From NCBI RefSeq assembly GCF_012911975.1, contig NZ_SMDQ01000017.1:1-64000 (forward strand): 64,000 bases of DNA, in the 5' to 3' direction. Shown here in pieces: positions 1 to 64,000 of the stretch. This stretch comes from Nodosilinea sp. P-1105 (GTDB lineage Bacteria > Cyanobacteriota > Cyanobacteriia > Phormidesmidales > Phormidesmidaceae). Under the pieces are notes generated by a model, which was not told where the DNA came from, searched no databases, and worked only from the letters and a program-made list of their open reading frames with translations. Numbering within the stretch: the stretch's first letter is position 1; the number at the start of each line of letters is the position of its first letter. The position numbers were made by a program, and so were the translations under genes.

Positions 1-50
1 CCGCAGAGCTTTTCTTTACAAGTATCTATTGATACACGACAATTAACCCC

Positions 51-857
51 TTAACGTCCCGCCTTGTGGAGTGCTCCCCACAATCTTTGAGGCTGACAAG
101 AATTAAACCCTGGAAACTGAGTCAGCAAATATCCTCCCAGGAAGCCACCAATATGTCCCCAGTTATCAATACCTCTGACTGAGAAAAATCCGATCAAAAT
201 CAACAGAAAGCTGTAAATTCCGGCACGGTAGGTCAGATCACTATTCCGTGTCCGTTGCCCGTGGGAGACCATCGCCCCCAGCAATCCCAAGACAGCACCG
301 GAGGCCCCCACCGTCAGGTGAGCCCCCTGCCAGGGGTCGGGCAGATTGGGTAAATATTGGGCAACGGCACTCGTTAACGCTGCCCCTGTCACTGTTGAGG
401 CAACGTAAATAATTACCAATCGGCCTGCACCATAAAGCTTGGCCACCCAGGGACCGAGGTGGTAAATCCAGAACAAATTAAAGACAATGTGGATGAAGCC
501 ACCGTGCAACCAACCAGCGGTAAAGACGGTCCACCACCGGCCAACGGTAAACATAGGATGGGCTCCTGAAGATCCTAAAATCAAGGTGCTAAATGGGCTG
601 GGAGATAGTAAATCTTGACCATTACCGTGGCTAATTCCCTCCATATCTATCAGCAATGTCAATACATAGACAACCGCACAGGCCTTGATCACAAATTGGA
701 CAAAACCAAAGTCAGGCCCTCGTCGTCGCAGACTTTTTTCATACCCCCACAGGGTGGGGTTGACTTGCTGGCATTTGTGGCAAACCTTGGCATTGGCCGA
801 AACCAGGGTGTGACAAGAGAAGCAAACTTTAGCTGAGTTATCTCTTCTTATAAACAT
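51..857 (-). CDS. Rhomboid family intramembrane serine protease with N-terminal zinc ribbon
   Basis: This 268-residue membrane protein has a short N-terminal zinc-ribbon-like segment (CFSCH at about 12-16 and CHKC at about 26-29) and then about six hydrophobic helices. The rhomboid catalytic serine lies in GASGAVLGLLGA near residue 184, and the partner histidine is in WGHIGGFLGG near the C-terminus. HGGFIHIVFNLFWI carries the conserved HxxxN region of TM2. Rhomboids cleave transmembrane substrates within the bilayer; the substrate here is unknown. The zinc ribbon fused to a rhomboid is common in cyanobacterial homologues. The gene stands alone, divergent from the TPR gene at 1048. Confidence 0.92.
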   Translation of the reverse strand: MFIRRDNSAKVCFSCHTLVSANAKVCHKCQQVNPTLWGYEKSLRRRGPDFGFVQFVIKACAVVYVLTLLIDMEGISHGNGQDLLSPSPFSTLILGSSGAHPMFTVGRWWTVFTAGWLHGGFIHIVFNLFWIYHLGPWVAKLYGAGRLVIIYVASTVTGAALTSAVAQYLPNLPDPWQGAHLTVGASGAVLGLLGAMVSHGQRTRNSDLTYRAGIYSFLLILIGFFSVRGIDNWGHIGGFLGGYLLTQFPGFNSCQPQRLWGALHKAGR

Positions 858-1047
858 AGATTTTCAGGTGAATATCAACCAGAGAAAGGAGAGTGCATAG
901 CGTAGTCACCCTGCGGCCCTTTCACTGAAGTCTGTGTCAAAATCCTTTGGCTTTATGCAAGTTATACAAAACTTAATTTTCATTATTGTTTGCGTAAAAA
1001 CTGGAGCACTTTTCACAGTCCTAAGTAGACGCATTTGACGTATAACT

Positions 1048-1959
1048 ATGACACGTTCTTCACTCACTCCCTGGTTTCTGGGTCTGGCCACTTGCTTGGC
1101 TGGTGCCGGTAGTTTTGCGATCGCTGAGCCTAGTTTTAGCCAAGATGCGATCGCCAGTTGCCCAGAAAATGTATTAGACGCGATCGCGCCCACTGAGAAA
1201 ACTTCCACCAAATTACTAGAACAAGCCCTAAAACTTGAGCAGCAAGCTACCTTACACTACCGCCAAAACGACTACGAAGCCGCCATTGATCTGCTCCGGT
1301 GTGCCCTGGAACTGCAAGAGCAGGAACTGGGATCTGATCATCTCCATGTGGCCCAAAGCCTGAATGATCTGGCCTTTTTCTACAGTTTCATCAATGGCTA
1401 TGATCAGGCTCAGCCGCTATTAGAACGGGCCCTCACCATTCGAGAACAACACCTGGGGCCGCACCACCTAAAAGTAGCGGAAAGTTTGAATGGCCTGGGG
1501 TTCACCTATGCCAGCCTGGGTCGCTATAGCGATTCAGAGGCGGCTTATGAACGGGCTTTAGAAATTCGCCAGCAACAGCTAGGCCCCAACCATCACCTGG
1601 TGGCAGCCGTCCTCAGTAATATGGGTACCCTCCAGCAGCAGATGGGACGATTCTCCCAGTCTGAAACCCTGTTCAAGCAAGCGTTAGCGATGCGGGAACA
1701 AGAGCTGGGGCCTGATCACACCCAGGTGGCGACTAATCTCAGCAACCTGGCCCTGCTGTATGAAAACATGGGGAACTATGACGAGGCGGTGCCGCTGCTG
1801 GAGCGAGCCCTCGACATCCGTGAGCAGGAGTTCGGGCCAAGCCATCCCCTGGTGGAACAAACAGCCCGTAACCTGATGAGGCTCTATCGCACCATGAACC
1901 GCGACCAGGAGATCCAGGATCTCTACGATCGCTTCCGGCATGTGTCATCTAACGAATAG
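1048..1959 (+). CDS. Secreted TPR protein (kinesin-light-chain-type repeats)
   Basis: A 303-residue protein with an N-terminal hydrophobic signal segment (residues 8-26, ending near AIAEPS). Five 42-residue TPR units of the kinesin light chain/NPHP3 type follow, each with the signature ALxIREQxLGPxHxxVA. The unit phase is almost perfect from about residue 70 to 285. TPR arrays bind protein partners, and no catalytic domain is present. It resembles the TPR half of the CHAT protein at 10257-12830 but lacks the CHAT domain. Export to the periplasm is inferred from the signal segment. No clear Shine-Dalgarno precedes the ATG. Confidence 0.85.
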   Translation: MTRSSLTPWFLGLATCLAGAGSFAIAEPSFSQDAIASCPENVLDAIAPTEKTSTKLLEQALKLEQQATLHYRQNDYEAAIDLLRCALELQEQELGSDHLHVAQSLNDLAFFYSFINGYDQAQPLLERALTIREQHLGPHHLKVAESLNGLGFTYASLGRYSDSEAAYERALEIRQQQLGPNHHLVAAVLSNMGTLQQQMGRFSQSETLFKQALAMREQELGPDHTQVATNLSNLALLYENMGNYDEAVPLLERALDIREQEFGPSHPLVEQTARNLMRLYRTMNRDQEIQDLYDRFRHVSSNE

Positions 1960-1980
1960 CTGCCATACCGATAGATCATA

Positions 1981-2045
1981 GATCCCAGGGGTCTTTTGTC
2001 TTTGGCTATGGCTTGCGAGTTATCCCAGGGCAGACCCCTGGGATC
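1981..2045. terminator. Long perfect inverted repeat after the TPR gene
   Basis: A perfect 14-bp inverted repeat (GATCCCAGGGGTCT at 1981-1994 and its complement at 2032-2045) encloses a 37-nt spacer just downstream of the TPR stop codon. It could fold as a transcript-end hairpin between the converging genes. It lacks a long T-run, so termination is only inferred. Confidence 0.45.
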
Positions 2046-2053
2046 TTGCCATA

Positions 2054-2106
2054 CAACCTTGGGGGCTTCAGATCCCCCCAGAATTGGGGGGCGGGGGGGC
2101 AAAGCT
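2054..2106. repeat. 53-bp GC-rich interspersed repeat, copy A
   Basis: This contains the palindrome CCCCCCAGAATTGGGGGG followed by a G-run and CAAAGCT. It matches copy B at 12923-12975 with a single mismatch over 53 bp. A diverged inverted relative with the core CCCCCAATTCTGGGGG lies at 46937-46952. It sits between the converging ends of the TPR gene and the 549-residue secreted protein. Confidence 0.8.
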
Positions 2107-2111
2107 GTGAC

Positions 2112-3761
2112 CTAGCGGAGCTGGTCTTGCCAGCGCAGGGTCTGGGTTTTGGCGCGATCGCCCAGGCTGCGGGTGGCGGTAATCTCAATATTTACCGGAG
2201 TGCCCGATCGCTGGTATTGCGCTTCGATCGGTAACTGGCTGAGGTCGATCACAAAGCGATTATGGTCGCGGGTGACTAGTTCTGCGGGGATCTCGCCTTC
2301 ATAGCGGGTCTGCCAGCGGGGGCGGGAGCTATGGGATATTCCCGACCTATAGCGAATGTGAAAATCAGTGTATAAAACCTCTGAATGTCCGGCAAGATCA
2401 ATCACACTGAAGGTCAAAGAATTACCGTCTCTACCCATTAAACCAGGGGCTAGTTCTGTGACTTCATCAGCCGGAATAAAATCCTGAACGATGACCGTTG
2501 CTAACTCATCCTGATATTGAGTTTCTGTCAAAGGCCACAGGTCTTCGGTCAGAGAAAGACTAATGCGTCCATCGTCCTCTAAGGAAAGACTAGCTGGTTG
2601 ATCTGCAAATTCCTCAATCGGTGGGTCAGCTTGCCAATCTAATTGGGCTGTTGCTTCAAGCCGTTCTACAAACTCTAAATAGGTATCGGCAATGATTGAT
2701 CCAGGTGCTAACAGATCCGCTGCGCCCCTGCGTTCGCGCCACACATGTTTGGATAGTTCAAATGTTTGACTGGTCAACTCAGATAGAGTTGTCGCTACCC
2801 GCGATCGCTCCAGCGGCAGGGGCTCTTGTTGATTAACAAGTCTCAGGTGACCAACATTGCCATCTCTGCCTCGTCCCCCCGATCTTGCTGATACCCTTCG
2901 ACAACCCGATGGGATCGAACGACTGATTGGAAAAGGGTTGACGGTTTGGGCAGTCAGGGGTGCAGATGATTTTAGTTCTTTGGCTAGAGATTGTTCAGGT
3001 AAATCGCCGTCTGACTGGGGAATCGCTGGGGGCGAAAGAATGTCATCTATATTAATGTCTGACGGTGGTTCAAACGATGGAGACGGCGGGAAGAGATCTT
3101 CCAGGTTAGTTTCTGGCGAGTTAAGGGCTGGCAAGTTAATTTCCGGCGAGGTAACTTCCGGCGTCTCAAGGGGTGGTGGTGGGCAGGTAAACCCATCAAT
3201 ACCTTGACTGCCTGCACCGCCACGCCCTCCTGAAGCATCCACATAGACCTGCCGCAGATTATCCAGATCAGTGTAGTAGACCGTTAGCACCCCACCATCA
3301 CCACCTGGTCCTCCAGAACTACCATGAATTGGTTGTACACTCTGTGGCTGTTCGGGTTCTTCACCAGTCAAGCGCCGTTGTATCCTGGCTGGATCGTGGA
3401 AGTTCCTTTGTTGAGTTGGGCTGGGCGGACTTGCCGCTGCCCCCGGTCGGCCAGAAAGGTTGATTCTAAATTCTGAACCATCGGCAAAAATAGTTCGATA
3501 CAGTCTTTGGGAAGAATTTTCTGCGGGTGTCCAGAAACGGGGGGAGGATTGTTCCTCAGGGGAGCTGTTGTCATTGGGTGGAGAGACATCATGGGTGGGC
3601 GGTAAGTTTAGCAACTGTTCAATTGTCGGTCTCTGCAATTCGTTTGCTAAGTCGGCCAGTTTATTGGATGAGGCATCCCTAGCGATCGCGGCTTCAGCCA
3701 GCCCGGTACTGCCCAGGGCGATCAAGAGGGGGAGAAAAATGGATTTGTACGAGGTATACAT
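2112..3761 (-). CDS. Secreted protein with collagen-like glycine-rich patches, function unknown
   Basis: A 549-residue protein with a typical signal peptide (hydrophobic residues 8-24, cleavage likely near AIARDA). Two glycine-rich collagen-like stretches, GGPGGDGG near residue 150 and GGRGGAGSQG near 180, flank a segment (VLTVYYTDLDNLRQVYVDA) that I recall from other cyanobacterial glycine-rich exported proteins. A Pro/Glu/Ser-rich spacer follows around residues 200-260, and the last 200 residues look like beta-rich folded sequence without a motif I recognise. An AAGG lies about 8 nt before the ATG and supports this start. An extracellular or envelope location is inferred. The function is unknown. 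Confidence 0.7.
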   Translation of the reverse strand: MYTSYKSIFLPLLIALGSTGLAEAAIARDASSNKLADLANELQRPTIEQLLNLPPTHDVSPPNDNSSPEEQSSPRFWTPAENSSQRLYRTIFADGSEFRINLSGRPGAAASPPSPTQQRNFHDPARIQRRLTGEEPEQPQSVQPIHGSSGGPGGDGGVLTVYYTDLDNLRQVYVDASGGRGGAGSQGIDGFTCPPPPLETPEVTSPEINLPALNSPETNLEDLFPPSPSFEPPSDINIDDILSPPAIPQSDGDLPEQSLAKELKSSAPLTAQTVNPFPISRSIPSGCRRVSARSGGRGRDGNVGHLRLVNQQEPLPLERSRVATTLSELTSQTFELSKHVWRERRGAADLLAPGSIIADTYLEFVERLEATAQLDWQADPPIEEFADQPASLSLEDDGRISLSLTEDLWPLTETQYQDELATVIVQDFIPADEVTELAPGLMGRDGNSLTFSVIDLAGHSEVLYTDFHIRYRSGISHSSRPRWQTRYEGEIPAELVTRDHNRFVIDLSQLPIEAQYQRSGTPVNIEITATRSLGDRAKTQTLRWQDQLR

Positions 3762-3895
3762 GGCAAGACCTTGGTAAATTCTGAGGTGAATGAGATCTCT
3801 AAATCTGTCTGTGGCGACTGCCCTAGGGGTTATGCAAATCTGCAGAACGTTGAGAATTTGTCACACGGCGCCCCAGGACAGAGAGCAAACGTGAC

Positions 3896-4330
3896 TTACG
3901 GCGCTCCAACGCAAGTCAAGTGGTACTGGCGTGACCCGCCACCTGCCTGAATCCCCTCACGCAGGGCATCCAGGGATAATGAATCGGCTCGAAACTCCAG
4001 CACTGCATCAGGGGAGGGTTGGCGAATGCGCTCCAGAACTTCGGCTGCAGGGGGTAGAGCAGACAAATTCAACTGGACTGGGCTGTGGCCAAAGTTCAAG
4101 GTGCAGGCTTCGTAGCCATGGTGCTGTCTGAGTTCTTGCAGCCGATTTAGATATCGACTAATATCTTGAGTTGACAGCCTGACATGACTCGTCGGCCCTG
4201 GGTTAACGTCTTGAGACGGGCCAAAGCTTGAACCTTGAGCAGCTTGGGGAGTCAAGAAGGCAGGCGCAACAGTGCATAAGCCAAGGAACAGACCTAGAAA
4301 AGAGTGGTGAGATTGAAAAGTCATGATCAT
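3896..4330 (-). CDS. Small secreted protein, function unknown
   Basis: About 144 residues from the ATG at 4330 (MIMTFQ), chosen because AGGAG lies about 8 nt upstream; an in-frame ATG at 4363 would lengthen it by 11 residues. Residues 9-32 form a signal peptide ending near PQAAQGSS. The mature part has two cysteines (EACTLNF and HLTCVGAP) that could form a disulfide, and no domain that I recognise. It is transcribed in the same direction as the secreted 549-residue protein downstream, with a 134-bp gap, so co-expression is possible. Confidence 0.6.
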   Translation of the reverse strand: MIMTFQSHHSFLGLFLGLCTVAPAFLTPQAAQGSSFGPSQDVNPGPTSHVRLSTQDISRYLNRLQELRQHHGYEACTLNFGHSPVQLNLSALPPAAEVLERIRQPSPDAVLEFRADSLSLDALREGIQAGGGSRQYHLTCVGAP

Positions 4331-4363
4331 GGAACGTGTCTCCTGTGAGGGCAAATTTCTCAC

Positions 4364-4700
4364 TCAAGTGAAAAGCGTGAATCAAGCTGACAAAGGTCTT
4401 TTCAGGACATTTAAGGCACATCAACTTGTAATCGAAGCACATAACTAGCTCACTTGAATGACTTTCTTTTATCGCCTTTGTGTGAGTCCTTGCAAGGGGC
4501 TTACACATTTCTTTATAGTGTTGGTGTGAGGCAAGGCGTCATAAATGTGAGATCATCTACGGAAGGCTAGCCTCCATGGGCTTTTGAGCCACTTTGATTT
4601 AGAGCAGGACCGAGTAAAGGTCACGTGGTTGATCGAAAAAATCTTGTCAGCTCACATTCGTGAGCTAAAATGAGGTGTTGACCTGTGACGAGAAAAGTTA
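4364..4700. other. Divergent intergenic region ahead of the STAND gene
   Basis: A 337-bp non-coding gap between two divergent genes. It must hold both promoters. I see no confident -10/-35 pair, repeat or RNA gene in it. Confidence 0.4.
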
Positions 4701-6350
4701 TTGATACCTCAAGAATTCCTAAGGGATAAGTTTGCCGCTCACCATGGTCTTTCTGAGGCTGAACTGCAGGTGGTGGCATTAGTTGTGGACGGAAAGCCTA
4801 CAACAGCTATTGCCACAAAACTGGGCATCAGTGAGGATGCTGTCAGAAAACGGTTGAGTGAGGTCTACAAGAAGTGCAAGATCGAGGGGCGTGGTCCGGT
4901 TAAACTGGCCAGGCTACAGCAGAAGCTATCGAATGAATTTCAAACGCAGCAAGAGCCTACGGCTGTTCCGGGGCCTCCACCCGGGTCCCCGCCCACTTCC
5001 CCGGCACCACCATCTTTGGACTGGGGTGAAGCCCCTAAAATTCCAGACCCCTATGGTCGCCAGTCAGAGTTAAGTCTGCTTCAGGAATGGATACAACAGC
5101 GCGATCGCTGTCGTCTGGTTTTACTCTATGGGTTAAAGGGCACTGGCAAAACCACCCTGGCTGTGCACTTAGCAGAGCAACTTGCCACCTCTGCCGAGTT
5201 CGAGGGAATCGTCTGGCGTTCCCTCAGCCATGCCCCTCACTTGAAGGAGTTTTTGGATGGGCTCTTGGCCTCATTGGGCGTCAGCTTGCCGCCCACAGCT
5301 CAAGACCAGAGGGCGCAAATCTCCCAGATATTAGAGGTTTTACAACACCATCGCTATTTGATCATTTTAGATGATGGTGAATGCCTGCTAAAACCTAAAA
5401 CATTGGCTGGAAACTATCGGGAGGGTTACGAAGACTATGGTGAGCTTTTCCAACGCATCGGTAAGGCCCGTCACCAGAGCTGCCTGATTCTAATTAGCAC
5501 CGAGACAATCAATGCACTTACCTTTCTAGAGGGGGATAACTCTCCCGTGCGAGCCTTACAACTCGAAGGATTAGACCCAGATGCAGCCTTAAGTTTACTA
5601 GCAGACTTGGGACTACAGCCCTCTGAATCGGCACAATGGCACCATTTGATTACTACCTACGATGGTAATCCTCTGGCCTTAAAAATTGTGGCTTCTACGC
5701 TGAAAATGCTATTTGGCGGTAGCGTAGAGGCGTTTTTTCAACAGAATACACCCCTTGTTTTTCAAGAAATTCGTGATCTAGTTAAAGCATCATTTGAGCG
5801 ACTATCAGAGCCAGAAGTAGACATTATGTACTGCCTGGCATTGGCTTCAGACTCTCTCGACTTGCAAGCCATCCAGAATCATATTCTGGCCCCTCTAGAT
5901 ATGTCAGATCTAATGCAGATTGTAATATCTCTCCGGCAGCGATCGCTGATTGCAACAGATCCTGAAAATACCAGCCGATTTATGCTCAGGGATGTTGTGC
6001 TGGAATATGTTACTGACCATATTTTTGAGGTTTTATGTCAAGAGACGTGTCAGCTTGTTACTAGCTTTGAACAACTGCAAACCCAGTCAACCTCAGAGTT
6101 GCAGACATGGCTAGGTCAAAGTTTACTCGCACGCTTAAAAATATTTAATGGTAGATCAGATTCTGGCTTTTCTAGAGCGCTTGCTCAACTTAAGCATAAG
6201 TTGCAAGCCGAATTTCCCAATCAGCAACATATTGTAGACATGCTTAGACAAACTCAGACTTGGCTTAAGACCGAATTCCTGGTAAAAAATACATACGCCA
6301 CTGAAAATATAGGCCACTTAATCACTTTACTCACAGACCATCCTAGCTGA
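4701..6350 (+). CDS. LuxR-type HTH plus NB-ARC (STAND) signalling ATPase, no sensor repeats
   Basis: A 549-residue protein starting at TTG 4701. Residues 15-75 form a LuxR/GerE-like helix-turn-helix (ATKLGISEDAVRKRLSEVY). A Pro-rich linker (about 85-108) precedes the NB-ARC domain, which starts at DWGEAPKIPDPYGRQSEL. Walker A is GLKGTGKTTLAVHLAEQL near residue 145, Walker B is YLIILDDGE, and GNPLALKIVAS is the GxP motif of the ARC region. A winged-helix part follows to about residue 450. Cyanobacterial relatives usually continue into WD40 or other repeats, but this one ends without them. The next gene begins 24 bp downstream on the same strand and encodes a kinase carrying WD40 repeats, so the two probably act together. 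Regulated transcription or a stress or defence switch is inferred. Confidence 0.85.
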   Translation: MIPQEFLRDKFAAHHGLSEAELQVVALVVDGKPTTAIATKLGISEDAVRKRLSEVYKKCKIEGRGPVKLARLQQKLSNEFQTQQEPTAVPGPPPGSPPTSPAPPSLDWGEAPKIPDPYGRQSELSLLQEWIQQRDRCRLVLLYGLKGTGKTTLAVHLAEQLATSAEFEGIVWRSLSHAPHLKEFLDGLLASLGVSLPPTAQDQRAQISQILEVLQHHRYLIILDDGECLLKPKTLAGNYREGYEDYGELFQRIGKARHQSCLILISTETINALTFLEGDNSPVRALQLEGLDPDAALSLLADLGLQPSESAQWHHLITTYDGNPLALKIVASTLKMLFGGSVEAFFQQNTPLVFQEIRDLVKASFERLSEPEVDIMYCLALASDSLDLQAIQNHILAPLDMSDLMQIVISLRQRSLIATDPENTSRFMLRDVVLEYVTDHIFEVLCQETCQLVTSFEQLQTQSTSELQTWLGQSLLARLKIFNGRSDSGFSRALAQLKHKLQAEFPNQQHIVDMLRQTQTWLKTEFLVKNTYATENIGHLITLLTDHPS

Positions 6351-6374
6351 CTCCATGCGTAATGGAGATGCCCG

Positions 6375-8507
6375 ATGATTTATTGCGTTAATCCTGTTTG
6401 CCCGAAGCGCCACAACCCAGAAGATGCCAGCCACTGTTTGACCTGTGGCACGTCCCTGCTAGTGCACAACCGCTACTGCTTACTGCGACGTCTCCATGAC
6501 TCTGAAGTGAAAGAAGTCTTTGAGGTGGAGGATGTGGTCGATAATGACACTAAAATCTTAAAAATTGTTAAGGCTTTTCCAAATATTGATTTTATTGAAA
6601 ATCATATTGAACGTATCCAGCGCGAGGCACGAACGTTGATTGGGCTCAACCTGCCCAGCGTCCCTAGAGTGGCACTTGATGGTTATTTCACACTTATACC
6701 AGCTCAAGGTGCTCCGTCTATACACTGCTTGGCCATGGAAAAAATCGAAGGCCAGAATCTAAAACAGTGGATAGAAACCCATGGCCCTATTTCAGCAGAT
6801 TTAGCCTGGCAATGGCTCAAACAACTGGTTGAGGTTATTGACCAGGTTCATCAAGAAAAATTGATCCATCGAGATGTTGAACCCTCCAACATTATTCGTC
6901 GTCCTGATGGCGCTTTAGCCTTAATTGACTTTGATACCGTTTGCAGTACCACAGAAACGGTTTTATCAGATACCGATAAAACTTTAATGATGTCCGACTG
7001 CTATGCCGCCCCCGAACAGTTTCCGGACTTCAAACAGTTTCAGAATAGAGCTTATCTTGAGTCAGATCTATATTCTCTGGGTCGTACCTTCGTTTATTTG
7101 CTGACGGGAAAATCTCCTTGCTCACTGGAAGAGGTTCATCGTCGACTGATCTGGCGCGATCATGTGCCAAAGCGCAATAGACAAGAGAGAAACAATGGCT
7201 TAACGGAGTTTCAAACTAAACAACTCTTCAATTTGATCGATCGGTTTATGGCCTATGAGCCTAAAGATCGCCCAAGTGACAAAAATAAAATTCTGCAGCG
7301 AATTCGTTGGATTGAGCTATATGGCAAAGTTCACACGTCAATCCTCAAAGCCTCAGCTGGGGCGGCACTATTACTGGTTGGCATTGGTCTAGGGTGGGGC
7401 ATTACCCAGTGGGAGGGCAATCCTGTCTCTGAACTAACTACCGATGCCTTAGTTGCTAATGAATGTCAGATGGGTGTTGCTGACGTCACAGATATGAGCT
7501 TTAGTCCTGATGGCAATTTCTTGGCTACTACTAGTTCTGATAGAAGCGTAAGAATATACGATGTGGGCGAGGAAGATATAAATGAGACTTGTGCTGAATA
7601 TGTAGAGCATAGTACAAGTGTTATAGCTGTGGCTTTTCGCCCAAGGGTAGGTGGTTCAGAGGTTAACCAATTTGCTACAGCTGGTTTAGATGGAACTATA
7701 AACTTTTGGGAGATTAACTCGCGTACCAATAGGGTTGAGTTGCTTTCTAAGCTGGAGCATGATGAGCCGGTAGTTGCAATGAGCTTTTCGCCTAATGGCT
7801 CATATTTGACGGCTGGATTCAGTGGTGGTGAAACTAGAGTTTGGAGCTTACAAGAGGATAAGCTAAGCCAAGAGAGCTTTCAAAGTGTAAGTTTGCCTGG
7901 TCATCAGTACATTACATCTACTGAATTTAGTGTAAATGAGACTTACCTTGCTACTGCTAGCTTAGGTGGTCGACCAATAGTTTTAGATCTAGGCAGCAAT
8001 GAAAACAATATCTTCGAAATTTCTCATGATGACGTTTTGTCTGTAGCATTTAATCCGATAGAAGCTTCAGAGATAGCAACTATGGGAACTGATAGTGTGA
8101 TCAAAATCTGGAATCTTGAAACACCAGACTCACCTGTTAGTAGGCTGGAAATGACAAGACGCTTAACTTCAATAGAGTTCAGTCCGAATGGGCGCAATAT
8201 TGCTGCTTTAGCAGCCGAGGGACGTATATCACCAACCACTCTTTGGAGGCGACATGAGGGTAGTTGGGCCGCAGATTCAATACCAGAAGAAAAGGTTATT
8301 TCCTTTGCTTTTAATCCTCAAGGTGGGCGTGAGATCGGCTTGATTACGAATCGTGCAGTTAAGGTGGTTTCGGTTGATGATCTAAGCAACCTTGAAGAGC
8401 TTTCATTAGGTGGTCAACCTGTAGATATTGCCTTTAGCCCTATAGATTCATCGCAACTTGCCATCGCAATGTCAGATGGTACCGTTCAACTACGAAGCTG
8501 GAGGTAA
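6375..8507 (+). CDS. 4-Cys serine/threonine protein kinase with C-terminal WD40 repeats
   Basis: A 710-residue protein. The N-terminal 4-Cys zinc-ribbon-like motif (CVNPVCPKRH...CLTCG) is typical of cyanobacterial Hanks-type kinases. The kinase domain spans about 35-310: candidate lysine in KILKIVKAF, catalytic loop IHRDVEPSNII, metal motif DFD in place of DFG, then YAAPEQF and SDLYSLGRT. One transmembrane helix lies near 325-345 (AALLLVGIGLGWGI). About seven WD40-like blades follow, with phrases such as MSFSPDGNFLATTSSDRSVRIYD. Topology would place the kinase inside and the propeller outside the membrane. The WD40 half is clearly AT-richer than its neighbours (7501-7560 is 38% GC), which suggests separate acquisition. 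It probably forms an operon with the preceding STAND gene. Confidence 0.9.
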   Translation: MIYCVNPVCPKRHNPEDASHCLTCGTSLLVHNRYCLLRRLHDSEVKEVFEVEDVVDNDTKILKIVKAFPNIDFIENHIERIQREARTLIGLNLPSVPRVALDGYFTLIPAQGAPSIHCLAMEKIEGQNLKQWIETHGPISADLAWQWLKQLVEVIDQVHQEKLIHRDVEPSNIIRRPDGALALIDFDTVCSTTETVLSDTDKTLMMSDCYAAPEQFPDFKQFQNRAYLESDLYSLGRTFVYLLTGKSPCSLEEVHRRLIWRDHVPKRNRQERNNGLTEFQTKQLFNLIDRFMAYEPKDRPSDKNKILQRIRWIELYGKVHTSILKASAGAALLLVGIGLGWGITQWEGNPVSELTTDALVANECQMGVADVTDMSFSPDGNFLATTSSDRSVRIYDVGEEDINETCAEYVEHSTSVIAVAFRPRVGGSEVNQFATAGLDGTINFWEINSRTNRVELLSKLEHDEPVVAMSFSPNGSYLTAGFSGGETRVWSLQEDKLSQESFQSVSLPGHQYITSTEFSVNETYLATASLGGRPIVLDLGSNENNIFEISHDDVLSVAFNPIEASEIATMGTDSVIKIWNLETPDSPVSRLEMTRRLTSIEFSPNGRNIAALAAEGRISPTTLWRRHEGSWAADSIPEEKVISFAFNPQGGREIGLITNRAVKVVSVDDLSNLEELSLGGQPVDIAFSPIDSSQLAIAMSDGTVQLRSWR

Positions 8508-8531
8508 ATATATTGGTACTTTGTCGCTCCG

Positions 8532-9914
8532 CTACTCTGCCATGTTTGCCTCTTGAGCTCGTGATAATAATCGACGTGTTGTCGATGCAGCTCGCCGCAT
8601 AATATCTCTTGAGTCGGTTTGGTCGATATTTATTAGTGCTTCTCGTAAATGTTCTTGTAAGACATTTGAAACGACTCCATAGTTTGGGATGCGAGGACGA
8701 CGAACCCAGGAATTATCAATGATATTAAGAAGTTGCGGATAATGATTATATTGGTTGACAATTGTAGGATCAAAGAATAAGAACCGAAGACTCGGAACAG
8801 AACCATGATCCAGGGTAAAACGTCGCTGCGAAGCCGGGCTAGTAAAAAAATTAATTGCTTCTACAGCAGCTTCAGGGTGTGAAGAATTATGAGCAATTCC
8901 AAAACCCCACCCGCCTTTAGTTGCGAATGAATTTTCGACATTACTAACCATAGCCTTCATACCTAGGTTTCCATGAGCAGTGGAACCAAACTGGTTTACT
9001 CTGACCCAGGCAGCAGGCCAATTACGCATGAATACAATATTGTCATCGCTAAATCTTTGACGTGTGGCATCTTCCCGATCGGAAAGCACTGCTTCTGGAG
9101 AAATACCTTCCTGAAGAGTGCGACGCAGAAAATTAACAGCCTCTATTGCTTCTTCATGATCCAGGCCAACAGACTGCTCTAAGTCGTCGCTTATTTTATC
9201 AGGCTTGATCCAATATCCGCCATGACCATGGAGAACTTCTAAAAACATGGCTGAAATTGCTTCATCTTTACGCCCTTGCCACAAATATCCCCCTTGCACA
9301 TCTGGTTGCTCTTTCAAGGTCGTAACAGCCTCAATCAGTTCATCAAAAGTATTAGGGGGTTGTAATCCGGCCTGATTTAATAAATCCCGACGGTAATATA
9401 AGACTCCGACGTCAGTGCGGAAGGGAATGCGGTAAAGTCTTTCACCATTACCATCTCCAACATCATATCGACCACTTTTTATTTCACTTTCGAGGAAGTT
9501 CTCCTCCTCGATGTTTGGGAAATACTCTGTTAAATCTTTTAGCCAACCTGACTCTACAAACTCTGAAAGCCAAATAATGTCAGTGTAGACCAAGTCATAT
9601 AATTGGGAAGAACCTGAGTCTTCTTCCTGTTGGAACGAATTGATATACAACTGCTTTAAGCCGTCACTACCTAATCCTTCATCTAAATTAATTCTAATAT
9701 TTGGATGCTTTGCTTGAAATTGATTGATTAAAGGAGCCCATGAAGTCCTTTCATCATCAGGCACGGCCATTCTTAACGTTATAGGGCCATCCGGTTGAGT
9801 CACATTGGTGCAACCATGAAACGCGATCGATATGGCTGCAACAATAGCAATAATCAGACCGAACCCTAGCTTTCTCAGTAGCCTTTGATGCGAATAAAGC
9901 CAATTCGTCAGCAT
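8532..9914 (-). CDS. Extracellular solute-binding lipoprotein (family 1, sugar type)
   Basis: A 460-residue protein with an N-terminal membrane segment ending in a lipobox-like ISIAFHGC, so lipid anchoring is likely. The rest follows the family 1 solute-binding fold: ITLRMAVPDDERTSW near the start, WLSEFVESGWLKDLTEYF, the sugar-site region IPFRTDVGVLYYRRDLL and GGWGFGIAHNSSHPEAA. Such proteins deliver oligosaccharides or related solutes to ABC permeases. No permease or ATPase gene lies nearby, so it is an orphan here. Its stop codon lies only 24 bp from that of the WD40 kinase, in convergent orientation. Confidence 0.85.
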   Translation of the reverse strand: MLTNWLYSHQRLLRKLGFGLIIAIVAAISIAFHGCTNVTQPDGPITLRMAVPDDERTSWAPLINQFQAKHPNIRINLDEGLGSDGLKQLYINSFQQEEDSGSSQLYDLVYTDIIWLSEFVESGWLKDLTEYFPNIEEENFLESEIKSGRYDVGDGNGERLYRIPFRTDVGVLYYRRDLLNQAGLQPPNTFDELIEAVTTLKEQPDVQGGYLWQGRKDEAISAMFLEVLHGHGGYWIKPDKISDDLEQSVGLDHEEAIEAVNFLRRTLQEGISPEAVLSDREDATRQRFSDDNIVFMRNWPAAWVRVNQFGSTAHGNLGMKAMVSNVENSFATKGGWGFGIAHNSSHPEAAVEAINFFTSPASQRRFTLDHGSVPSLRFLFFDPTIVNQYNHYPQLLNIIDNSWVRRPRIPNYGVVSNVLQEHLREALINIDQTDSRDIMRRAASTTRRLLSRAQEANMAE

Positions 9915-10256
9915 ATATCTTCATCCCGGAGACGCTAGCCCCTGATAGCTCCGCCGCCAAACATACCAGGCAAGGGGCCTCTGATGTCAAGAAAAATATG
10001 TATCTAAGTTAAGCTGAACAGGTTCGACTTTCAGGGTAAAATTGAGCATAGTGGTTTTGTTCGGCTTGCCATAACCTGCATATTGGATGCCTTGTCTGCA
10101 TGGGAAAGCAGGTCACTCGCATTCGCCAAGTTATTTGAATTGCTTTAATAGAGCGGGTTTAAACTAGAAAGCAAATGGAAAGCAAAAATGAAATGATTGC
10201 GAGGCGAGGCTACCCCTCTCTCCAATAGGTTTCCGACAGATTATGGGTTGGTGTTT
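9915..10256. other. Divergent intergenic region ahead of the CHAT gene
   Basis: A 342-bp region between the solute-binding protein and the CHAT-TPR gene. A TTG at 10197 could extend the CHAT frame by 20 residues, but those residues would push the signal peptide inwards. No repeat or RNA gene was seen. Confidence 0.35.
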
Positions 10257-12830
10257 ATGCCAATTTCCGTTGCCCTGCGGTGGGTAAAGCTAGGGTGTTT
10301 AGCATTGGTGGGCATGGGCCTCAGCTTGGGGCTTAGCCACCCCCTCCAAATAGTTGGGCACAGGCCAGCTGTTGCCACTTCGCTTGTCTATGAGCATTCC
10401 CATCTAACGGTCTCAAATAGTTCATCAGAGGCGATCGCAGCTGCCGCCAACCTGAACCAAAAAGCCTGGGAATACTACATTGCAGACAACTACCTTCAGG
10501 CCGAGCCACTTTACCGTGAAGCCTTAGCCTTACAGCAGCAGCATCTAGACCCCAACCATCCAGAGATTGCCCAGACCCTGAACAATTTAGGATTACTCTA
10601 CTGGAGAACCGGGAACTATCCCCAGGCTGAGCACTACCTGATGGATGCATTGCGGCTTCGTAAGCAGCATTTGCAGGTTAACCCCGAAGATTTCATTACG
10701 AGCCTGATTAACCTGGGAGCCTTCTATCGGCAGCGGGGCAACTACGAAGCGGCGATCGCTTTGTTTGAAGAGTTTCTGGGGCTGGTGCCTCAGGTGCCTA
10801 ACCTCAGTCCTTACCACAAGGCGGATGGGCTGAATAGTTTAGGGTTGCTTTTTCAAGGCCTGGGAGACTACTCCTATGCAGAAGATGCGCTGCAGGATTC
10901 CTTACGGATTCGTCAAACGGAGTTGGGCGATGATCACCCCCAGGTGGCTGATAGCCTGCTGAACCTGGCAGGGCTTCATCGAGCGATGGGAAATACGGCG
11001 ACGGCCAAAGATTTGTTGGTGCGATCGCATACCATTTACCGCAACAGCCTCGGCGATCGCCATCCCCGGGTAGCCCTTAGCCTGCAAAACCTGGCCTTTG
11101 TGTACCAGTCCCTGGGCCTAGAGACCGAGGCCATAGCAGCCCTACAGACCGCCACAGATATCGAAGAAGATCAGCTGGCCCGAATGGTAACCATTGGCCC
11201 AGAGCACCAAAAGCAGACCTATCTGGACAAGCTGTTTGGGACCACCCAGGTAGTTCATTCCCTGGCGATGGCTCACCCCACCTTAGAAGCCCGTGAATTA
11301 GCCTTGACCACAGTCTTGCGCCGCAAGGGCCGCATCTTAGACGCCCAGGCTAATGCCTTCCAAACCCTGCGACAGCAACTCGACGATGACGGCGAAGCCC
11401 AAGCCATATTGAGTCAGTTGGACTCCGTTAGGCAACAACTCTTGCACCCCCCATCCCCTGACCCATCACCAACCGACGGCCAGACCGCCTATACCCAGTT
11501 ATTGCAGCAAGAACAAGCCTTAGAAACTCAACTCTATCGCCACAGCGCTACGGCCCAGATCATTGATGAACCAGTCACTATCGCCCAGGTGCAGGCCCAC
11601 ATTCCGGCCCAGGGCGCCCTGGTCGAATATGTGCGCTATACAACCTTTGAGGCGCAGGCCGGGGGCGATCATCCCTGGGGTCAGCCTCACTATGCTGCCT
11701 ATATCCTCAGGGCCAACGGTCCTCCCCACAGGGTTGATTTGGGGCCAGCCCGCCCCATTGAGGATGCGATCCAGAGCTTTAGACACCAACTGGAGAGGCG
11801 GGATTCGGCTGACTTGAGGGAAATGACAGAGGTCGAGGCCAAAGGCCATGCCCTCTACAACCTGATTCTGGAACCCATCATCCCCTACCTGGTTGGGGTC
11901 GAGCAGATCCTGATATCGCCCGATGGGGCGCTCAATCTTATTCCCTTCGAAGCACTGACCACGGCCTCAGGGCAGTTTTTAATTGAAGCGTACAGCTTCA
12001 CCTATCTAACCTCGGGGCGGGACTTGCTACGTTTCCCTGTGCTGCCCACGAGCCATAACCCGACAGCCATTTTTGCCGATCCAGACTATGGGCCACCTAG
12101 GGCCCAGGAAACCGCCGCCAGTCGGGCCACTGCCCATCCAGGGTTCGCTAGCTTGAGCTTTTCGTCACTGCTTGGCAGTCGCCAGGAAGGCGAAGCCCTA
12201 AACGCTCTGTTTAGCCAGGCGTCACAGCCGGTCCGGCTATATATGGGGGCTGCCGCAACGACGGATCAGCTCAAACAGGCGATCGCCCCCCAGATCCTCC
12301 ACATTGCCACCCATGGCTTTTTCTTAGCGGATCCAACCTTAGCTCCCCTAACCCCAGGCGAATCAAGCGTCGCCCGACAACCATCTCTGCCGATACCCAA
12401 CCCCTTAATGCGATCGGGTCTGGCCATGGCCGGTGCCAATCGAACCATGACTGCTGGTAATGGTGGCCTGCTGACAGCTTTGGACTTAGTGGGCCTTAAC
12501 TTGCTGGGTACACAGCTAGCTGTGCTATCCGCCTGCGACACTGGCCGAGGCGATATTCGTAACGGGGAGGGGGTCTATGGGTTGCGGCGGGCCTTAGCGA
12601 TCGCGGGGGTACAAAGTCAGGTGATCAGCCTCTGGCCAGTGGAAGATTTGGCGACTAAAGAGTTGATGGTGGACTACTACCAGCGGCTGCTGGCCAACGA
12701 AGAGCCCATGGGTCGCCACGAAGCCCTACGCCAGGCCCAACTGGCCATGCTCCACAGCCCAGCCCACCGCCATCCCTATTACTGGGCAGCGTTCATCGCC
12801 TCTGGAGACTGGCGTCCGCTCGAATTTTAG
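10257..12830 (+). CDS. Secreted TPR-CHAT protease
   Basis: About 857 residues from the ATG at 10257 (MPISVALRW), chosen because a signal-like hydrophobic stretch starts immediately; a TTG at 10197 is the alternative. TPR units of about 42 residues, with AEPLYREALALQQQHLDPNHPEIA as the first, fill roughly 75-320. The C-terminal 400 residues are a CHAT domain, a caspase-like cysteine peptidase fold. The catalytic histidine is in LHIATHGFF and the cysteine in LAVLSACDTGRG, with the downstream GVYGLRRALAIAGVQSQVIS and YYWAAFIASGDW blocks intact. CHAT proteases cut partner proteins after activation through their TPR part. The gene converges on a subtilisin-like protease gene. Confidence 0.92.
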   Translation: MPISVALRWVKLGCLALVGMGLSLGLSHPLQIVGHRPAVATSLVYEHSHLTVSNSSSEAIAAAANLNQKAWEYYIADNYLQAEPLYREALALQQQHLDPNHPEIAQTLNNLGLLYWRTGNYPQAEHYLMDALRLRKQHLQVNPEDFITSLINLGAFYRQRGNYEAAIALFEEFLGLVPQVPNLSPYHKADGLNSLGLLFQGLGDYSYAEDALQDSLRIRQTELGDDHPQVADSLLNLAGLHRAMGNTATAKDLLVRSHTIYRNSLGDRHPRVALSLQNLAFVYQSLGLETEAIAALQTATDIEEDQLARMVTIGPEHQKQTYLDKLFGTTQVVHSLAMAHPTLEARELALTTVLRRKGRILDAQANAFQTLRQQLDDDGEAQAILSQLDSVRQQLLHPPSPDPSPTDGQTAYTQLLQQEQALETQLYRHSATAQIIDEPVTIAQVQAHIPAQGALVEYVRYTTFEAQAGGDHPWGQPHYAAYILRANGPPHRVDLGPARPIEDAIQSFRHQLERRDSADLREMTEVEAKGHALYNLILEPIIPYLVGVEQILISPDGALNLIPFEALTTASGQFLIEAYSFTYLTSGRDLLRFPVLPTSHNPTAIFADPDYGPPRAQETAASRATAHPGFASLSFSSLLGSRQEGEALNALFSQASQPVRLYMGAAATTDQLKQAIAPQILHIATHGFFLADPTLAPLTPGESSVARQPSLPIPNPLMRSGLAMAGANRTMTAGNGGLLTALDLVGLNLLGTQLAVLSACDTGRGDIRNGEGVYGLRRALAIAGVQSQVISLWPVEDLATKELMVDYYQRLLANEEPMGRHEALRQAQLAMLHSPAHRHPYYWAAFIASGDWRPLEF

Positions 12831-12922
12831 AGCATCAGTACAGCCTGTCCCCTGGTGCCCCCGCAGAGCCTCAGGGTTACTTCATTGTTGAAAAGGAATA
12901 GTGCCTGTATGGTCTTTGCCTC

Positions 12923-12975
12923 CAACCTTGGGGACTTCAGATCCCCCCAGAATTGGGGGGCGGGGGGGCAAAGCT
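12923..12975. repeat. 53-bp GC-rich interspersed repeat, copy B
   Basis: Identical to the copy at 2054-2106 except for one base. Both copies follow the 3' end of a secreted TPR gene and precede the 3' end of a convergent gene. Confidence 0.8.
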
Positions 12976-13003
12976 AGCGAAAACTGGGATGCACTCACTG
13001 CCG

Positions 13004-13087
13004 TCCCCTCCTGGGAGGGGTGCCCGGAGGGCGGGGTGGGTTCTTCGGGCTTGAGTTGACCCACCCCTACCCCTCCCAGGGAGGGGA
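13004..13087. terminator. Large imperfect hairpin between convergent genes
   Basis: The left arm (13004-13043, starting TCCCCTCCTGGGAGGGG) pairs with the right arm (13058-13087, ending CCCAGGGAGGGGA) over about 30 bp with one internal bulge. It lies between the converging CHAT and subtilase genes and could stop transcription from both sides. Related GC-rich sequence occurs at 24069-24132 and 59909-59945, so it also belongs to an interspersed repeat family. Confidence 0.5.
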
Positions 13088-13119
13088 TTTCAGACCTTGA
13101 CGCTGTACTGGTTCACAGC

Positions 13120-15537
13120 TCAGGCGATCGCATCTACCACCGGCTCATTCAATCCTTCGACCACAGGACTGATCAACTCATCCACAGTCGGCAACGAGGC
13201 CGATTCAACGCTGGTGGTGGGTTGTACCCAATCAGCCCCAGGTACCGAAAACTCTGGAATCACCCAATCAGACTGGCTTACAGCAATTTCCGAGGGCTGC
13301 CAGTCCAGGTTAGCCCAGGGGGAGTTGACATCAAAGGTCGGTAACGAGACGGGGACATTCCACCAGGGAGTTGCTGCTTCTGCTGCGCCATCAGCGACGG
13401 CTTCGTGGCCTGTTTCAGCGACTGTTTCCACTGGATGCTCAGGTTCAAATTGGGTGGCGGTGATGCCAAAGACCGGGGCTTCTGCGCCCTGGTCGATGAA
13501 GGATGCCAGAGATAGGGGTTGATCCCCCAAGGCATTCCAGTTGCTGACCGGGTTAGCTGAGGCCATGGCTTTGCGTACAGCGGCATCGGCGTTGACCAGA
13601 CCGGCCCCATATTCAAACTCGTCCCCGAGTTCACTAAGATCATGGGCGGTTTTCTGCATGATGCTGTTGATCTCAGCGGCGGTTAAATCTGGGTTGACGC
13701 TCCAAGCCAAAGACGCGATCCCCGTCACATGGGGAGCGGCCGCAGAGGTGCCGCCATATTGGTCATACCCAAACTCAATGAAAGGAAAAGAAATAGTGGA
13801 CTGAGCAGATGTTGTAATCACATCGGTAGGAGCCATCAAGCTTAGTCCATCCCCATAGTTAGAATAAGATGCCCGCTGACCCGGGGTTACAACTTGATCA
13901 GAGTCCTCTATCCCTCTTAAAGAAGCTCCAACTGAAACTACGTTGTCATGTTTCTGAGCCAGAATAGCAGGATAGCTGAGTTGATCAGAAGATTGATTCC
14001 CAGAAGCAATCACAAATAGTGCATCATCTGCATGCTCTTTCACAAGAGACTCAAATTCAGGCAAAAATCCAGGTTCCTGTTGCTCAAGCCATCCGATGCT
14101 CATATTGATAATGATTGGAAGCTCTTGAGAACTTGAGTAGTTAGTCATTAGCTCTGTTGCAAAGGTTATGTCGGAGTTACGAAAAACATTTAAGTTTATT
14201 ACATCAGACTCCCAATTTATTCCACTCATGCTTTGCTGGTTGCTTTCATTAGTCTTGGCTGCGATAATGCCTTGAGTTTTAGTTCCATGAAAAGTCCTTG
14301 GTTGAAAATCAGATCCAAAAGGTTCGCGTCCAAAATTGAAATATGAATCCCAGAGCTGAGAACGATTAGTGTTAAGGGTTGGTCTTAAGTCAGGATGTGA
14401 GTTATTGAATGGATCTAGGCCTAAACCAGTATCCTGAATGCCAATCAACACATCCTCTGACCCCTGGGTAAAGCGCCAGGCGTTGTGAACCCCGGTCATG
14501 TGCAGATTCCACTGTTGATTAAATAAGGAGTCACTGGGAACTACAGCCAGATCAACCTGGCCATCGGCAAACGCCAGGCGATCGATGCCTTCAAACAAAA
14601 TGTGGTTGCCATCATTCAGTTGCATGGCGTCAAACAGGCGCAGACCGTTGCCGGGGTCAAACAACATGCCGCCGCCCTCGGGGGTAACCGGGTTCCAGCC
14701 GGTGACATCATCGATGGAATAGTGGGAGAAGTCGATCAGGTCATACTCTCCCTGGCCAAAGTTGACATTCCCTTCCCCAGAAAAGACGGTGTAGCGGGTA
14801 TCGCCTGCAAACTCCCAGTTGTCGGCGGTTAACCCTCCTTGAATGTGCTCAAGGCCGCCTGTGGGGTTCACGTCGATATTCAGGGTGTAATCTCGGGCTG
14901 AGGCAGAGTTGTCGACCCGTATCAGATATTCCCCTGGACCTCGATCACTCAAATTGATGGTCGAGGGTTCGGATGTCCAGCCATTAGAGAATCGAATAAG
15001 CTGATAGGGTACCGCTGATGACGTTGGTTGGACTTCATAGAGCCATAGATTTTGGCTGCGGCTTGCCCCTTCCAGGTTGATGTGCAGGTCGCTATCGCTG
15101 TTGAGGGTAAAGCTGTACAGGTTTTGCGGATTGCTGGTGCCTTGACCGTCAAACTCTCGGGCACCCAGGATAGTACCTAAATCCTTCATTTCCGGTGATT
15201 GGCTGTTAGCCAGGGTCGCCTGGGGGCTTAACCCGGTCAGACTGTCTACGGCATCTGCACTGACGGGCAAGGGCTCCACATCCTCGGTGCCAAAGGATAG
15301 ATCCATCCAGGGGTCCAGGCTGCCGAACTCTGTACTGTGGAACTGCTGCAAGTATTGCTGCACCAGGGCATCGGCCTGTTCAACGCTGAGCCCTGACCCA
15401 GAGCCATCGAATTGGGCCGTGGTCAACAGGTCATCGTCTAGGCCACCAAGGGCAACAGAATTACCGATGTCCGCTTGAAGATTGGGGGCCGTGGCGTTCA
15501 TACCGGCAGTGGTAGATGCCATTGTGGAATCGTACAT
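13120..15537 (-). CDS. Subtilisin-like serine protease (S8) with pre-peptidase-type domain
   Basis: An 805-residue protein. The catalytic triad is visible as Asp in IGIQDTGLG (about residue 370), His in FHGTKTQGIIAA (about 420) and Ser in GGTSAAAPHVTG (about 600). A beta-rich PPC-like domain lies at about 125-225 (YSFTLNSDSDLHINLEG ... GEYLIRVDN), followed by a segment like those before RTX repeats (IDRLAFADGQVDLAV). No Sec signal peptide is present, so export, if any, may use a type I route. AGGA lies 7 nt before the ATG. Bases of the catalytic core (for example 14101-14160, 37% GC) are far AT-richer than the flanks (14641-14700, 68% GC), suggesting a mosaic gene. Confidence 0.9.
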   Translation of the reverse strand: MYDSTMASTTAGMNATAPNLQADIGNSVALGGLDDDLLTTAQFDGSGSGLSVEQADALVQQYLQQFHSTEFGSLDPWMDLSFGTEDVEPLPVSADAVDSLTGLSPQATLANSQSPEMKDLGTILGAREFDGQGTSNPQNLYSFTLNSDSDLHINLEGASRSQNLWLYEVQPTSSAVPYQLIRFSNGWTSEPSTINLSDRGPGEYLIRVDNSASARDYTLNIDVNPTGGLEHIQGGLTADNWEFAGDTRYTVFSGEGNVNFGQGEYDLIDFSHYSIDDVTGWNPVTPEGGGMLFDPGNGLRLFDAMQLNDGNHILFEGIDRLAFADGQVDLAVVPSDSLFNQQWNLHMTGVHNAWRFTQGSEDVLIGIQDTGLGLDPFNNSHPDLRPTLNTNRSQLWDSYFNFGREPFGSDFQPRTFHGTKTQGIIAAKTNESNQQSMSGINWESDVINLNVFRNSDITFATELMTNYSSSQELPIIINMSIGWLEQQEPGFLPEFESLVKEHADDALFVIASGNQSSDQLSYPAILAQKHDNVVSVGASLRGIEDSDQVVTPGQRASYSNYGDGLSLMAPTDVITTSAQSTISFPFIEFGYDQYGGTSAAAPHVTGIASLAWSVNPDLTAAEINSIMQKTAHDLSELGDEFEYGAGLVNADAAVRKAMASANPVSNWNALGDQPLSLASFIDQGAEAPVFGITATQFEPEHPVETVAETGHEAVADGAAEAATPWWNVPVSLPTFDVNSPWANLDWQPSEIAVSQSDWVIPEFSVPGADWVQPTTSVESASLPTVDELISPVVEGLNEPVVDAIA

Positions 15538-15681
15538 ACGTATGTCCTAATCACTACAATGGACTCCCTGGGGTTGGGAGTCGATTCGAGCTTTCGACTC
15601 TGTATGCGATCGCAGCCGCCTGAATTATGCAAAGGGCCAAAAATTGCCCCAAAAGATGAAGTTTTCTAAAGCTGAGTTAGC

Positions 15682-16542
15682 CTATGGCGATAAATCAACC
15701 ATGTGTTGGAAGCGGGGATCGTTGCGGACACCGTCGAAGTGGGCGTCAATTTGCACCATCACCCGATACACATAAGGGCTGAGCACAAACGTGCGGTAAA
15801 GATGCTTGAGGGTCAACTCTAAATTGCCCATCATGGCATAGGCTCGGGCCTTCCCATACCAGGCATTGGGGTTATCAGCCTGATAATTCAGGGAGGTTTC
15901 AAAACTGTCCAGGGCTTCATCAAAGCGGCCCATCTGAATCAACACCGTGCCCCGCTGATTCCAAACATAGTGAGTCTGAGGCCGTTGATCAATGGCGCAT
16001 TGCAACACCCTGAGGGCATCCTCGTAGCGATGCAAACCACTCAGGGCAACGCCCTGGTTATAACGGGCTCGGTAGTCCTCGGGGTTGAGTTTAACCGCTT
16101 TTTCAAAGCTGACCACCGCTTTGACGTACTGCCGCAGTTGGTTTTGGGCCGTGCCCAGGTTGTACCAGGCTTTGTGATCGTTGGGGTTAAGCTGCACCGC
16201 CTGTTCCAGATGGGCTGCGGCTTCTTCAAAATGACTGAGCTTGGCCAGGGCGTGCCCCTTGCCGTGCCAGGCCAAGGCATGATCTGCACACAGGGCAATG
16301 GCCTGGTTAAAGCTATCTAACGAAGCTTCGTACTGTTTCAGGGCCGCCAGGCAAAACCCATGCAGGGTCCAGACTTCATAGTCGTGGCCATCCAGGGCCA
16401 GGGCTTCATTAAACCGCACTAAAGCTTCGCCATAGCGACCAATGGCGTAAAGGGCATCCCCTTGGCCCCGCAGCAGGGCCGCCCGGGACAATTTGGGGGT
16501 TGTAGCATCAGAGGGAGCAGGCATCAACCGTTGGCCATACAC
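15682..16542 (-). CDS. TPR protein (34-residue repeats)
   Basis: A 286-residue soluble protein made almost entirely of seven classical 34-residue TPR units, for example AWYNLGTAQNQLRQYVKAVV and AWHGKGHALAKLSHFEEAAA. No signal peptide, membrane segment or enzymatic domain is seen. These proteins act as protein-binding scaffolds. Unlike the TPR proteins at 1048 and 10257, the repeats are of the 34-residue kind and the protein probably stays in the cytoplasm. It lies 139 bp downstream of glgA on the same strand, so read-through from glgA is possible. Confidence 0.8.
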   Translation of the reverse strand: MYGQRLMPAPSDATTPKLSRAALLRGQGDALYAIGRYGEALVRFNEALALDGHDYEVWTLHGFCLAALKQYEASLDSFNQAIALCADHALAWHGKGHALAKLSHFEEAAAHLEQAVQLNPNDHKAWYNLGTAQNQLRQYVKAVVSFEKAVKLNPEDYRARYNQGVALSGLHRYEDALRVLQCAIDQRPQTHYVWNQRGTVLIQMGRFDEALDSFETSLNYQADNPNAWYGKARAYAMMGNLELTLKHLYRTFVLSPYVYRVMVQIDAHFDGVRNDPRFQHMVDLSP

Positions 16543-16681
16543 AGAATTACTATCCCCAGATTGCCCAGGTTAGCGATCAGAATCCTCACCGGCCCGGGTG
16601 ATGGTCGGTGGAGGGGCGATCGCGACTTCCGCAACCAGGCGATCGCTAGACCAGTGCCGGGAATGGCCCTTGGGCCAAGGG

Positions 16682-18157
16682 CTATTTATGGCGTATGTAC
16701 TCATACGCATCAACATAGGCTTCACCCGGATGATTCCAGGAAAAGTCATACTGCATTCCCTGCTGAGCAATCTGCCTGAACAGGGCAGGGTTCTGCTGCC
16801 ACACATCAAAGGCTCGGTTCATGGCTGATTCCAAAGCAACATGGTCACTCTGGAAAAAGACAAACCCATTGCGCTCCTCGGGCTCGTGGTAGGTGTCGTA
16901 GTCCCAGTCAAAGACGGTATTCACCAGCCCCCCTACCCCGCGCACAATCGGCACAGTGCCGTACCGGAGGCTAATCATTTGGGTTAAACCGCAGGGTTCA
17001 AACTTACTGGGCACGACCATCATGTCGGCCCCAGCATAGATCAGATGGGCTAATTCCTCATTGAAGCCCAACTCCAGGTGCACATTAGGATTCTCGTTGA
17101 GAAATAGCTTTTCATGCCAGAACCAATCGTTAATTCCTTTTTCTGTGGCAGACCCCAACAAAACAAATTGGCCGCCCTTGGCCAGGGTGTGATAGATGGC
17201 ATGGTGCACCAGGTGGACCCCCTTTTGATCGTCCAGACGACCAATAAAGGCAACGAGCGGTTGGTCAGTTTGGTCTAGCAAGAGGCGATCGCAGAGTTCC
17301 TTTTTATTCAGAGCTTTATCCTCAAAGGTGGTGAGGCCATAGTGGTGAGGAATGTAGCGATCCGTCTCGGGGCTCCAGACATCGTAGTCGATGCCATTTA
17401 GAATGCCAGAAAACTTATGCTGGTTAACGTGCAAGGTATGCCCTAGGCCAAACCCATAGTCCCCATATTGGGCCTCCAGGGCATGGTTGGGCGACACGGT
17501 GTTGACATGGTTCGCATAGGTAATCCCCCCCTTCATAAAGTTAATGGCGAAGGGGTTAAAGTTATCCCGCAAGCGATCGTACTGGAAGTAGTATTCCGGT
17601 CGATTCAGCCCCGTAGCCTCCAGAATTTCAGTCCCCCCAAACCCCTGGTGCTTAAAGTTATGGATGGTGTAAAGGGTGCGTTGAAACTCCATGCCGTTGT
17701 ACTTATAAATCTCAAACAACATGACTGGAATTAAGCCCGTCTGCCAATCGTGGCAGTGAATCACATCAGGCCGCTTATTACTGCGCAGCAAAAACTCCAT
17801 CGCCGCCTTACTAAAGAAGGCAAAGCGCATGGCATCGTCGTCGCAGCCGTAGTAACAGCCACGATGAAAGAACATCTCCCAAGACTTGGGCTCAATGAAA
17901 AAGCACAACCGCCCATGCACCCAACCACAGTGGACATCGCAGCGAATATCCGTACCGTACCAGGGCACCACCAAATCTCGGTAAGCATCGTGCAGGCCCC
18001 AGATGTGGTCATACCGCATGCAGTCGTACTTGGGCAGAATCAGCTCTACGCAGTGCCCCTGGGTTTCTAATTCACGGCTGAGGCCATAAACCACGTCCCC
18101 CAGGCCACCAGCCTTAATGACAGGGGCACACTCCGAGGCAATCTGCACAATGTACAT
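16682..18157 (-). CDS. glgA: Glycogen synthase, GlgA2 type
   Basis: A 491-residue ADP-glucose-dependent glycogen synthase (GT5). The N-terminal ADP-glucose site is KAGGLGDVVYGLSREL (the KxGGL motif, about residues 16-31). YTIHNFKHQGFGG and the C-terminal lobe motif VVPSKFEPCGLTQMISLRYG are intact, as is GVGGLVNTV. The start MYIVQIASECAPVIKAGGLG and the length match the GlgA2 subgroup of cyanobacteria, which differs clearly from GlgA1. It adds glucose to the non-reducing ends of glycogen in the cytoplasm. The matching GH57 branching enzyme lies 14 kb away at 32222-33811. Confidence 0.93.
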   Translation of the reverse strand: MYIVQIASECAPVIKAGGLGDVVYGLSRELETQGHCVELILPKYDCMRYDHIWGLHDAYRDLVVPWYGTDIRCDVHCGWVHGRLCFFIEPKSWEMFFHRGCYYGCDDDAMRFAFFSKAAMEFLLRSNKRPDVIHCHDWQTGLIPVMLFEIYKYNGMEFQRTLYTIHNFKHQGFGGTEILEATGLNRPEYYFQYDRLRDNFNPFAINFMKGGITYANHVNTVSPNHALEAQYGDYGFGLGHTLHVNQHKFSGILNGIDYDVWSPETDRYIPHHYGLTTFEDKALNKKELCDRLLLDQTDQPLVAFIGRLDDQKGVHLVHHAIYHTLAKGGQFVLLGSATEKGINDWFWHEKLFLNENPNVHLELGFNEELAHLIYAGADMMVVPSKFEPCGLTQMISLRYGTVPIVRGVGGLVNTVFDWDYDTYHEPEERNGFVFFQSDHVALESAMNRAFDVWQQNPALFRQIAQQGMQYDFSWNHPGEAYVDAYEYIRHK

Positions 18158-19102
18158 GGGCCATCCCCGTTATAAAAGTTCATTTTTTGATGACCTTATT
18201 CAATCAGGATGTTGAGAAGGAAGCAAGAGGAGTAGATCAGAAACTGGCCCTGGGACCGGCAACAGGCCAGATTCAGGGGGTGGCCCATCCTACCCTGCCC
18301 ACAGGGAGAAGATTGACTTATGGCCGCATCAGTGACTTGTCAAGGGGGGCGGAACCTTCCTGATCATCAGTGACATAGCCGGTGTCACTCAGGCGAAATA
18401 CATCGCGATGCGTCCCCCTGCCGCCTTAATCATCCCGTGTCAGGTATCTGGACTGGCAGATCGCCTTCTGCCGCAGAGTATTAGTTTTCGGCTTGGATGA
18501 AGTTTTGGCAAAGACTCCGTAGAAAATTGTACTGTTTACGAAAAGTTGCCCGATGTTCCCCTTGTTGAACAGTACTATCATGTGCTATTCCAAAGCTGGA
18601 GTTAATATAGTCGCTTATGAGAGAGTAAGGTTGACTCTACAGATCGAACGCTTAAGATAGAACGCTTACGGATCTAAACTCTACGGATTTAAAAGACTGC
18701 GCCTCAAGCAACAGTCCTCTATTGGCCTCAGGAAAATCAATACCAGTAAAACCAATGTAAACTAATCAAAGCTAAGACTTTTGCGAGAGCAATACCAGCG
18801 AGAATATCGCCCTCGCTCTTGTCTGGTGTTGTCGAGTGAAGGTGTTACAGAGTCAGGGGTGGTTGTGAGTGTCAAAAGCTTTTGCTACCGTCTCATGCGG
18901 TTCCCCAACTTAAGGCTAGGGGATATTTGAAATTAGTAGCCATCCATAGCTGTTGATCGACTAGGCAAGGGAGGGGACTGGGTTTGTCTCGAATTGATTG
19001 ATTTCTCCTTGTTTGACTCTGTTTCTTGATAATTCAATCCCCTGGTCAGACACCTACGACCTGATTTCAAATAACTAATTTCCATACAAAATCAATTAAT
19101 CA
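18158..19102. other. Long intergenic region without a recognisable gene
   Basis: A 945-bp gap between the divergent glgA and acetyltransferase genes. It has no credible ORF on either strand, and its right half is AT-richer than the surroundings. A stretch near 18430-18470 on the minus strand vaguely resembles the 3' end of a cobalamin riboswitch, but the core is absent. An unannotated sRNA or long 5' leader is possible but unsupported. Confidence 0.4.
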
Positions 19103-19840
19103 ATGTCTAAAACTATGACTCCCAAGATACTATCCTCAGATGCTCTGAAAGCTCCTAAGCATAACTCCTCTGACGTTGCTTGGAAACACAAAGCCTCCCA
19201 ACTGCTGACAGCAGCTTTTGGGGCGATCCCACTTTCCCTTGGCCGAAAAATAAGACGTTGGTCCTATCGCTCTTTCATGGGGCAGATAGGCAAGGATGTT
19301 TTCCTCGGCACTGGTTTAGATTTGATGGGTACCGATAGGATCTTTTTGAAAGATAACTCGATGGTCCTGAATGGTGTTCGCCTAAACTGTAGGGTGCCCA
19401 ATAGCCGCATTGTACTGGGTCCTTACGCCACTCTAGAAAGGGATATTTGCCTGGTTTCCTTTGGAGGTTGTATTGAGATTGGCGAGAAGACAGGGATCGG
19501 CCCTTTTGTTTGTATGGGTGGACCTGGAGATATCACCATTGGCAAAAACTGTCTAATTGCTTCCCACAGCAGTTTATATGCTAATAATCATATTTACTCA
19601 GATCCCAGTATTCCCATTATTGAGCAAGGGTATATTTGCAAAGGAATTGTGATTGAGGATGATTGTTGGATTGGTAGTGGGGTTCGGATTTTAGATGGGG
19701 TTACGATTGGACATGGCAGTATTGTTGGGGCCGGTGCCGTTGTTACCAAGAGTATTCCGCCTTATTCCATTGCTGTAGGTGTACCTGCTAAAGTTGTGTC
19801 TCAACGAAAGCAGGAACCTCAAGTTTCTGTAGTCTCCTAA
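19103..19840 (+). CDS. Left-handed beta-helix O-acetyltransferase (LbH/WcaF-like)
   Basis: A 245-residue protein with the hexapeptide repeats of the left-handed parallel beta-helix fold in its C-terminal two thirds, for example IGEKTGIGPFVCMGGPGDITIG and IEDDCWIGSGVRILDGVTIG. Histidine in SHSSLYANNHIYS is the likely catalytic base. IVGAGAVVTKSIPPYSIAVG is the usual end of the acetyltransferase domain. Relatives modify sugars of exopolysaccharide or lipopolysaccharide using acetyl-CoA; the acceptor here is unknown. It converges with the large HAD protein gene, and both lie in a lower-GC stretch that may be a remnant of a polysaccharide locus. Confidence 0.8.
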   Translation: MSKTMTPKILSSDALKAPKHNSSDVAWKHKASQLLTAAFGAIPLSLGRKIRRWSYRSFMGQIGKDVFLGTGLDLMGTDRIFLKDNSMVLNGVRLNCRVPNSRIVLGPYATLERDICLVSFGGCIEIGEKTGIGPFVCMGGPGDITIGKNCLIASHSSLYANNHIYSDPSIPIIEQGYICKGIVIEDDCWIGSGVRILDGVTIGHGSIVGAGAVVTKSIPPYSIAVGVPAKVVSQRKQEPQVSVVS

Positions 19841-19860
19841 AGATCTGTCAATTCTAAATT

Positions 19861-19937
19861 TGTAGGTTGGGTGGCGCACTAGCAGAATCCAACAAGCTTA
19901 CTGTTTTGGGGTTCCACTTCGTTTCAGCCAACCTACA
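19861..19937. repeat. Inverted-repeat element (TGTAGGTTGG type)
   Basis: A 10-bp perfect inverted repeat, TGTAGGTTGG at 19861-19870 and CCAACCTACA at 19928-19937, encloses a 57-nt interior with GTGGCGCA and CGTTTCAG. This has the form of a common cyanobacterial interspersed palindromic element. It lies between two convergent genes. Confidence 0.5.
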
Positions 19938-20047
19938 GAAAATAGATTTATTTTTACCTATAGTTTAGAGACATCTTGCTTAACCAGGTGAGATGTCTAG
20001 CTTATGCTTATGGATTTAAAACGGCAATAGTCAAGCAAGCATTAACT

Positions 20048-22078
20048 CTAAGAAGTTAGTTTTTTTGCAAATAGCTTTGTGCTTAACGTTTTTTGAAAAA
20101 CTTTCCTTAAAAAAAAGATTGTTCTTTGTCCATTATAAAATAGCCCCTGCATCCAAGGAGAGGTCAGTTGGATAGCGGCACCATGCCACCAGTGTCGCCG
20201 CCATAAAATTTCAATGTCCTTAACCGCATGCCACCACAGTCTTGGCAAGTCCTTGAGGGAGTAAGGCGCGGCTAAGGTAATGAATTCTGATTCTTTTCCC
20301 CACCCATCTTCCATGGGAAACGTCCCCCAGGCTCGTGCTTCGTTCTGAGTTGGGGTAAGCCAGAATGCTTGCTGCAAGGTTGCAACCATAGACCTAACGT
20401 CGGCTTGGGGATTGAGCAAACTGGCATCAAGCAGCAGGTGATCGGCAAAGTGCAAAATAGTATCTCGCACGATGGGGTAACCCCAATCGAGTACAGCTTG
20501 ATTAGATTCCTCTTTAAAGATTGGATAAACTTGATTATCTCTGATCTGATAATCAATCACTGAGCCATGGTCAGCACTACATACCATCTCTAAGAGTGTA
20601 GTTAGGCCAGATACATGGTTAAACCCTAGTTGATAGCGTTGATCATACATATACGGTTCGGGCAGACCATATTGACTATCTGCCACATTTCTGAGTCCTA
20701 AGTAAAAGCTTCTAGGTGGTGCTATGTTACGGGTATCCAACACGGCAGCTAAGGCATTATGTAGGGTTGCGCCTGTGCCCAAGTCAATTACACAGTAATT
20801 GTTGTCGTCAGTTAGGTGAACCTGATCGAGATACTGCAGAAGAGCATGACGCTTTTCTGCAGCCCGCGCTAAGATTAACTGCTGAATATCTGGGTCTGAC
20901 AGAATATGATGATGTAATGCCTGTCGCTCAGCCTCGTTAAGATTGCGGTCCCAATCGTTGGCTGAGATGTCAATTTTCTCTAAGCTGGACCGAATCTCGT
21001 CCGGAGTAATACAGAATCGGGCAAAGAGAACTCGAGGGGAAAGATAGTCGACATCATACTCTAGAGGAAAAATTCTCTTTAGTTGCTCTTGGTCAACCAC
21101 TGTCATGCTGGGTAATAACCAGGCCTGGCGACTACCATAGAGGTAGGTGAGCTCATAGTCTAGATCGAGCTTTTGAATCAGCCGTTCTGCGATCGCGATC
21201 AATATTTGCCCATCCCTCGCCAGGAAATAAAGTCGTTTAATACCCAGTTCTTGGGTTCTTTTCAAAATCCATAGAACAAACCCAACCAAAATTGGTGCAG
21301 CGACACCTGCGGCCACGTCCTGTAAGGCAGACTCCTTTGCCGATGCGTGGGACAGAGATAGCCTGGTCAGCCTTGAGGCACCCGCCATAGCTGATGATAG
21401 CCCTTCCGACATCCAGGCGTAGTTTTCCATGATTTGCTCATAGCGGTTTAGGTTACCCTCTAAAAAGGGCTGTACCCGAAGACCTGCTTTCAGGGCAGAT
21501 TGGACGTCTGACCAGGGATGATTACCGCAGTGGATAATCTGCGATCGCTTAGCCTGTTCGCGACTCGCTACTTCGTAGTAGAGCTGACCAGATAACTTTG
21601 ATTTTCTATAAGTATTTGACACATAAATTTTATCCTCTGCATGCCAAATATGTAGCTGAACTAACCGATCCTTGATAAAGTCAGGTTCCAAATACATATC
21701 TGAGACAAAAACCACTTTATGTTGATTGTCTCTGGCCTTCTGAATAAGGTTTAATGCCTGAGGGACAGGAGCAAGTAGCTCAATTTCAAGCTTGCGTTCT
21801 AGGGCTTGAAGTCTTTCAATTTGATCGACAGATAAGCTGAGGACATGGCCAACTTCTCGATAGATCTGCTCTAAGCTAACATCAGAATCTAACCCCCCAG
21901 CATTTTCAAATGCTCGTCTTTCTGCTTCTGCTCGAACCAGCGCAAACGATTCTGCTGTAATCTGAATTAAATCAAGTTTCTTAAGTTTTCGACCGAGAAA
22001 CAAGAAGCTGGACTCAGGCGATCCTGATTTTCGTACCAAGACCGTATCAAACACATCAAATGACGAGATCACTGTCAT
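20048..22078 (-). CDS. Large HAD-superfamily protein, probable polysaccharide-locus type
   Basis: About 676 residues from the ATG at 22078 (MTVISSFDVFDT), preferred over an in-frame start 36 bp upstream because GAGGG lies about 9 nt before it and the HAD motif I then starts near the N-terminus. Motif I is FDVFDTVLVR (DxxDT) and motif II appears as VVFVSDMYLEP. A later stretch, QIIHCGNHPWSDVQSALKAG, is the acidic motif IV region. Residues beyond about 240 form a second region with KRLYFLARDGQILIAIAERL and YCVIDLGTGATLHNAL, which I recognise only as the extension found in similar HAD proteins of capsule or exopolysaccharide loci. The substrate is unknown. Confidence 0.75.
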   Translation of the reverse strand: MTVISSFDVFDTVLVRKSGSPESSFLFLGRKLKKLDLIQITAESFALVRAEAERRAFENAGGLDSDVSLEQIYREVGHVLSLSVDQIERLQALERKLEIELLAPVPQALNLIQKARDNQHKVVFVSDMYLEPDFIKDRLVQLHIWHAEDKIYVSNTYRKSKLSGQLYYEVASREQAKRSQIIHCGNHPWSDVQSALKAGLRVQPFLEGNLNRYEQIMENYAWMSEGLSSAMAGASRLTRLSLSHASAKESALQDVAAGVAAPILVGFVLWILKRTQELGIKRLYFLARDGQILIAIAERLIQKLDLDYELTYLYGSRQAWLLPSMTVVDQEQLKRIFPLEYDVDYLSPRVLFARFCITPDEIRSSLEKIDISANDWDRNLNEAERQALHHHILSDPDIQQLILARAAEKRHALLQYLDQVHLTDDNNYCVIDLGTGATLHNALAAVLDTRNIAPPRSFYLGLRNVADSQYGLPEPYMYDQRYQLGFNHVSGLTTLLEMVCSADHGSVIDYQIRDNQVYPIFKEESNQAVLDWGYPIVRDTILHFADHLLLDASLLNPQADVRSMVATLQQAFWLTPTQNEARAWGTFPMEDGWGKESEFITLAAPYSLKDLPRLWWHAVKDIEILWRRHWWHGAAIQLTSPWMQGLFYNGQRTIFFLRKVFQKTLSTKLFAKKLTS

Positions 22079-22114
22079 ACTGGGCTTTCCCTCTTTTGGT
22101 ATTCTGACAACCAC

Positions 22115-22528
22115 AGATCAACTTGTTCAGTCAGACTAGACTCAAGTTCGCGGTAATCCCATTAGTGCAGTGATTTGGGCACTAGTGGACCTATTCTGTT
22201 GTAAGCATAGGCATTGGCAAGACGGCTGGGAACAGCAAACATATATTTTGAGTGAATTTTTTAAGAAGTTTCCGTCAATATCTTGGGTATCCCCCTGCTT
22301 GCATGGCAGTACTAAACCAAATCCAAGTCCAGATCTGGAGTTCTGCCTGTGGGAAAACTTCAGATCCCGAGCTGGACATGGTATAAGGAGGCGACTTGTC
22401 GCTGCCATCGACATCGAGGTGTTAGGCGATCGCGTTTTTTCAGTTATCTCCCTAGCTAGAGGGAGCTTCGGCCAGGAAAAGCTAGACTGAATATCTATGA
22501 CACTGTAAAGAAGCGTGAAGGAGATCCC
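22115..22528. other. Divergent intergenic region with a 72-bp repeat
   Basis: A 414-bp gap between divergent genes. It contains the 72-bp palindromic repeat at 22313-22384 and no credible gene. Confidence 0.4.
22313..22384. repeat. 72-bp palindromic interspersed repeat, copy 1
   Basis: It starts TAAACCAAATCCAAGTCCAG and ends GAGCTGGACATGGTAT, so the ends can pair into a stem around an interior with GGAGTTCTGCC and GGGAAAA. Near-identical sequence lies at 26799-26870, and an inverted, more diverged copy lies at 50853-50925. Confidence 0.75.
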
Positions 22529-23509
22529 ATGGGATTGGGTCTATTAGTTAATGGTGAGTGGCAGAAAACTCGCGATCAGGAAGACGACCAGGGGCGGTTT
22601 GTGCGGCCCGAGACCGACTTTCATCATTGGACGATGGCCGATGGTTCTAGCCCGTTTCAGCCGCAGCCGGGGCGCTATCACCTGTATGTTTCCCTGGCTT
22701 GTCCCTGGGCCCATCGCACCCTGATTATGCGCGAACTGAAGGGGCTAACCGACGCCATCTCCCTGTCTGTAGTGGATCCTTACATGGGGGATGAAGGTTG
22801 GGCTTTCAGCGACTACCCGGGGGCGATCCCAGATTCAGTCAACCAGGCGCGCTATCTGCGGGAGCTTTATGTTAAAGCTAAGCCCGATATTTCGGGCCGG
22901 GTGACCGTACCCGTTTTGTGGGACAAGCAGACCAACACCATTGTCAACAACGAGTCCCGCGAGATCATTCGCATGTTGGATACCGAATGGAACGCCATCG
23001 CCCAAGGGAATGCCAACCTTTGCCCCCCAGCCCTGCAGCCTGAAATTGATCAGGCGATCGATGCGATTTATCAGCCGATCAACAATGGTGTCTATCGAGC
23101 TGGGTTTGCCACCCAGCAAGGGGCCTATGACGAGGCGGTGACGGAGCTGTTTGCAGCGTTGGACTACTGGGAACAGGTGCTGGCTCAGCAGCGGTATATG
23201 TGTGGCGATCGCATCACTGAAGCCGACATTTGTTTGTTCACTACCCTCTACCGGTTCGACGCCGTCTACTATGTGCACTTCAAATGTAATCTGCGCCGCA
23301 TTGTCGATTATCCCAACCTCTGGGGCTATCTGCGGGACTTGTACCAGCAGCCGGCCTTCAAAGCCACCTGCAACATGGACCATATCAAACGCCACTACTA
23401 CATGAGCCACCCTGGGGTTAACCCCCACGGCATTGTGCCTAAGGGGCCTGAGCTGGACTTTGACGCCCCCCACGATCGGGCGCAGCGGTTTGCCCTGGTA
23501 GAGGCTTAA
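22529..23509 (+). CDS. Glutathionyl-hydroquinone reductase (Xi-class GST, YqjG/ECM4 family)
   Basis: A 326-residue protein. The catalytic cysteine lies in LYVSLACPWAHRTLIMREL (about residues 52-70), the Cys-Pro-Trp-Ala-His signature of Xi-class glutathione transferases. VPVLWDKQTNTIVNNESREI matches the GSH-binding part of the thioredoxin-like half. The C-terminal helical domain carries YMCGDRITEADICLFTTL and the conserved HYYMSHPGVNPHGIVP tail. The enzyme uses glutathione to reduce glutathionyl-hydroquinones in the cytosol, which would help in quinone and oxidative stress management. It is a stand-alone gene. Confidence 0.93.
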   Translation: MGLGLLVNGEWQKTRDQEDDQGRFVRPETDFHHWTMADGSSPFQPQPGRYHLYVSLACPWAHRTLIMRELKGLTDAISLSVVDPYMGDEGWAFSDYPGAIPDSVNQARYLRELYVKAKPDISGRVTVPVLWDKQTNTIVNNESREIIRMLDTEWNAIAQGNANLCPPALQPEIDQAIDAIYQPINNGVYRAGFATQQGAYDEAVTELFAALDYWEQVLAQQRYMCGDRITEADICLFTTLYRFDAVYYVHFKCNLRRIVDYPNLWGYLRDLYQQPAFKATCNMDHIKRHYYMSHPGVNPHGIVPKGPELDFDAPHDRAQRFALVEA

Positions 23510-23560
23510 CCTGGTAGAAGCTTAAATAAAGGCTCGGGCATGGTGGCCGATGGCGTCCCC

Positions 23561-23959
23561 CTAGCCCGGGTTAAGATCCACCAACGTCCAGTCTGTGTCA
23601 GTAGCGCCCTGTTGTAAATACAGATCAAAGGCTCTGGCCTGCCTTTGCTGGGCCCGACTGAGACGTTCCCCAGTTAGGCGGTAGGTGCCCTCCACCTCTA
23701 CCACAGGCTGATCAGCCAGGGTGGTCCACTGGTGATGGGTAATTTTGACGCTGCTAACTTGAAAGGAAGCGGCAGAAGTGTCTGAGGTGGGCCGTTGGCC
23801 ACGTAGCAAGGCCTGGGTCTGGGCTATCTTTTGGGCGATCGCGGTTTCTACGGCGGCTCTAGGTGGTTTCGGCTTGGTCAGCCCACAGCCCCACAGGGAC
23901 AGGCAAAGCCCAATAATGATCAAATATTTGATTGGCTGAATTGACACTAGCGCTCCCAT
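23561..23959 (-). CDS. Small putative lipoprotein
   Basis: A 132-residue protein with a hydrophobic N-terminus and lipobox LSLWGC (residues 20-25), suggesting a lipid-anchored envelope protein. The remainder holds a helical segment (AAVETAIAQKIAQTQALLRG) and a beta-rich part with PVVEVEGTYRLTGERLS and DWTLVDLNPG. Such a small fold occurs in several cyanobacterial lipoproteins of unknown role. No domain is recognised. It converges with the glutathione-reductase gene upstream. Confidence 0.65.
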   Translation of the reverse strand: MGALVSIQPIKYLIIIGLCLSLWGCGLTKPKPPRAAVETAIAQKIAQTQALLRGQRPTSDTSAASFQVSSVKITHHQWTTLADQPVVEVEGTYRLTGERLSRAQQRQARAFDLYLQQGATDTDWTLVDLNPG

Positions 23960-24068
23960 AGCTCTTCTTCGCTAAACCACCACCTCCAGGCTACTGCCTT
24001 AGGGACGGTGACACTAGGGTAGTGGGCAGAAATAGCGACCCCCTTCTTTACAGAGGGTGTTAGGTGTC

Positions 24069-24132
24069 AGGTATCAGAATCCCCTCCTGGGAGGCCTGTG
24101 CTGAGCTTGTCGAAGTAGGCAGGGGTGGGTTT
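24069..24132. repeat. GC-rich repeat (CCCCTCCTGGGAGG type)
   Basis: It contains CCCCTCCTGGGAGG and CAGGGGTGGGTT. The same pair of motifs is found at 13004-13087 and 59909-59945. Confidence 0.45.
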
Positions 24133-24170
24133 GTCAGGTGTCAGAGGAGATGACCGTTCCAGTAAGCCGC

Positions 24171-24458
24171 CTACGGTCGCCGCCTGACAAAGGCCCGATT
24201 CAGCAAAGCCAAAATAAACGTGAAGAGGGTGGCCCCAATAATCGACCAAATAATCGGAAACGCCTGCCCGCCGATTTGTAACGCCAACAGCTCAGGTAGG
24301 CCCAAATTACGGGCAATCAACAATCCCAGGTAAGAGCCAATAAACCCCACCACAATCGAGGTTAGACAACCACCCGTGGTGTAGCCAGCCAGCGACTGGC
24401 CAATGGCGCCACAAACGGCGGCCACAATCAATAAAATCAGAAACTCAATCAGCCCCAT
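24171..24458 (-). CDS. GlsB/YeaQ/YmgE family small membrane protein
   Basis: A 95-residue protein with three transmembrane helices and the transglycosylase-associated-protein signature: LAGYTTGGCLTSIVVGFIGSYLG and a C-terminal IIGATLFTFILALLNRAF. A perfect AGGAGG precedes the ATG by 8 nt. The family is linked to envelope stress, but its biochemical role is unknown. Confidence 0.85.
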   Translation of the reverse strand: MGLIEFLILLIVAAVCGAIGQSLAGYTTGGCLTSIVVGFIGSYLGLLIARNLGLPELLALQIGGQAFPIIWSIIGATLFTFILALLNRAFVRRRP

Positions 24459-24933
24459 CGCGCTTTCCCTCCTGCCATCACAGTCAGCAGCATAGCTTGC
24501 CCGAGCGATCGCCGTATCTAGCTCCAGGGGTAGATCTGGGGGGCTCTGTTAGCCTCAAGTGGACGGACCAACAGAGATCTAAACCGCCAGTCCAGATCCC
24601 AGCGGGTGACTAATGGCGGTGCCCTTCGATAGAGCAGGAAGAAACCCGGTGACGGCGGTTCCTGGGGTTGGTGGGCAGAGCCCACCCTACGATCGGAGCC
24701 GTGTTTCTTAGGAGGGTTCCTGGGTTGACTGCACCCATGCTCTAGTACTCCACGGTAGAAATAACTCACCTACTTCAATCAGCGCAAACCTTTGCTGGGA
24801 GCGGGATTTCCTTTCTACCTGCTACGCACGGGCTTCGCCCTACTGCCTTTTGCCTTCCGCCCTACTGCCTTTTGCCTTCCGCCCTCCGCCTTCCGCCTTC
24901 CGCCCTCCGCCTTCCGCCCTCCGCCTTCCTGCC
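24459..24933. other. Intergenic region with repeats
   Basis: A 475-bp gap with no gene. It holds a CTAGTACTCC-type repeat (24740-24782) and the GCCTTCCGCCCTCC tandem repeat that runs up to the ABC transporter stop codon. Confidence 0.5.
24740..24782. repeat. CTAGTACTC-type interspersed repeat, copy 1
   Basis: It starts CTCTAGTACTCCACGGTAGA and resembles 44391-44431, where CTAGTACTCTAGGGCGGAAA occurs. Both are followed by pyrimidine-rich TTTCTACC/TTCTACC sequence. Confidence 0.5.
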
Positions 24934-24934
24934 C
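24838..24934. repeat. Short tandem repeat array (GCCTTCCGCCCTCC)
   Basis: About 97 bp of alternating GCCTTCCGCC, CTCCGCCTTC and CTACTGCCTTTT units, directly abutting the ABC transporter stop codon. It is a typical cyanobacterial STRR-like array and may vary in copy number. Confidence 0.75.
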
Positions 24935-26754
24935 TAGTGGCCCAACAATTGCAGCCGATACAGGCTGGAATAGAGGCCCTCCTGGGCTAGCAGTTGGTCA
25001 TGGCTACCCTGCTCCACCAGTTCCCCATGCTTCAACACCAAAATCCGATCGACATTGCGAATGGTCGATAGACGGTGGGCGATAATGATCGCTGTGCGGT
25101 CCTCCAGTAGCCGTTCCAGGGCGTCCTGAATCATCGCCTCGGTGCCCACATCCAGGTTTGCGGTGGCTTCGTCTAGGACTAAAATGCCGGGATCACGGAT
25201 GGCGGCCCGGGCAAAGGCCAACAGCTGTTTTTGCCCCCCCGAGAGGTTAGTACCCCGCTCCCGTAGTTCGGTGTTGTACCCCTGGGGCAGTTGCTCAATG
25301 AAGGTGTGAATATTGGTTTTCTTGGCGGCTTCAACCACCGCCTCCAGGGGGTAATCTTCCCCCAGGGTAATGTTACTTTTGACATCCCCCGCAAACAGAA
25401 AGCCGTCCTGCAACACGACGGCCATGCGTCGCCGCAGTTCAGCTTGGGGTAAGTCGCGAATATCCACGCCATCCAGCAGAATCGCCCCCTGGTTGATGTC
25501 GTACAACCGGCAGAGCAGACGAATAATCGAGCTTTTGCCCGCCCCAGTGGGACCCACCAGGGCAACTTTTTCCCCGGGGCGAATGGTGAACGTGAGGTCT
25601 TTGAGGATGTATTCGTCAGCTTTGTAGCCAAAGGTGACGTGGTTAAACCGGATTTCAGCCGGAATAGAGACCGGGCGAAGGGCGGGAGGGGAAGTGGATA
25701 AGGCCTCGGGGTCACGGATTTCGACCGGCACGCTAAACAGGTCGGTGATCCGCTCAACGGCGGTGAACCCCGCCTGGATCGCGGTGAACTTATCGGCAAA
25801 CTGCCGTAGGGGGTCAAACAGCCGCTGGGCAAACAAAATAAAGGTGGCCAGGGTGCCAAAGGTGAGGGCGTCCTGCATGACAAAAATACCCCCTAACCAA
25901 AGCACACCGCCGATCGCCACCAGAGAAATCCACTCCAACGTCGAGGAAACAGCGGAGTCGTAAAAAATCGTTTTGTCGACAGCGGTGATGTATTTCTGAT
26001 TGGTGGCCCGAAACAGCTCGGCGTTGTAGCGCTCGCGCCGAAACAGTTGCACCACATTGATGCCAGCGATGTTTTCCTGCAGGTTGGCGTTCAGCTCCGA
26101 GAGGTACTCCCGGGCTTTGTAGTTGGCTTTGCGGTAGCGCTGTTGGAAGTAAACCACCAGCCAGGTGACCGGTATCAGCAGGCTGAGTAGCATCAGGGCC
26201 AACTGCCACTGCATGGTAAACATCACCACCAGCAGCACCAAAATCGAGACAATATCGGTGATGATGCCGACGGCACCCGTGGAAAACACATCCCCCAAGG
26301 ATTCCACATCGCTGGTGATGCGGGTAATTAATTTGCCGACGGGGGTGCGATCGAAAAACCGTACCGCTAGGGACATGACATGGGAAAACAAATCTACCCG
26401 AATGTCAGCGGTGATCTGTTGCCCCACCTCCTGCACCAGATAGCTCTGGTAGCCATCTAACACCAGGCGAATGGCCACGGTAACCACCAGCAGCCCCACC
26501 AGCAGGTTCAGCCCCCCCTGGAGGGTGCGCCCTTCCAAAAACCACATCACCTCTTCCTGGCGGATGAGGGAAATTGCCTGCCCAATCAAAACTGGCTGCA
26601 GAGCATTGGCCCCAGCCAGGGGTAACAGCAAAATTAACGGCAGGGCCATCATCCGCCGTCGTTTCTGGATGTAGGGCCACAGCCGCAAAAATAGCCGCCA
26701 ATCGTTGTTGGCTGCGGTCGGGGTCGGGTACTGAGAGGGGGAAGTGGCTACCAT
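24934..26754 (-). CDS. ABC exporter half-transporter (MsbA/LmrA type)
   Basis: A 606-residue fusion of a six-helix membrane domain (about 35-325) and an ATPase domain (about 365-600). Walker A is GPTGAGKSS, the signature is LSGGQ, Walker B is ILVLDEATANLD and the H-loop is IIIAHRLS. Homodimers or heterodimers of this type export lipids, peptides or drugs. VRFFDRTPVGKLITRITSDVE is the conserved intracellular-loop motif. No partner half-transporter lies next to it. The substrate is not predictable from sequence. Confidence 0.93.
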   Translation of the reverse strand: MVATSPSQYPTPTAANNDWRLFLRLWPYIQKRRRMMALPLILLLPLAGANALQPVLIGQAISLIRQEEVMWFLEGRTLQGGLNLLVGLLVVTVAIRLVLDGYQSYLVQEVGQQITADIRVDLFSHVMSLAVRFFDRTPVGKLITRITSDVESLGDVFSTGAVGIITDIVSILVLLVVMFTMQWQLALMLLSLLIPVTWLVVYFQQRYRKANYKAREYLSELNANLQENIAGINVVQLFRRERYNAELFRATNQKYITAVDKTIFYDSAVSSTLEWISLVAIGGVLWLGGIFVMQDALTFGTLATFILFAQRLFDPLRQFADKFTAIQAGFTAVERITDLFSVPVEIRDPEALSTSPPALRPVSIPAEIRFNHVTFGYKADEYILKDLTFTIRPGEKVALVGPTGAGKSSIIRLLCRLYDINQGAILLDGVDIRDLPQAELRRRMAVVLQDGFLFAGDVKSNITLGEDYPLEAVVEAAKKTNIHTFIEQLPQGYNTELRERGTNLSGGQKQLLAFARAAIRDPGILVLDEATANLDVGTEAMIQDALERLLEDRTAIIIAHRLSTIRNVDRILVLKHGELVEQGSHDQLLAQEGLYSSLYRLQLLGH

Positions 26755-26798
26755 ATGAGGCGCGATCGCAAGATTGAGCTGAAAAAAGTTGGCTAAAT

Positions 26799-26870
26799 TA
26801 AACCAAATTCAAGTCTAGATCTGGAGTTCTGCCTTTGGGAAAATTCCAGATCCCGAGCTGGACTTGGTAT
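26799..26870. repeat. 72-bp palindromic interspersed repeat, copy 2
   Basis: It differs by a handful of bases from 22313-22384. The ends TAAACCAAATTCAAGTCTAG and GAGCTGGACTTGGTAT are complementary. Confidence 0.75.
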
Positions 26871-27040
26871 GGCTCAGCCAACGGGTCATACTCTAAACTC
26901 TAACGCAGTCAGTTCGACCTGCCGCCAGATGAAGGGATACCCCTGATTTATTCCCCGCGATAGATACAGCAAAACTTCTCTGCAAATATAATTAATAAAT
27001 TTTCGAGTCCTCAGGTCTATTCGCCTAAAGGCTTCAGTCT

Positions 27041-27823
27041 ATGTATGACCTCTTAATTATTGGCGGTGGGACATTTGCAATTGTGCTAGCCCTGACCATA
27101 CTGCTGGGTTTAGCCAGCAAATTAGGCAAGTCGGGCGAGGATGTGATCAACTACTGCAGCCAAGCCCCGGGACTGGATTTTGTGATAATTGCGCTAATTG
27201 TACTGCCTTGGGTCTTGGGTGGCCTAGGAGCAGGTTGGTCTGGTCTTGCTAGTGCCGGGGCGGGGCAAGTGGCGGCTTCTCAGGTATGGGTGCTTTGGCA
27301 TAGCTGGATTTGCCGCCAATCTCGTCCTGAAGTGGGCATTAACGCTTATCTAAGCCAGCGCTACGGTTGGTGGCGTAACCACCTAGCTCTCTGGATTACG
27401 GCGGTGGTGCTGCCGATGTTTTTTCTGATTCGGGCGGTTCAGGTTCTAATTTACCCGTTGCTAGTCTGGCTTTTGAACTTTAAATCCTATGACCACAGTG
27501 AGTGGATTAATGTCAGCCGCCAGAAATTTGAAGGCCTGGTAGGTCATGACTTGATGTGGTGTCTATACTGCGACTGGATGACTGGCGTCTATTCCCTTGG
27601 GGCCGAAATGTTGCGAAATGTCGAATCGTTCTGGTGCCCGATTCGGTTTTATAACGGCAAAAAATGCGAAAATTGCAGCCTTGACTTTCCGGCCATCGAT
27701 CAAGGCTGGGTAACCGCAGAGGGAACAATGCCGGAGGTGGTAAATACGTTAGATGCCACCATTCCCCGCGATCGCCCTTGGCGGTGGTCAGAAGCCTCTG
27801 ATAACGCCGCCAATAAGGTTTAA
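27041..27823 (+). CDS. Membrane protein with conserved cysteines, function unknown
   Basis: A 260-residue protein with three hydrophobic stretches: residues 3-24, about 48-68 and about 115-145. A cytoplasmic-looking C-terminal part holds clustered cysteines, [15 protein letters not shown] and [10 protein letters not shown], which could bind a metal or form disulfides. I do not recognise the family. Its last four bases overlap the end of the convergent hisG gene. Confidence 0.6.
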
Positions 27824-28464
27824 ACCGGGGTCGCCACCTGGTCCCGCAGTTGATCAATCAAATCCTTCAATCCGTAAGGGTTTACCCGATAGCTGAGGGG
27901 ATGGGCAACCAAGCGGGCCGTGCTGTAGTAGAGCACCTCCAGCTCAATCAAGTTATTTTCCTTCAAGGTTTTGCCAGTGGATACCAGATCGACGATCGCC
28001 TCTGACATGCCAGTAATGGGGCCCAGTTCCACCGAACCCGACAGGGGTACGATTTCCACTGGCAGGTCCAAATTTTGGAAATAGGCCTGGGCGCAATTGA
28101 CAAACTTAGACGCCACCCGGCAGTGGGCCGGTAGATCCAAGGCCGAGCGGTAGGGGCTAGTGGCTTTTACCGCCACCGACAACCGGCATCCCCCAAAGCC
28201 CAGGTCTGCCAGATTAGCCACTGAAGGCTGCTTCTCCCGCAGCACGTCATAGCCCACAATTCCCAACTGGGCCTGGCCATACTGCACATACACCGGCACA
28301 TCCTGGGCCCGCACCAGCAACCCTCGAGCCCGCCCGGTCGGGTCGAGAATCTGTAGTTGGCGATTCGCTTTATCTTGAAACAAGCTGAAATCAAGCCCCA
28401 CGCCTTGCAGCAGACGAATGCTATCGCTAAGCAGAGACCCTTTCGGCAAGGCAATAGTAAGCAT
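27820..28464 (-). CDS. hisG: ATP phosphoribosyltransferase, short form
   Basis: A 214-residue HisG of the short class, which lacks the C-terminal regulatory ACT-like domain and therefore needs HisZ for full activity and histidine feedback; hisZ is not in this window. It starts [11 protein letters not shown], and the PRPP-binding loop is in [17 protein letters not shown] (about residue 160). The protein catalyses the first step of histidine synthesis, joining ATP and PRPP. It is separated from the upstream PLP-lyase gene by a long simple-repeat array. Confidence 0.93.
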
Positions 28465-28495
28465 GGGCGTAAGAGGTGAGATTGATCTGTAGATT

Positions 28496-28690
28496 TTGAT
28501 ATTTTACCCCCCCATCTCCCCATCTCCCCATCTCCCCATCTCCCCATCCCCCCATCTCCCCCATCTCCCCATCTCCCCATCTCCCCATCTCCCCATCTCC
28601 TCCATCTCCCCATCTCCCCTACCCTTCGGGAAGCCGCTCCGCGTCTACACCCCATCCACCCATCACCCCATCCACCCATCCACCCATCAC
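28496..28690. repeat. Simple tandem repeat array (CCCATCTCC then CCCATCCA)
   Basis: About 130 bp of CCCATCTCC/CCCCATCT units, then a short GC-rich piece (TTCGGGAAGCCGCTCCGCG) and about 45 bp of CCCATCCAC/CCCATCAC units. It fills the gap between hisG and the PLP-lyase gene and just touches the lyase stop codon. Confidence 0.85.
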
Positions 28691-29901
28691 CCCATCCCCC
28701 CGATCGCCTCCACCACTGCCTCCACCACCATGGCCACATGGGTCCAGTGGGTCCCCCCCTGGCAGTAAACGATATAGGGCTCCCGCAAGGGACCATCGGC
28801 GGAAAGCTCAGAGGTACTGCCGTCGATAAAGGTGCCTCCGGCCATCACCAGTGAGCTGTCGTAGCCGGGCATGGGGGCCGGTACCGGTTCTACATAAGCA
28901 TCAACCGGGGAATATTGCTGTACGGCTTTGCAAAAGGCGATTAGTTTTTCTGGCGAGCCCAGGCGAATCGCCTGAATCACGTCCCGCTGGGGGGCGTCAG
29001 GGGCCGGGTTAGTGGCATAGCCTAAGGCGGCAAAGGTGGCCGCTAAAAGGTAATTGCCTTTCATGGCTTCCCCTACCATTTGGGGGGCCAGAAACAACCC
29101 CTGGTACATCAGTCGATTCTGGTTGAGGCTGGAACCACCGCTAAGGCCAATGCCAGGGGCCGTGAGCCGACAAGCGGCGGCTTCTACCAGGTCGGCCCGT
29201 CCGGCCACATAACCGCCGGTGGTGGCGATGGTTCCCCCAGGGTTCTTGATCAACGATCCGGCAATCAGGTCGGCCCCCACGGCGCAGGGTTCCTGGTTCT
29301 CCAAAAACTCGCCATAGCAGTTATCAACAAAACAGACAACGTCGGGTTTCTGTCCTTTCACAATTCGTATGATTTCTTCAATTTCGGCTATGGTAAGAGT
29401 TGACCGCCAGCTATAGCCACAGGATCGTTGGATATGGACCAATCGAGTTTCTGGCTTGATAGCTGTTTCCAAGGCCGACCAATCAATGGCAGCCTGATCG
29501 GTCAGTGGTACTTCTCGATAGGACACCCCAAATTCTGCTAACGATCCCTGGCCAGATGCGCGCAACCCAATCACCTCGTCCAGGGTGTCGTAGGGGGTGC
29601 CCGCCACCGCTAATAGTTCATCCCCCGGACGCAGTACCCCAAACAGAGCGCAGGCAATGGCGTGGGTGCCAGAAACAAACTGCGATCGCACTACCGCCGC
29701 CTCCGCCTGCACAATATCGGCAAAGACCCGATCCAAAGTGTCGCGACCCAAGTCATCGTGGCCATAGCCTGACACGCTGCTGAAGTGGTGACTACCCACC
29801 CGGTGGCGACGAAATGCTCCCAGCACTCGGCCTAAATTTTGTTTGACCTGGATATCAATTCCATAAAAAATCGAAAGCTGTGCAGACTCTGGTGGGATCA
29901 T
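28687..29901 (-). CDS. Methionine gamma-lyase family PLP protein (aluminium resistance family)
   Basis: A 404-residue PLP-dependent protein of the methionine gamma-lyase-related 'aluminium resistance' family. VRSQFVSGTHAIACALFGVL is the cofactor phosphate region. VCFVDNCYGEF provides the aspartate that contacts the pyridine, and GSLIKNPGGTIATTGGYVAG carries the lysine that forms the internal aldimine. Family members are cytosolic C-S lyase-like enzymes whose natural substrate is unsettled. The C-terminal coding end lies against the simple-repeat array, so small length differences between strains are possible. Confidence 0.88.
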   Translation of the reverse strand: MIPPESAQLSIFYGIDIQVKQNLGRVLGAFRRHRVGSHHFSSVSGYGHDDLGRDTLDRVFADIVQAEAAVVRSQFVSGTHAIACALFGVLRPGDELLAVAGTPYDTLDEVIGLRASGQGSLAEFGVSYREVPLTDQAAIDWSALETAIKPETRLVHIQRSCGYSWRSTLTIAEIEEIIRIVKGQKPDVVCFVDNCYGEFLENQEPCAVGADLIAGSLIKNPGGTIATTGGYVAGRADLVEAAACRLTAPGIGLSGGSSLNQNRLMYQGLFLAPQMVGEAMKGNYLLAATFAALGYATNPAPDAPQRDVIQAIRLGSPEKLIAFCKAVQQYSPVDAYVEPVPAPMPGYDSSLVMAGGTFIDGSTSELSADGPLREPYIVYCQGGTHWTHVAMVVEAVVEAIGGMG

Positions 29902-30003
29902 CAGGTTTAATCGTTTCCTAGGTTGAATTTTTTCGTTAAGAAACAGGGGTGCTTATTGTCCCTCGAATTTATTCTGACTGTCCAAAAATTCTGAGATGTT
30001 TTC

Positions 30004-30831
30004 ATGACTGCTGCAACTTCTGATCAACAGCTATCTCGCGACTGGGTCACCCTGTCGTTTATGGCCATTATTCACGGTATTGCCCTACTAGCTTTTTTGC
30101 CCGGCAATTTCTCTTGGGCCGCCATTGGTGTCGCCCTACTGCTCCATTGGGTTACCGGCTGCTTGGGCATTACCCTCGGCTGGCACCGGCTGATTTCTCA
30201 CCGCAGCTTCCAGGTGCCCAAGTGGCTGGAGTATTTCTTTGTTTTCTGCGGTGCTCTCGCTTGCCAGCATGGCCCCTTGGTCTGGGTTGGCCTGCACCGT
30301 CACCATCACGCCTACTCTGACCAAGCTAACGACCACCACGACTCTAATAAAGGATTTTGGTGGAGCCATATGGGCTGGATGCTGCGGGATGTACCAGCTC
30401 GGCGAGACATCGAACGCTTTACCCGCGACATTAACGATGATCCGGTTTACCTGTTCTTTGAAAAATATTTTCTGGCCCTGCAAGTAGCCCTCGGGATTGT
30501 TCTTTATTTAGCCGGTGGCTGGCCCTTTGTCCTGTGGGGCATCTTTGTGCGCCTGGTGGTGGTCTACCACTGCACCTGGTTTGTTAACAGTGCTACTCAC
30601 AAATTTGGCTATCGCACCTACGAAACAGAAGACAAATCCACCAACTGCTGGTGGGTGGCGCTGGTCACCTACGGCGAAGGCTGGCACAACAACCACCACG
30701 CCTATCAGTACTCGGCCCGCCACGGCCTGAAATGGTGGGAAGTGGACATTACCTGGATGACCATTAGCCTGCTAGAAAAGCTGGGCTTGGCGAAAAAGGT
30801 GAAGCTAGCGAATACCCCAACAGACTCGTAA
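30004..30831 (+). CDS. desC: Acyl-lipid/acyl-CoA delta-9-type desaturase
   Basis: A 275-residue membrane desaturase. The three histidine boxes that bind the di-iron centre are HRLISH (about residue 62), HRHHH (about 99) and HNNHH (about 233). Four hydrophobic helices surround them. The family inserts the first double bond at carbon 9 of fatty acids in membrane lipids, with ferredoxin as electron donor. A 2Fe-2S ferredoxin gene lies just downstream in convergent orientation. The length is slightly shorter than some DesC proteins. Assignment to DesC rather than another front-end enzyme is from overall similarity. Confidence 0.88.
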   Translation: MTAATSDQQLSRDWVTLSFMAIIHGIALLAFLPGNFSWAAIGVALLLHWVTGCLGITLGWHRLISHRSFQVPKWLEYFFVFCGALACQHGPLVWVGLHRHHHAYSDQANDHHDSNKGFWWSHMGWMLRDVPARRDIERFTRDINDDPVYLFFEKYFLALQVALGIVLYLAGGWPFVLWGIFVRLVVVYHCTWFVNSATHKFGYRTYETEDKSTNCWWVALVTYGEGWHNNHHAYQYSARHGLKWWEVDITWMTISLLEKLGLAKKVKLANTPTDS

Positions 30832-30840
30832 GCGTTGAGC

Positions 30841-30894
30841 CCCGGTTTCTATGGGTACTGCCAGAGGATATGGCTGGTACAACTAGAAACCGGG
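30841..30894. terminator. Bidirectional hairpin between desC and ferredoxin genes
   Basis: A perfect 11-bp inverted repeat, CCCGGTTTCTA (30841-30851) and TAGAAACCGGG (30884-30894), lies between two convergent stop codons, followed by ATTCTTT on the plus strand. A two-way terminator is the simplest reading. Confidence 0.6.
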
Positions 30895-30899
30895 ATTCT

Positions 30900-31142
30900 T
30901 TACCAGGTCGGATCCACATAAAGATTGATAGTCAGCTGAGACTGCCCCGGTGGTACAGCCGTAATGCAGGCACAGATGGGATCTTCCTGGCCGCTGACTT
31001 CCACTTCACAGGCATGGCAAGACCCCATTAAACAGCCTGTAGGAATTGTTACCCCGGCCCGTTCCGCCACTTGCAGCAAGGGCTCTCCTACCTCAGCATC
31101 TACGGTGACACCGTCGGGCAGAAACTGAATGGAAACACTCAT
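30900..31142 (-). CDS. Small [2Fe-2S] ferredoxin-like protein
   Basis: An 80-residue protein with the plant-type ferredoxin cluster motif GCLMGSCHACEVEVSG plus a later ICAC cysteine, giving CxxxxCxxC...C. It is shorter than the photosynthetic PetF and likely a specialised electron carrier. AGGAG lies 4 nt from the ATG. The DUF2470 gene ends 20 bp upstream, so the pair forms an operon. Confidence 0.85.
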   Translation of the reverse strand: MSVSIQFLPDGVTVDAEVGEPLLQVAERAGVTIPTGCLMGSCHACEVEVSGQEDPICACITAVPPGQSQLTINLYVDPTW

Positions 31143-31162
31143 AACTCTCCTATGAGAATCTC

Positions 31163-31444
31163 CTATGGGGCTACCCGCGCCTGCTTTAACATCTCTACCA
31201 AGGTATGGTGGGCGTCCTCAGCCCCGGTCAGGGTGTGGTCAAAGTTGACTCGTACAGAGGTGGCGGTTCCGTCTACAGTAACAGCTAGGGTCATGCCCTC
31301 TGGGTCAATAGATTCCATGGTGGCGGCAGTGGCGTTAAGCTGGTTGCCATAGGCGGTGGCATAGAGCAGCACAGCCTCACCGTGGTCTTTGTTCATGTGC
31401 TTGCAGATGCGATCGCTCACCGCACTGGTAATTGGCTCAGGCAT
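31163..31444 (-). CDS. DUF2470 protein
   Basis: A 93-residue protein matching DUF2470, the C-terminal domain of HugZ-type haem-binding or haem-degrading proteins: ICKHMNKDHGEAVLLYATAY near the N-terminus, then MESIDPEGMTLAV and VRVNFDHTLTGAEDAHHTLV. A lone DUF2470 domain is common in cyanobacteria, and its function is not established. It sits directly upstream of the 2Fe-2S ferredoxin gene, which suggests a redox or tetrapyrrole role by context only. Confidence 0.85.
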   Translation of the reverse strand: MPEPITSAVSDRICKHMNKDHGEAVLLYATAYGNQLNATAATMESIDPEGMTLAVTVDGTATSVRVNFDHTLTGAEDAHHTLVEMLKQARVAP

Positions 31445-31493
31445 AAACTATCTCGTAAACTACATCAGCAAGACTGATTTCAGCCTAGTCTAT

Positions 31494-31925
31494 ATGGCTA
31501 TAATACCGTCCCTACCTGCCGCTTCAGAGCATCCCTGGCCCCCAGGGCATATTTTTCATAGTCCTGGGGCTCACCTGACCTATCGGGTGATTGGTCCTTG
31601 CTGTCGCCTTTTCGATCGTGAGCAGTTGCCCTGGCCCTGTTGTCGTATTCAGTGGCGGGGCAAAGAGCCCAGTTGGCGACGAATTGGCAAGCGGTTCATT
31701 CCAGATATGGCTACCCGGCGATCGCCGTCCTACTGCGTGGAAATTGTGGGACAGGGCTATCACACCCAGCCTTTTGTAACGACTCTTTACACCGCCCGGT
31801 TTGACCCAGCCCTACAGGCTTGGTGGCATACCCCATCACGCTCAGGAATGGACCAATCTCCAAGGGATAGGGCGAGTGAGAAAGTTTGTAAAGAAACTGA
31901 CATACAGACGCCCCTTTCGGAGTAA
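31494..31925 (+). CDS. Hypothetical protein upstream of psaI
   Basis: About 143 residues from the ATG at 31494 (MAIIPSL). Upstream in-frame codons overlap the divergent DUF2470 gene and are less likely. The composition is rich in Pro, Trp, Arg and Cys, with repeated CC pairs (GPCCRLF, PWPCCRIQW), and I recognise no family. It ends 46 bp before psaI on the same strand. Real coding is plausible but unproven. Confidence 0.4.
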   Translation: MAIIPSLPAASEHPWPPGHIFHSPGAHLTYRVIGPCCRLFDREQLPWPCCRIQWRGKEPSWRRIGKRFIPDMATRRSPSYCVEIVGQGYHTQPFVTTLYTARFDPALQAWWHTPSRSGMDQSPRDRASEKVCKETDIQTPLSE

Positions 31926-31971
31926 TCTGATTCACATGCTGTGATTCCAGTTATTGAGTAAGGAAACCCTT

Positions 31972-32082
31972 ATGCCAGCTGCTTTTTTACCCTCTATCTT
32001 TGTTCCTCTGGTGGGCATTGTTGTTCCCGCTGCTACCATGGCCTTCTTGTTTCTTTACATTGAAAAAGAAGATGCGGCCTAG
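31972..32082 (+). CDS. psaI: Photosystem I reaction centre subunit VIII
   Basis: A 36-residue single-helix membrane protein starting [20 protein letters not shown] and ending YIEKEDAA. The helix, the proline pair and the IEKED-like C-terminus match PsaI, which docks next to PsaL in the PSI trimer interface. AAGGA precedes the ATG by 7 nt. psaL is not in this window, so the gene stands apart from its usual partner. A strong terminator follows. Confidence 0.9.
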
Positions 32083-32111
32083 GTTCTGTTGCTTGCTGTA
32101 AGCCATATTGG

Positions 32112-32145
32112 CCGCCTGGGCAGGTTAGTGCCCAGGCGGTTTTTT
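32112..32145 (+). terminator. Intrinsic terminator of psaI
   Basis: A perfect 10-bp stem, CCGCCTGGGC at 32112-32121 with GCCCAGGCGG at 32130-32139, an 8-nt loop and then six Ts. Confidence 0.92.
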
Positions 32146-32221
32146 GGCCGATGGCAGGTATAACCCACCCACCTGCCGACGCTGTAACCCCTGGGAGGCA
32201 GGGGAACTCCTTTCTCGCTTG

Positions 32222-33811
32222 TTACAGCGGACGATAGACCCGGTAGTTGATGTTGGGGAAAATATTGTCAACCGCTTCGACTTTTTCGAGCCAGCCGGAG
32301 TCAACTTTACCCAGGTTGATGTCATCCCACAGCTTTTGAAACCGCATGAGATGCGATCGCGTCCGTCGAATCGCATAGGGCACCATAGTGCCTGTGCGCA
32401 TGATAAACGCCCAGTCCGAGGATTGGGCCAACAACAGCTCGCGCGCCGCTTGATTCAAGGCCCGCCATTCTAGCTCATCCGCTGGCTCGCGCTTGGCCAA
32501 CTCAATCATCCGCTCCGCCGCCTTGTGCAGGTGGGGATAAATCCAAGCATTCGTTTCATTCAACCAGTATTCGTGGAAGCCCTTATAGCCCCAGCTAGAC
32601 TGGGAGGGGCGACACACTTGCTGGGTCGGGTTAGCTCGCAGATAGTCTGCCAGGTGAGTCATCTCGTAGGTGTCTTGGTCAAACCAGCTCTTACGGAACA
32701 GGTAGTCTAGGAACCAGGGGCCCTCATACCACCAGTGACCAAACAGCTCGGCATCATAGGGAGACACAATCACGGGCGGGCGCTGCATGATGCCATGGAG
32801 ATAGCTGACCTGCTGCTCCCGGTTGTACATAAAGTTGCTGGCGTGCTCAGCCGCTTTTTCCCGGGCCCAGTAGGGGTCGTACCACTCTTTGTCCGATAAG
32901 CCCAGCCCCTTGCCGGTAATCTTGTGGTACTTGATGCCCACGTTCTTCCGCTGGCCGTTGGGCATCACATAGGGCTTGATGTACTCGTATTCCGCATCCC
33001 AGCCCAGGTCGCGGTAGAACTCGCGATATTCCGGGGCACCCGGGTAGCCCACCTGGGACGACCACACCTGCTGAGATGACTCATGGTCACGGCCAAAAGC
33101 CGCAACCCCACTTTCAGTAAAGATCGGGGCATAGCTGCCAAACCGGGGCCGGGGCCGGGCGTAGAGAATGCCATGGCCATCGGTTAAAAAGTAGCGTAGA
33201 CCGGCATCGGCCACCATCCGCTCCAGACCTTCGTAATAGGCACACTCTGGCAACCAAATACCAGCCGGAGGACGACCAAAGGTGTCCTGGTAGTGCTCAG
33301 CCGCCACCTGAATTTGGGCCCACACCGCTTCAGGGTACATTTTCATCAGCGGCAGATAACCGTGGGTGGCACCGCAGGTGATAATGTCCAGGTTGTTGCT
33401 GTCTTGGTATTGCTTAAACGCCGTCACCAAGTCACCACTGTAGCTCTCCCACACCTGGCGCACATGGTTGAACTCTTTAGCGTAGGTTTCAGCTAAATAC
33501 TGTAGATGACCGTTGTGCGCATTCCGCTCCACCTCCAGTTCGGTCAACTCTTCTAGCATGGCTAGGTGAGCATCAAACCGCTCCTGTAATAAGGGATCCC
33601 GCAGCATCGACACCAACGGCGGGGTCATGCTCATCGTTAGCTTAAAGTCGATACCGTCCTGCTTTAGCCCCTCAAACATGGTCAGTAGGGGCACATAGGT
33701 CTCGATGATCGCCTCATACAACCACTCTTCTTCAAGCACATAGTCGCTCTCGGGGTGGCGAACATAGGGCAGGTGGGCATGAAGAACAAGGGCGAGATAT
33801 CCGATAGCCAT
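32222..33811 (-). CDS. GH57 1,4-alpha-glucan branching enzyme
   Basis: A 529-residue GH57 protein. It starts MAIGYLALVLHAHLPYVRHP (motif I with HAHLP). The catalytic nucleophile is the Glu in GIWLPECAYYEGL (about residue 183), and the acid/base is the Asp in VSPYDAELFGHWWYEGP (about 350). The C-terminal helical DUF1957-like domain is present. The length matches GH57 branching enzymes rather than the longer amylopullulanases. The enzyme introduces alpha-1,6 branches in glycogen in the cytoplasm and complements GlgA2 (16682-18157). Confidence 0.9.
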   Translation of the reverse strand: MAIGYLALVLHAHLPYVRHPESDYVLEEEWLYEAIIETYVPLLTMFEGLKQDGIDFKLTMSMTPPLVSMLRDPLLQERFDAHLAMLEELTELEVERNAHNGHLQYLAETYAKEFNHVRQVWESYSGDLVTAFKQYQDSNNLDIITCGATHGYLPLMKMYPEAVWAQIQVAAEHYQDTFGRPPAGIWLPECAYYEGLERMVADAGLRYFLTDGHGILYARPRPRFGSYAPIFTESGVAAFGRDHESSQQVWSSQVGYPGAPEYREFYRDLGWDAEYEYIKPYVMPNGQRKNVGIKYHKITGKGLGLSDKEWYDPYWAREKAAEHASNFMYNREQQVSYLHGIMQRPPVIVSPYDAELFGHWWYEGPWFLDYLFRKSWFDQDTYEMTHLADYLRANPTQQVCRPSQSSWGYKGFHEYWLNETNAWIYPHLHKAAERMIELAKREPADELEWRALNQAARELLLAQSSDWAFIMRTGTMVPYAIRRTRSHLMRFQKLWDDINLGKVDSGWLEKVEAVDNIFPNINYRVYRPL

Positions 33812-34002
33812 AGGGTGCCGTTAAGGAAAGTGAACTGGAGAGATCGTTGACAAGATTCTAAAGCAAAAGTTAAGTAGTTACGGTTTGCTAGGCTGCATCT
33901 AATTGTTTGGGCCCCTGGCATCAGCTGGCAACGCCAGGGGTGGTTCGCCTTGATATGCCATAAAAGGCTGACCTCAGAACGCTCAGAGAGAACTCTAAAG
34001 AC

Positions 34003-35196
34003 TTACCACATCATGACTGCGGTTGCGCCAGCCGCATAGTTTAGGTACAGACGAATACGGAGCACATACTTCCGGCCTCGGTACAAGCGTACTCGAATTC
34101 GGGCGTTGCGGTCATAGCCGCTGTCATCATCGCCAGCCACAAACCGCAGGTCACCGTTTTGGTCTTCAAACAGCACCATCACGGTATCAGAATTACCAAA
34201 GGTTTGAATGGTATAGGTTCGAGTTGCTTGGGGCTGAATAGTAAAGTTCTTCTGCTCCCCTGGGGCGATGGCCAGGGTTTCTGAGCGGAAAGGTTGCAGC
34301 TCAGGATAGAGGGTGTCATCCAAAGGGGGATAAAATAACTTCGCCTGGGCTTTGTCGTGGTCTGACAGCCCCAACTGGGGTTGAATTCCAGTGGCCCGAT
34401 ACTGCTCTGGCGTGGTAATTAAGCCCCTGGGGAAGCTGTAATGCATGATGGAATCTGGATCCCAAACCGATCCTTCTACCTCCCCAGGGGATAGTTTGCG
34501 CAGGATGTTGTGGTAAGTGGTTTGGCGGGGCCAACGGTTGGGCGGACTGCCAAAGTAGCGGTAAACAGCTTCTTCGTCCCACTCAATACCGGCAAAGGGG
34601 TTTTGGTGTTCGTGGGGAAATCCCAAGGTGTGGCCAATTTCATGGACAGGGGTATCTACCCCCCGGGGGTCGGCGGTCAAATCCCAGCCAAAATTCATGG
34701 TGCGCTCTGACTGGCCAGGGTACTGCAGAACATCGCGGCCCACATAGGACCAGGACCCGTCCCCCTGCAAAAAGCCGATCCGAATTTCAGCCTCACTGAT
34801 TTGGTTGACTTCTTCAAACCCAAGGCCAATGCCCACCTCTGTCCAAATCTGGAACCCCTGTCGCACCATATCTTTTTGGATGTTGTTTGTAGCAAAGGGG
34901 CCGCTCTCAAAAAAGTAGTACCGAAGTTTGGTACCGTTCACCCATTTTTTACTGATATAGCGAATTAGACTGGCCCGATGGGCTGAAACCGTCTGATCAA
35001 ACGTTGATTCTGGGACCTCTGGTAAGGCGCAAGCCAATCTGGCGGCATCGACAGCCTCTGGGGCCGGATCAGCCGTGGGGTGTCCATTCGTCTCTGGGCT
35101 TACGCCACTTCCCTGGAGTTGGGCTTCTATGGCTTCAATCCGCTGCAAGAGAGTTTGAAGCTGCTCGGCAATGATGGTATCTGATGAGGTATTCAT
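34003..35196 (-). CDS. Astacin-like (M12A) zinc metalloprotease
   Basis: A 397-residue protein. The zinc site HEIGHTLGFPHEHQNP (about residue 187) fits the astacin consensus HExxHxxGxxHE. SIMHYSFPRG, about 70 residues later, is the Met-turn with the tyrosine ligand. An N-terminal heptad-like segment (residues 5-30, LQTLLQRIEAIEAQLQG) may form a coiled coil. The C-terminal 100 residues are beta-rich and similar to pre-peptidase C-terminal domains. No signal peptide is obvious, so localisation is unclear. Confidence 0.9.
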   Translation of the reverse strand: MNTSSDTIIAEQLQTLLQRIEAIEAQLQGSGVSPETNGHPTADPAPEAVDAARLACALPEVPESTFDQTVSAHRASLIRYISKKWVNGTKLRYYFFESGPFATNNIQKDMVRQGFQIWTEVGIGLGFEEVNQISEAEIRIGFLQGDGSWSYVGRDVLQYPGQSERTMNFGWDLTADPRGVDTPVHEIGHTLGFPHEHQNPFAGIEWDEEAVYRYFGSPPNRWPRQTTYHNILRKLSPGEVEGSVWDPDSIMHYSFPRGLITTPEQYRATGIQPQLGLSDHDKAQAKLFYPPLDDTLYPELQPFRSETLAIAPGEQKNFTIQPQATRTYTIQTFGNSDTVMVLFEDQNGDLRFVAGDDDSGYDRNARIRVRLYRGRKYVLRIRLYLNYAAGATAVMMW

Positions 35197-35371
35197 AGCG
35201 TCATCCTTATCGGTTGACTAGGGCGATTGGGACTATGGCAGAGGTACCTACACCAGACACCCCTGACCCGGCAACAGCTGCGTCTACCATCAGATTAAGC
35301 CGAACCTTACCGCTGAAACGAAACTGTATAGTATCTTTTCAGCTTCCTGGGGCTGGTTCCTGGCCATTAGG

Positions 35372-35713
35372 CTAGGTATCTGGGCTAATCCGGCCAAAAT
35401 GGTAACTGGCATGGGTGCCATTGGGGTACAGAAACGTACAAACCACAGAAACCTCGGGATTGTAGCGAATGATCATGTCTTGCAGCGGCGTCTGCTTCCA
35501 ATCCGAGAGAATGTGGTCGATGGTGCTGATGGGGCGATACTTCAGCTGCCAGTCCTCCAGCTCTGTGGACGGGTTTTCCAGTTGGCGCAGCAGGACGACG
35601 GTTCCCTTTTCCCCCAGTTCTTGGTAACCGCGATCGCCCACCTGGCAAATTTTCAAAGCATTAGCCTCGATCACAGCAACTTGCTGCTCCGGGGTTTCTA
35701 AGATATCAGCCAT
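35372..35713 (-). CDS. Conserved hypothetical protein
   Basis: About 113 residues from the ATG at 35713 (MADILETPEQ). An upstream in-frame ATG at 35776 would overlap the next gene's end. It is a small soluble alpha/beta protein with no recognised motif. It follows the PPC/DUF296 gene by 37 bp on the same strand, so co-transcription is likely. Confidence 0.6.
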   Translation of the reverse strand: MADILETPEQQVAVIEANALKICQVGDRGYQELGEKGTVVLLRQLENPSTELEDWQLKYRPISTIDHILSDWKQTPLQDMIIRYNPEVSVVCTFLYPNGTHASYHFGRISPDT

Positions 35714-35750
35714 AGGTCGACAATTAGCCCCTGAAGGTGAACCAAGCCCA

Positions 35751-36158
35751 TCATAGGTCCAAATCTGTAGCCTCAACCACCAGCTCTAGATAACCCGTGT
35801 TGGGGTCATGGTGGCGGCTAAGGCGCAGGCGGGGCAAGGACGCGATCGCCACTTCCGCCGTTGTCCGCACTATGCACCCAACCATAATGTGACCCCCATG
35901 CATCCGTCCCTGGGCATCTGCTACAGCACCATGGAGGTGCAGACCATGGCGTGACAGGGTACCGCTGAGGGAAATCAGCTCTAAGGGGCCAGGGATGACG
36001 CTGACGGTTGAGGACGCTGCAAACCTCAACGATGCCTGGGTTAGACTGCCCAGGGCGGTCAAGATGATCCCCGCCTCCAGCCCTTGCTCGACGGCAAAGG
36101 TTTGCAGGCTTTGCCTGAGATCGTCGCCAGGGGAGAGCCGCAAGCAAAAAGTATCCAT
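35751..36158 (-). CDS. PPC/DUF296 domain protein
   Basis: A 135-residue single-domain protein of the PPC (DUF296) fold: LRLSPGDDLRQSLQTFAVEQ, GIILTALGSLTQASLRFA, then the metal-site GLHLHGAVADAQGRMHGGHIM with clustered histidines. In plants the same fold is fused to AT-hooks; bacterial versions are free-standing trimers of unknown role, possibly metal-binding. It lies 13 bp downstream of the SH3/peptidoglycan-binding gene on the same strand. Confidence 0.85.
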   Translation of the reverse strand: MDTFCLRLSPGDDLRQSLQTFAVEQGLEAGIILTALGSLTQASLRFAASSTVSVIPGPLELISLSGTLSRHGLHLHGAVADAQGRMHGGHIMVGCIVRTTAEVAIASLPRLRLSRHHDPNTGYLELVVEATDLDL

Positions 36159-36171
36159 AGGCGTAGGGTGA

Positions 36172-37383
36172 CTACAGCTCTTCTAACCACATGGAAAAGA
36201 TCCAACCGCCGTCTGCCAGTTCGCTCCAGTTGCCGAAGGTTTCCCCTGTGATTGTGACAATGGTGCCATTATCCACAGATCCCAGAATTTCGTTTTCAGT
36301 ACCCGGGCCATCAAAGATTAGGGTGGGGTCACCATCGGTGACAACCCGTCTCTGCTGTTCCCCTGGTGTAGGGGTGGGTGTGGGCGTGGGTGTGGGGGTA
36401 GGGGTAGGGGAGGGTGTGGGAGATGGGGTGGGTGTGGGGGATGGGGTGGGTGTGGGAGATGGGGTGGGTGTGGGAGATGGGGTGGGTGTGGGCGTGGGGG
36501 TAGGTGTGGGCGTGGGGGTAGGTGTGGGCGTGGGGGTAGGTGTGGGTGTGGGGGATGGGGAGGTGGCGCTGTATAGGGCTAGCCAGGTGTCATTGTCTAC
36601 TCGGCCAGTGACCGGCAAGCCATTCACCCGTTGAAAGACACGCACTGCATTTTGGGTCTCTTCGTCATAAATTCCTGATATGGGAAAGTCTGACGGCAAG
36701 TAGCCCAACTGGCGCAGCCGTCGCTGCAGCTCTCTAACATTGTCATCGGGTTCTGGCTGGGCAGGTTCTGGACTATCTTCGACAAACGAGCCGTATTGCA
36801 AATAGGCCCGATCAACCCATTCCCCGGTAGCCAGTTCGGCCCAACCCACAAGGGTGCGTCCAGTCACCCTAACGCGACTGCCGCTGCGAAATTGTCCTGT
36901 GCGTTGATACTCGTATCCCGGCCCACTGCGAATGTTTAGGGCGTATCCCTGGGGGGTGATCACCAAGGCCAAGTTTCCACTGGTATCTCCAGTCAAGCCA
37001 GAGTCAATCGGGTTACGGCTGACCAGGTTACCGGCAACCCAGGTGGTATCGATCAGCTGTAGCCAACCATCCTGCTGTCGCCCCGATAGTTCTAGGGTGC
37101 TGCCCCGACGCACCCGGCGGTAAATCCCCGTATGTGTGCCGGGTCCCCAGCGCACATTCAGGGCGTAGCCCTGGGGGGTGTTGGCATAGACGACGGTGCC
37201 CCAGGGTTGATCGGCGCGGGCGGGTAGGCTCAGACTGCTGCCAATTACCACACCACTGGCTAGAGCCACGAGTAACCGCCGCGCCTGGCAATAATCATCG
37301 GCTGGCTGACCCGCCCTAGCCGCCTCTAACTGGGCAGGGGAGTCATCGAGCAGCCACAACCAGAGACAAGCCAGACTATCCAT
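36172..37383 (-). CDS. SH3 and peptidoglycan-binding protein with Pro-Thr repeat linker
   Basis: A 403-residue protein. A conserved cytoplasmic N-terminus (MDSLACLWLWLL) precedes a membrane segment (about 38-57, LLVALASGVVIGSSLSLPAR). Two bacterial SH3 domains follow (about 62-120 and 135-200, each with GYALNVRWGPG/GYALNIRSGPG), then a peptidoglycan-binding domain 1 (about 215-270, LQRRLRQLGYLP). A roughly 65-residue (Pro-Thr)n/(Pro-Ser) linker precedes a third SH3 domain at the C-terminus. The linker is encoded by a tandem DNA repeat. Likely anchored in the membrane and bound to the cell wall; no hydrolase domain is seen. Confidence 0.85.
   Translation of the reverse strand: MDSLACLWLWLLDDSPAQLEAARAGQPADDYCQARRLLVALASGVVIGSSLSLPARADQPWGTVVYANTPQGYALNVRWGPGTHTGIYRRVRRGSTLELSGRQQDGWLQLIDTTWVAGNLVSRNPIDSGLTGDTSGNLALVITPQGYALNIRSGPGYEYQRTGQFRSGSRVRVTGRTLVGWAELATGEWVDRAYLQYGSFVEDSPEPAQPEPDDNVRELQRRLRQLGYLPSDFPISGIYDEETQNAVRVFQRVNGLPVTGRVDNDTWLALYSATSPSPTPTPTPTPTPTPTPTPTPTPTPTPSPTPTPSPTPTPSPTPTPSPTPSPTPTPTPTPTPTPTPGEQQRRVVTDGDPTLIFDGPGTENEILGSVDNGTIVTITGETFGNWSELADGGWIFSMWLEEL
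36370..36565. repeat. In-frame tandem repeat coding for the Pro-Thr linker
   Basis: About 196 bp of GTGGGTGTGGGGGATGGG/GTGGGCGTGGGGGTAGG units on the plus strand, which read as PTPTPTP and PSPTPTP in the SH3 protein. Periodicity is 6 and 18 bp, so copy-number change keeps the frame. Confidence 0.85.
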
Positions 37384-38073
37384 AGGCGCTTACCGGAATC
37401 AGAGAAAAAGGACTTCGGCCACAACCACCAGGGCGTTCACTCCCTGGCTCACTGCAGATGTCTGCGGTCGCAGACTGGGGAAATCATCTCCCAATCCTCT
37501 GATGAAGAGGATTTCTGCTTTGAGCCTTGGGCTTGTAGTCCTTGGCTCGGCGGCCAATCCGAGGGATCGACCCCTAAATTTGACCCACCTTCACAGGGCT
37601 GACGGTCTACGGGGCAAGGTCTACGGCTCGTCTTAAACCGTGTACCGTGAACCTTAAGCCACATTTCCCGTCATTCTTTTTTTGACTGAACACTCGCTAT
37701 GGAAACGACCGGGTTTTCAACTCATTTCAACATCACTTGAGTCTGCCTTAATCATAATCGGTTAGCGCAATTCCAGGGCTACAGACCCAAAAAATGGAGT
37801 GCATCCCAGTTTTGCGAGTTGGCCCACCCTTCGGGAAGCGCAAGCTCTACATCCCCCAGCCCCTTCTCCCATTTTGGGAGAAGGGGAGCCGGATTCAAAG
37901 TCCCTCTCCCTCTCTGGGAGAGGGATTTAGGGTGTAGGCGCGGAGCGGCTTCTCTTGAGTGGGCTGCAAAAGTGGGATGCGCCCAAAAAATGCCCCTGGG
38001 CTGGGGGCAACCACAGGGGCGAATCGATCGAGGGTTAGGCTAAAGCGAGCAATTTATGGCATGTTGCACCACG
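37384..38073. other. 690-bp intergenic region with a MITE-like element
   Basis: No credible gene. It contains the terminal-inverted-repeat element at 37798-37984. The rest is unremarkable. Confidence 0.5.
37798..37984. repeat. MITE-like element with terminal inverted repeats
   Basis: The left end (37798-37827, AGTGCATCCCAGTTTTGCGA...) and the inverted right end (37959-37984) share GCATCCCA-TTTTGC and CCCAC. The interior contains CTTCTCCCATTTTGGGAGAAG-like palindromes and a GGCCCACCCTTCGGGAAGCG block that is repeated at 46778-46823. The end motif recurs in inverted form at 12977-12997. Confidence 0.55.
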
Positions 38074-38322
38074 TCATCCGACGTACATGGAGGTGATTTG
38101 CGGCACCACCAGTAAGGTTAATCCTTGTCGACCAATCACGGTGACCCAGCTTGATACATCCATGGCGTAATCAGCCATGGCGGCATCGGTAGTTTGGTAT
38201 ACCCTAGCGGGCCAGTAGGTTCCTTCGTAGAAAACCCGTCCTTTAACGCTGGGTGTAATGGTGTGCTCCACTCGGGCCTTTTTTTGCTCTTTGAAGAGTT
38301 CTACAGTGTGGGGCAGATTCAT
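38074..38322 (-). CDS. NfeD-like OB-fold protein
   Basis: About 82 residues from the ATG at 38322, set by a strong GGGAGG 6 nt upstream. The pattern TPSVKGRVFYEGTYWPARVY and VTVIGRQGLTLLVVP matches the NfeD C-terminal OB fold. It has no membrane helices and is a stand-alone domain, as in many cyanobacteria. Its partner protease or flotillin is not adjacent. Confidence 0.75.
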   Translation of the reverse strand: MNLPHTVELFKEQKKARVEHTITPSVKGRVFYEGTYWPARVYQTTDAAMADYAMDVSSWVTVIGRQGLTLLVVPQITSMYVG

Positions 38323-38340
38323 CGTATCCTCCCAATTCAA

Positions 38341-38826
38341 TCTTTAAGGGCTCTTCACTTTCTAAGTGGTATTCAACGGCAAATTGTGACAGATAATGCT
38401 AGCTAGGGTTTAGGTTGGTCACAATCAGTCGTTATTGTTCGGTGCTCCATCGCCACCTAAAACGCTGGTGGTCATTGCCATAGGTGAGAACAATAGAGGG
38501 ACGGGCCAGGTGGGATCACCGACCCTGTGCCAGATTTTGAAGCGACTATGAAGCCGCCACAGTAAAGACAACTGTTGCTAATGGACAAGCCCCTGTTCTC
38601 GGCAAAACTATTTTAAGCTTTTTCACCAAAAACCAAGATTAAATTCTATAACGATAGAGCAGCATTTGATTGCTATGAGGCTTGCGGATCAAGGATTTCA
38701 TTCTTTTATCATAGCCTTGATAGGCTAGGTACCAGCTTGTCTACAGGACTGGGCCACATCGGCAGTTATGGTATAAGTGACTAAAATAGTGATGACTATA
38801 GTGATGACTAAGGCCTGGATGTCCCT
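38341..38826. other. Regulatory region ahead of pncB
   Basis: A 486-bp gap between the divergent NfeD-like and pncB genes. The last 50 bp hold the TAGTGATGACTA direct repeat listed separately. The rest shows no gene or repeat. Confidence 0.4.
38775..38810 (+). promoter_or_regulatory. Candidate NrtR operator (TAGT-N4-ACTA tandem)
   Basis: Two adjacent perfect copies of TAGTGATGACTA (38787-38798 and 38799-38810) follow a half-similar AAGTGACTAA at 38775-38784, ending 16 bp before the pncB ATG. Each copy has inverted arms TAGT and ACTA. The gene for an NrtR-type repressor is in the same cluster, so an autoregulatory operator is inferred from position and symmetry. Confidence 0.5.
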
Positions 38827-40191
38827 ATGACCGATCACGCGTTGTCGATCACACCCGATGACTATGGCTTGCTGACCGACTTATATCAACTCACCATGGC
38901 CGCCTGCTACGTGGGAGAAGGGATCAGCAATCGCTGGGCCAGTTTCGAGCTGTTTACCCGGCGGCTACCCGACGACTATGGCTATGGGGTCGCCATGGGA
39001 TTAGCCCAGGCGATCGACTACTTGACCCACTGGCGGTTTTCCGAGGCCCAATTAACCGCCTTGCGTCACACCGGTTTGTTTGATCAGGCCCCCGAGGCCT
39101 TTTGGCAAACCCTGGCCGGGGGGCGATTTACCGGCAATCTCTGGGCCGTGCCTGAGGGGACAGCGATCTTTCCCAACCAGCCCCTGTTGCGGGTGGAAGC
39201 TCCCCTGTGGCAAGCCCAACTGGCAGAAACCTATCTGCTCAATACCCTCAATTACCAGACATTGATTGCCACCCGCGCGGCCCGGCTGCGGCAGGTGGCT
39301 GGGCCAGATACCCGCCTGCTAGAGTTTGGCACCCGTCGAGCATTTAGCCCCCAGGGCTCTCTGTGGGCTGCTCGGGCCGCTTTGGCCGGGGGGTTAGATG
39401 CCACCTCTAATGTGCTAGCTGCCCTGCGCCTCGATCGCAAGCCTGCCGGGACCATGGCCCATGCCCTGGTGATGGCTTTTACTGCCATTGCAGGGCATGA
39501 AGATGACGCCTTTGCCGCCTTCCACCGTTACTTCCCTGGCGCCGCCCTGTTAATTGATACCTACGACACCGTGGCGGCCGCGAACCGTCTGGCCCGGCAG
39601 GTGCAGCAGGGACAGGCGACGGTGGCCGCGGTGCGCCTCGATTCGGGAGATCTGGCGGCCCTGGCTCAGGCGGTGCGATCGCAGTTACCGAACGCCACCA
39701 TTTTCGCCAGTGGAGACCTGGACGAGTACGAAATTGCCCGCTTGCAGCAGGCGGGTGCCCCCATCGATGGCTATGGTTTAGGCACTAAGCTGGTGACTGG
39801 AGAACCCGTGAACGGCGTCTACAAGCTGGTGGAAATCGACGGCATTCCAGTCATGAAAGAGTCAAACAGCAAAACCACATTTCCTGGCCGCAAGCAAGTG
39901 TTTCGCAGATTTGAGCATGGGCAGGCCCTGGGCGATCGCCTGGGTCTGATGGATGAACCTGCCGCACCGGATGAAAAACCCCTCTTACAATTAGTCATAC
40001 ACCAGGGACAGGCGGTACAAGGGCCTGATGCTCTTGCCACCATTGCCCAGCGCACCGCCACCTCGGTGGCCAGTCTGCCTGGGTCGGTCCGGCGCATCAC
40101 CCAGCCGGAGGCCTATCCCGTTACCATTTCCCAGGCCCTACACGATCTTACCGATCGCACCCGTCAGTCTGTCCCCCAGCCGTTGTCCTAA
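38827..40191 (+). CDS. pncB: Nicotinate phosphoribosyltransferase
   Basis: A 454-residue NAPRTase. DYGLLTDLYQLTMAACYV is the typical N-terminus, LLEFGTRRAFSPQGSLWAAR carries the conserved active-site arginine region with the autophosphorylation site further on (MAHALVMAF), and VRLDSGDLAAL plus GLGTKLVTGEPVNGVYKLVE are barrel motifs. The enzyme turns nicotinic acid and PRPP into nicotinate mononucleotide, with ATP. It is the first gene of an NAD salvage cluster; nadD follows 10 bp later. Confidence 0.95.
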   Translation: MTDHALSITPDDYGLLTDLYQLTMAACYVGEGISNRWASFELFTRRLPDDYGYGVAMGLAQAIDYLTHWRFSEAQLTALRHTGLFDQAPEAFWQTLAGGRFTGNLWAVPEGTAIFPNQPLLRVEAPLWQAQLAETYLLNTLNYQTLIATRAARLRQVAGPDTRLLEFGTRRAFSPQGSLWAARAALAGGLDATSNVLAALRLDRKPAGTMAHALVMAFTAIAGHEDDAFAAFHRYFPGAALLIDTYDTVAAANRLARQVQQGQATVAAVRLDSGDLAALAQAVRSQLPNATIFASGDLDEYEIARLQQAGAPIDGYGLGTKLVTGEPVNGVYKLVEIDGIPVMKESNSKTTFPGRKQVFRRFEHGQALGDRLGLMDEPAAPDEKPLLQLVIHQGQAVQGPDALATIAQRTATSVASLPGSVRRITQPEAYPVTISQALHDLTDRTRQSVPQPLS

Positions 40192-40201
40192 GGATGGTTC
40201 C

Positions 40202-40801
40202 ATGACTCGCATCGCCCTGTTTGGCACCAGCGCCGACCCCCCGCACCGGGGCCATGCCACCGTATTGACTTGGCTAGCCAGTCAATTCGACCATGTGGCG
40301 GTCTGGACGGCGAATAATCCCTTTAAAGAGCACCAGACCTCTCTGGGCGATCGCTGCCGTATGCTGCAGCTCCTGATTGACGAGCTTGAGGTGCCCACCG
40401 GCCAGGTAAAGCTCCATCCCGAACTCAGCCATATGCGCTCCATCATCAGCATCGAGCGGGCTCAGCAGCAGTGGCCCGAGGCTCAACTCACCCTAGTGGT
40501 GGGCTCTGACCTGGTTCCCCAGTTGCCCCGTTGGTATCGGGCCAACGATGTTTTTGCCGCTGTGGACATTCTGGTGGTCCCTCGCCCCGGCTATCCTATC
40601 GCCGAAACCGACTTGGCTCCTCTGCGCCAGCAGACCACCGTCACCATGGCCACGTTGCCTCAGCAGGTCGATGTTGCCTCCTCCGACTATCGCCAGGCTG
40701 ATGCCGATCTGGCCCTCACCCCCGCCGTTCACACCTACATTGCCCAACACCACCTATACCCATGGCCGGAAAACTCCAGAAAACCCCTGACCACCCCCTG
40801 A
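40202..40801 (+). CDS. nadD: Nicotinate-nucleotide adenylyltransferase
   Basis: About 199 residues from the ATG at 40202 (MTRIALFGTSADPPHRGHAT); the longer open frame upstream is part of pncB. The nucleotidyltransferase motif GTSADPPHRGH (GxFxPxHxGH type, with SADPPHRGH) lies at residues 8-18. SHMRSIISIER provides the SxxxT/S-R region typical of the C-terminal motif, although the exact ISSTxxR is replaced. It adenylates nicotinate mononucleotide. The end overlaps the next gene by 40 bp, so translation is probably coupled. Confidence 0.88.
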   Translation: MTRIALFGTSADPPHRGHATVLTWLASQFDHVAVWTANNPFKEHQTSLGDRCRMLQLLIDELEVPTGQVKLHPELSHMRSIISIERAQQQWPEAQLTLVVGSDLVPQLPRWYRANDVFAAVDILVVPRPGYPIAETDLAPLRQQTTVTMATLPQQVDVASSDYRQADADLALTPAVHTYIAQHHLYPWPENSRKPLTTP

Positions 40802-41517
40802 GCAAACCGGCCCTAGCCGACTTTAAGGTGGGGGTAGACAATGTCATCTTTTCCGTAGATACCGACCAAAACCGACTGTTGGTACTGGTAGTGATGCGCC
40901 ACGAAGCTCCCTACCTGGGCTATTGGAGTTTACCAGGCACCCTAGTACGCCAAGGGGAATCCTTAGAAGATGCCGCCTACCGAGTGCTGGCCGAGAAAAT
41001 CCGGGTCAACAATCTCTATCTAGAGCAGCTTTACACCTTCGGCGGCCCCCGCCGCGACCCGCGAGAAGCCCCCCACGCCCCCCCCACCTTTGATGTGCGT
41101 TACTTATCCATCAGTCACTTTGCCCTGGTGCGCTTTGCCGAAGCCGAGCTAATCGCCGATGGGGTCAGCGGCATTGCCTGGTATCCCTTGGCCCAGGTCC
41201 CTCAGCTTGCCTTCGACCACAATCAAATTCTCAGCTATGGTTACCAGCGCCTACGCAACAAGCTGGAATATAGCCCCATCGCCTTTGACGTGCTGCCCGA
41301 TACGTTTACCCTGGGCGATCTTTACCAGCTTTACACCACGGTTCTGGGGGAAGCCTTCTCCGACTATTCCAACTTTCGAGCCCGGTTGCTGAAATTAGGC
41401 TTTCTGCAAGACACAGGCCGGAAAACCTCCCGGGGGGCAGGGCGACCGGCCAGCCTCTACCGGTTCGATGCCGAGGCCTTTGAGCTTCTAAAAGACAAAC
41501 CTATGGTATTTATCTAA
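40762..41517 (+). CDS. nrtR: Nudix-type transcriptional regulator of NAD metabolism (NrtR)
   Basis: A 251-residue protein: an N-terminal Nudix domain (about 20-165) and a C-terminal winged helix (about 175-245, NFRARLLKLGFLQDTGRK with RPASLYRF). The Nudix box GTLVRQGESLEDAAYRVLAEK has lost the REVxEE glutamates needed for hydrolysis, which is usual in NrtR repressors that sense ADP-ribose instead of cleaving it. Its position between nadD and nadE matches its role as repressor of NAD genes. Overlap with nadD suggests coupled translation. Confidence 0.9.
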   Translation: MAGKLQKTPDHPLSKPALADFKVGVDNVIFSVDTDQNRLLVLVVMRHEAPYLGYWSLPGTLVRQGESLEDAAYRVLAEKIRVNNLYLEQLYTFGGPRRDPREAPHAPPTFDVRYLSISHFALVRFAEAELIADGVSGIAWYPLAQVPQLAFDHNQILSYGYQRLRNKLEYSPIAFDVLPDTFTLGDLYQLYTTVLGEAFSDYSNFRARLLKLGFLQDTGRKTSRGAGRPASLYRFDAEAFELLKDKPMVFI

Positions 41518-41543
41518 GCTTGCGCCTGCCTCTAGGTTAGCCA

Positions 41544-42491
41544 ATGAAACATAGAGCTCCACGAAATCGAACCATTGATCTGCATGCCCTAGAGCGGCAG
41601 CAGCTATCGCAGCGGTTGATGTCCCTCTCGCATCAAGTCCGACCCGAGGCCTTGATCAATCGCACCATCTGTCAGGATCTGATGGCAGCATTGCCCCACC
41701 TACCGAATCAATTTGTTGACTTGATGATTGTTGACCCTCCCTACAATCTGCACAAAAAATTTAATAGTAGAACCTTCAAACCTCTAAACCACGACGATTA
41801 TGGCGTCTGGCTAGACACTTGGATGGGGCCAATTAAACGGGTCTTGAAGCCAGACGCCTCCGTGTATGTCTGTGCAGACTGGTCAACCTCAGTGGCCATG
41901 TACCCAGTACTCAAGCAATATTTCAAAGTCAGAAACAGAATTACGTGGGAGCGGGAGAAGGGTCGGGGGGCCAAAGCTAACTGGAAAAATACCTGTGAAG
42001 ATATTTGGTTTTGTACCGTCTCAGATGATTACTACTTCAATGTGGATGCTGTGAAGCTAAAGCGTCGGATCATGGCCCCCTACAGAACCTCGGCCGGGAA
42101 ACCAAAGGATTGGCAAGATGATGGAGGGGAACGGTATCGCTTCACCCATCCCTCTAACCTCTGGACTGATATTACCGTTCCCTTTTGGTCAATGCCAGAA
42201 AATACCGATCACCCCACCCAAAAGCCGGAAAAACTTATTGCCAAGTTAATCTTGGCCAGTTCAGAAGACAACGATTTGGTATTTGATCCATTCTTAGGCA
42301 GTGGGACCACATCAGTGGTGGCCAAAAAGCTGGGGCGACGCTTTCTTGGCCTTGAAATTGAGCCAGACTATTGCTGCCTAGCTGAGAAGCGTTTAGCGTT
42401 GGCCGAGGAGAATATTCGGATTCAGGGGTATGCTGATGGCGTTTTTTGGGAACGAAACACCTTATCAGATCAACAGAGCCATCAACCATAA
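41544..42491 (+). CDS. Orphan beta-class DNA methyltransferase
   Basis: A 315-residue methyltransferase. Motif IV is DPPYNL (residues 65-70) and the SAM-binding motif I comes late as FDPFLGSGTTSVVAKKLGR (about 252-270), so the order is beta class. FLGLEIEPDYC follows as motif II. The target-recognition region lies between (TWEREKGRGAKANWKNTCEDIW). DPPY suggests N6-adenine or, less often, N4-cytosine methylation; the target is not predictable. No restriction endonuclease gene is adjacent, so it is solitary and probably part of genome-wide epigenetic marking. It sits inside the NAD cluster, 26 bp after nrtR. Confidence 0.9.
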   Translation: MKHRAPRNRTIDLHALERQQLSQRLMSLSHQVRPEALINRTICQDLMAALPHLPNQFVDLMIVDPPYNLHKKFNSRTFKPLNHDDYGVWLDTWMGPIKRVLKPDASVYVCADWSTSVAMYPVLKQYFKVRNRITWEREKGRGAKANWKNTCEDIWFCTVSDDYYFNVDAVKLKRRIMAPYRTSAGKPKDWQDDGGERYRFTHPSNLWTDITVPFWSMPENTDHPTQKPEKLIAKLILASSEDNDLVFDPFLGSGTTSVVAKKLGRRFLGLEIEPDYCCLAEKRLALAEENIRIQGYADGVFWERNTLSDQQSHQP

Positions 42492-42647
42492 TCACCTGCT
42501 GTAGGGGCTGCTGTGGCGTCCCAGGCATTGGCACTACCAAGCAGGACTGCCTTGGGTCCACGGTATATCAAGCCATTCAATCATCAGGTTGGGCTGATGT
42601 CACCCAACCTGCCTTGCTTCACTCCATTTACTGACTCACCCCTACCT

Positions 42648-44393
42648 ATGAAATTTGCGATCGCCCAACTCAACCCTACCATCGGCGACCTGGCCCACAA
42701 TGCCCAGCAAGTGCTAACTGCCGCCCACCAGGCTGACCAACAGGGAGCAACCGTGCTGGTGACCACAGAATTAGTGCTGTGTGGCTACCCCCCCCGGGAT
42801 CTGCTGCTACGGCCTGGGTTCATTGCCGCCATGGCTCGGACCCTGGACCAACTGGCCACCGACTTGCCTGCCGATCTGGTGGTTTTAGTCGGCTTTGCCG
42901 CCGCCAATCCCCAGGCTCGACACCAGGGGGAAAAACCCCTATTCAACAGCACTGCTCTTATTCACCAGGGTCAAGTGCGCCAGGTGTTTCACAAGCAACT
43001 GTTGCCCACCTACGATGTGTTTGATGAACACCGCTATTTTGCCCCAGGGCGAGGACCCAGCACCTTCACCCTACCCCTACAAGATGGGCACCTGCGGATT
43101 GGGGTCACCATCTGTGAAGACCTGTGGAATGACGAAGAATTTTGGGGGGGGCGCAGCTACCCCCGCAACCTGATCGCCGATTTGGCCGAGGCCGGGGTCG
43201 ATGTGGTGATTAACCTCTCCGCCTCCCCCTATTCGGTGAACAAACAACAGCTGCGGGCTGCGATGCTGTCCCATAGCGCCGCTCGATTCCGCTGCCCGAT
43301 TCTGTATGCCAATCAGGTGGGGGCTAACGATGACCTAATCTTCGACGGCACCAGCACCGCCTTTAACCGCCAAGGGAAGATTATCGCTCGCCTACCCTCC
43401 TACCACACCGGCCTGATGGTAGTGGACTATGACCCGGTCAAGGGTGATCTGCTAGCGGCAAACATCACCCCCCTCCCCACCGACGAAACCGAGTCAATCT
43501 GGGCGGCTCTGGTGCTGGGAGTGCAAGATTACACTCGCAAATGCGGCTTCACAAAAGCCGTCATTGGCCTCAGTGGCGGCATTGACTCGGCCCTGGTAGC
43601 TGCCATTGCCGCCGCGGCCCTGGGGCCTGAGAATGTGTTGGGGGTCCTCATGCCCTCCCCCCATAGCTCAGACCATTCGGTAGCGGATGCGCTGGCTCTG
43701 TGCCAACGACTGGGCATTGCTCATACCACCCTGGCGATTGGGCCGTTGATGGCCGCCTACGACCAAGTGCTTGGCCCTCTATTTGCGGGGTACCAACCCG
43801 GCATTGCTGAAGAAAATATCCAGTCACGGATTCGCGGCAACCTGCTAATGGCCATCTCCAACAAATTTGGCTACCTGCTTCTGTCCACGGGCAACAAGTC
43901 AGAAATGGCCGTGGGCTACTGCACCCTCTATGGAGATATGAATGGCGGTCTGGCGGTGATTGCTGATGTGCCTAAAACCCGAGTGTATGCCCTCTGTCAC
44001 TGGCTGAATCAGCAGTCAAACCACGGGGGGGATAGCCGGGTTCTGGGGCATCTGGCCGCTCGGCTAGCCCAACGGAGCGATACCTTGATCCCCAAAAACA
44101 TTCTGGTCAAACCCCCCAGTGCCGAACTCAAACCCGGCCAGGTGGATCAAGACTCCCTGCCCCCCTACGACATCCTGGATGACATTTTGGAGCGGTTGGT
44201 GCAGCACCACCAGTCTACCGACGACATTGTGGCCGCCGGTCATCAACCAGAGGTGGTCAACCAGGTGATCAAACTGGTTTCCCGCGCCGAGTTTAAGCGA
44301 CGGCAGGCGCCGCCCGTGCTCAAGGTAACCGATCGCGCCTTTGGTATGGGCTGGCGCATGCCCATTGCCCAGCGCTGGCCCAGTTCTAGCTAG
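42648..44393 (+). CDS. nadE: Glutamine-dependent NAD+ synthetase
   Basis: About 581 residues from the ATG at 42648 (MKFAIAQLNPTIGDL), set by the nitrilase fold start; an in-frame start 135 bp upstream adds no conserved sequence. The N-terminal nitrilase-like glutaminase carries catalytic Glu (TTELVLCGYPPRDLL), Lys (HKQLLPTYDVFDE) and Cys (VTICEDLWNDEEFWG). The C-terminal synthetase has the P-loop GLSGGIDSALVAAIA and LLSTGNKSEMAVGYCTLYGDMNGGL. It amidates deamido-NAD with glutamine and ATP, the last step of NAD synthesis. Confidence 0.95.
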   Translation: MKFAIAQLNPTIGDLAHNAQQVLTAAHQADQQGATVLVTTELVLCGYPPRDLLLRPGFIAAMARTLDQLATDLPADLVVLVGFAAANPQARHQGEKPLFNSTALIHQGQVRQVFHKQLLPTYDVFDEHRYFAPGRGPSTFTLPLQDGHLRIGVTICEDLWNDEEFWGGRSYPRNLIADLAEAGVDVVINLSASPYSVNKQQLRAAMLSHSAARFRCPILYANQVGANDDLIFDGTSTAFNRQGKIIARLPSYHTGLMVVDYDPVKGDLLAANITPLPTDETESIWAALVLGVQDYTRKCGFTKAVIGLSGGIDSALVAAIAAAALGPENVLGVLMPSPHSSDHSVADALALCQRLGIAHTTLAIGPLMAAYDQVLGPLFAGYQPGIAEENIQSRIRGNLLMAISNKFGYLLLSTGNKSEMAVGYCTLYGDMNGGLAVIADVPKTRVYALCHWLNQQSNHGGDSRVLGHLAARLAQRSDTLIPKNILVKPPSAELKPGQVDQDSLPPYDILDDILERLVQHHQSTDDIVAAGHQPEVVNQVIKLVSRAEFKRRQAPPVLKVTDRAFGMGWRMPIAQRWPSSS

Positions 44394-44431
44394 TACTCTA
44401 GGGCGGAAATAAACCTACCACTGATTCCTTT
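44391..44431. repeat. CTAGTACTC-type interspersed repeat, copy 2
   Basis: It begins at the nadE stop codon (CTAGTACTCTAGGGCGGAAA) and resembles 24740-24782. Confidence 0.5.
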
Positions 44432-44744
44432 GGAAAGCCTTGATGGGCTTAGGGTTCCCTTTCTGCCTTCATCCTTCTGACTTCTACCTTCCAGTACTAG
44501 CCTGGTTGGTAACAATTCTTACTTGCGCCCGGTACGCGATTAGACTACATTACTGGGCACAGGCTGTGTGCGTGCAGTCTGAACGTCCCCAAAATTTGGT
44601 CGAGCGCCACTGGAAGGTGTTGGTACCACCAACCAGCGGCTGACCCCTTCGACAGAACCGGCTGTCTCGGAGGCTGAGTAGCATTTTACTCGTGGCCGCT
44701 CCGAACTGCACATTGTCTGGGAGCGGCCACGTTAAAGCCATTGG
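44394..44744. other. Intergenic region with a 12-bp inverted repeat
   Basis: No credible gene in 351 bp. It holds a perfect inverted repeat CGTGGCCGCTCC (44691-44702) and its complement (44720-44731) around a 17-nt spacer, without a T-run. Confidence 0.45.
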
Positions 44745-45062
44745 CTAACGCCAGCAGACACCCGGTCCTAAATTCATCGACTTGAACGGGGTTATCTTGA
44801 GCCGGTTCATCTGCTCAAGCATTAGGGGTTGACCTATGCCGAGCAGGCGAACGGCCCCAGTCAGACACTCATCCCAAAACAGGGAGGTATCCAAGCTCAG
44901 ATATAAACAGTCCTCGCTCCAATCCGCTAACGCCGCCTGAATCAAGGCCACCACCATCCAGAGGCAGGTGGTCAGATGGCCGCGATGCGCCCAGGGCACC
45001 GATTGACCCAGCCAGGTGTTCAAGGCATTGTAGAGAGGGGAGTTTTTTTTCACAGCGTTCAC
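44745..45062 (-). pseudogene. Internally deleted transposase remnant (DDE type)
   Basis: A 105-codon frame with the start of a cyanobacterial DDE transposase (NSPLYNALNTWLGQSVPWAHRG, TTCLWMVVAL). It then jumps directly to a later part (IQAALADWSEDCLYLSLDTSLFWDE), as if about 50 codons had been deleted, and then runs into unrelated sequence. The catalytic C-terminal part is missing. Non-functional. Confidence 0.7.
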
Positions 45063-45236
45063 GCTGTTGAGTGGTATCTAAGCTTAGAACGCTGGCTCTC
45101 CCTTCATGCCTTCAGTCTCCGAAACTACCGCACAGCAATGTACTCAGCCACTGACAGTCAACTTTTGTCAGTCAACCAGCTAATATCCTGCGGCAGGGGA
45201 GTTAGACAGCATTAAAGTTACATATCACATCCTCTG

Positions 45237-45343
45237 GGGGTAGTTATACCGAACATTATCGGCATAACTGTCTAAAGTGGGGTGTTATACCGAAACCTAT
45301 CAGGCTATCTGTCCAAATTCAGGTGTTAGGCTGAATCAAATCG
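45237..45343. repeat. Degenerate 42-bp tandem repeats
   Basis: Two and a half units of about 42 bp. Unit 1 (45237-45278) and unit 2 (45279-45320) share GTTATACCGAA, TATC-GGC and CTGTC-AAA, and a partial third (45321-45343) begins AGGTGTTAGGCTGAATC. An inverted partial copy of the CTGTCTAA motif lies just upstream at about 45200-45217. It may be the worn end of a transposon with multiple transposase binding sites. Confidence 0.5.
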
Positions 45344-45539
45344 TGATAATTACCCTCATAGAGGTGTTTAGCCGAGTCTTGCTCTCATAGTATGCTTGCT
45401 GAGGGGTGCAAGGCCAATTGTTACGCTACGGTTGATGGTAGGGAGCCACCCGACTTTGCTCTTACATTAAACCGTTCTATTGAACGGCTACCATGCAGGG
45501 ATTGAAGACTTTGGCGCTGCTGAAGGTGCTACCAACACT

Positions 45540-46087
45540 AACAGACAGCTAACCCCGCAAGTCTCTTGGGCAGATTTCGAGGCTAGGATCAACCCTCGCG
45601 CCCAGTTTGCACTTCCATGCACGATTGGATTAGCTAAGCAATCAATCCGAGTCACTTTCGCGATCTGCGTCATGCAAAACGATTACGGAAGATCTTGAGG
45701 ACACTGGGCCACAACCCAACCGCCAGTATTCCGTTGGCCAGTCGTAATAGTAGTGACGCCCAAAGCATTTATCGATTTTGGTCAAACTCGAAGGTGATGC
45801 CAGAGACGATTCTCCAGGGGCACATCGAAGGCACCGCGGCTCGAGCACGTGGCTATCAACCGGTTTTGTCGATACAGGACAGTACCGATTTAGACTTTAC
45901 CAGTCATCCCCACACGAAAGGGTTCCGCTTTACCAGGTTCCAAGCGCTAGTGACCCCTCAGTCTTCTCTCAGCAACCTTTTCCACAGCACTCAGACAGCC
46001 TTCAGTGGGCTCTCAGGCGGCACCCCCACTATAGAACTCATCGGCAGGGAACAAAACACAACCGCCTTGCCGCATCCAAACCTCTAA
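45540..46087 (+). pseudogene. IS4-type transposase remnant, N-terminal part only
   Basis: The 45695-46087 frame reads as the N-terminal third of an IS4/Tn5-like transposase: NPTASIPLASRNSSDAQSIYRF, FWSNSKVMPETILQGHIEGT and VLSIQDSTDLDFTSHPHTKG, where the Asp of QDSTDLDF is the first catalytic acid. The extreme N-terminus appears in another frame between about 45540 and 45690, implying a frameshift. It stops at 46087, before the second and third catalytic residues, and adjoins the TIR remnant. Confidence 0.7.
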
Positions 46088-46728
46088 CTACAGTGTTCAA
46101 GGAGGCCGAGGTCGCCCAACTGATCGATCAGGCGGGCTTTACAGTATGGCACCGAGATCACCTACTGCCCTGGGCGGCCAACTCAGAGGAGGCCACCTCT
46201 AGGGCCACTGAGGCCTGCGACAACTACATGATTCTGCTATCGTCTCAAGCCCTGCAAGACACCCTTTGCTTGCAGGGACTGCTGTTTGCCCTCAGCATGC
46301 ATAAGCGCATTGTGCCAGTGCAGGTGGAAGCCCTAGATCCGGCTCGTCTGCCTGAACCCTTGCAAACAATTCCCAGGGTGAATTTGCGCCAGCCTCAGTT
46401 ACCCCTCAGCCAAAGTGATGGGGGCCATCAGTTGTTACACCGTTTGCGTCATCAGGCCGAGTACCATCGCTGGCACACCCAGTTATTGCTCAAAGCCTTA
46501 ACTTGGGAGCGACAAGGGCGATCGCCCGCTTTACTCCTGAAAGGCCAAGAGCTGTGTCACTACCATCAATGGACTCACAAAGCACTCCTGCGGACTACGT
46601 ATCACCCCCTTCAGTTGCAAGTGTTGTATGTGGCCGAAAGTCTTAACCAGTCGCCGCTAAGGCCACTTTCCCAGGCTGAAGCCAGGCTCACTCGCGCTAA
46701 GACTTGGCTGAGCCAGTTGATCGGCTAG
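46088..46728 (+). pseudogene. TIR-domain protein lacking its 5' end
   Basis: The frame reads from about 46094 as a TIR domain without its first strand: EVAQLIDQAGFTVWHRDHLL, CDNYMILLSSQALQDTLCLQ and MHKRIVPVQVEALDPARLPE, then the helical tail of cyanobacterial TIR proteins (LLLKALTWERQGRSPALLLK and HPLQLQVLYVAESL). In active relatives the catalytic Glu follows a Cys two to three residues earlier (CxxE); here the sequence is CLQG, so the Glu is lost. An open frame continues upstream to an ATG at 45778 but only by reading the transposase remnant out of frame. Most likely a transposon-truncated pseudogene. Confidence 0.65.
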
Positions 46729-47211
46729 AAAGATTCCGATCAGGCTTAGAGTAATCTATGAAAATAATTATCCGTCTGGCCCACCCTGCGGGAAACGCAA
46801 GCTCTACATCCCCCAACCCTTGCTAAGCACGCCCTACGGCCTATTCCCAAAATGGGCTACTTGATACACACAAGTTGTGCTAGACCTCATTCCTTCGTTT
46901 TGGCCCCCTTTTCTGGTATGCCCGTAGGGCTATAATCCCCCAATTCTGGGGGACTTTGAGTTCCATATCCCCCTAATTTGCCCTCCGGGCACGCTGCGCG
47001 AACGGGGGCTAGGGGGGCCAAAGTTGGCAATTCGGAGCTGCTCAGGTGATACCGATGGAATAGGATAATGACCTCAAACTTCAATGGGGTTATGGCCTGT
47101 TGGCGCCAACCCGTACCAGGGATGCCCTGCTTTAAACAACCTCTTAGGAGATATTTAGTTTTTGTGGGAGCATTATCAGCATAATGCATCACCGAGGGGT
47201 AAGGCGTCAGC
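46729..47211. other. Intergenic region rich in palindromic repeats ahead of guaD
   Basis: 483 bp without a gene. It contains a GGCCCACCCTGCGGGAAACG repeat (46778-46823; partner at 37821-37863) and an inverted relative of the 53-bp repeat (core at 46937-46952). Confidence 0.5.
46778..46823. repeat. GGCCCACCCT-type repeat
   Basis: Shares about 40 of 46 bases with 37821-37863, including CGCAAGCTCTACATCCCCCA. Confidence 0.6.
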
Positions 47212-48546
47212 ATGGAAAATCAGCACACCTTAGTTGTTCGTGGCTGCATACTGGACTTTGTGAATGACCCCTTCTTTGTGTCAGACACTGAAGCCGTGCG
47301 CTTCATCCCCGATGGGGTACTGGTGATCCGCCAGGGGCAGGTGGCGGCCCTAGGCCCCTATGCAGAGCTCGGGTCTACCCTAGGGGGTGTGCCAATCGTC
47401 GACTACTCTGGCCAGCTGATCATGCCGGGGATGATTGACACCCACATTCACTATCCCCAAACCGGTATGATGGCCGCCTATGGCGAGCAACTGTTAGAGT
47501 GGCTCAACCGTTACACCTTCCCCACCGAGCGCAAGTTCAAAGATCCGGCCTATGCCCGCTCGGTGGCCGATATTTTCCTCGATCAGCTGTTAAGCCATGG
47601 CACCACCACCGCCTTGGTGTTTGCAGCGGTTTTCCCCGAGTCGGTAGATGCTTTTTTCGAAGCTGCAGCGGCCCGTAACCTGCGCATGATCAGCGGCAAG
47701 GTGATGATGGACCGCAATGCTCCCGATTATTTGAGGGACACGGCCGAAAGTTCCTATGTGGATTCCAAGGCGCTGATTCAGAAGTGGCACGGACGGGGGC
47801 GATTGCTCTACGCGGTTACCCCCCGGTTTGCCGGTACCTCTACTCCGGCTCAACTGAAGCTGGCGGCCCGGCTGCTGCAAGAGTTTCCTGATGTCTACCT
47901 GCACACCCACCTGTCCGAAAATGTGAATGAGGTGGCCTGGGTGCAGTCCCTCTTCCCTGACAGCAATGGCTATCTAGATGTGTATGACCGGGCCGGGTTA
48001 GTGGGCGATCGCGCCGTCTTTGCCCATGGCGTCCAGCTGACAGAGGCCGAGTTCCAGCGGCTCTCGGCGGCCAAGGCGGCGATTTCCTTTTGCCCCACCT
48101 CAAATCTATTTTTAGGCAGTGGCTTGTTTAAGATTGAGCAGGCCAAATCCCCCGAGCACCCGGTCAACGTCGGCCTCGGTACGGATGTCGGGGCGGGTAC
48201 CAGTTTTTCTCTACTGCAAACCGCCAATGAGGCTTACAAGGTGGCTCAACTGCGGGGTCAAAAGCTCTCTGCCTTCAAAGCCCTCTTTTTGGCCACCCTG
48301 GGGGGAGCCAGAGCCCTTAGCCTAGACGACAAGCTGGGCAACTTTAACCTAGGCAAAGAGGCTGACTTCATTGTCCTTAACCCCAGGGCAACGCCATTGA
48401 TGGCCTTTCGCAATTCCCCAGAAGCTCCCGACAGCCTAGAGGCCCTAGCCGATCGCGCCTTCTCCCTAATTATTTTGGGGGACGATCGCACCATCACCGC
48501 CACCTATGTCATGGGCCAACTGGCCTACTCATCCCCAGCCCCTTGA
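47212..48546 (+). CDS. guaD: Guanine deaminase
   Basis: A 444-residue amidohydrolase. The zinc ligands are visible in DTHIHYPQTGMMAAYG (HxH near residue 82), the later HTHLSENVNEVAWV (His near 232), AHGVQLTEAEF (His) and GLGTDVGAGTSFSLL (Asp near 323). PQTG and FPTERKFKDP are typical guanine deaminase features. The enzyme converts guanine to xanthine and ammonia and so recycles purine nitrogen. AGGGG/AAGG precedes the ATG. The last 22 bp overlap the end of the convergent kaiC gene. Confidence 0.93.
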   Translation: MENQHTLVVRGCILDFVNDPFFVSDTEAVRFIPDGVLVIRQGQVAALGPYAELGSTLGGVPIVDYSGQLIMPGMIDTHIHYPQTGMMAAYGEQLLEWLNRYTFPTERKFKDPAYARSVADIFLDQLLSHGTTTALVFAAVFPESVDAFFEAAAARNLRMISGKVMMDRNAPDYLRDTAESSYVDSKALIQKWHGRGRLLYAVTPRFAGTSTPAQLKLAARLLQEFPDVYLHTHLSENVNEVAWVQSLFPDSNGYLDVYDRAGLVGDRAVFAHGVQLTEAEFQRLSAAKAAISFCPTSNLFLGSGLFKIEQAKSPEHPVNVGLGTDVGAGTSFSLLQTANEAYKVAQLRGQKLSAFKALFLATLGGARALSLDDKLGNFNLGKEADFIVLNPRATPLMAFRNSPEAPDSLEALADRAFSLIILGDDRTITATYVMGQLAYSSPAP

Positions 48547-50081
48547 ACCCCCTGGATAATCCGCGATAGCTCACTTTTCTCATTCACAGAAATGCGAGTC
48601 GGGGAGCCGCTGATAATCCGCTCCAAATTGCGGAAGGAAGCCTTAATATCGGGTCCATCCTGATTAATGGTGTACTCGCGAATCCCTTTGTCATGCCAAG
48701 AGCCACGCATCTTAAAGACATTGATGGCTCGGGATAGCTCTCCCCGCACCTCAACATATTGCAGCATCAAGATGGTGTCGGTAATGGTAGAAATGTGGGA
48801 TTCCGTAATCGAATGCAGCCCCATGAACTGCTCTGTGGTGTTGGTGAAAAAGCCGGTAATTTCCTCCTGTTTAGCAAACCCGGTTACCCCAATCACAAAT
48901 TGCCGGAAAGAGTTATTGCTCACCCCCCGATCTAGGGCCGAGAGGGAGTCAATCGCTATCCGTGAGGGCTTAAACTGCGAGATTTCCGTTTTAATAATTT
49001 GCAGGTGGTCTTCCAGTCCGGCAGACTCGGGATAGGCACAGATAATCTTTAGCAGCCCCTTCTCTTCCATGGCTTCAAAGTCAACCCCCCAGGAGTAGGC
49101 GTTGCGGGACAACTGAGCCCGAGACTCTTCGTAGGCAAACAGAATAGCCCGTTCTCCGTTTTTGCAGCCATCCACCAAAAACTTACTGACCAGTAGAGTC
49201 TTGCCAGTGCCCGTTGCTCCTGTCGCCAAAATAATGGAATCTCTGAAGAAACCACCGCCGCACATTTCATCTAGGGTGGGTACGCCGGACGACACCCGAG
49301 CATTAGACGATCGCTGGGTAAGCTGCATCGCCCCGAGGGGGAAGATATTCACCCCATTGTTGGTAATCGTAAACGGGTACTCCCCCTTCATGTGGGTTGT
49401 ACCCCGCAGTTTTAAAATTTCGATAGTCCGGCGGCGGCGTTCCCCCTCCAGGGCGTTACGCACGATCACCACATTATCGGACACAAATTCTTCTACCCCA
49501 AACCGGGCCACAGGACCATACTCATCCAACCGTTCTGTGGTCATCACCGTGGTCACCCCTATCAGCTTCAGGCGAGCCACCAACCGAAAAATTTCCCGCC
49601 GCACCACCGAAGCCGCGTCATACTGTTGAAAAACAGCCGTCACCGAATCAATCGATACCCGTCGGGCCTTATATTTCCGAATCGCGTACTGAATTCGTTC
49701 AATCAGGGCTGATAGGTCAAAGTTACCGACAATATCTTGCCCTTCAGGATCGGGGGAGGCATCCAAAATAAACAGCTTGCCCTCATCCACCAGCTTTTGC
49801 AGGTCCCAACCAAAGCTGTAGGCATTTTGAATAATGTCTTCGGGGGACTCCTCAAAGGTGACGAACACCCCGTTCTCGCCAAAGTCAACAATCCCGTTAT
49901 AGATAAACTGCACAGCCAGTAGGGTCTTCCCCGTACCTGAAGTACCACTGACCAGCGTCGATCGCCCGGCTGGAATACCACCATGGCTGATGTCATCAAA
50001 GCCTTCAATCATGGTGCGGATTTTGCGGACGCCGACCGGAGTCTTAGATTGTTGTGCGTCGTTTTGGGCTGATTCAGTCAT
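48525..50081 (-). CDS. kaiC: Circadian clock ATPase/kinase KaiC
   Basis: A 518-residue double-RecA protein. The CI P-loop is GTSGTGKT (about residues 45-52) and the CII P-loop is GATGTGKT (about 287-294), with catalytic Glu pairs FEE and YEE downstream. The phosphorylation sites Ser431 and Thr432 are found in SHISTITDT, at exactly the numbers used for Synechococcus KaiC. The C-terminal A-loop/tail (ISVNEKSELSRIIQG) that binds KaiA is present. It is the central clock oscillator. The gap to kaiB is 279 bp, unusually long for kaiBC. Confidence 0.97.
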   Translation of the reverse strand: MTESAQNDAQQSKTPVGVRKIRTMIEGFDDISHGGIPAGRSTLVSGTSGTGKTLLAVQFIYNGIVDFGENGVFVTFEESPEDIIQNAYSFGWDLQKLVDEGKLFILDASPDPEGQDIVGNFDLSALIERIQYAIRKYKARRVSIDSVTAVFQQYDAASVVRREIFRLVARLKLIGVTTVMTTERLDEYGPVARFGVEEFVSDNVVIVRNALEGERRRRTIEILKLRGTTHMKGEYPFTITNNGVNIFPLGAMQLTQRSSNARVSSGVPTLDEMCGGGFFRDSIILATGATGTGKTLLVSKFLVDGCKNGERAILFAYEESRAQLSRNAYSWGVDFEAMEEKGLLKIICAYPESAGLEDHLQIIKTEISQFKPSRIAIDSLSALDRGVSNNSFRQFVIGVTGFAKQEEITGFFTNTTEQFMGLHSITESHISTITDTILMLQYVEVRGELSRAINVFKMRGSWHDKGIREYTINQDGPDIKASFRNLERIISGSPTRISVNEKSELSRIIQGVQGAGDE

Positions 50082-50360
50082 GGGTTTTGTTAAGTCCGAC
50101 CGGGAAATGAATCTTCTTTAGGTTGCTCCAAAAGCAGCTGGGAAGCAGCATCCTGCCACAGGGGTTCAGCACTAAGGGGGGCTGAAGGTTGACCAATACA
50201 TCTCGATCATAATCATAGAGGTTTCGCGCATTTAGCATACCCCGAACTGGTGGTTCTGAATAAATGGCGTGTCAATCTGTTGTGGTCCTTCAACGTTTTC
50301 AGATCTGACTGCTGCTTGGGTTTGCCCCCATGGCCAAGCAGCAACCTAGTCCCCTAAGGC
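50082..50360 (-). other. kaiB-kaiC spacer
   Basis: 279 bp without a gene between two genes normally co-transcribed. A hairpin at 50311-50342 lies just after kaiB. The spacer could hold an internal promoter for kaiC, but I see no confident -10/-35. Confidence 0.4.
50311..50342 (-). promoter_or_regulatory. Hairpin after kaiB (possible attenuator)
   Basis: A perfect 9-bp stem (GCTGCTTGG and CCAAGCAGC) with a 14-nt loop, 19 bp beyond the kaiB stop codon. No T-run follows on the minus strand, so partial attenuation or RNA-end stabilisation is more likely than full termination. Confidence 0.4.
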
Positions 50361-50675
50361 TCAACTAAAGACATCATCTTCCCGCAGTTCGTCATAGAGT
50401 AGGTCTAAGCCAATCAGCACCCGCTCTCGGTCTGATAAATCACCAATAATCTTGCGGACGGGCGGTGGCAAAATCTTTGATAAGGTCGGGGTGGCTAAAA
50501 TCTTGTCTTCTTCAGCCAACTGAGGATTTTTCAGCACGTCAATCACCTTCAGGGCATAGACACCCTGGAACTCTTCCTCCAAGATATTATTCAGGGTTTT
50601 AAGGGCCCGAATGGAGTTAGGGGTATTGCCCGCAACGTAGAGCTTGAGAATATAAGTCTTTTTAATGGAGCTCAT
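50361..50675 (-). CDS. kaiB: Circadian clock protein KaiB
   Basis: A 104-residue thioredoxin-like metamorphic protein, starting [20 protein letters not shown], with the conserved [20 protein letters not shown] and [13 protein letters not shown] segments. It binds phosphorylated KaiC in its rare fold and sequesters KaiA. Length and sequence are typical, including the acidic C-terminus ([11 protein letters not shown]). It lies between kaiA and kaiC on the same strand. Confidence 0.97.
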
Positions 50676-50927
50676 GGGCAGTTTGGTTAGGATTGAACTA
50701 GGACATCGGCTATTGTATCGGGTAATAAGCCTGATCTATAGCATTTTCATGCTGCATAGGTGTGGCCCGCTAGTTGCCAATCAAGGGGGTCACGGCAAGG
50801 TATGGGCTGCTCCACTGGCCTACTTTCCCCGGGTTTTGCCCTACACCCGTTCTATGCCCAGTCCAGCTCGAGATCCGCAGGTTTCCCCCAGACAGAACTC
50901 CAGGTCTGGACTTGGATGTGGTTTATA
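50676..50927 (-). other. kaiA-kaiB intergenic region, probable kaiB promoter
   Basis: A 252-bp gap. The half next to kaiA is occupied by a 72-bp palindromic repeat (50853-50925). The half next to kaiB is the likely place of the kaiBC promoter, but no motif stands out. Confidence 0.45.
50853..50925. repeat. 72-bp palindromic interspersed repeat, copy 3 (inverted)
   Basis: Inverted and more diverged relative of the copies at 22313 and 26799 (GTCCAGCTCGAGATCC ... CCAGGTCTGGACTTGGAT). It ends two bases before the kaiA stop codon. Confidence 0.65.
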
Positions 50928-51818
50928 TCACGGTTCGCGGGGAATAGAACGACGGTACATTTCACAGAGATGGGCAATCACGTCAATCAGCGTCAGGCGA
51001 TAATCCAGTAAAATCTCCTCGCTGCGCCCTTCTAGCTTTAACTGCTTTGAGAATTCATCCATTAACTCCATATGCATCTCGACAATTTGAGAGACTGAAA
51101 TATCAACCATAAACGCCTGATTGACAAAATCGTCAATCGCTTGATTCAGCTTAGGGTCATTGGCAAAGTAGCTCAGAATAATTTGGCGGTAGTTTGCCTT
51201 CAGCTGCTTCAGAAAGGAATGGCGATCGTCCTGGCTCATATGGCGCAAAAAATTATCAGGATGGCGTTTGTAGTAAACGCCGAGATAGCCGAGGCGAGCT
51301 TTTAGTTTTTCAGTCAAACGTTCCTGTTGAGCCCTCAGGGGAAACGGCGACGGCCACTCGATGACTGGAGATGGAGTCGGGATCACGCCGCTGTCTGCGG
51401 GTAGCTCTAAAAATGCTTGAATAGCCTGGCGAATGGCCGCTTCGAGTTGTTTGGGCCTGTGAGCGCTGATCCCGACAATAGCTTTATGATAGTGGCTGAG
51501 CAGGGGCTTCGGAATGTCTGGAGCATCAGCCATGGCTGTAACCAGGCTGGGTTTGGTTGGTTGCTGCCCCGGTAATACGACCACAGTCGGCAACAGTAAC
51601 CCTTGCTCTGAAAGGCCCTGCCATAGGTCCTCTGACAACAACGGGGGGTCTAGCACCAGACAGTCTGCCTGACCGTGATTGGCTTGCAGCCAGCCCAGGC
51701 AGGCGGGGATTGAATCAGTTTGAGACACCACATAGTTAGACGATTGGGGGCTTTCCGCGATCGCATGGGTGATGTCTTTAGACCGGGTTAAAAAATGTAT
51801 ATGCAGGGGAGAAGCCAA
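50928..51818 (-). CDS. kaiA: Circadian clock protein KaiA, full length
   Basis: A 296-residue KaiA with both halves. The N-terminal pseudo-receiver (about 1-140, DCLVLDPPLLSEDLWQGL) comes first, then a linker, and the C-terminal four-helix dimer domain (about 190-290, RLGYLGVYYKRHPDNFL, FLKQLKANYRQIILSYFAN and LMDEFSKQLKLEGRSEEILL). KaiA stimulates KaiC autophosphorylation by binding its C-terminal tail. The full length contrasts with the truncated KaiA of Nostoc-type genomes. It is followed by kaiB on the same strand. Confidence 0.96.
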   Translation of the reverse strand: MASPLHIHFLTRSKDITHAIAESPQSSNYVVSQTDSIPACLGWLQANHGQADCLVLDPPLLSEDLWQGLSEQGLLLPTVVVLPGQQPTKPSLVTAMADAPDIPKPLLSHYHKAIVGISAHRPKQLEAAIRQAIQAFLELPADSGVIPTPSPVIEWPSPFPLRAQQERLTEKLKARLGYLGVYYKRHPDNFLRHMSQDDRHSFLKQLKANYRQIILSYFANDPKLNQAIDDFVNQAFMVDISVSQIVEMHMELMDEFSKQLKLEGRSEEILLDYRLTLIDVIAHLCEMYRRSIPREP

Positions 51819-52080
51819 AACAGCTGCGTCTTTCTATGAGCGAAATTGATCTATGAGCGAAATTGCGGTTTACCTACCCAAGCTGACCTGGAGGCGATAA
51901 AGGTAGTTCAATTGTAATCGGTGGAAGGCGGAATACCGAGGCTAATCTGAAGCAGGGACTATAGTGCTAACGTAAGGGCTAACTCTGGGCGGCCGTTGGT
52001 TTAGGCTTGGCTCCCAAAAGGGCTGCGCTAAACGGGGTACCCAGTTGGGCTCATAGGACCTGCATTTTCGCAATTAAGCG
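51819..52080. other. Divergent promoter region of kaiA and the CBS/HisKA gene
   Basis: 262 bp between divergent starts. It must hold both promoters and could coordinate the two genes. A 13-bp direct repeat TATGAGCGAAATT (51835-51847 and 51853-51865) lies near the kaiA start. Confidence 0.45.
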
Positions 52081-54027
52081 ATGTCGTTACCTGCGATCGA
52101 TCAATTTCTGACCCAGGCCCCGAGCTATACCCTGGACACCCCTTTAGGCACCATTGCCCAGGACTGGCGTCATCAAGCTGTGGAAGGGCATAGCCACCTG
52201 ATTGTGGTTGATGCCCAGCGTCGTCCGATGGGATCGTTGGCCCTAGGGTGCCTATGGGCAGCGGCGACTGATGTCACGTTGGCCCATTTAGAAGCCGACC
52301 TAGAGCCGATTGTGCAGGTAACGGCCCCCCAGACGTTAGCAGAGCTTTGGCCCCTGATGACGGGGGTAAATTCCCAAGTGGTGGTGGTGGTGGATCGGGC
52401 GATGACCTATCAAGGGGTGGTGAGTGCTGATCGCCTGCTCGGTTGGGTCGCCCGTCACGCCAAAATGACAGACCAGGGGCTCGTGCCTATGTCTGCCTCG
52501 GCGGCATCGCCCCTAGCTCAGGATAATTTAGGCTGGGTGGTCGATCTGAGTCACGCGCTTAAAACCCCGATTACTACGCTACTGGGGCTGTCTACCCTGC
52601 TGTTAGATAGTCGGCTGGGGTCTTTGAGCGATCGCCAATTTCGCTATGTTGTCTTGATGCGGCAGGCAGTGCGCAAGATTATGACCTTAGTTAACCAGCT
52701 ACTTGACTGGTTACGGCTGGAATCTGACCAACTACCGCTCCATCTAGAAGCCCTTGATCTAGAGGCATTTATTACTGATCTGGTCCCGAGCTTTTTGGCG
52801 ACCAAAAGCGAGGACCTAGTGGTGGACGAGTGGCCCCAACAATTCAAGATTCACCGCCGGGTTACACCGCCGGTGGTGATGGCAGACGCTCTCCGTTTGC
52901 GCCAGGGTCTGCACTATGCCCTCGACAGCCTCATGCAGCAGGGGTTTGAGCCCCGATATCTGGAGATCGATGATTGGGGCCGATGGCTAGGCCTTACCCT
53001 AGCAGGTCAAAGCCCAGCCCCAGATCCAGCGACCCAGCCATTCCAGATGCCCCCCTCGTCAGAACCCAAACGGATTGCCCCTGATGCCCTAGATGCCCTG
53101 GGGTTGACCTTGGCTCAGCGCCTGGTTCAACTCCATGGAGGTGACCTGTGCGAATTGGCACTTCCAGACGAGAAACACCTCACCCTGCTGCTGCCCATGG
53201 CCGACCAACCGTTACCCCTAGCTCAGCCCGATCATGCGGCTACAGTGTTGGTGGGGATCGTGGGCCAGCAACCCCAGCTGATTGCCCAGGCTCACCAGGG
53301 CTTGCAGGACAGCCGCTACCGGCTGATATCTATCCCCAACCTGAGTCGTTGGACTGCTCTGCAACAACGACTGCCCCTGGCTGGGGTCATCCTCTGTGAG
53401 GTTGCCCTCCCTGTGGAGGGGGCTGTGGCTGATCAGACGATGGATCTGCCCTGGAGGTTAGGGGCTGATTGCAGACCGCAAGGGATCGTCACACTAGGAT
53501 CTGAAAACATCACCAGTTGGCACGGCATACCCGCGATGGCGCTGCCGCCCGATGGTGTTGCTTCTGGGTTAAAGGCGGCCCTAGATGATTTGATTGGGAT
53601 GACGTCTTGGCCCGCAGCGGTATCCCAGCCCCCGGGGTTAACCCTGCTGCTGTTAAGTGCCGATACCCTAGAGCGGCCCACAGATAGGCTATCCACTAAC
53701 TTGCAAGCTTGGCTGCAACATTATCACTGTCGCCTATTGCAGGTTGACAATCTCACCCAGGCCAGCGTTCTCAGCCGGGTTTGGCAACCCGATGGGATTA
53801 TTCTGCTGGGGGCGGAAACCTTAGGGGCTGACTATCTCCAAGCCTTGGCCCAATGCCCTGAGTTGGCCCCCCTCCCCCTGGTGACCTTTGCGGATGTGGC
53901 TCAGCCACCGTCGGCCTCTGATCTGGGGCTGCGGTTTGTGCCCTGTGCTCAGGTGGTGCAGCAACCGCCCCAGTTGGGAAGCCTGGCCCTAATTCGGGCA
54001 GTAGTGGCTGCCCGCCGGACAGGTTAG
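52081..54027 (+). CDS. CBS-pair, HisKA and degenerate ATPase/receiver-like protein next to kaiA
   Basis: A 648-residue soluble protein. A CBS pair (about 12-130) leads to a HisKA dimerisation domain (about 152-215) with the phospho-acceptor motif DLSHALKTPITTLLG intact. The ATP-binding domain is badly degenerate: the N-box reads DALRLRQGLHYALDSL without the key Asn, and the G1 box (DxGxG) is replaced by DDWGRWLGL. Only the last part, LGLTLAQRLVQLHGGDL, remains. Two receiver-like domains follow (about 388-515 and 525-648) without clear phospho-acceptor Asp. The organisation recalls clock input/output kinases such as CikA with a pseudo-receiver, but the ATPase half is lost. Divergent from kaiA by 262 bp. 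Confidence 0.75.
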   Translation: MSLPAIDQFLTQAPSYTLDTPLGTIAQDWRHQAVEGHSHLIVVDAQRRPMGSLALGCLWAAATDVTLAHLEADLEPIVQVTAPQTLAELWPLMTGVNSQVVVVVDRAMTYQGVVSADRLLGWVARHAKMTDQGLVPMSASAASPLAQDNLGWVVDLSHALKTPITTLLGLSTLLLDSRLGSLSDRQFRYVVLMRQAVRKIMTLVNQLLDWLRLESDQLPLHLEALDLEAFITDLVPSFLATKSEDLVVDEWPQQFKIHRRVTPPVVMADALRLRQGLHYALDSLMQQGFEPRYLEIDDWGRWLGLTLAGQSPAPDPATQPFQMPPSSEPKRIAPDALDALGLTLAQRLVQLHGGDLCELALPDEKHLTLLLPMADQPLPLAQPDHAATVLVGIVGQQPQLIAQAHQGLQDSRYRLISIPNLSRWTALQQRLPLAGVILCEVALPVEGAVADQTMDLPWRLGADCRPQGIVTLGSENITSWHGIPAMALPPDGVASGLKAALDDLIGMTSWPAAVSQPPGLTLLLLSADTLERPTDRLSTNLQAWLQHYHCRLLQVDNLTQASVLSRVWQPDGIILLGAETLGADYLQALAQCPELAPLPLVTFADVAQPPSASDLGLRFVPCAQVVQQPPQLGSLALIRAVVAARRTG

Positions 54028-54103
54028 GACCCGATAAAGAGATGATGAAAACCCAGATGGTAAGTGGACTAACTCTCAATAATTTTGGGCACATTAATGC
54101 TAA

Positions 54104-57100
54104 TTGCTCGGGTTAAGTAAGGCTCTGACTACTCCTCTCACCATGAATAACGCTGAGGCCTATGACTTGGGTCCACAAACTGCTCATCCAGTACGACTGT
54201 CCTGCTTGGCGCTGTCAGACTTAATCTGTCGCCTGACCCAGATGATAGCTAGCCCCTCAGACTGGTCAACTAGCCTAGACATGGTTGTTAAGGTAGTGGG
54301 GCAGGCCCTGGGCGCGATCGCCGGGGGAGTCTGGCACCAGCCTTGCAACCCAAGGAGTCCTGGCCCTAGCAGCGGCCTAATCTATGGCCCTCCAGCTATA
54401 CGGAACCCTGCTATCGATGATTTTATTGCCACCGCCTGGGGCCAAACCACCTGGCAGTGGTCATGGGTTGCCCCAGATGCCCCTGATGGATCTCAGCCAG
54501 GGGTCTATTCTGGTTTAACCTTGCCCCTCGATCAGCCGGAACGGTTAGCTCTGCTAGCCTGGTTTTTTACCGTTCCCCCAGACTTATCTGCCGATCGCCA
54601 GCGTCAGATCACTAAGCTTTGTGCCCACATTAACCATCTCTGGCGGCTGAAACAAACTAGCCTGGCCTTGGGGCAGCAGCAGCAGCGGTATCAAAGCCTG
54701 ATTGACGTACTGCCGGGTATTGCCTTCCAGGCTAATCCTGATGCCGATTGGTCCATGCGCTACTTAAGCGCGGGTTGTAAACCGTTGACAGGCTACGAGG
54801 CTGAGGAGCTGGTGGTGGAGAACGTTTCGCCCCCAGGGGGAGCTATCTCCTATAACCAGGTGATGCACCCAGAGGATCGGGCAACGGTGCTTGCCAGTAT
54901 TCAGCGGGCCGTTGACACCGGTGAATCCTATGGGGTGGAATATCGCATTGTCACCCGCCAGGGAGACATCAAGTGGGTTTGGGAAAAAGGGGCGGCAACG
55001 GTGGATGATCAGGGCCAAATTCAGCAGGTGGAAGGCTTTATTAGCGACATTACGTCTTTGAAGCTATCTGAAGCGGCCCTACGCCAGGTCGAGCAAACCC
55101 TCAAAGCGCGGGAAGCTTTCTTACAGTTGGTGCTGAACAGCATTCCCCATCCCGTGTTTTGGAAAGATCGCCAAAGTCGCTACCTCGGCTGTAATCAAGT
55201 GTTTGCAGAGGTGATGGGGCTGGCTGACCCGCTCGAGATTATTGGGCAGACCGATGATCAACTGCCCTATATCAGCCAGGAAGAGGCTGAATACTACCAA
55301 AACTGCGATCGCATCGTCATGCAGCGCAATCAACCAAACACCAGGGTGATCGAACTCCAGACCTATCCCCAAGGTCAGGGCTGGATCTCTTGCAGTCGCC
55401 TGCCCATGCACAATGAGCAGGGGGAGGTGATCGGGATCTTGTGTAGCTTTGAGGATGTCACCGATCACATTACCGCTCAACAGGCTCTGAAGACACGGGA
55501 GCAATACCTCAGTACCCTGGCCGAAATTCAGCGCCAGTTAATCGTTAGTCAGTGGGATTGGGATAGTAGCCAGGTGCAGCATATCTTCGCCGCCCTGGGG
55601 CGGACTTCTGGGGCCAGTCGAGTTTACTACTACGAGCTATTTAGCGACAGCGATGGCACTCCCCTGATGCGGCAACGGGTGGAATGGTCAGCCCCCGGTA
55701 TTTTACCCACCACGGCGGATAGACGCTTTCAGGCGATTCCAGTCGTGCCGCTATTTAGCGATTGGCTCAACCAAGTGAACCGCCAGGGTAGCCTCAACTG
55801 TACAGTCCATGACTTTACGGTGGCCCAGCGGCAAATTTTGGCGGCCCCGCCCAGCAATATTCAATCCATCCTGTTGCTACCCCTGATGGTCAGAGGTCAC
55901 ATGCAGGGCGTCATGGGCTTTAGCAACTGCCTCATTCCCCAACTTTGGGAACGCTCCGAAGTCGAGCTATTGCGGGTGGCCACTGCCGACATGGGCCTAG
56001 CCATCGAACGTCAGCAGGTGGAACGCTCCCTCAAACAGGCAGAGCAAAAATACCGCAGCATTTTTGAGAATGCCGTGGAAGGTATTTTTCAAAGTACGCC
56101 AGAAGGACAGTATTTGACCGTCAACCCCATGCTGGCCCGAATTTATGGCTACGACTCCCCCACGGAGTTGATCCACACCCTGGCCGACATCAACCGGCAG
56201 CTGTATGTCCAGCCTAACCGCCGTCTCGACTTCGTGAGCCAAATGCAGCAAGCCGGGTCAGTCTTGGGGTTTGAGTCCCAGGTATACCGCAAAGATGGTC
56301 AAGTTATTTGGATCTCAGAATCTGCCCGGGCTATCTACAGCGATCGCGGTGAAATTATCGCCTATGAAGGCACCGTTGAAGACATCACCGAGCGTAAACA
56401 GAGAGAAGCCGCTATCCTGCGACAGGACCTGCTATTGCAGGGGGTGGCCCAGGCCAGTCAGTGCCTGCTCACCACGGCCGACTTTAGCGACGCCATTGGC
56501 CAAGTCTTGCAGATCCTAGGGCAGGCCGCCGCTGCCGATCGCGCCTACATTTATCAGCAGCATCTCCACCCCACCACTGGGGAGCAGGCCATAAGCATGA
56601 AATATGAATGGACCCGCGATGGCATTGCGCCTAGTATCGACCAGCCCCACTGGCAAAATCAGTCGTTTAAGCAGCTAGGGATCGAGCGCTGGCACCAGGC
56701 CTTTATGACTGGCCAGTCTATCCATGGCCTGACTCGCACCTTCCCTGCCCCAGAGCAAGTCTTGCTCAAGCTCGACCATATTCTATCCATTCTGATGGTC
56801 CCCATTTTCATCGATACCCAGCTCTGGGGCTACATTGGCTTTGATGCCTGCCTCGAGCCTTGGGAATGGACCAGCAATGACGAGTCAATTTTGCGAGCTG
56901 TTGCCGCTAGTTTAGGGGGAGCCTTGAAGCGACAGCAGACAGAAGCCCAAATGTGCTACCAGGTGTATCACGACACGCTGACCAACCTACCCAACCGGGC
57001 CTTTTTTAACCGTCATCTGCCCGAGGTAATTGCCCAAGCGCACGCTACCCAACAGCTGCTGGCGGTGATGTTTTTGGATTTAGACCGCTTCAAAACCATT

Positions 57101-58261
57101 AACGATACCCTGAGTCACGCCGTGGGCGATCTATTATTGCAGCAGGTGGCCCAGCGCATTGCCACGGCCTTACGTGCAGACGACATCGTTGCCCGCTGGG
57201 GGGGGGATGAATTCACCTTAATTTTGCCGCATCTGGCCCATGCCCAAGATGCCGCTAAAATTGCCCAGCGTATTGCCGATCAGATCTCTACCCCGTTTGT
57301 GCTGCATACCCACGAATTACATGTGACTTGCAGCATTGGCATTACCCTCTTTCCCCAAGACGGCAACGACATGACAACCCTGCTGCAAAATGCTGATGCT
57401 GCCATGTACCGGGCCAAAGAGCGGGGGCGTAACAACTATCAGTTCTATACCGAAAACCTCAGTACCGAGGCTGCCCAGCGACTGAAGTTAGAGAGTTCCT
57501 TGCACCATGCCCTGGCCCGCCAAGAATTTATGCTGTACTACCAGCCCCAAATCAACGTGACCACTGGGCAGGCCGAACAGATGGAAGCGCTCTTGCGGTG
57601 GCGGCATCCTCAAATGGGGCTGATTCCCCCCTATGAATTTATCCCGCTGGCAGAAGAGAACGGCCTGATTGTGCCCATTGGTGAGTGGGTGATCCGTACC
57701 GCTTGCCACCAACTGATGGTCTGGCGGCAAGCGGGTCTTCCCTCAATTAAGGTGGCCGTGAATTTGTCGGCTCGCCAGTTGCAGCATCCTGACCTGGTCA
57801 GATTTGTGGCTCAAACCTTGAACGATACGGCACTGCCAGCCCACTGTCTAGAGCTAGAAATTACTGAAACCGCTGCCATGGCCGATGTCCAGGCCTCGAT
57901 TCAACGGCTGCAAGAGTTACGTCAGCTGGGGGTGCAAATTTCCATGGATGACTTTGGGACCGGTTACTCTTGCCTCAGCTATCTGAAGCAGTTTCCCCTG
58001 AATGGTCTCAAGATCGATCGCGCCTTTGTCAAAGACTTGACCACCGACCTGGCTGACCAGGCGATGGCCAAGGCGATTATAGCCATGGCTAAGGGGCTTA
58101 ATTTAACCGTAGTGGCCGAAGGGGTAGAAACCGAGGCGCAGCGACAGTGTCTATACGCCTTAGGCTGCACCAAAATGCAGGGGTATTTATTTGGCCGCCC
58201 CCAACCTCAAGAGGTCGCCGAAGCCTATCTGACTCAATCTAAGCCAATAGTCTGCCCTTAA
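54104..58261 (+). CDS. PAS/GAF multi-sensor diguanylate cyclase/phosphodiesterase
   Basis: Up to 1385 residues from TTG 54104; an ATG at 54143 (MNNAEAYDLG) is an equally good start. Domains in order: GAF-like N-terminus (about 30-190), PAS (195-325), PAS (335-465), GAF (470-640), PAS (645-765), GAF (770-945), GGDEF (950-1110) and EAL (1125-1375). The cyclase motif RWGGDEF is intact. The phosphodiesterase has EALLRW, DDFGTGYS and AEGVETEAQ, so both activities are plausible. It sets the level of cyclic di-GMP, probably controlling motility or biofilm. No transmembrane segment is seen. It converges on trpA. Confidence 0.95.
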   Translation: MLGLSKALTTPLTMNNAEAYDLGPQTAHPVRLSCLALSDLICRLTQMIASPSDWSTSLDMVVKVVGQALGAIAGGVWHQPCNPRSPGPSSGLIYGPPAIRNPAIDDFIATAWGQTTWQWSWVAPDAPDGSQPGVYSGLTLPLDQPERLALLAWFFTVPPDLSADRQRQITKLCAHINHLWRLKQTSLALGQQQQRYQSLIDVLPGIAFQANPDADWSMRYLSAGCKPLTGYEAEELVVENVSPPGGAISYNQVMHPEDRATVLASIQRAVDTGESYGVEYRIVTRQGDIKWVWEKGAATVDDQGQIQQVEGFISDITSLKLSEAALRQVEQTLKAREAFLQLVLNSIPHPVFWKDRQSRYLGCNQVFAEVMGLADPLEIIGQTDDQLPYISQEEAEYYQNCDRIVMQRNQPNTRVIELQTYPQGQGWISCSRLPMHNEQGEVIGILCSFEDVTDHITAQQALKTREQYLSTLAEIQRQLIVSQWDWDSSQVQHIFAALGRTSGASRVYYYELFSDSDGTPLMRQRVEWSAPGILPTTADRRFQAIPVVPLFSDWLNQVNRQGSLNCTVHDFTVAQRQILAAPPSNIQSILLLPLMVRGHMQGVMGFSNCLIPQLWERSEVELLRVATADMGLAIERQQVERSLKQAEQKYRSIFENAVEGIFQSTPEGQYLTVNPMLARIYGYDSPTELIHTLADINRQLYVQPNRRLDFVSQMQQAGSVLGFESQVYRKDGQVIWISESARAIYSDRGEIIAYEGTVEDITERKQREAAILRQDLLLQGVAQASQCLLTTADFSDAIGQVLQILGQAAAADRAYIYQQHLHPTTGEQAISMKYEWTRDGIAPSIDQPHWQNQSFKQLGIERWHQAFMTGQSIHGLTRTFPAPEQVLLKLDHILSILMVPIFIDTQLWGYIGFDACLEPWEWTSNDESILRAVAASLGGALKRQQTEAQMCYQVYHDTLTNLPNRAFFNRHLPEVIAQAHATQQLLAVMFLDLDRFKTINDTLSHAVGDLLLQQVAQRIATALRADDIVARWGGDEFTLILPHLAHAQDAAKIAQRIADQISTPFVLHTHELHVTCSIGITLFPQDGNDMTTLLQNADAAMYRAKERGRNNYQFYTENLSTEAAQRLKLESSLHHALARQEFMLYYQPQINVTTGQAEQMEALLRWRHPQMGLIPPYEFIPLAEENGLIVPIGEWVIRTACHQLMVWRQAGLPSIKVAVNLSARQLQHPDLVRFVAQTLNDTALPAHCLELEITETAAMADVQASIQRLQELRQLGVQISMDDFGTGYSCLSYLKQFPLNGLKIDRAFVKDLTTDLADQAMAKAIIAMAKGLNLTVVAEGVETEAQRQCLYALGCTKMQGYLFGRPQPQEVAEAYLTQSKPIVCP

Positions 58262-58275
58262 TTCAGCCCATCCAA

Positions 58276-59070
58276 CTACTGCAAGGCGGCTTTCAGACTC
58301 TGGCAAAATTTACCGATGGTCTGGAGTGCGGCTTCAGGCGATTCACCGGCCAACCGCTTCACAAAGGCACTCCCCACAATCACCCCGTCAGCTCCCCAGC
58401 CCCTCAGTTGTTTAGCCTGGTCAGGATCAGAGACCCCAAACCCAACCCCTACAGGTTTATCGGTGGCTTGCTTGAGGGTATCCAGCAAGTCTTTCACCCG
58501 ACCTTGCAGCTCACTGCGCATGCCCGTCACCCCTGTGACGCTAACCAGATAGATAAACCCTTGGGCCTGCTGCGCGATCGCCTGAATGCGTGCCATCGGG
58601 GATGTGGGAGCCACCAGTAAGGTGACGTCGATGGCATGGGCGGCAGCCGCTTGGAGCACAGCGTCTACCTCTTCCAGCGGCAAATCGGGCACAACTAACC
58701 CAGCTACGCCGGCGGCGGCAATATCCGCCATAAAGGTGTCGATGCCTCGGTTCAAGATCGGGTTGTAATAAGTAAATAAAATCAAAGGAGCCTGCAGCTG
58801 CGGAGCCACCGATTGGACCATCGTTAGCACCTGATCTAGGGTGACGCCCTGTTGCAGGGCCCGTGTCGCCGCCGCCTGAATAACAGGACCGTCTGCGAGG
58901 GGGTCAGAATAAGGGACCCCCAGCTCAATCAAATCAGCCCCATGGCGATCTAGCACCATCAGGGCTTTGGCCGTTGTGTCTAAATCTGGGTCTCCAGCGG
59001 TAATAAACGGAATTAGCGCACACAGTCCCTGACTTTTCAGGGTGTGAAACCGCTCAGAAACTTGGGCCAT
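58276..59070 (-). CDS. trpA: Tryptophan synthase alpha subunit
   Basis: A 264-residue TIM barrel. The catalytic Glu is in [16 protein letters not shown] (about residue 47) and the catalytic Asp in the same motif, about 11 residues later. [24 protein letters not shown] and [13 protein letters not shown] are further family signatures. It cleaves indole-3-glycerol phosphate and passes indole to TrpB. trpB is elsewhere. The gene lies downstream of DUF3007 and ndhL on the same strand, an order I recall as conserved in cyanobacteria. Confidence 0.96.
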
Positions 59071-59164
59071 AGCTACCGCCTTGAATCAGTCCAATACAGC
59101 ACTCTAGACCAAGACTGCCCCCGCGTCTACGGGCTGCTTCAAGCCTTCCTTTGCAGGCGGCGAG

Positions 59165-59473
59165 TCATGGGCCAGGGGAGTCAGTGCCCACATCTTTTTG
59201 CAATGCCGCCAACTCCTCAGGGCTGAGCTCATCGAGGCGTTTTTGCAGTACAGCCGTCTCATAGTCGTCTAGCTGCTGGTTAAGGGTCATGTTGTGGGTC
59301 ACCACCCTAAACAGGTAAGTCAGCAGCCAGCCCACCAAGCCCCCTACCATAACCGCCTGGCTCCAAATACCAGCGGACAGGCCATCTAGCCCCAATAACC
59401 GAAAACCTAGAAATAAGGCTCCCCCAGCTAGAAAGATACCGATGCCAATACCAATAATGTCAATTCGTCTCAC
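59165..59473 (-). CDS. DUF3007 small membrane protein
   Basis: A 102-residue protein with a GTG start. Two transmembrane helices (about 5-25 and 35-55) are followed by a charged helical tail (LNQQLDDYETAVLQKRLDEL). The pattern is that of the DUF3007 family found in cyanobacteria and plastids, where its gene lies between ndhL and trpA. Role unknown, perhaps linked to NDH-1. Confidence 0.85.
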   Translation of the reverse strand: MRRIDIIGIGIGIFLAGGALFLGFRLLGLDGLSAGIWSQAVMVGGLVGWLLTYLFRVVTHNMTLNQQLDDYETAVLQKRLDELSPEELAALQKDVGTDSPGP

Positions 59474-59523
59474 GACTGGCTTTCCCTATGTGTGATGAAT
59501 GGGCTGCCGTGCCAAGGTGCTGG

Positions 59524-59769
59524 TTAGTCTAGGTTGCGCATTTGGGGACGAAAATTTAAGAAGGGACTGAACAGCAACATGCCTGGGAAAAACGCAAATA
59601 CCAGCCCATAGAGCAGAGCCCGTTCTATCGAACCAGTCGTGTACCAGCGCCGCTTCAGGTACAGCAACAACGCTAAGGGAATAACCACGAGGTAAACCCC
59701 GGCCAAGCCCAGGTAAACAGCCCCGGTCAGTAGAATGTCTGTGGAAATTGCCAGGTTAGAGAGTGCCAT
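59524..59769 (-). CDS. ndhL: NAD(P)H-quinone oxidoreductase subunit L
   Basis: About 81 residues from the ATG at 59769 ([10 protein letters not shown]). The open frame extends upstream to 59910, but only the shorter form matches NdhL, with [40 protein letters not shown] and the end [10 protein letters not shown]. It is a two-helix subunit that anchors the hydrophilic arm of the thylakoid NDH-1 complex, used in cyclic electron flow and CO2 uptake. Confidence 0.92.
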
Positions 59770-59908
59770 AGGGGTAATCAGTGAATACAGCCTTGGCTTT
59801 ATTGTAAAGCGCTGCTGCGATTCTAAAGGATTTCCTCGGGGAAGGTGGGGAAGCACTGAGTCTCGGCTGGCAAGAATGACCACCTTGGTTGAGGTGTCGG
59901 GGGTCGCC

Positions 59909-59945
59909 ATCCCCTCTTGGGAGGGGCAGGGGTGGGTTATTCGGG
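59909..59945. repeat. GC-rich repeat (CCCCTCTTGGGAGG type)
   Basis: It carries CCCCTCTTGGGAGGGG and CAGGGGTGGGTT, like the elements at 13004-13087 and 24069-24132. Confidence 0.4.
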
Positions 59946-60123
59946 TGTTAGGTGTCGGGTGTCGAGTGTGGTCATTGGGGAGATTATTTTCCAGACGCGG
60001 GCTTATGCCGTCGTGTTCTGGGCTTCAAAGATCAGTAGGGAAGTCGACGAAATGGTTGCAATCGCCCCCAGTTGGTGGTGGAATAATAGTCTACCTACTG
60101 CAACCCTTAGGGGGCAGTAGTGG

Positions 60124-60207
60124 GGGGGCGTGGCGGAATGGTAGACGCTACGGACTTAAAATCCGTTGACCTTAACGGTCGTGAGGGTTCAAGTCCCTCC
60201 GCCCCCA
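60124..60207 (+). tRNA. trnL-UAA: tRNA-Leu (UAA), intron-less
   Basis: An 84-nt type II tRNA. The acceptor stem is GGGGGCG with CGCCCCC and discriminator A. The anticodon arm is ACGGA-CTTAAAA-TCCGT with anticodon UAA, there is a long variable arm, and the T arm is GAGGG-TTCAAGT-CCCTC. The CCA end is not encoded. The group I intron found at this anticodon in many cyanobacteria is absent: the loop is contiguous. Confidence 0.97.
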
Positions 60208-60209
60208 TT

Positions 60210-60904
60210 GTGTTCTTCAGGTTCTAAGCGCACCAGTCCAGTTGTAGCTGTTGTTGCCCTGATCGGTACAGTTTGCCCGTAGGAGCTGAGGGCGTTAAGC
60301 ATAAATCGACAGATCGGTGGATCGTGTTATTAATTGTTGGACTGTAGTAAACTTCTTCGTATATCCCTGTAGATTTTAATACTCCCTGTCAGACGAGGGC
60401 GAGCCACGCTGCCCGATCTGGCATTGAGTTCTCGTTTGTCCTGAACCTGATCCTAGACAACGGGATGGAGCCGCTATGTCTAAAGCCTTTCGAGGGCGTG
60501 CAGTAGTCGTTCGTCAGTTGCCGTTCGTCAGTTTTCGTGAGCTGTAGAACATCAGCAAAAACTACTGCTTTCCGTTCAATGCTAAATAACTTGTGTAAAA
60601 TAACACAAGCGGTTTCTTGTGTTTACTGAGATTAGAGGAAGCGTCGAGGGAATATTTTAGAGCAGGGTGCTTCACCACGTCATGTGGTCGAGGCTCGTCA
60701 AGGCTCAGGTATTGTCGATAGCCTACTTTAGGATGCTCCAGCGATGATGGTATCCATGCGATTGCTCTAATCAGGGAAACCTGGTCAGGGGCAATATCCA
60801 TGCCATGGATGTTCGCGTTGGTGGAAAACAATTCTAAGCTGACTTGACAGCTTAGGGCCTTGCTATCCACAGGGTTGTCCTGTTGATATCTACTGCTGAT
60901 ATCT
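60210..60904. other. Intergenic region after tRNA-Leu
   Basis: About 695 bp. A minus-strand frame at 60562-60870 (102 codons) has no family features and an odd composition, so I do not call it. A TCGTTCGTCAGTT/CCGTTCGTCAGTT direct repeat lies at 60505-60535. No RNA gene was recognised. Confidence 0.4.
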
Positions 60905-62257
60905 ATGAAAACTGTGCTTACTCATCAGCGTTTAATGGAATCGAGTGAACCAACGTTTCAAGCTGGGCTAACCCTGTATCAGGCTCAGCAGATAATTTAC
61001 GACTTTTTGCTGGAAATTGTTAAGTTCTGGCCTCCAGAAGATGTGCTGGACGAGTTTCGGCATCTCTTTATTCAACACAATGACTCCGTCAGTTCTCAAA
61101 CGCTGCCGGCCCTGCATGTCATTTTGTTTGCCAACGATGAAATCGAGTTCCGCTACACGATCAAACGCTGTTGCTACATTCTGATTAATAACTGGGAGCT
61201 AGCCCGTCATTTTGACTATATTCAGCACTTGGTTGATTTATTTGAGGATCCGCTCTTGCAGCGGCGTACCCTGTCTCCCACCCTAAAGCGGCTGCGGGTT
61301 TGGCTGAATAATTTTATTAATAGTCAAGATTTCCAAGAGTTGCGGCTGTTTGCGGCCCGATTGGCAGAAGATCGCACGATCAATCGTCCTGGGGAGTGGG
61401 TCTCTCGCTATACGTCTTATCTGTTGGCGCCCCAATACATCGACGAGTCAAACCCGCTGGAACAACGGCAGGCCGCCCGCGCCCTGTCCCAGCGGTTAAA
61501 AGCTCAGTATAAGTTTAATCTGGCGTTGTACACTGCCCATGGCCACTCTAACCAGGGCGATCGCACCGCCCACAACCCCACCGACTTAGGCGATAATGCC
61601 CTGCAGCTAATCAAAGCGATTGTGGCTAAGCGCGGTGAGTACAGCTATCGCAATTTGGCCCGGTTGTTCCTAGAGCAGACCCAAGGTACCACCTATGCCA
61701 GCTTTAAGACCAGCTTGCCTCGGTACTTGCTCTACACCGTTAGCAGTAACCCGATTGCTAAGCAGCTGCACGACCAGTTGGCAACAAGGCTAGCTGACCT
61801 TTACAGCGAATTTGACGATGACCCGGTGGATAGTTCTCTGCGGTTGCGCACTAGCAATCGCGTCATCGATTACCTTATGACCGAGAACCGAGAAGAACCC
61901 TCACCGCTTTTTTCCCTGGTACTGTCCCAGGGGAATGCCCTTACCCTGGCGATCCTGCTATTAAAGCTAGTATTGATTTCTCGGCAGTCCCACCCCTATC
62001 TAGAGGTGAGAATTGCCGACCTCCTGCGCTATTACGAACGATTCCCCCGCCATCAGTGTCAGTGGGTGATCAACTTTTTAGAGGTGTTTCAGGTGACTTT
62101 TGCCATCTATGCCGAAGATATTGAATATAACCTGGTCAAAGTGAGCACTGATCCCACCACCCTGGAGGGAGATGACCTGGAAACCTGCCGTATTTTCTCC
62201 CAACTCCTTTCCGAATCTCCCATACCCGGCCAAGCTGATGAAGACCTCTCCGATTAA
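60905..62257 (+). CDS. Conserved cyanobacterial protein of unknown function
   Basis: A 450-residue soluble, mainly helical protein without signal peptide or membrane helices. It starts MKTVLTHQRLMESS, has a cysteine pair in YTIKRCCYILINNWELARH and a conserved-looking segment LRRYLLY-type in KTSLPRYLLYTVSSNP. The composition and length agree with a protein family that I believe is widespread in cyanobacteria, but I cannot name it. It ends two bases before the convergent larC stop codon. Function is unknown. Confidence 0.7.
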   Translation: MKTVLTHQRLMESSEPTFQAGLTLYQAQQIIYDFLLEIVKFWPPEDVLDEFRHLFIQHNDSVSSQTLPALHVILFANDEIEFRYTIKRCCYILINNWELARHFDYIQHLVDLFEDPLLQRRTLSPTLKRLRVWLNNFINSQDFQELRLFAARLAEDRTINRPGEWVSRYTSYLLAPQYIDESNPLEQRQAARALSQRLKAQYKFNLALYTAHGHSNQGDRTAHNPTDLGDNALQLIKAIVAKRGEYSYRNLARLFLEQTQGTTYASFKTSLPRYLLYTVSSNPIAKQLHDQLATRLADLYSEFDDDPVDSSLRLRTSNRVIDYLMTENREEPSPLFSLVLSQGNALTLAILLLKLVLISRQSHPYLEVRIADLLRYYERFPRHQCQWVINFLEVFQVTFAIYAEDIEYNLVKVSTDPTTLEGDDLETCRIFSQLLSESPIPGQADEDLSD

Positions 62258-62259
62258 CG

Positions 62260-63657
62260 TCAGGGGGATAAGGGGAGATGGTTGACAGAGGGGGTAGGGG
62301 AACCAGTCATCTGCTGCTGCCAGGTACTAAGGGCGGTTTGGTAAACCGTCTTCCAGGGGATGTCATAGTGGCGGGCCAGCTTGGCGCAGTCTTCATATTC
62401 TGGGTGGGCGTTGACTAGGGCCTGGGTGTGGGGATGATAGGCCAACTTGATCGCGACGGTGCCGTAGGGGGTGGTAATGGGGCGAATATCTCGCCGCAGC
62501 ACAGTGCGTTGCTGCTCCTGGCGGCGCACGCCTAGGGTAGGGGTTTCCTTAAACAAAATATCGGTGCACAGGGTTTCGATTTCCGGCAAGCACAGGACGG
62601 TAATCAACAGTCCGGGCCGATTTTTTTTCATGGCAACGGGCTGGGTAAAGACATCCACCGCCCCTGCCGCAAATAGCCGCTCATGCAGGTAGCCCACCGT
62701 CTGAGGCACCATATCATCCACTTGGGTCTCTAAGAGGATGATGGTTTCTTGCGGAACGGGGGGGGGCAACTCCACCGGCTTTGCCCCAGGCTGGGGAGAG
62801 CTGGGGTTCACTGCCCTCCCCAGCCATAGGCGCAGTACGTTGGGCATGGGTAGTGCTTTGCCGCCTGCCCCTAAGCCTACCCGTTCTAGCACCATGGCCG
62901 GGGGGGAACCAAACTCCTGGGCTAGGGTAGTGACGAGCGCTGCCCCGGTGGGGGTGACCAACTCCCCAGGTAAATCATGGCTGTAGATCGGGACCTGGGC
63001 CATGGCCAGCAGTTGTAGTACCGCCGGGGCTGGCACTGGCAACCAACCGTGGGCCGCTTTCACCCGCCCCTGGCCGGTGGGTAGGGGCGAGCAGATCAGG
63101 GTGTCGATATTCAAGTAATCGAAGCCGAGGCAAGTGCCCACAATATCCACAATGGCATCCGTGGCCCCTACTTCGTGGAAGTGCACCTGGTCGAGGGGAA
63201 TGCCATGGACAGCGGCTTCCGCCTGGGCCAGGTGGCGAAATACTGCCAGGCTCCAGTGACGGACGCGATCGGGTAAAGCGGCACGGGTGATAATTTGCTC
63301 GATGGCCGGTAGGTTGCGGACGGGGGGGCGAGGCCGTGCGGTGGTAGTGGTGGCAGCGGTGTGCGCTATCACCTGCTGATGATTGTGCCCATGGCTGTGG
63401 TCAAGGGGGGCGTGATCAGGGGGGGAGGAGGATGAGGGGGCTTGCCCTGGGGATGACGTCAGCTGTACATCCACCTTCAAAGCCCGCTGCCCCTGGCGCT
63501 GTACGTCAGCCGTGGCTAGGGTAAACTCAGCATCTAGCCCTAGGCTGGATAACTGGGTTTGTAGGTAAGTCAAAGGAACGCCTCCGTCGATCAGGGCCGC
63601 GAGGCACATATCTCCTGAGACGCCAGTCACACAGTCGAGGTAGGCTATCGTTTTCAT
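62260..63657 (-). CDS. larC: Nickel pincer cofactor biosynthesis protein LarC
   Basis: A 465-residue LarC (DUF111 family). It starts KTIAYLDCVTGVSGDMCLAAL, with VHFHEVGATDAIVDIVGTCL near residue 165 and ETQVDDMVPQTVGYLHERLF near 315 as family signatures. A histidine-rich segment (DHAPLDHSHGHNHQQVIAH, about 84-102) could bind nickel. LarC inserts nickel into the pincer cofactor by CTP-dependent chemistry. In some lactobacilli the protein is made by ribosomal frameshifting, but here it is one continuous frame. larB and larE are not in this window. Confidence 0.93.
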   Translation of the reverse strand: MKTIAYLDCVTGVSGDMCLAALIDGGVPLTYLQTQLSSLGLDAEFTLATADVQRQGQRALKVDVQLTSSPGQAPSSSSPPDHAPLDHSHGHNHQQVIAHTAATTTTARPRPPVRNLPAIEQIITRAALPDRVRHWSLAVFRHLAQAEAAVHGIPLDQVHFHEVGATDAIVDIVGTCLGFDYLNIDTLICSPLPTGQGRVKAAHGWLPVPAPAVLQLLAMAQVPIYSHDLPGELVTPTGAALVTTLAQEFGSPPAMVLERVGLGAGGKALPMPNVLRLWLGRAVNPSSPQPGAKPVELPPPVPQETIILLETQVDDMVPQTVGYLHERLFAAGAVDVFTQPVAMKKNRPGLLITVLCLPEIETLCTDILFKETPTLGVRRQEQQRTVLRRDIRPITTPYGTVAIKLAYHPHTQALVNAHPEYEDCAKLARHYDIPWKTVYQTALSTWQQQMTGSPTPSVNHLPLSP

Positions 63658-63788
63658 ACAAATTGACCCCTAGGCAGGATTTTCCCTCACAATAAAAGGC
63701 GTGGTTGGCCCATGGGTGCTGACGGACTGAAAAATGTCGTCGGGCAGATTGGCTAGCCTGAAGCAGGTGCTACCTAAGGAATGAGGCG

Positions 63789-64000
63789 ATGGCAACGGTA
63801 TATAGGCTGCATCCCGACAACCCCCAAGGACGCAAGTTACAGGCCATTACAGAGGCATTGCGGCAGGGGGCGGTTGCCCTGTATCCCACAGACACAGTCT
63901 ACGCCATTGGTTGTGATCTCAACCATAAGGGGGCGGTAGAGCGGGTGCGGCAGCTGAAGCAGGTGGCCAACGATAAACCCCTGACGTTTTTATGCGATTC
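63789..64000 (+). CDS. Threonylcarbamoyl-AMP synthase (Sua5/YrdC/YwlC), 5' part
   Basis: The first 70 codons of a gene cut by the window end. It starts MATVYRLHPDNPQGRKLQAI and carries the YrdC fold signature VALYPTDTVYAIGCDLNHKGA, then LKQVANDKPLTFLCD (the KxxxKPL region). AAGGA lies 8-9 nt before the ATG. The family forms threonylcarbamoyl-AMP for the t6A modification of ANN-decoding tRNAs. It is divergent from larC. Confidence 0.88.
   Translation, partial: MATVYRLHPDNPQGRKLQAITEALRQGAVALYPTDTVYAIGCDLNHKGAVERVRQLKQVANDKPLTFLCD

Follow-up and report, generated by a model that had tools for sequence, protein, structure and literature searches.

Most of what is known about the cyanobacterial clock comes from S. 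elongatus. Among the systems closest to the protein considered here, CikA has a GAF domain and a working CA (ATPase-like) domain, ShkA combines a working CA domain with an active second receiver (REC) and is not known to have a CBS pair, and RetS and DivL, likewise without a known CBS pair, are histidine kinase-like proteins that act on other kinases. At the motif level, the HxxxT position is tied to phosphatase activity and (T/S)xxD is the nucleotide-ligand motif of CBS domains. As defined in the consulted portion of PMC12632262, a pseudo-receiver is a receiver that lacks at least one of five receiver residues, and the same portion describes for ShkA a pseudo-receiver mechanism controlled by c-di-GMP.

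The window, that is, the whole stretch of 64,000 nucleotides of Nodosilinea sp. P-1105 DNA that was analysed, contains an ORF for a 648-aa protein that diverges from the kaiA ORF across a short gap, with kaiB and kaiC following after kaiA (Table 1). A preliminary description of this DNA had ascribed to the gene a 262-bp promoter region shared with the kaiABC cluster, and the ORF coordinates agree with that observation and confirm it. The gene itself is genuine. It represents more than a chance ORF, since a homologue is present in nearly all genomes of the same genus and purifying selection acts on the gene.

Table 1. Features of the kaiA-divergent locus and of its surroundings (window positions)
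Feature	Position	Strand	Basis
kaiC	48525..50081	-	Pfam
kaiB	50361..50675	-	Pfam
kaiA	50928..51818	-	Pfam
Shared intergenic region kaiA/648-aa gene, 262 bp	51819..52080	.	Conserved block about 51906-51937
kaiA-divergent degenerate hybrid kinase, 648 aa	52081..54027	+	ORF, relatives
CBS pair, residues 1-126, without (T/S)xxD nucleotide motif	52081..52458	+	AF2; VIA Z 14.9 to MgtE; profile
HisKA helix pair, residues 144-214; H158 at 52552-52554, then Ala not Glu	52510..52722	+	Pfam, AF2, alignment
CA (ATPase-like) domain, residues 220-375; S283/G309 replace N-box Asn/G1 Asp; dN/dS 0.11	52738..53205	+	AF2, VIA-align, alignment
First receiver-like domain, residues 386-508; acceptor column Cys439	53236..53604	+	AF2, profile, alignment
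Second receiver-like domain, residues 516-648; acceptor column Leu576; signature CRxLxVDDLxQAxLLxRVWQP	53626..54024	+	AF2, profile, alignment
PAS/GAF-GGDEF-EAL protein, next gene downstream of 648-aa gene	54104..58261	+	Pfam; recurrent neighbour in genus

The association of this gene with kaiA extends far beyond the strain. Within the order (63 genomes of one family) 42 genomes hold a match at E <= 1e-20, and in the genus 25 of 26 do. A class sample comprised 166 genomes, 146 of them with KaiA; among the matches listed by the profile search, 91 of the 146 KaiA genomes have a homologue no more than 5 kb from kaiA, divergent from it in 91/91, and the other 55 have no such ORF within 5 kb, seven of them carrying one elsewhere, partly at contig ends. 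The listed matches end at E 7.3e-80; those counted are the rows down to E 1.1e-88 plus G166, G152 and G183, and the listed matches that were not counted reach model position 544 at most. The 20 KaiA-less genomes give no match better than E 4.0e-74, the weakest counted kaiA neighbour (G183) standing at 4.3e-81 and other kinases of the class reaching 3.6e-98 in the same search; these genomes are few and related, so that common ancestry, or gaps in the assemblies that span the two genes, weaken the comparison, and a diverged homologue below 4.0e-74 may be present in them. A named collection that overlaps the class sample, made up of the best 80 of 83 relatives at 79 loci, has KaiA beside the gene at 67 loci, all divergent and none in the other orientation. 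At the 12 other named loci the upstream DNA is shorter than 1 kb in seven and measures 1.7 kb in one, and no KaiA was found upstream in L078, L083, L099 and L104 despite about 4.9-5.4 kb of DNA. Named hosts of the pair include Nodosilinea, Leptolyngbya, Microcoleus, Scytonema, Calothrix, Oculatella and Elainella. The preliminary description had allowed that the gene might lie beside kaiA in this strain only; the kaiABC neighbourhoods that it proposed to compare show conserved synteny, and the recurrence of the divergent pairing disposes of that idea. Judged by gene order, the link to kaiA is stronger than could be known from the window, and the family to which the 648-aa protein belongs, as its degenerate form, is by homology widespread in cyanobacteria.

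The pairing is not universal. Among the matches listed, no such kaiA neighbour was seen in any sampled KaiA genome of family codes f2 (small genomes, presumably picocyanobacteria), f5, f12, f16 and f18, nor in the sampled genomes of g7, g10 and g14, three genera of the window's own family, or in single genomes of other codes. In this family, the kaiA loci without a kinase neighbour are L158 (G054, g10), L159 (G062, g14) and L160 (G015, g7), which are apparent gene losses. A genome of 2,696,255 bp, which we take to be S. elongatus PCC 6301, has no such ORF beside kaiA, and one of 2,593,857 bp, taken to be T. vestitus BP-1, has such an ORF of 710 aa. A search of plasmids returned three partial kinase matches, none covering 80 %. 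Since 55 of the 146 KaiA genomes have no such gene within 5 kb and three genera of the window's family have none beside kaiA, the gene is not a required part of the clock.

At the structural level, the AlphaFold2 model of the 648-aa protein (53-row alignment; mean pLDDT 82.6, pTM 0.63) is consistent with the domains listed in Table 1. In VIA-align, residues 2-129 of the model superpose on the MgtE CBS pair (Z 14.9, rmsd 2.8, 126 aligned), and residues about 140-376 on the HisKA-CA regions of histidine kinases (Z about 14-15). In the model itself, the two C-terminal domains show the strand/helix alternation of receivers over residues 388-507 and 519-647. Pfam recognises HisKA at residues 155-215 (E 5.6e-10) and a sub-threshold CBS match (E 0.0048), with no HATPase_c, Response_reg or GAF match in the protein. 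The best PDB sequence matches are histidine kinase regions of RetS (E 2.4e-14), DivL being listed as well (3.1e-8), and the top Foldseek match of the model is full-length ShkA (E 7.5e-11, query TM 0.23), on which VIA-align gives a Z of 13.3 but an rmsd of 25.7.

The catalytic residues were compared in an alignment that combined the window protein with 21 of the 79 named loci and 73 further loci, near-duplicates and three genus genomes having been left out before the 73 loci. From these 95 rows L227, a 428-aa ORF without the HisKA motif, was removed to give 94; smaller alignments had 53 and 36 rows. The phospho-acceptor His (H158) is kept in 94/94 rows, where the cutting of rows favoured a motif starting with H, and it is invariant in 53/53 rows of an alignment made without that step. 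The N-box Asn is kept in 59 of the 94 rows and the G1 Asp in 62, and the ATP-binding motifs are intact in 59. In the 648-aa protein, S283 aligns with the N-box Asn and G309 with the G1 Asp, and the G2 GLxLA stretch is partly retained. The loss of the N-box and G1 residues that had been noticed from the window is thereby upheld and the kinase is degenerate, the loss of ATP binding being predicted from these motifs. A HisKA motif described at the same time as perfect proves to be altered: H158 is present but the acidic residue after it is gone, replaced by A159 (HALKTP vs HELKTP). HE or HD is found in 59/59 rows with an intact N-box and G1, and Ala or Ser follows the His in 14 of the 35 non-intact rows, all of the window's genus (L043 is placed there by the name Nodosilinea and by its tree position). 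The case for a dead kinase is consequently stronger than first thought. T162, at the HxxxT position, is kept in the 648-aa protein.

The receiver-like domains show a similar loss of residues. Both had been described as devoid of an obvious phospho-acceptor, and this stands for the window protein, in which C439 and L576 occupy the acceptor columns of the first and the second domain, respectively; for the family it needs correction, as the Asp of the second receiver is kept in 70/94 rows (41/59 intact rows and 29/35 others). In the 59 intact rows, the acceptor column of the first receiver holds Asn in 46, Ser in eight, Asp in three and another residue or a gap in two; the first acidic position of strand 1 is replaced in all 59, the second is kept as Glu or Asp in 58, and the beta-5 Lys is kept in five. 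The consensus of the second receiver has no acidic pair on strand 1. By the definition in the consulted portion of PMC12632262, both domains are, on their aligned residues, pseudo-receivers. The pseudo-receiver state of the first receiver is common to the intact kinases as well and hence probably preceded the loss of the kinase. The REC2 signature CRxLxVDDLxQA is present in the 648-aa protein. In hhalign, the first receiver of the genus matches that of the intact forms at 94.8 % (E 5.5e-8, 53 columns), and the second receiver of the genus matches the family profile at 99.9 % (E 3.5e-36) over nearly its whole length, a value that is partly circular because the window's own row is among the 25 of the family profile.

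A kinship of these domains to the receivers of KaiA and CikA, which had also been suggested, was not found in tests of little power. The KaiA_N profile PF21714 has no match in the 648-aa protein at E up to 1, and receiver profiles compared with the KaiA N-domain reach 0.3, 0.5, 2.7 and 1.5 % in hhalign (1.5 % for the first receiver of the genus), in a weak test, given that its control, first against second receivers of the same proteins, reaches only 34 and 32 %. Against the PDB, the receiver profiles match ordinary receivers (best 60 of 243) or give weak matches in the other search. Whole-model fold searches contain no KaiA or CikA chain among the 50 matches listed, a list filled with kinases and for that reason uninformative on this point. 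In a PDB sequence search at E up to 10, 2j48, which we take to be the CikA receiver, is not listed for the 648-aa protein.

Relatives with a complete kinase are found in the same family. Among ten relatives examined with Pfam, the five long ones (L058, L063, L076, L102, L117) have HATPase_c at E 3.3e-26 or better and a receiver, which is strong in four of them and borderline in L058 (E 0.0098). Among the five short ones, HATPase_c is missing at E 0.01 from four and sub-threshold in L040. The 710-aa relative of the putative T. vestitus genome has a HATPase_c match (E 2.6e-7) though its N-box Asn is replaced by Trp. In the model of the intact L076 (pLDDT 70.8, pTM 0.44), an extra mixed region separates CBS from HisKA, and CA is followed by three receiver-like domains, the third of them C-terminal at residues 921-1083; compared with it, the 648-aa protein is devoid of the extra region and of the third receiver. 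A quick gene tree implies at least four changes for the N-box and five for G1. Forcing the 35 non-intact rows into a single clade gives a tree that is better by 15.7 log units (p-AU 0.694), so that a single origin stays acceptable and the tree does not demonstrate independent losses of the ATP site. Both in family code f1 and in f25, intact rows (L205 and L206, respectively) occur together with lost rows, which is a taxonomic argument for separate losses; long branches and gene transfer may lie behind this mixture.

The shared intergenic region contains a block with the consensus TTGTCAATTGTAAAGGGTGGTTGCCAGAATAC at about 51906-51937. Its core, AATTGTAA, is present in the window and in all 12 loci aligned, the window version having diverged outside the core. 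In several distant loci, elements resembling TTATTGTAAT occupy the interval that separates kaiA from the gene, but many other loci have none. A scan for promoter and terminator consensus sequences found nothing, and a search for HLR1-type sites (RpaB consensus) between the two genes gave scattered half-site matches only.

On the other side of the gene, 13 of the 19 named genus loci have a downstream GGDEF-EAL gene in the same orientation. Of the six others, L051, L054 and L057 stop within the kinase gene, and L050, L052 and L056, which do hold downstream DNA, have no GGDEF-EAL match there. Such matches also occur 3' of the gene in L032 (same family, other genus) and in the partial locus L113, and none was found near the gene in most loci of other genera. 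In L052, at 7872-9425, kaiC lies beyond the kinase gene with kaiA and kaiB in the usual place, a rearranged kai cluster. In the window, an amidohydrolase ORF (47212-48546; guanine-deaminase-like, named by eye) is convergent with kaiC, and several genus loci have a relative of it close to kaiC; overlapping ORFs near the kai cluster at 45695-46728 look by eye like transposase remnants. Elsewhere in the same genome, L147 encodes a GAF-HisKA-HATPase_c-REC protein whose receiver matches 2j48 at E 1.2e-16 (CikA-like), and a 403-aa ORF carries a KaiB-like domain and is SasA-like by that feature alone. With these two present, the 648-aa protein would be an additional component and not a replacement.

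Sequence comparison establishes the recurrent divergent pairing with kaiA, the existence of intact relatives, the loss of motifs in this lineage, the kept His and purifying selection. The reading that we tentatively prefer, at somewhat less than an even chance, is that the protein is a kinase-dead but functionally constrained member of a family of kaiA-divergent hybrid kinases with pseudo-receivers, which would act through its HisKA dimer in the clock pathway. A different view, rather unlikely but deserving serious attention, is that of a two-component regulator of some other process that merely adjoins kaiA, the pair being kept by promoter sharing or local constraint. Divergent neighbours may indeed share a promoter region and nothing else, the gene is absent within 5 kb of kaiA in more than a third of the KaiA genomes (55/146, among the matches listed), and the downstream neighbour in the genus is a GGDEF-EAL protein; against this view stand the same divergent pairing over many family codes and the 20 KaiA-less genomes without a match better than 4.0e-74. 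That the gene is a decaying pseudogene is hardly credible. Catalytic residues have been lost, and the genus relative L035 (G029) has the gene broken up into two ORFs that overlap, owing to a frameshift or an assembly error; yet the frame is open in the window, and dN/dS against the nearest relative G027 (456 codons, 88 % identical) is 0.18 overall, with 0.11 for CA, 0.28 for the first receiver and 0.18 for the second, and 0.21-0.24 in five other genus pairs, compared with 0.12-0.22 for KaiA in three pairs. These ratios largely refute decay, and the degenerate CA domain, kept by selection, argues that the gene is not simply decaying.

Other alternatives give the protein a more specific function. 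Identity with CikA, or with a CikA paralogue doing the work of CikA, would fit a hybrid histidine kinase with a pseudo-receiver; it was rejected as highly improbable, given that the GAF domain is missing, that the separate CikA-like L147 has a receiver matching 2j48 and that 2j48 is not listed for the 648-aa protein. A switch by analogy with ShkA, in which the pseudo-receiver would bind c-di-GMP from the neighbouring GGDEF-EAL protein and thereby release the HisKA domain, is improbable: ShkA is the top Foldseek match with the same DHp-CA-REC-REC order and the GGDEF-EAL gene recurs downstream in the genus and in L032 and L113, but L050, L052, L056 and most loci of other genera have none there, and the CA domain cannot obviously use ATP. 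Very improbable, too, is a CBS pair that senses energy charge and reads AMP, ADP or ATP for the clock. Such adenylate sensing had been proposed for the CBS pair, of which the fold is upheld by the superposition on MgtE, and AMPK gamma chains are weak matches of the CBS profile (E about 5e-4); on the opposite side, neither CBS1 (GSLALGC) nor CBS2 (GVVSADR) has the (T/S)xxD motif, and the family consensus is likewise without it, which makes energy charge an unlikely input. Taken as a whole, the interpretation in the preliminary description keeps the kaiA link, the degenerate kinase and the lost receiver residues, and leaves unsupported energy sensing and, on a weak test, the kinship to the KaiA receiver.

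Under the preferred reading of a kinase-dead hybrid kinase, the 648-aa protein would carry out no ATP-driven autophosphorylation and would act through its HisKA dimer as a phosphoryl acceptor or, with HxxxT kept, as a phosphatase for a two-component protein of the clock or its output. Alternatively, it might resemble RetS or DivL in its mode of action and be the inactive member of a pair with an active kinase. The receiver-like domains would serve as docking or inhibitory modules, and the pathway would be the Kai clock or its output, a clock role that we infer from synteny only. A gene that may, by a guess from its numbering, be the Nostoc orthologue, all2883, appears in a table of predicted CRP regulons in the consulted portion of PMC2633013. 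No description of the kaiA-divergent gene was found in the literature searched, which covered few subscription papers and included the consulted portions of PMC8064755, PMC11372060, PMC12632262, PMC5520375, PMC8113500 and PMC2633013. It is conceivable, though less likely than not, that most KaiA-bearing cyanobacteria outside the small-genome group encode, divergently from kaiA, an unnamed clock protein that is a hybrid kinase with a CBS fold and pseudo-receivers and was overlooked since S. elongatus is without it, and that this protein has turned into a kinase-dead HisKA-dimer regulator in certain lineages, the present one among them, for instance a phosphatase or phosphoryl sink acting on RpaA or an inactive partner of CikA or SasA. 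The protein may thus assist the bacterial clock in a way that has gone unrecognised. If the clock role is true, lineages other than that of S. elongatus would have, in the gene that recurs divergently beside kaiA, an input or output component that is missing from the present picture. Having lost the ATP site and kept the His, the family is well suited to asking what function is left to a histidine kinase once its kinase activity is gone.

Compared with the described systems, the 648-aa protein resembles CikA, which is linked to the Kai system, in being a hybrid histidine kinase with a pseudo-receiver; it differs in having a CBS pair in place of GAF, a dead instead of a working CA domain, two receiver-like domains and a position beside kaiA. 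The KaiA pseudo-receiver (PF21714) is, like its receiver-like domains, a receiver fold without a phospho-acceptor, in that case within the clock, whereas neither Pfam nor the weak profile test connects them. With ShkA of Caulobacter it has in common the DHp-CA-pseudo-REC-REC order, and it departs from it by its CBS pair and from the working CA and active second REC of that protein. RetS and DivL are among its best PDB sequence matches, RetS first, and have no known CBS pair and different partners and pathway. Place, domain order and REC2 signature are common to it and to the intact kaiA-divergent hybrid kinases, for example those of Microcoleus (L076) and Scytonema (L102), which keep HATPase_c and the extra region between CBS and HisKA, together with, in L076, the third C-terminal receiver-like domain.
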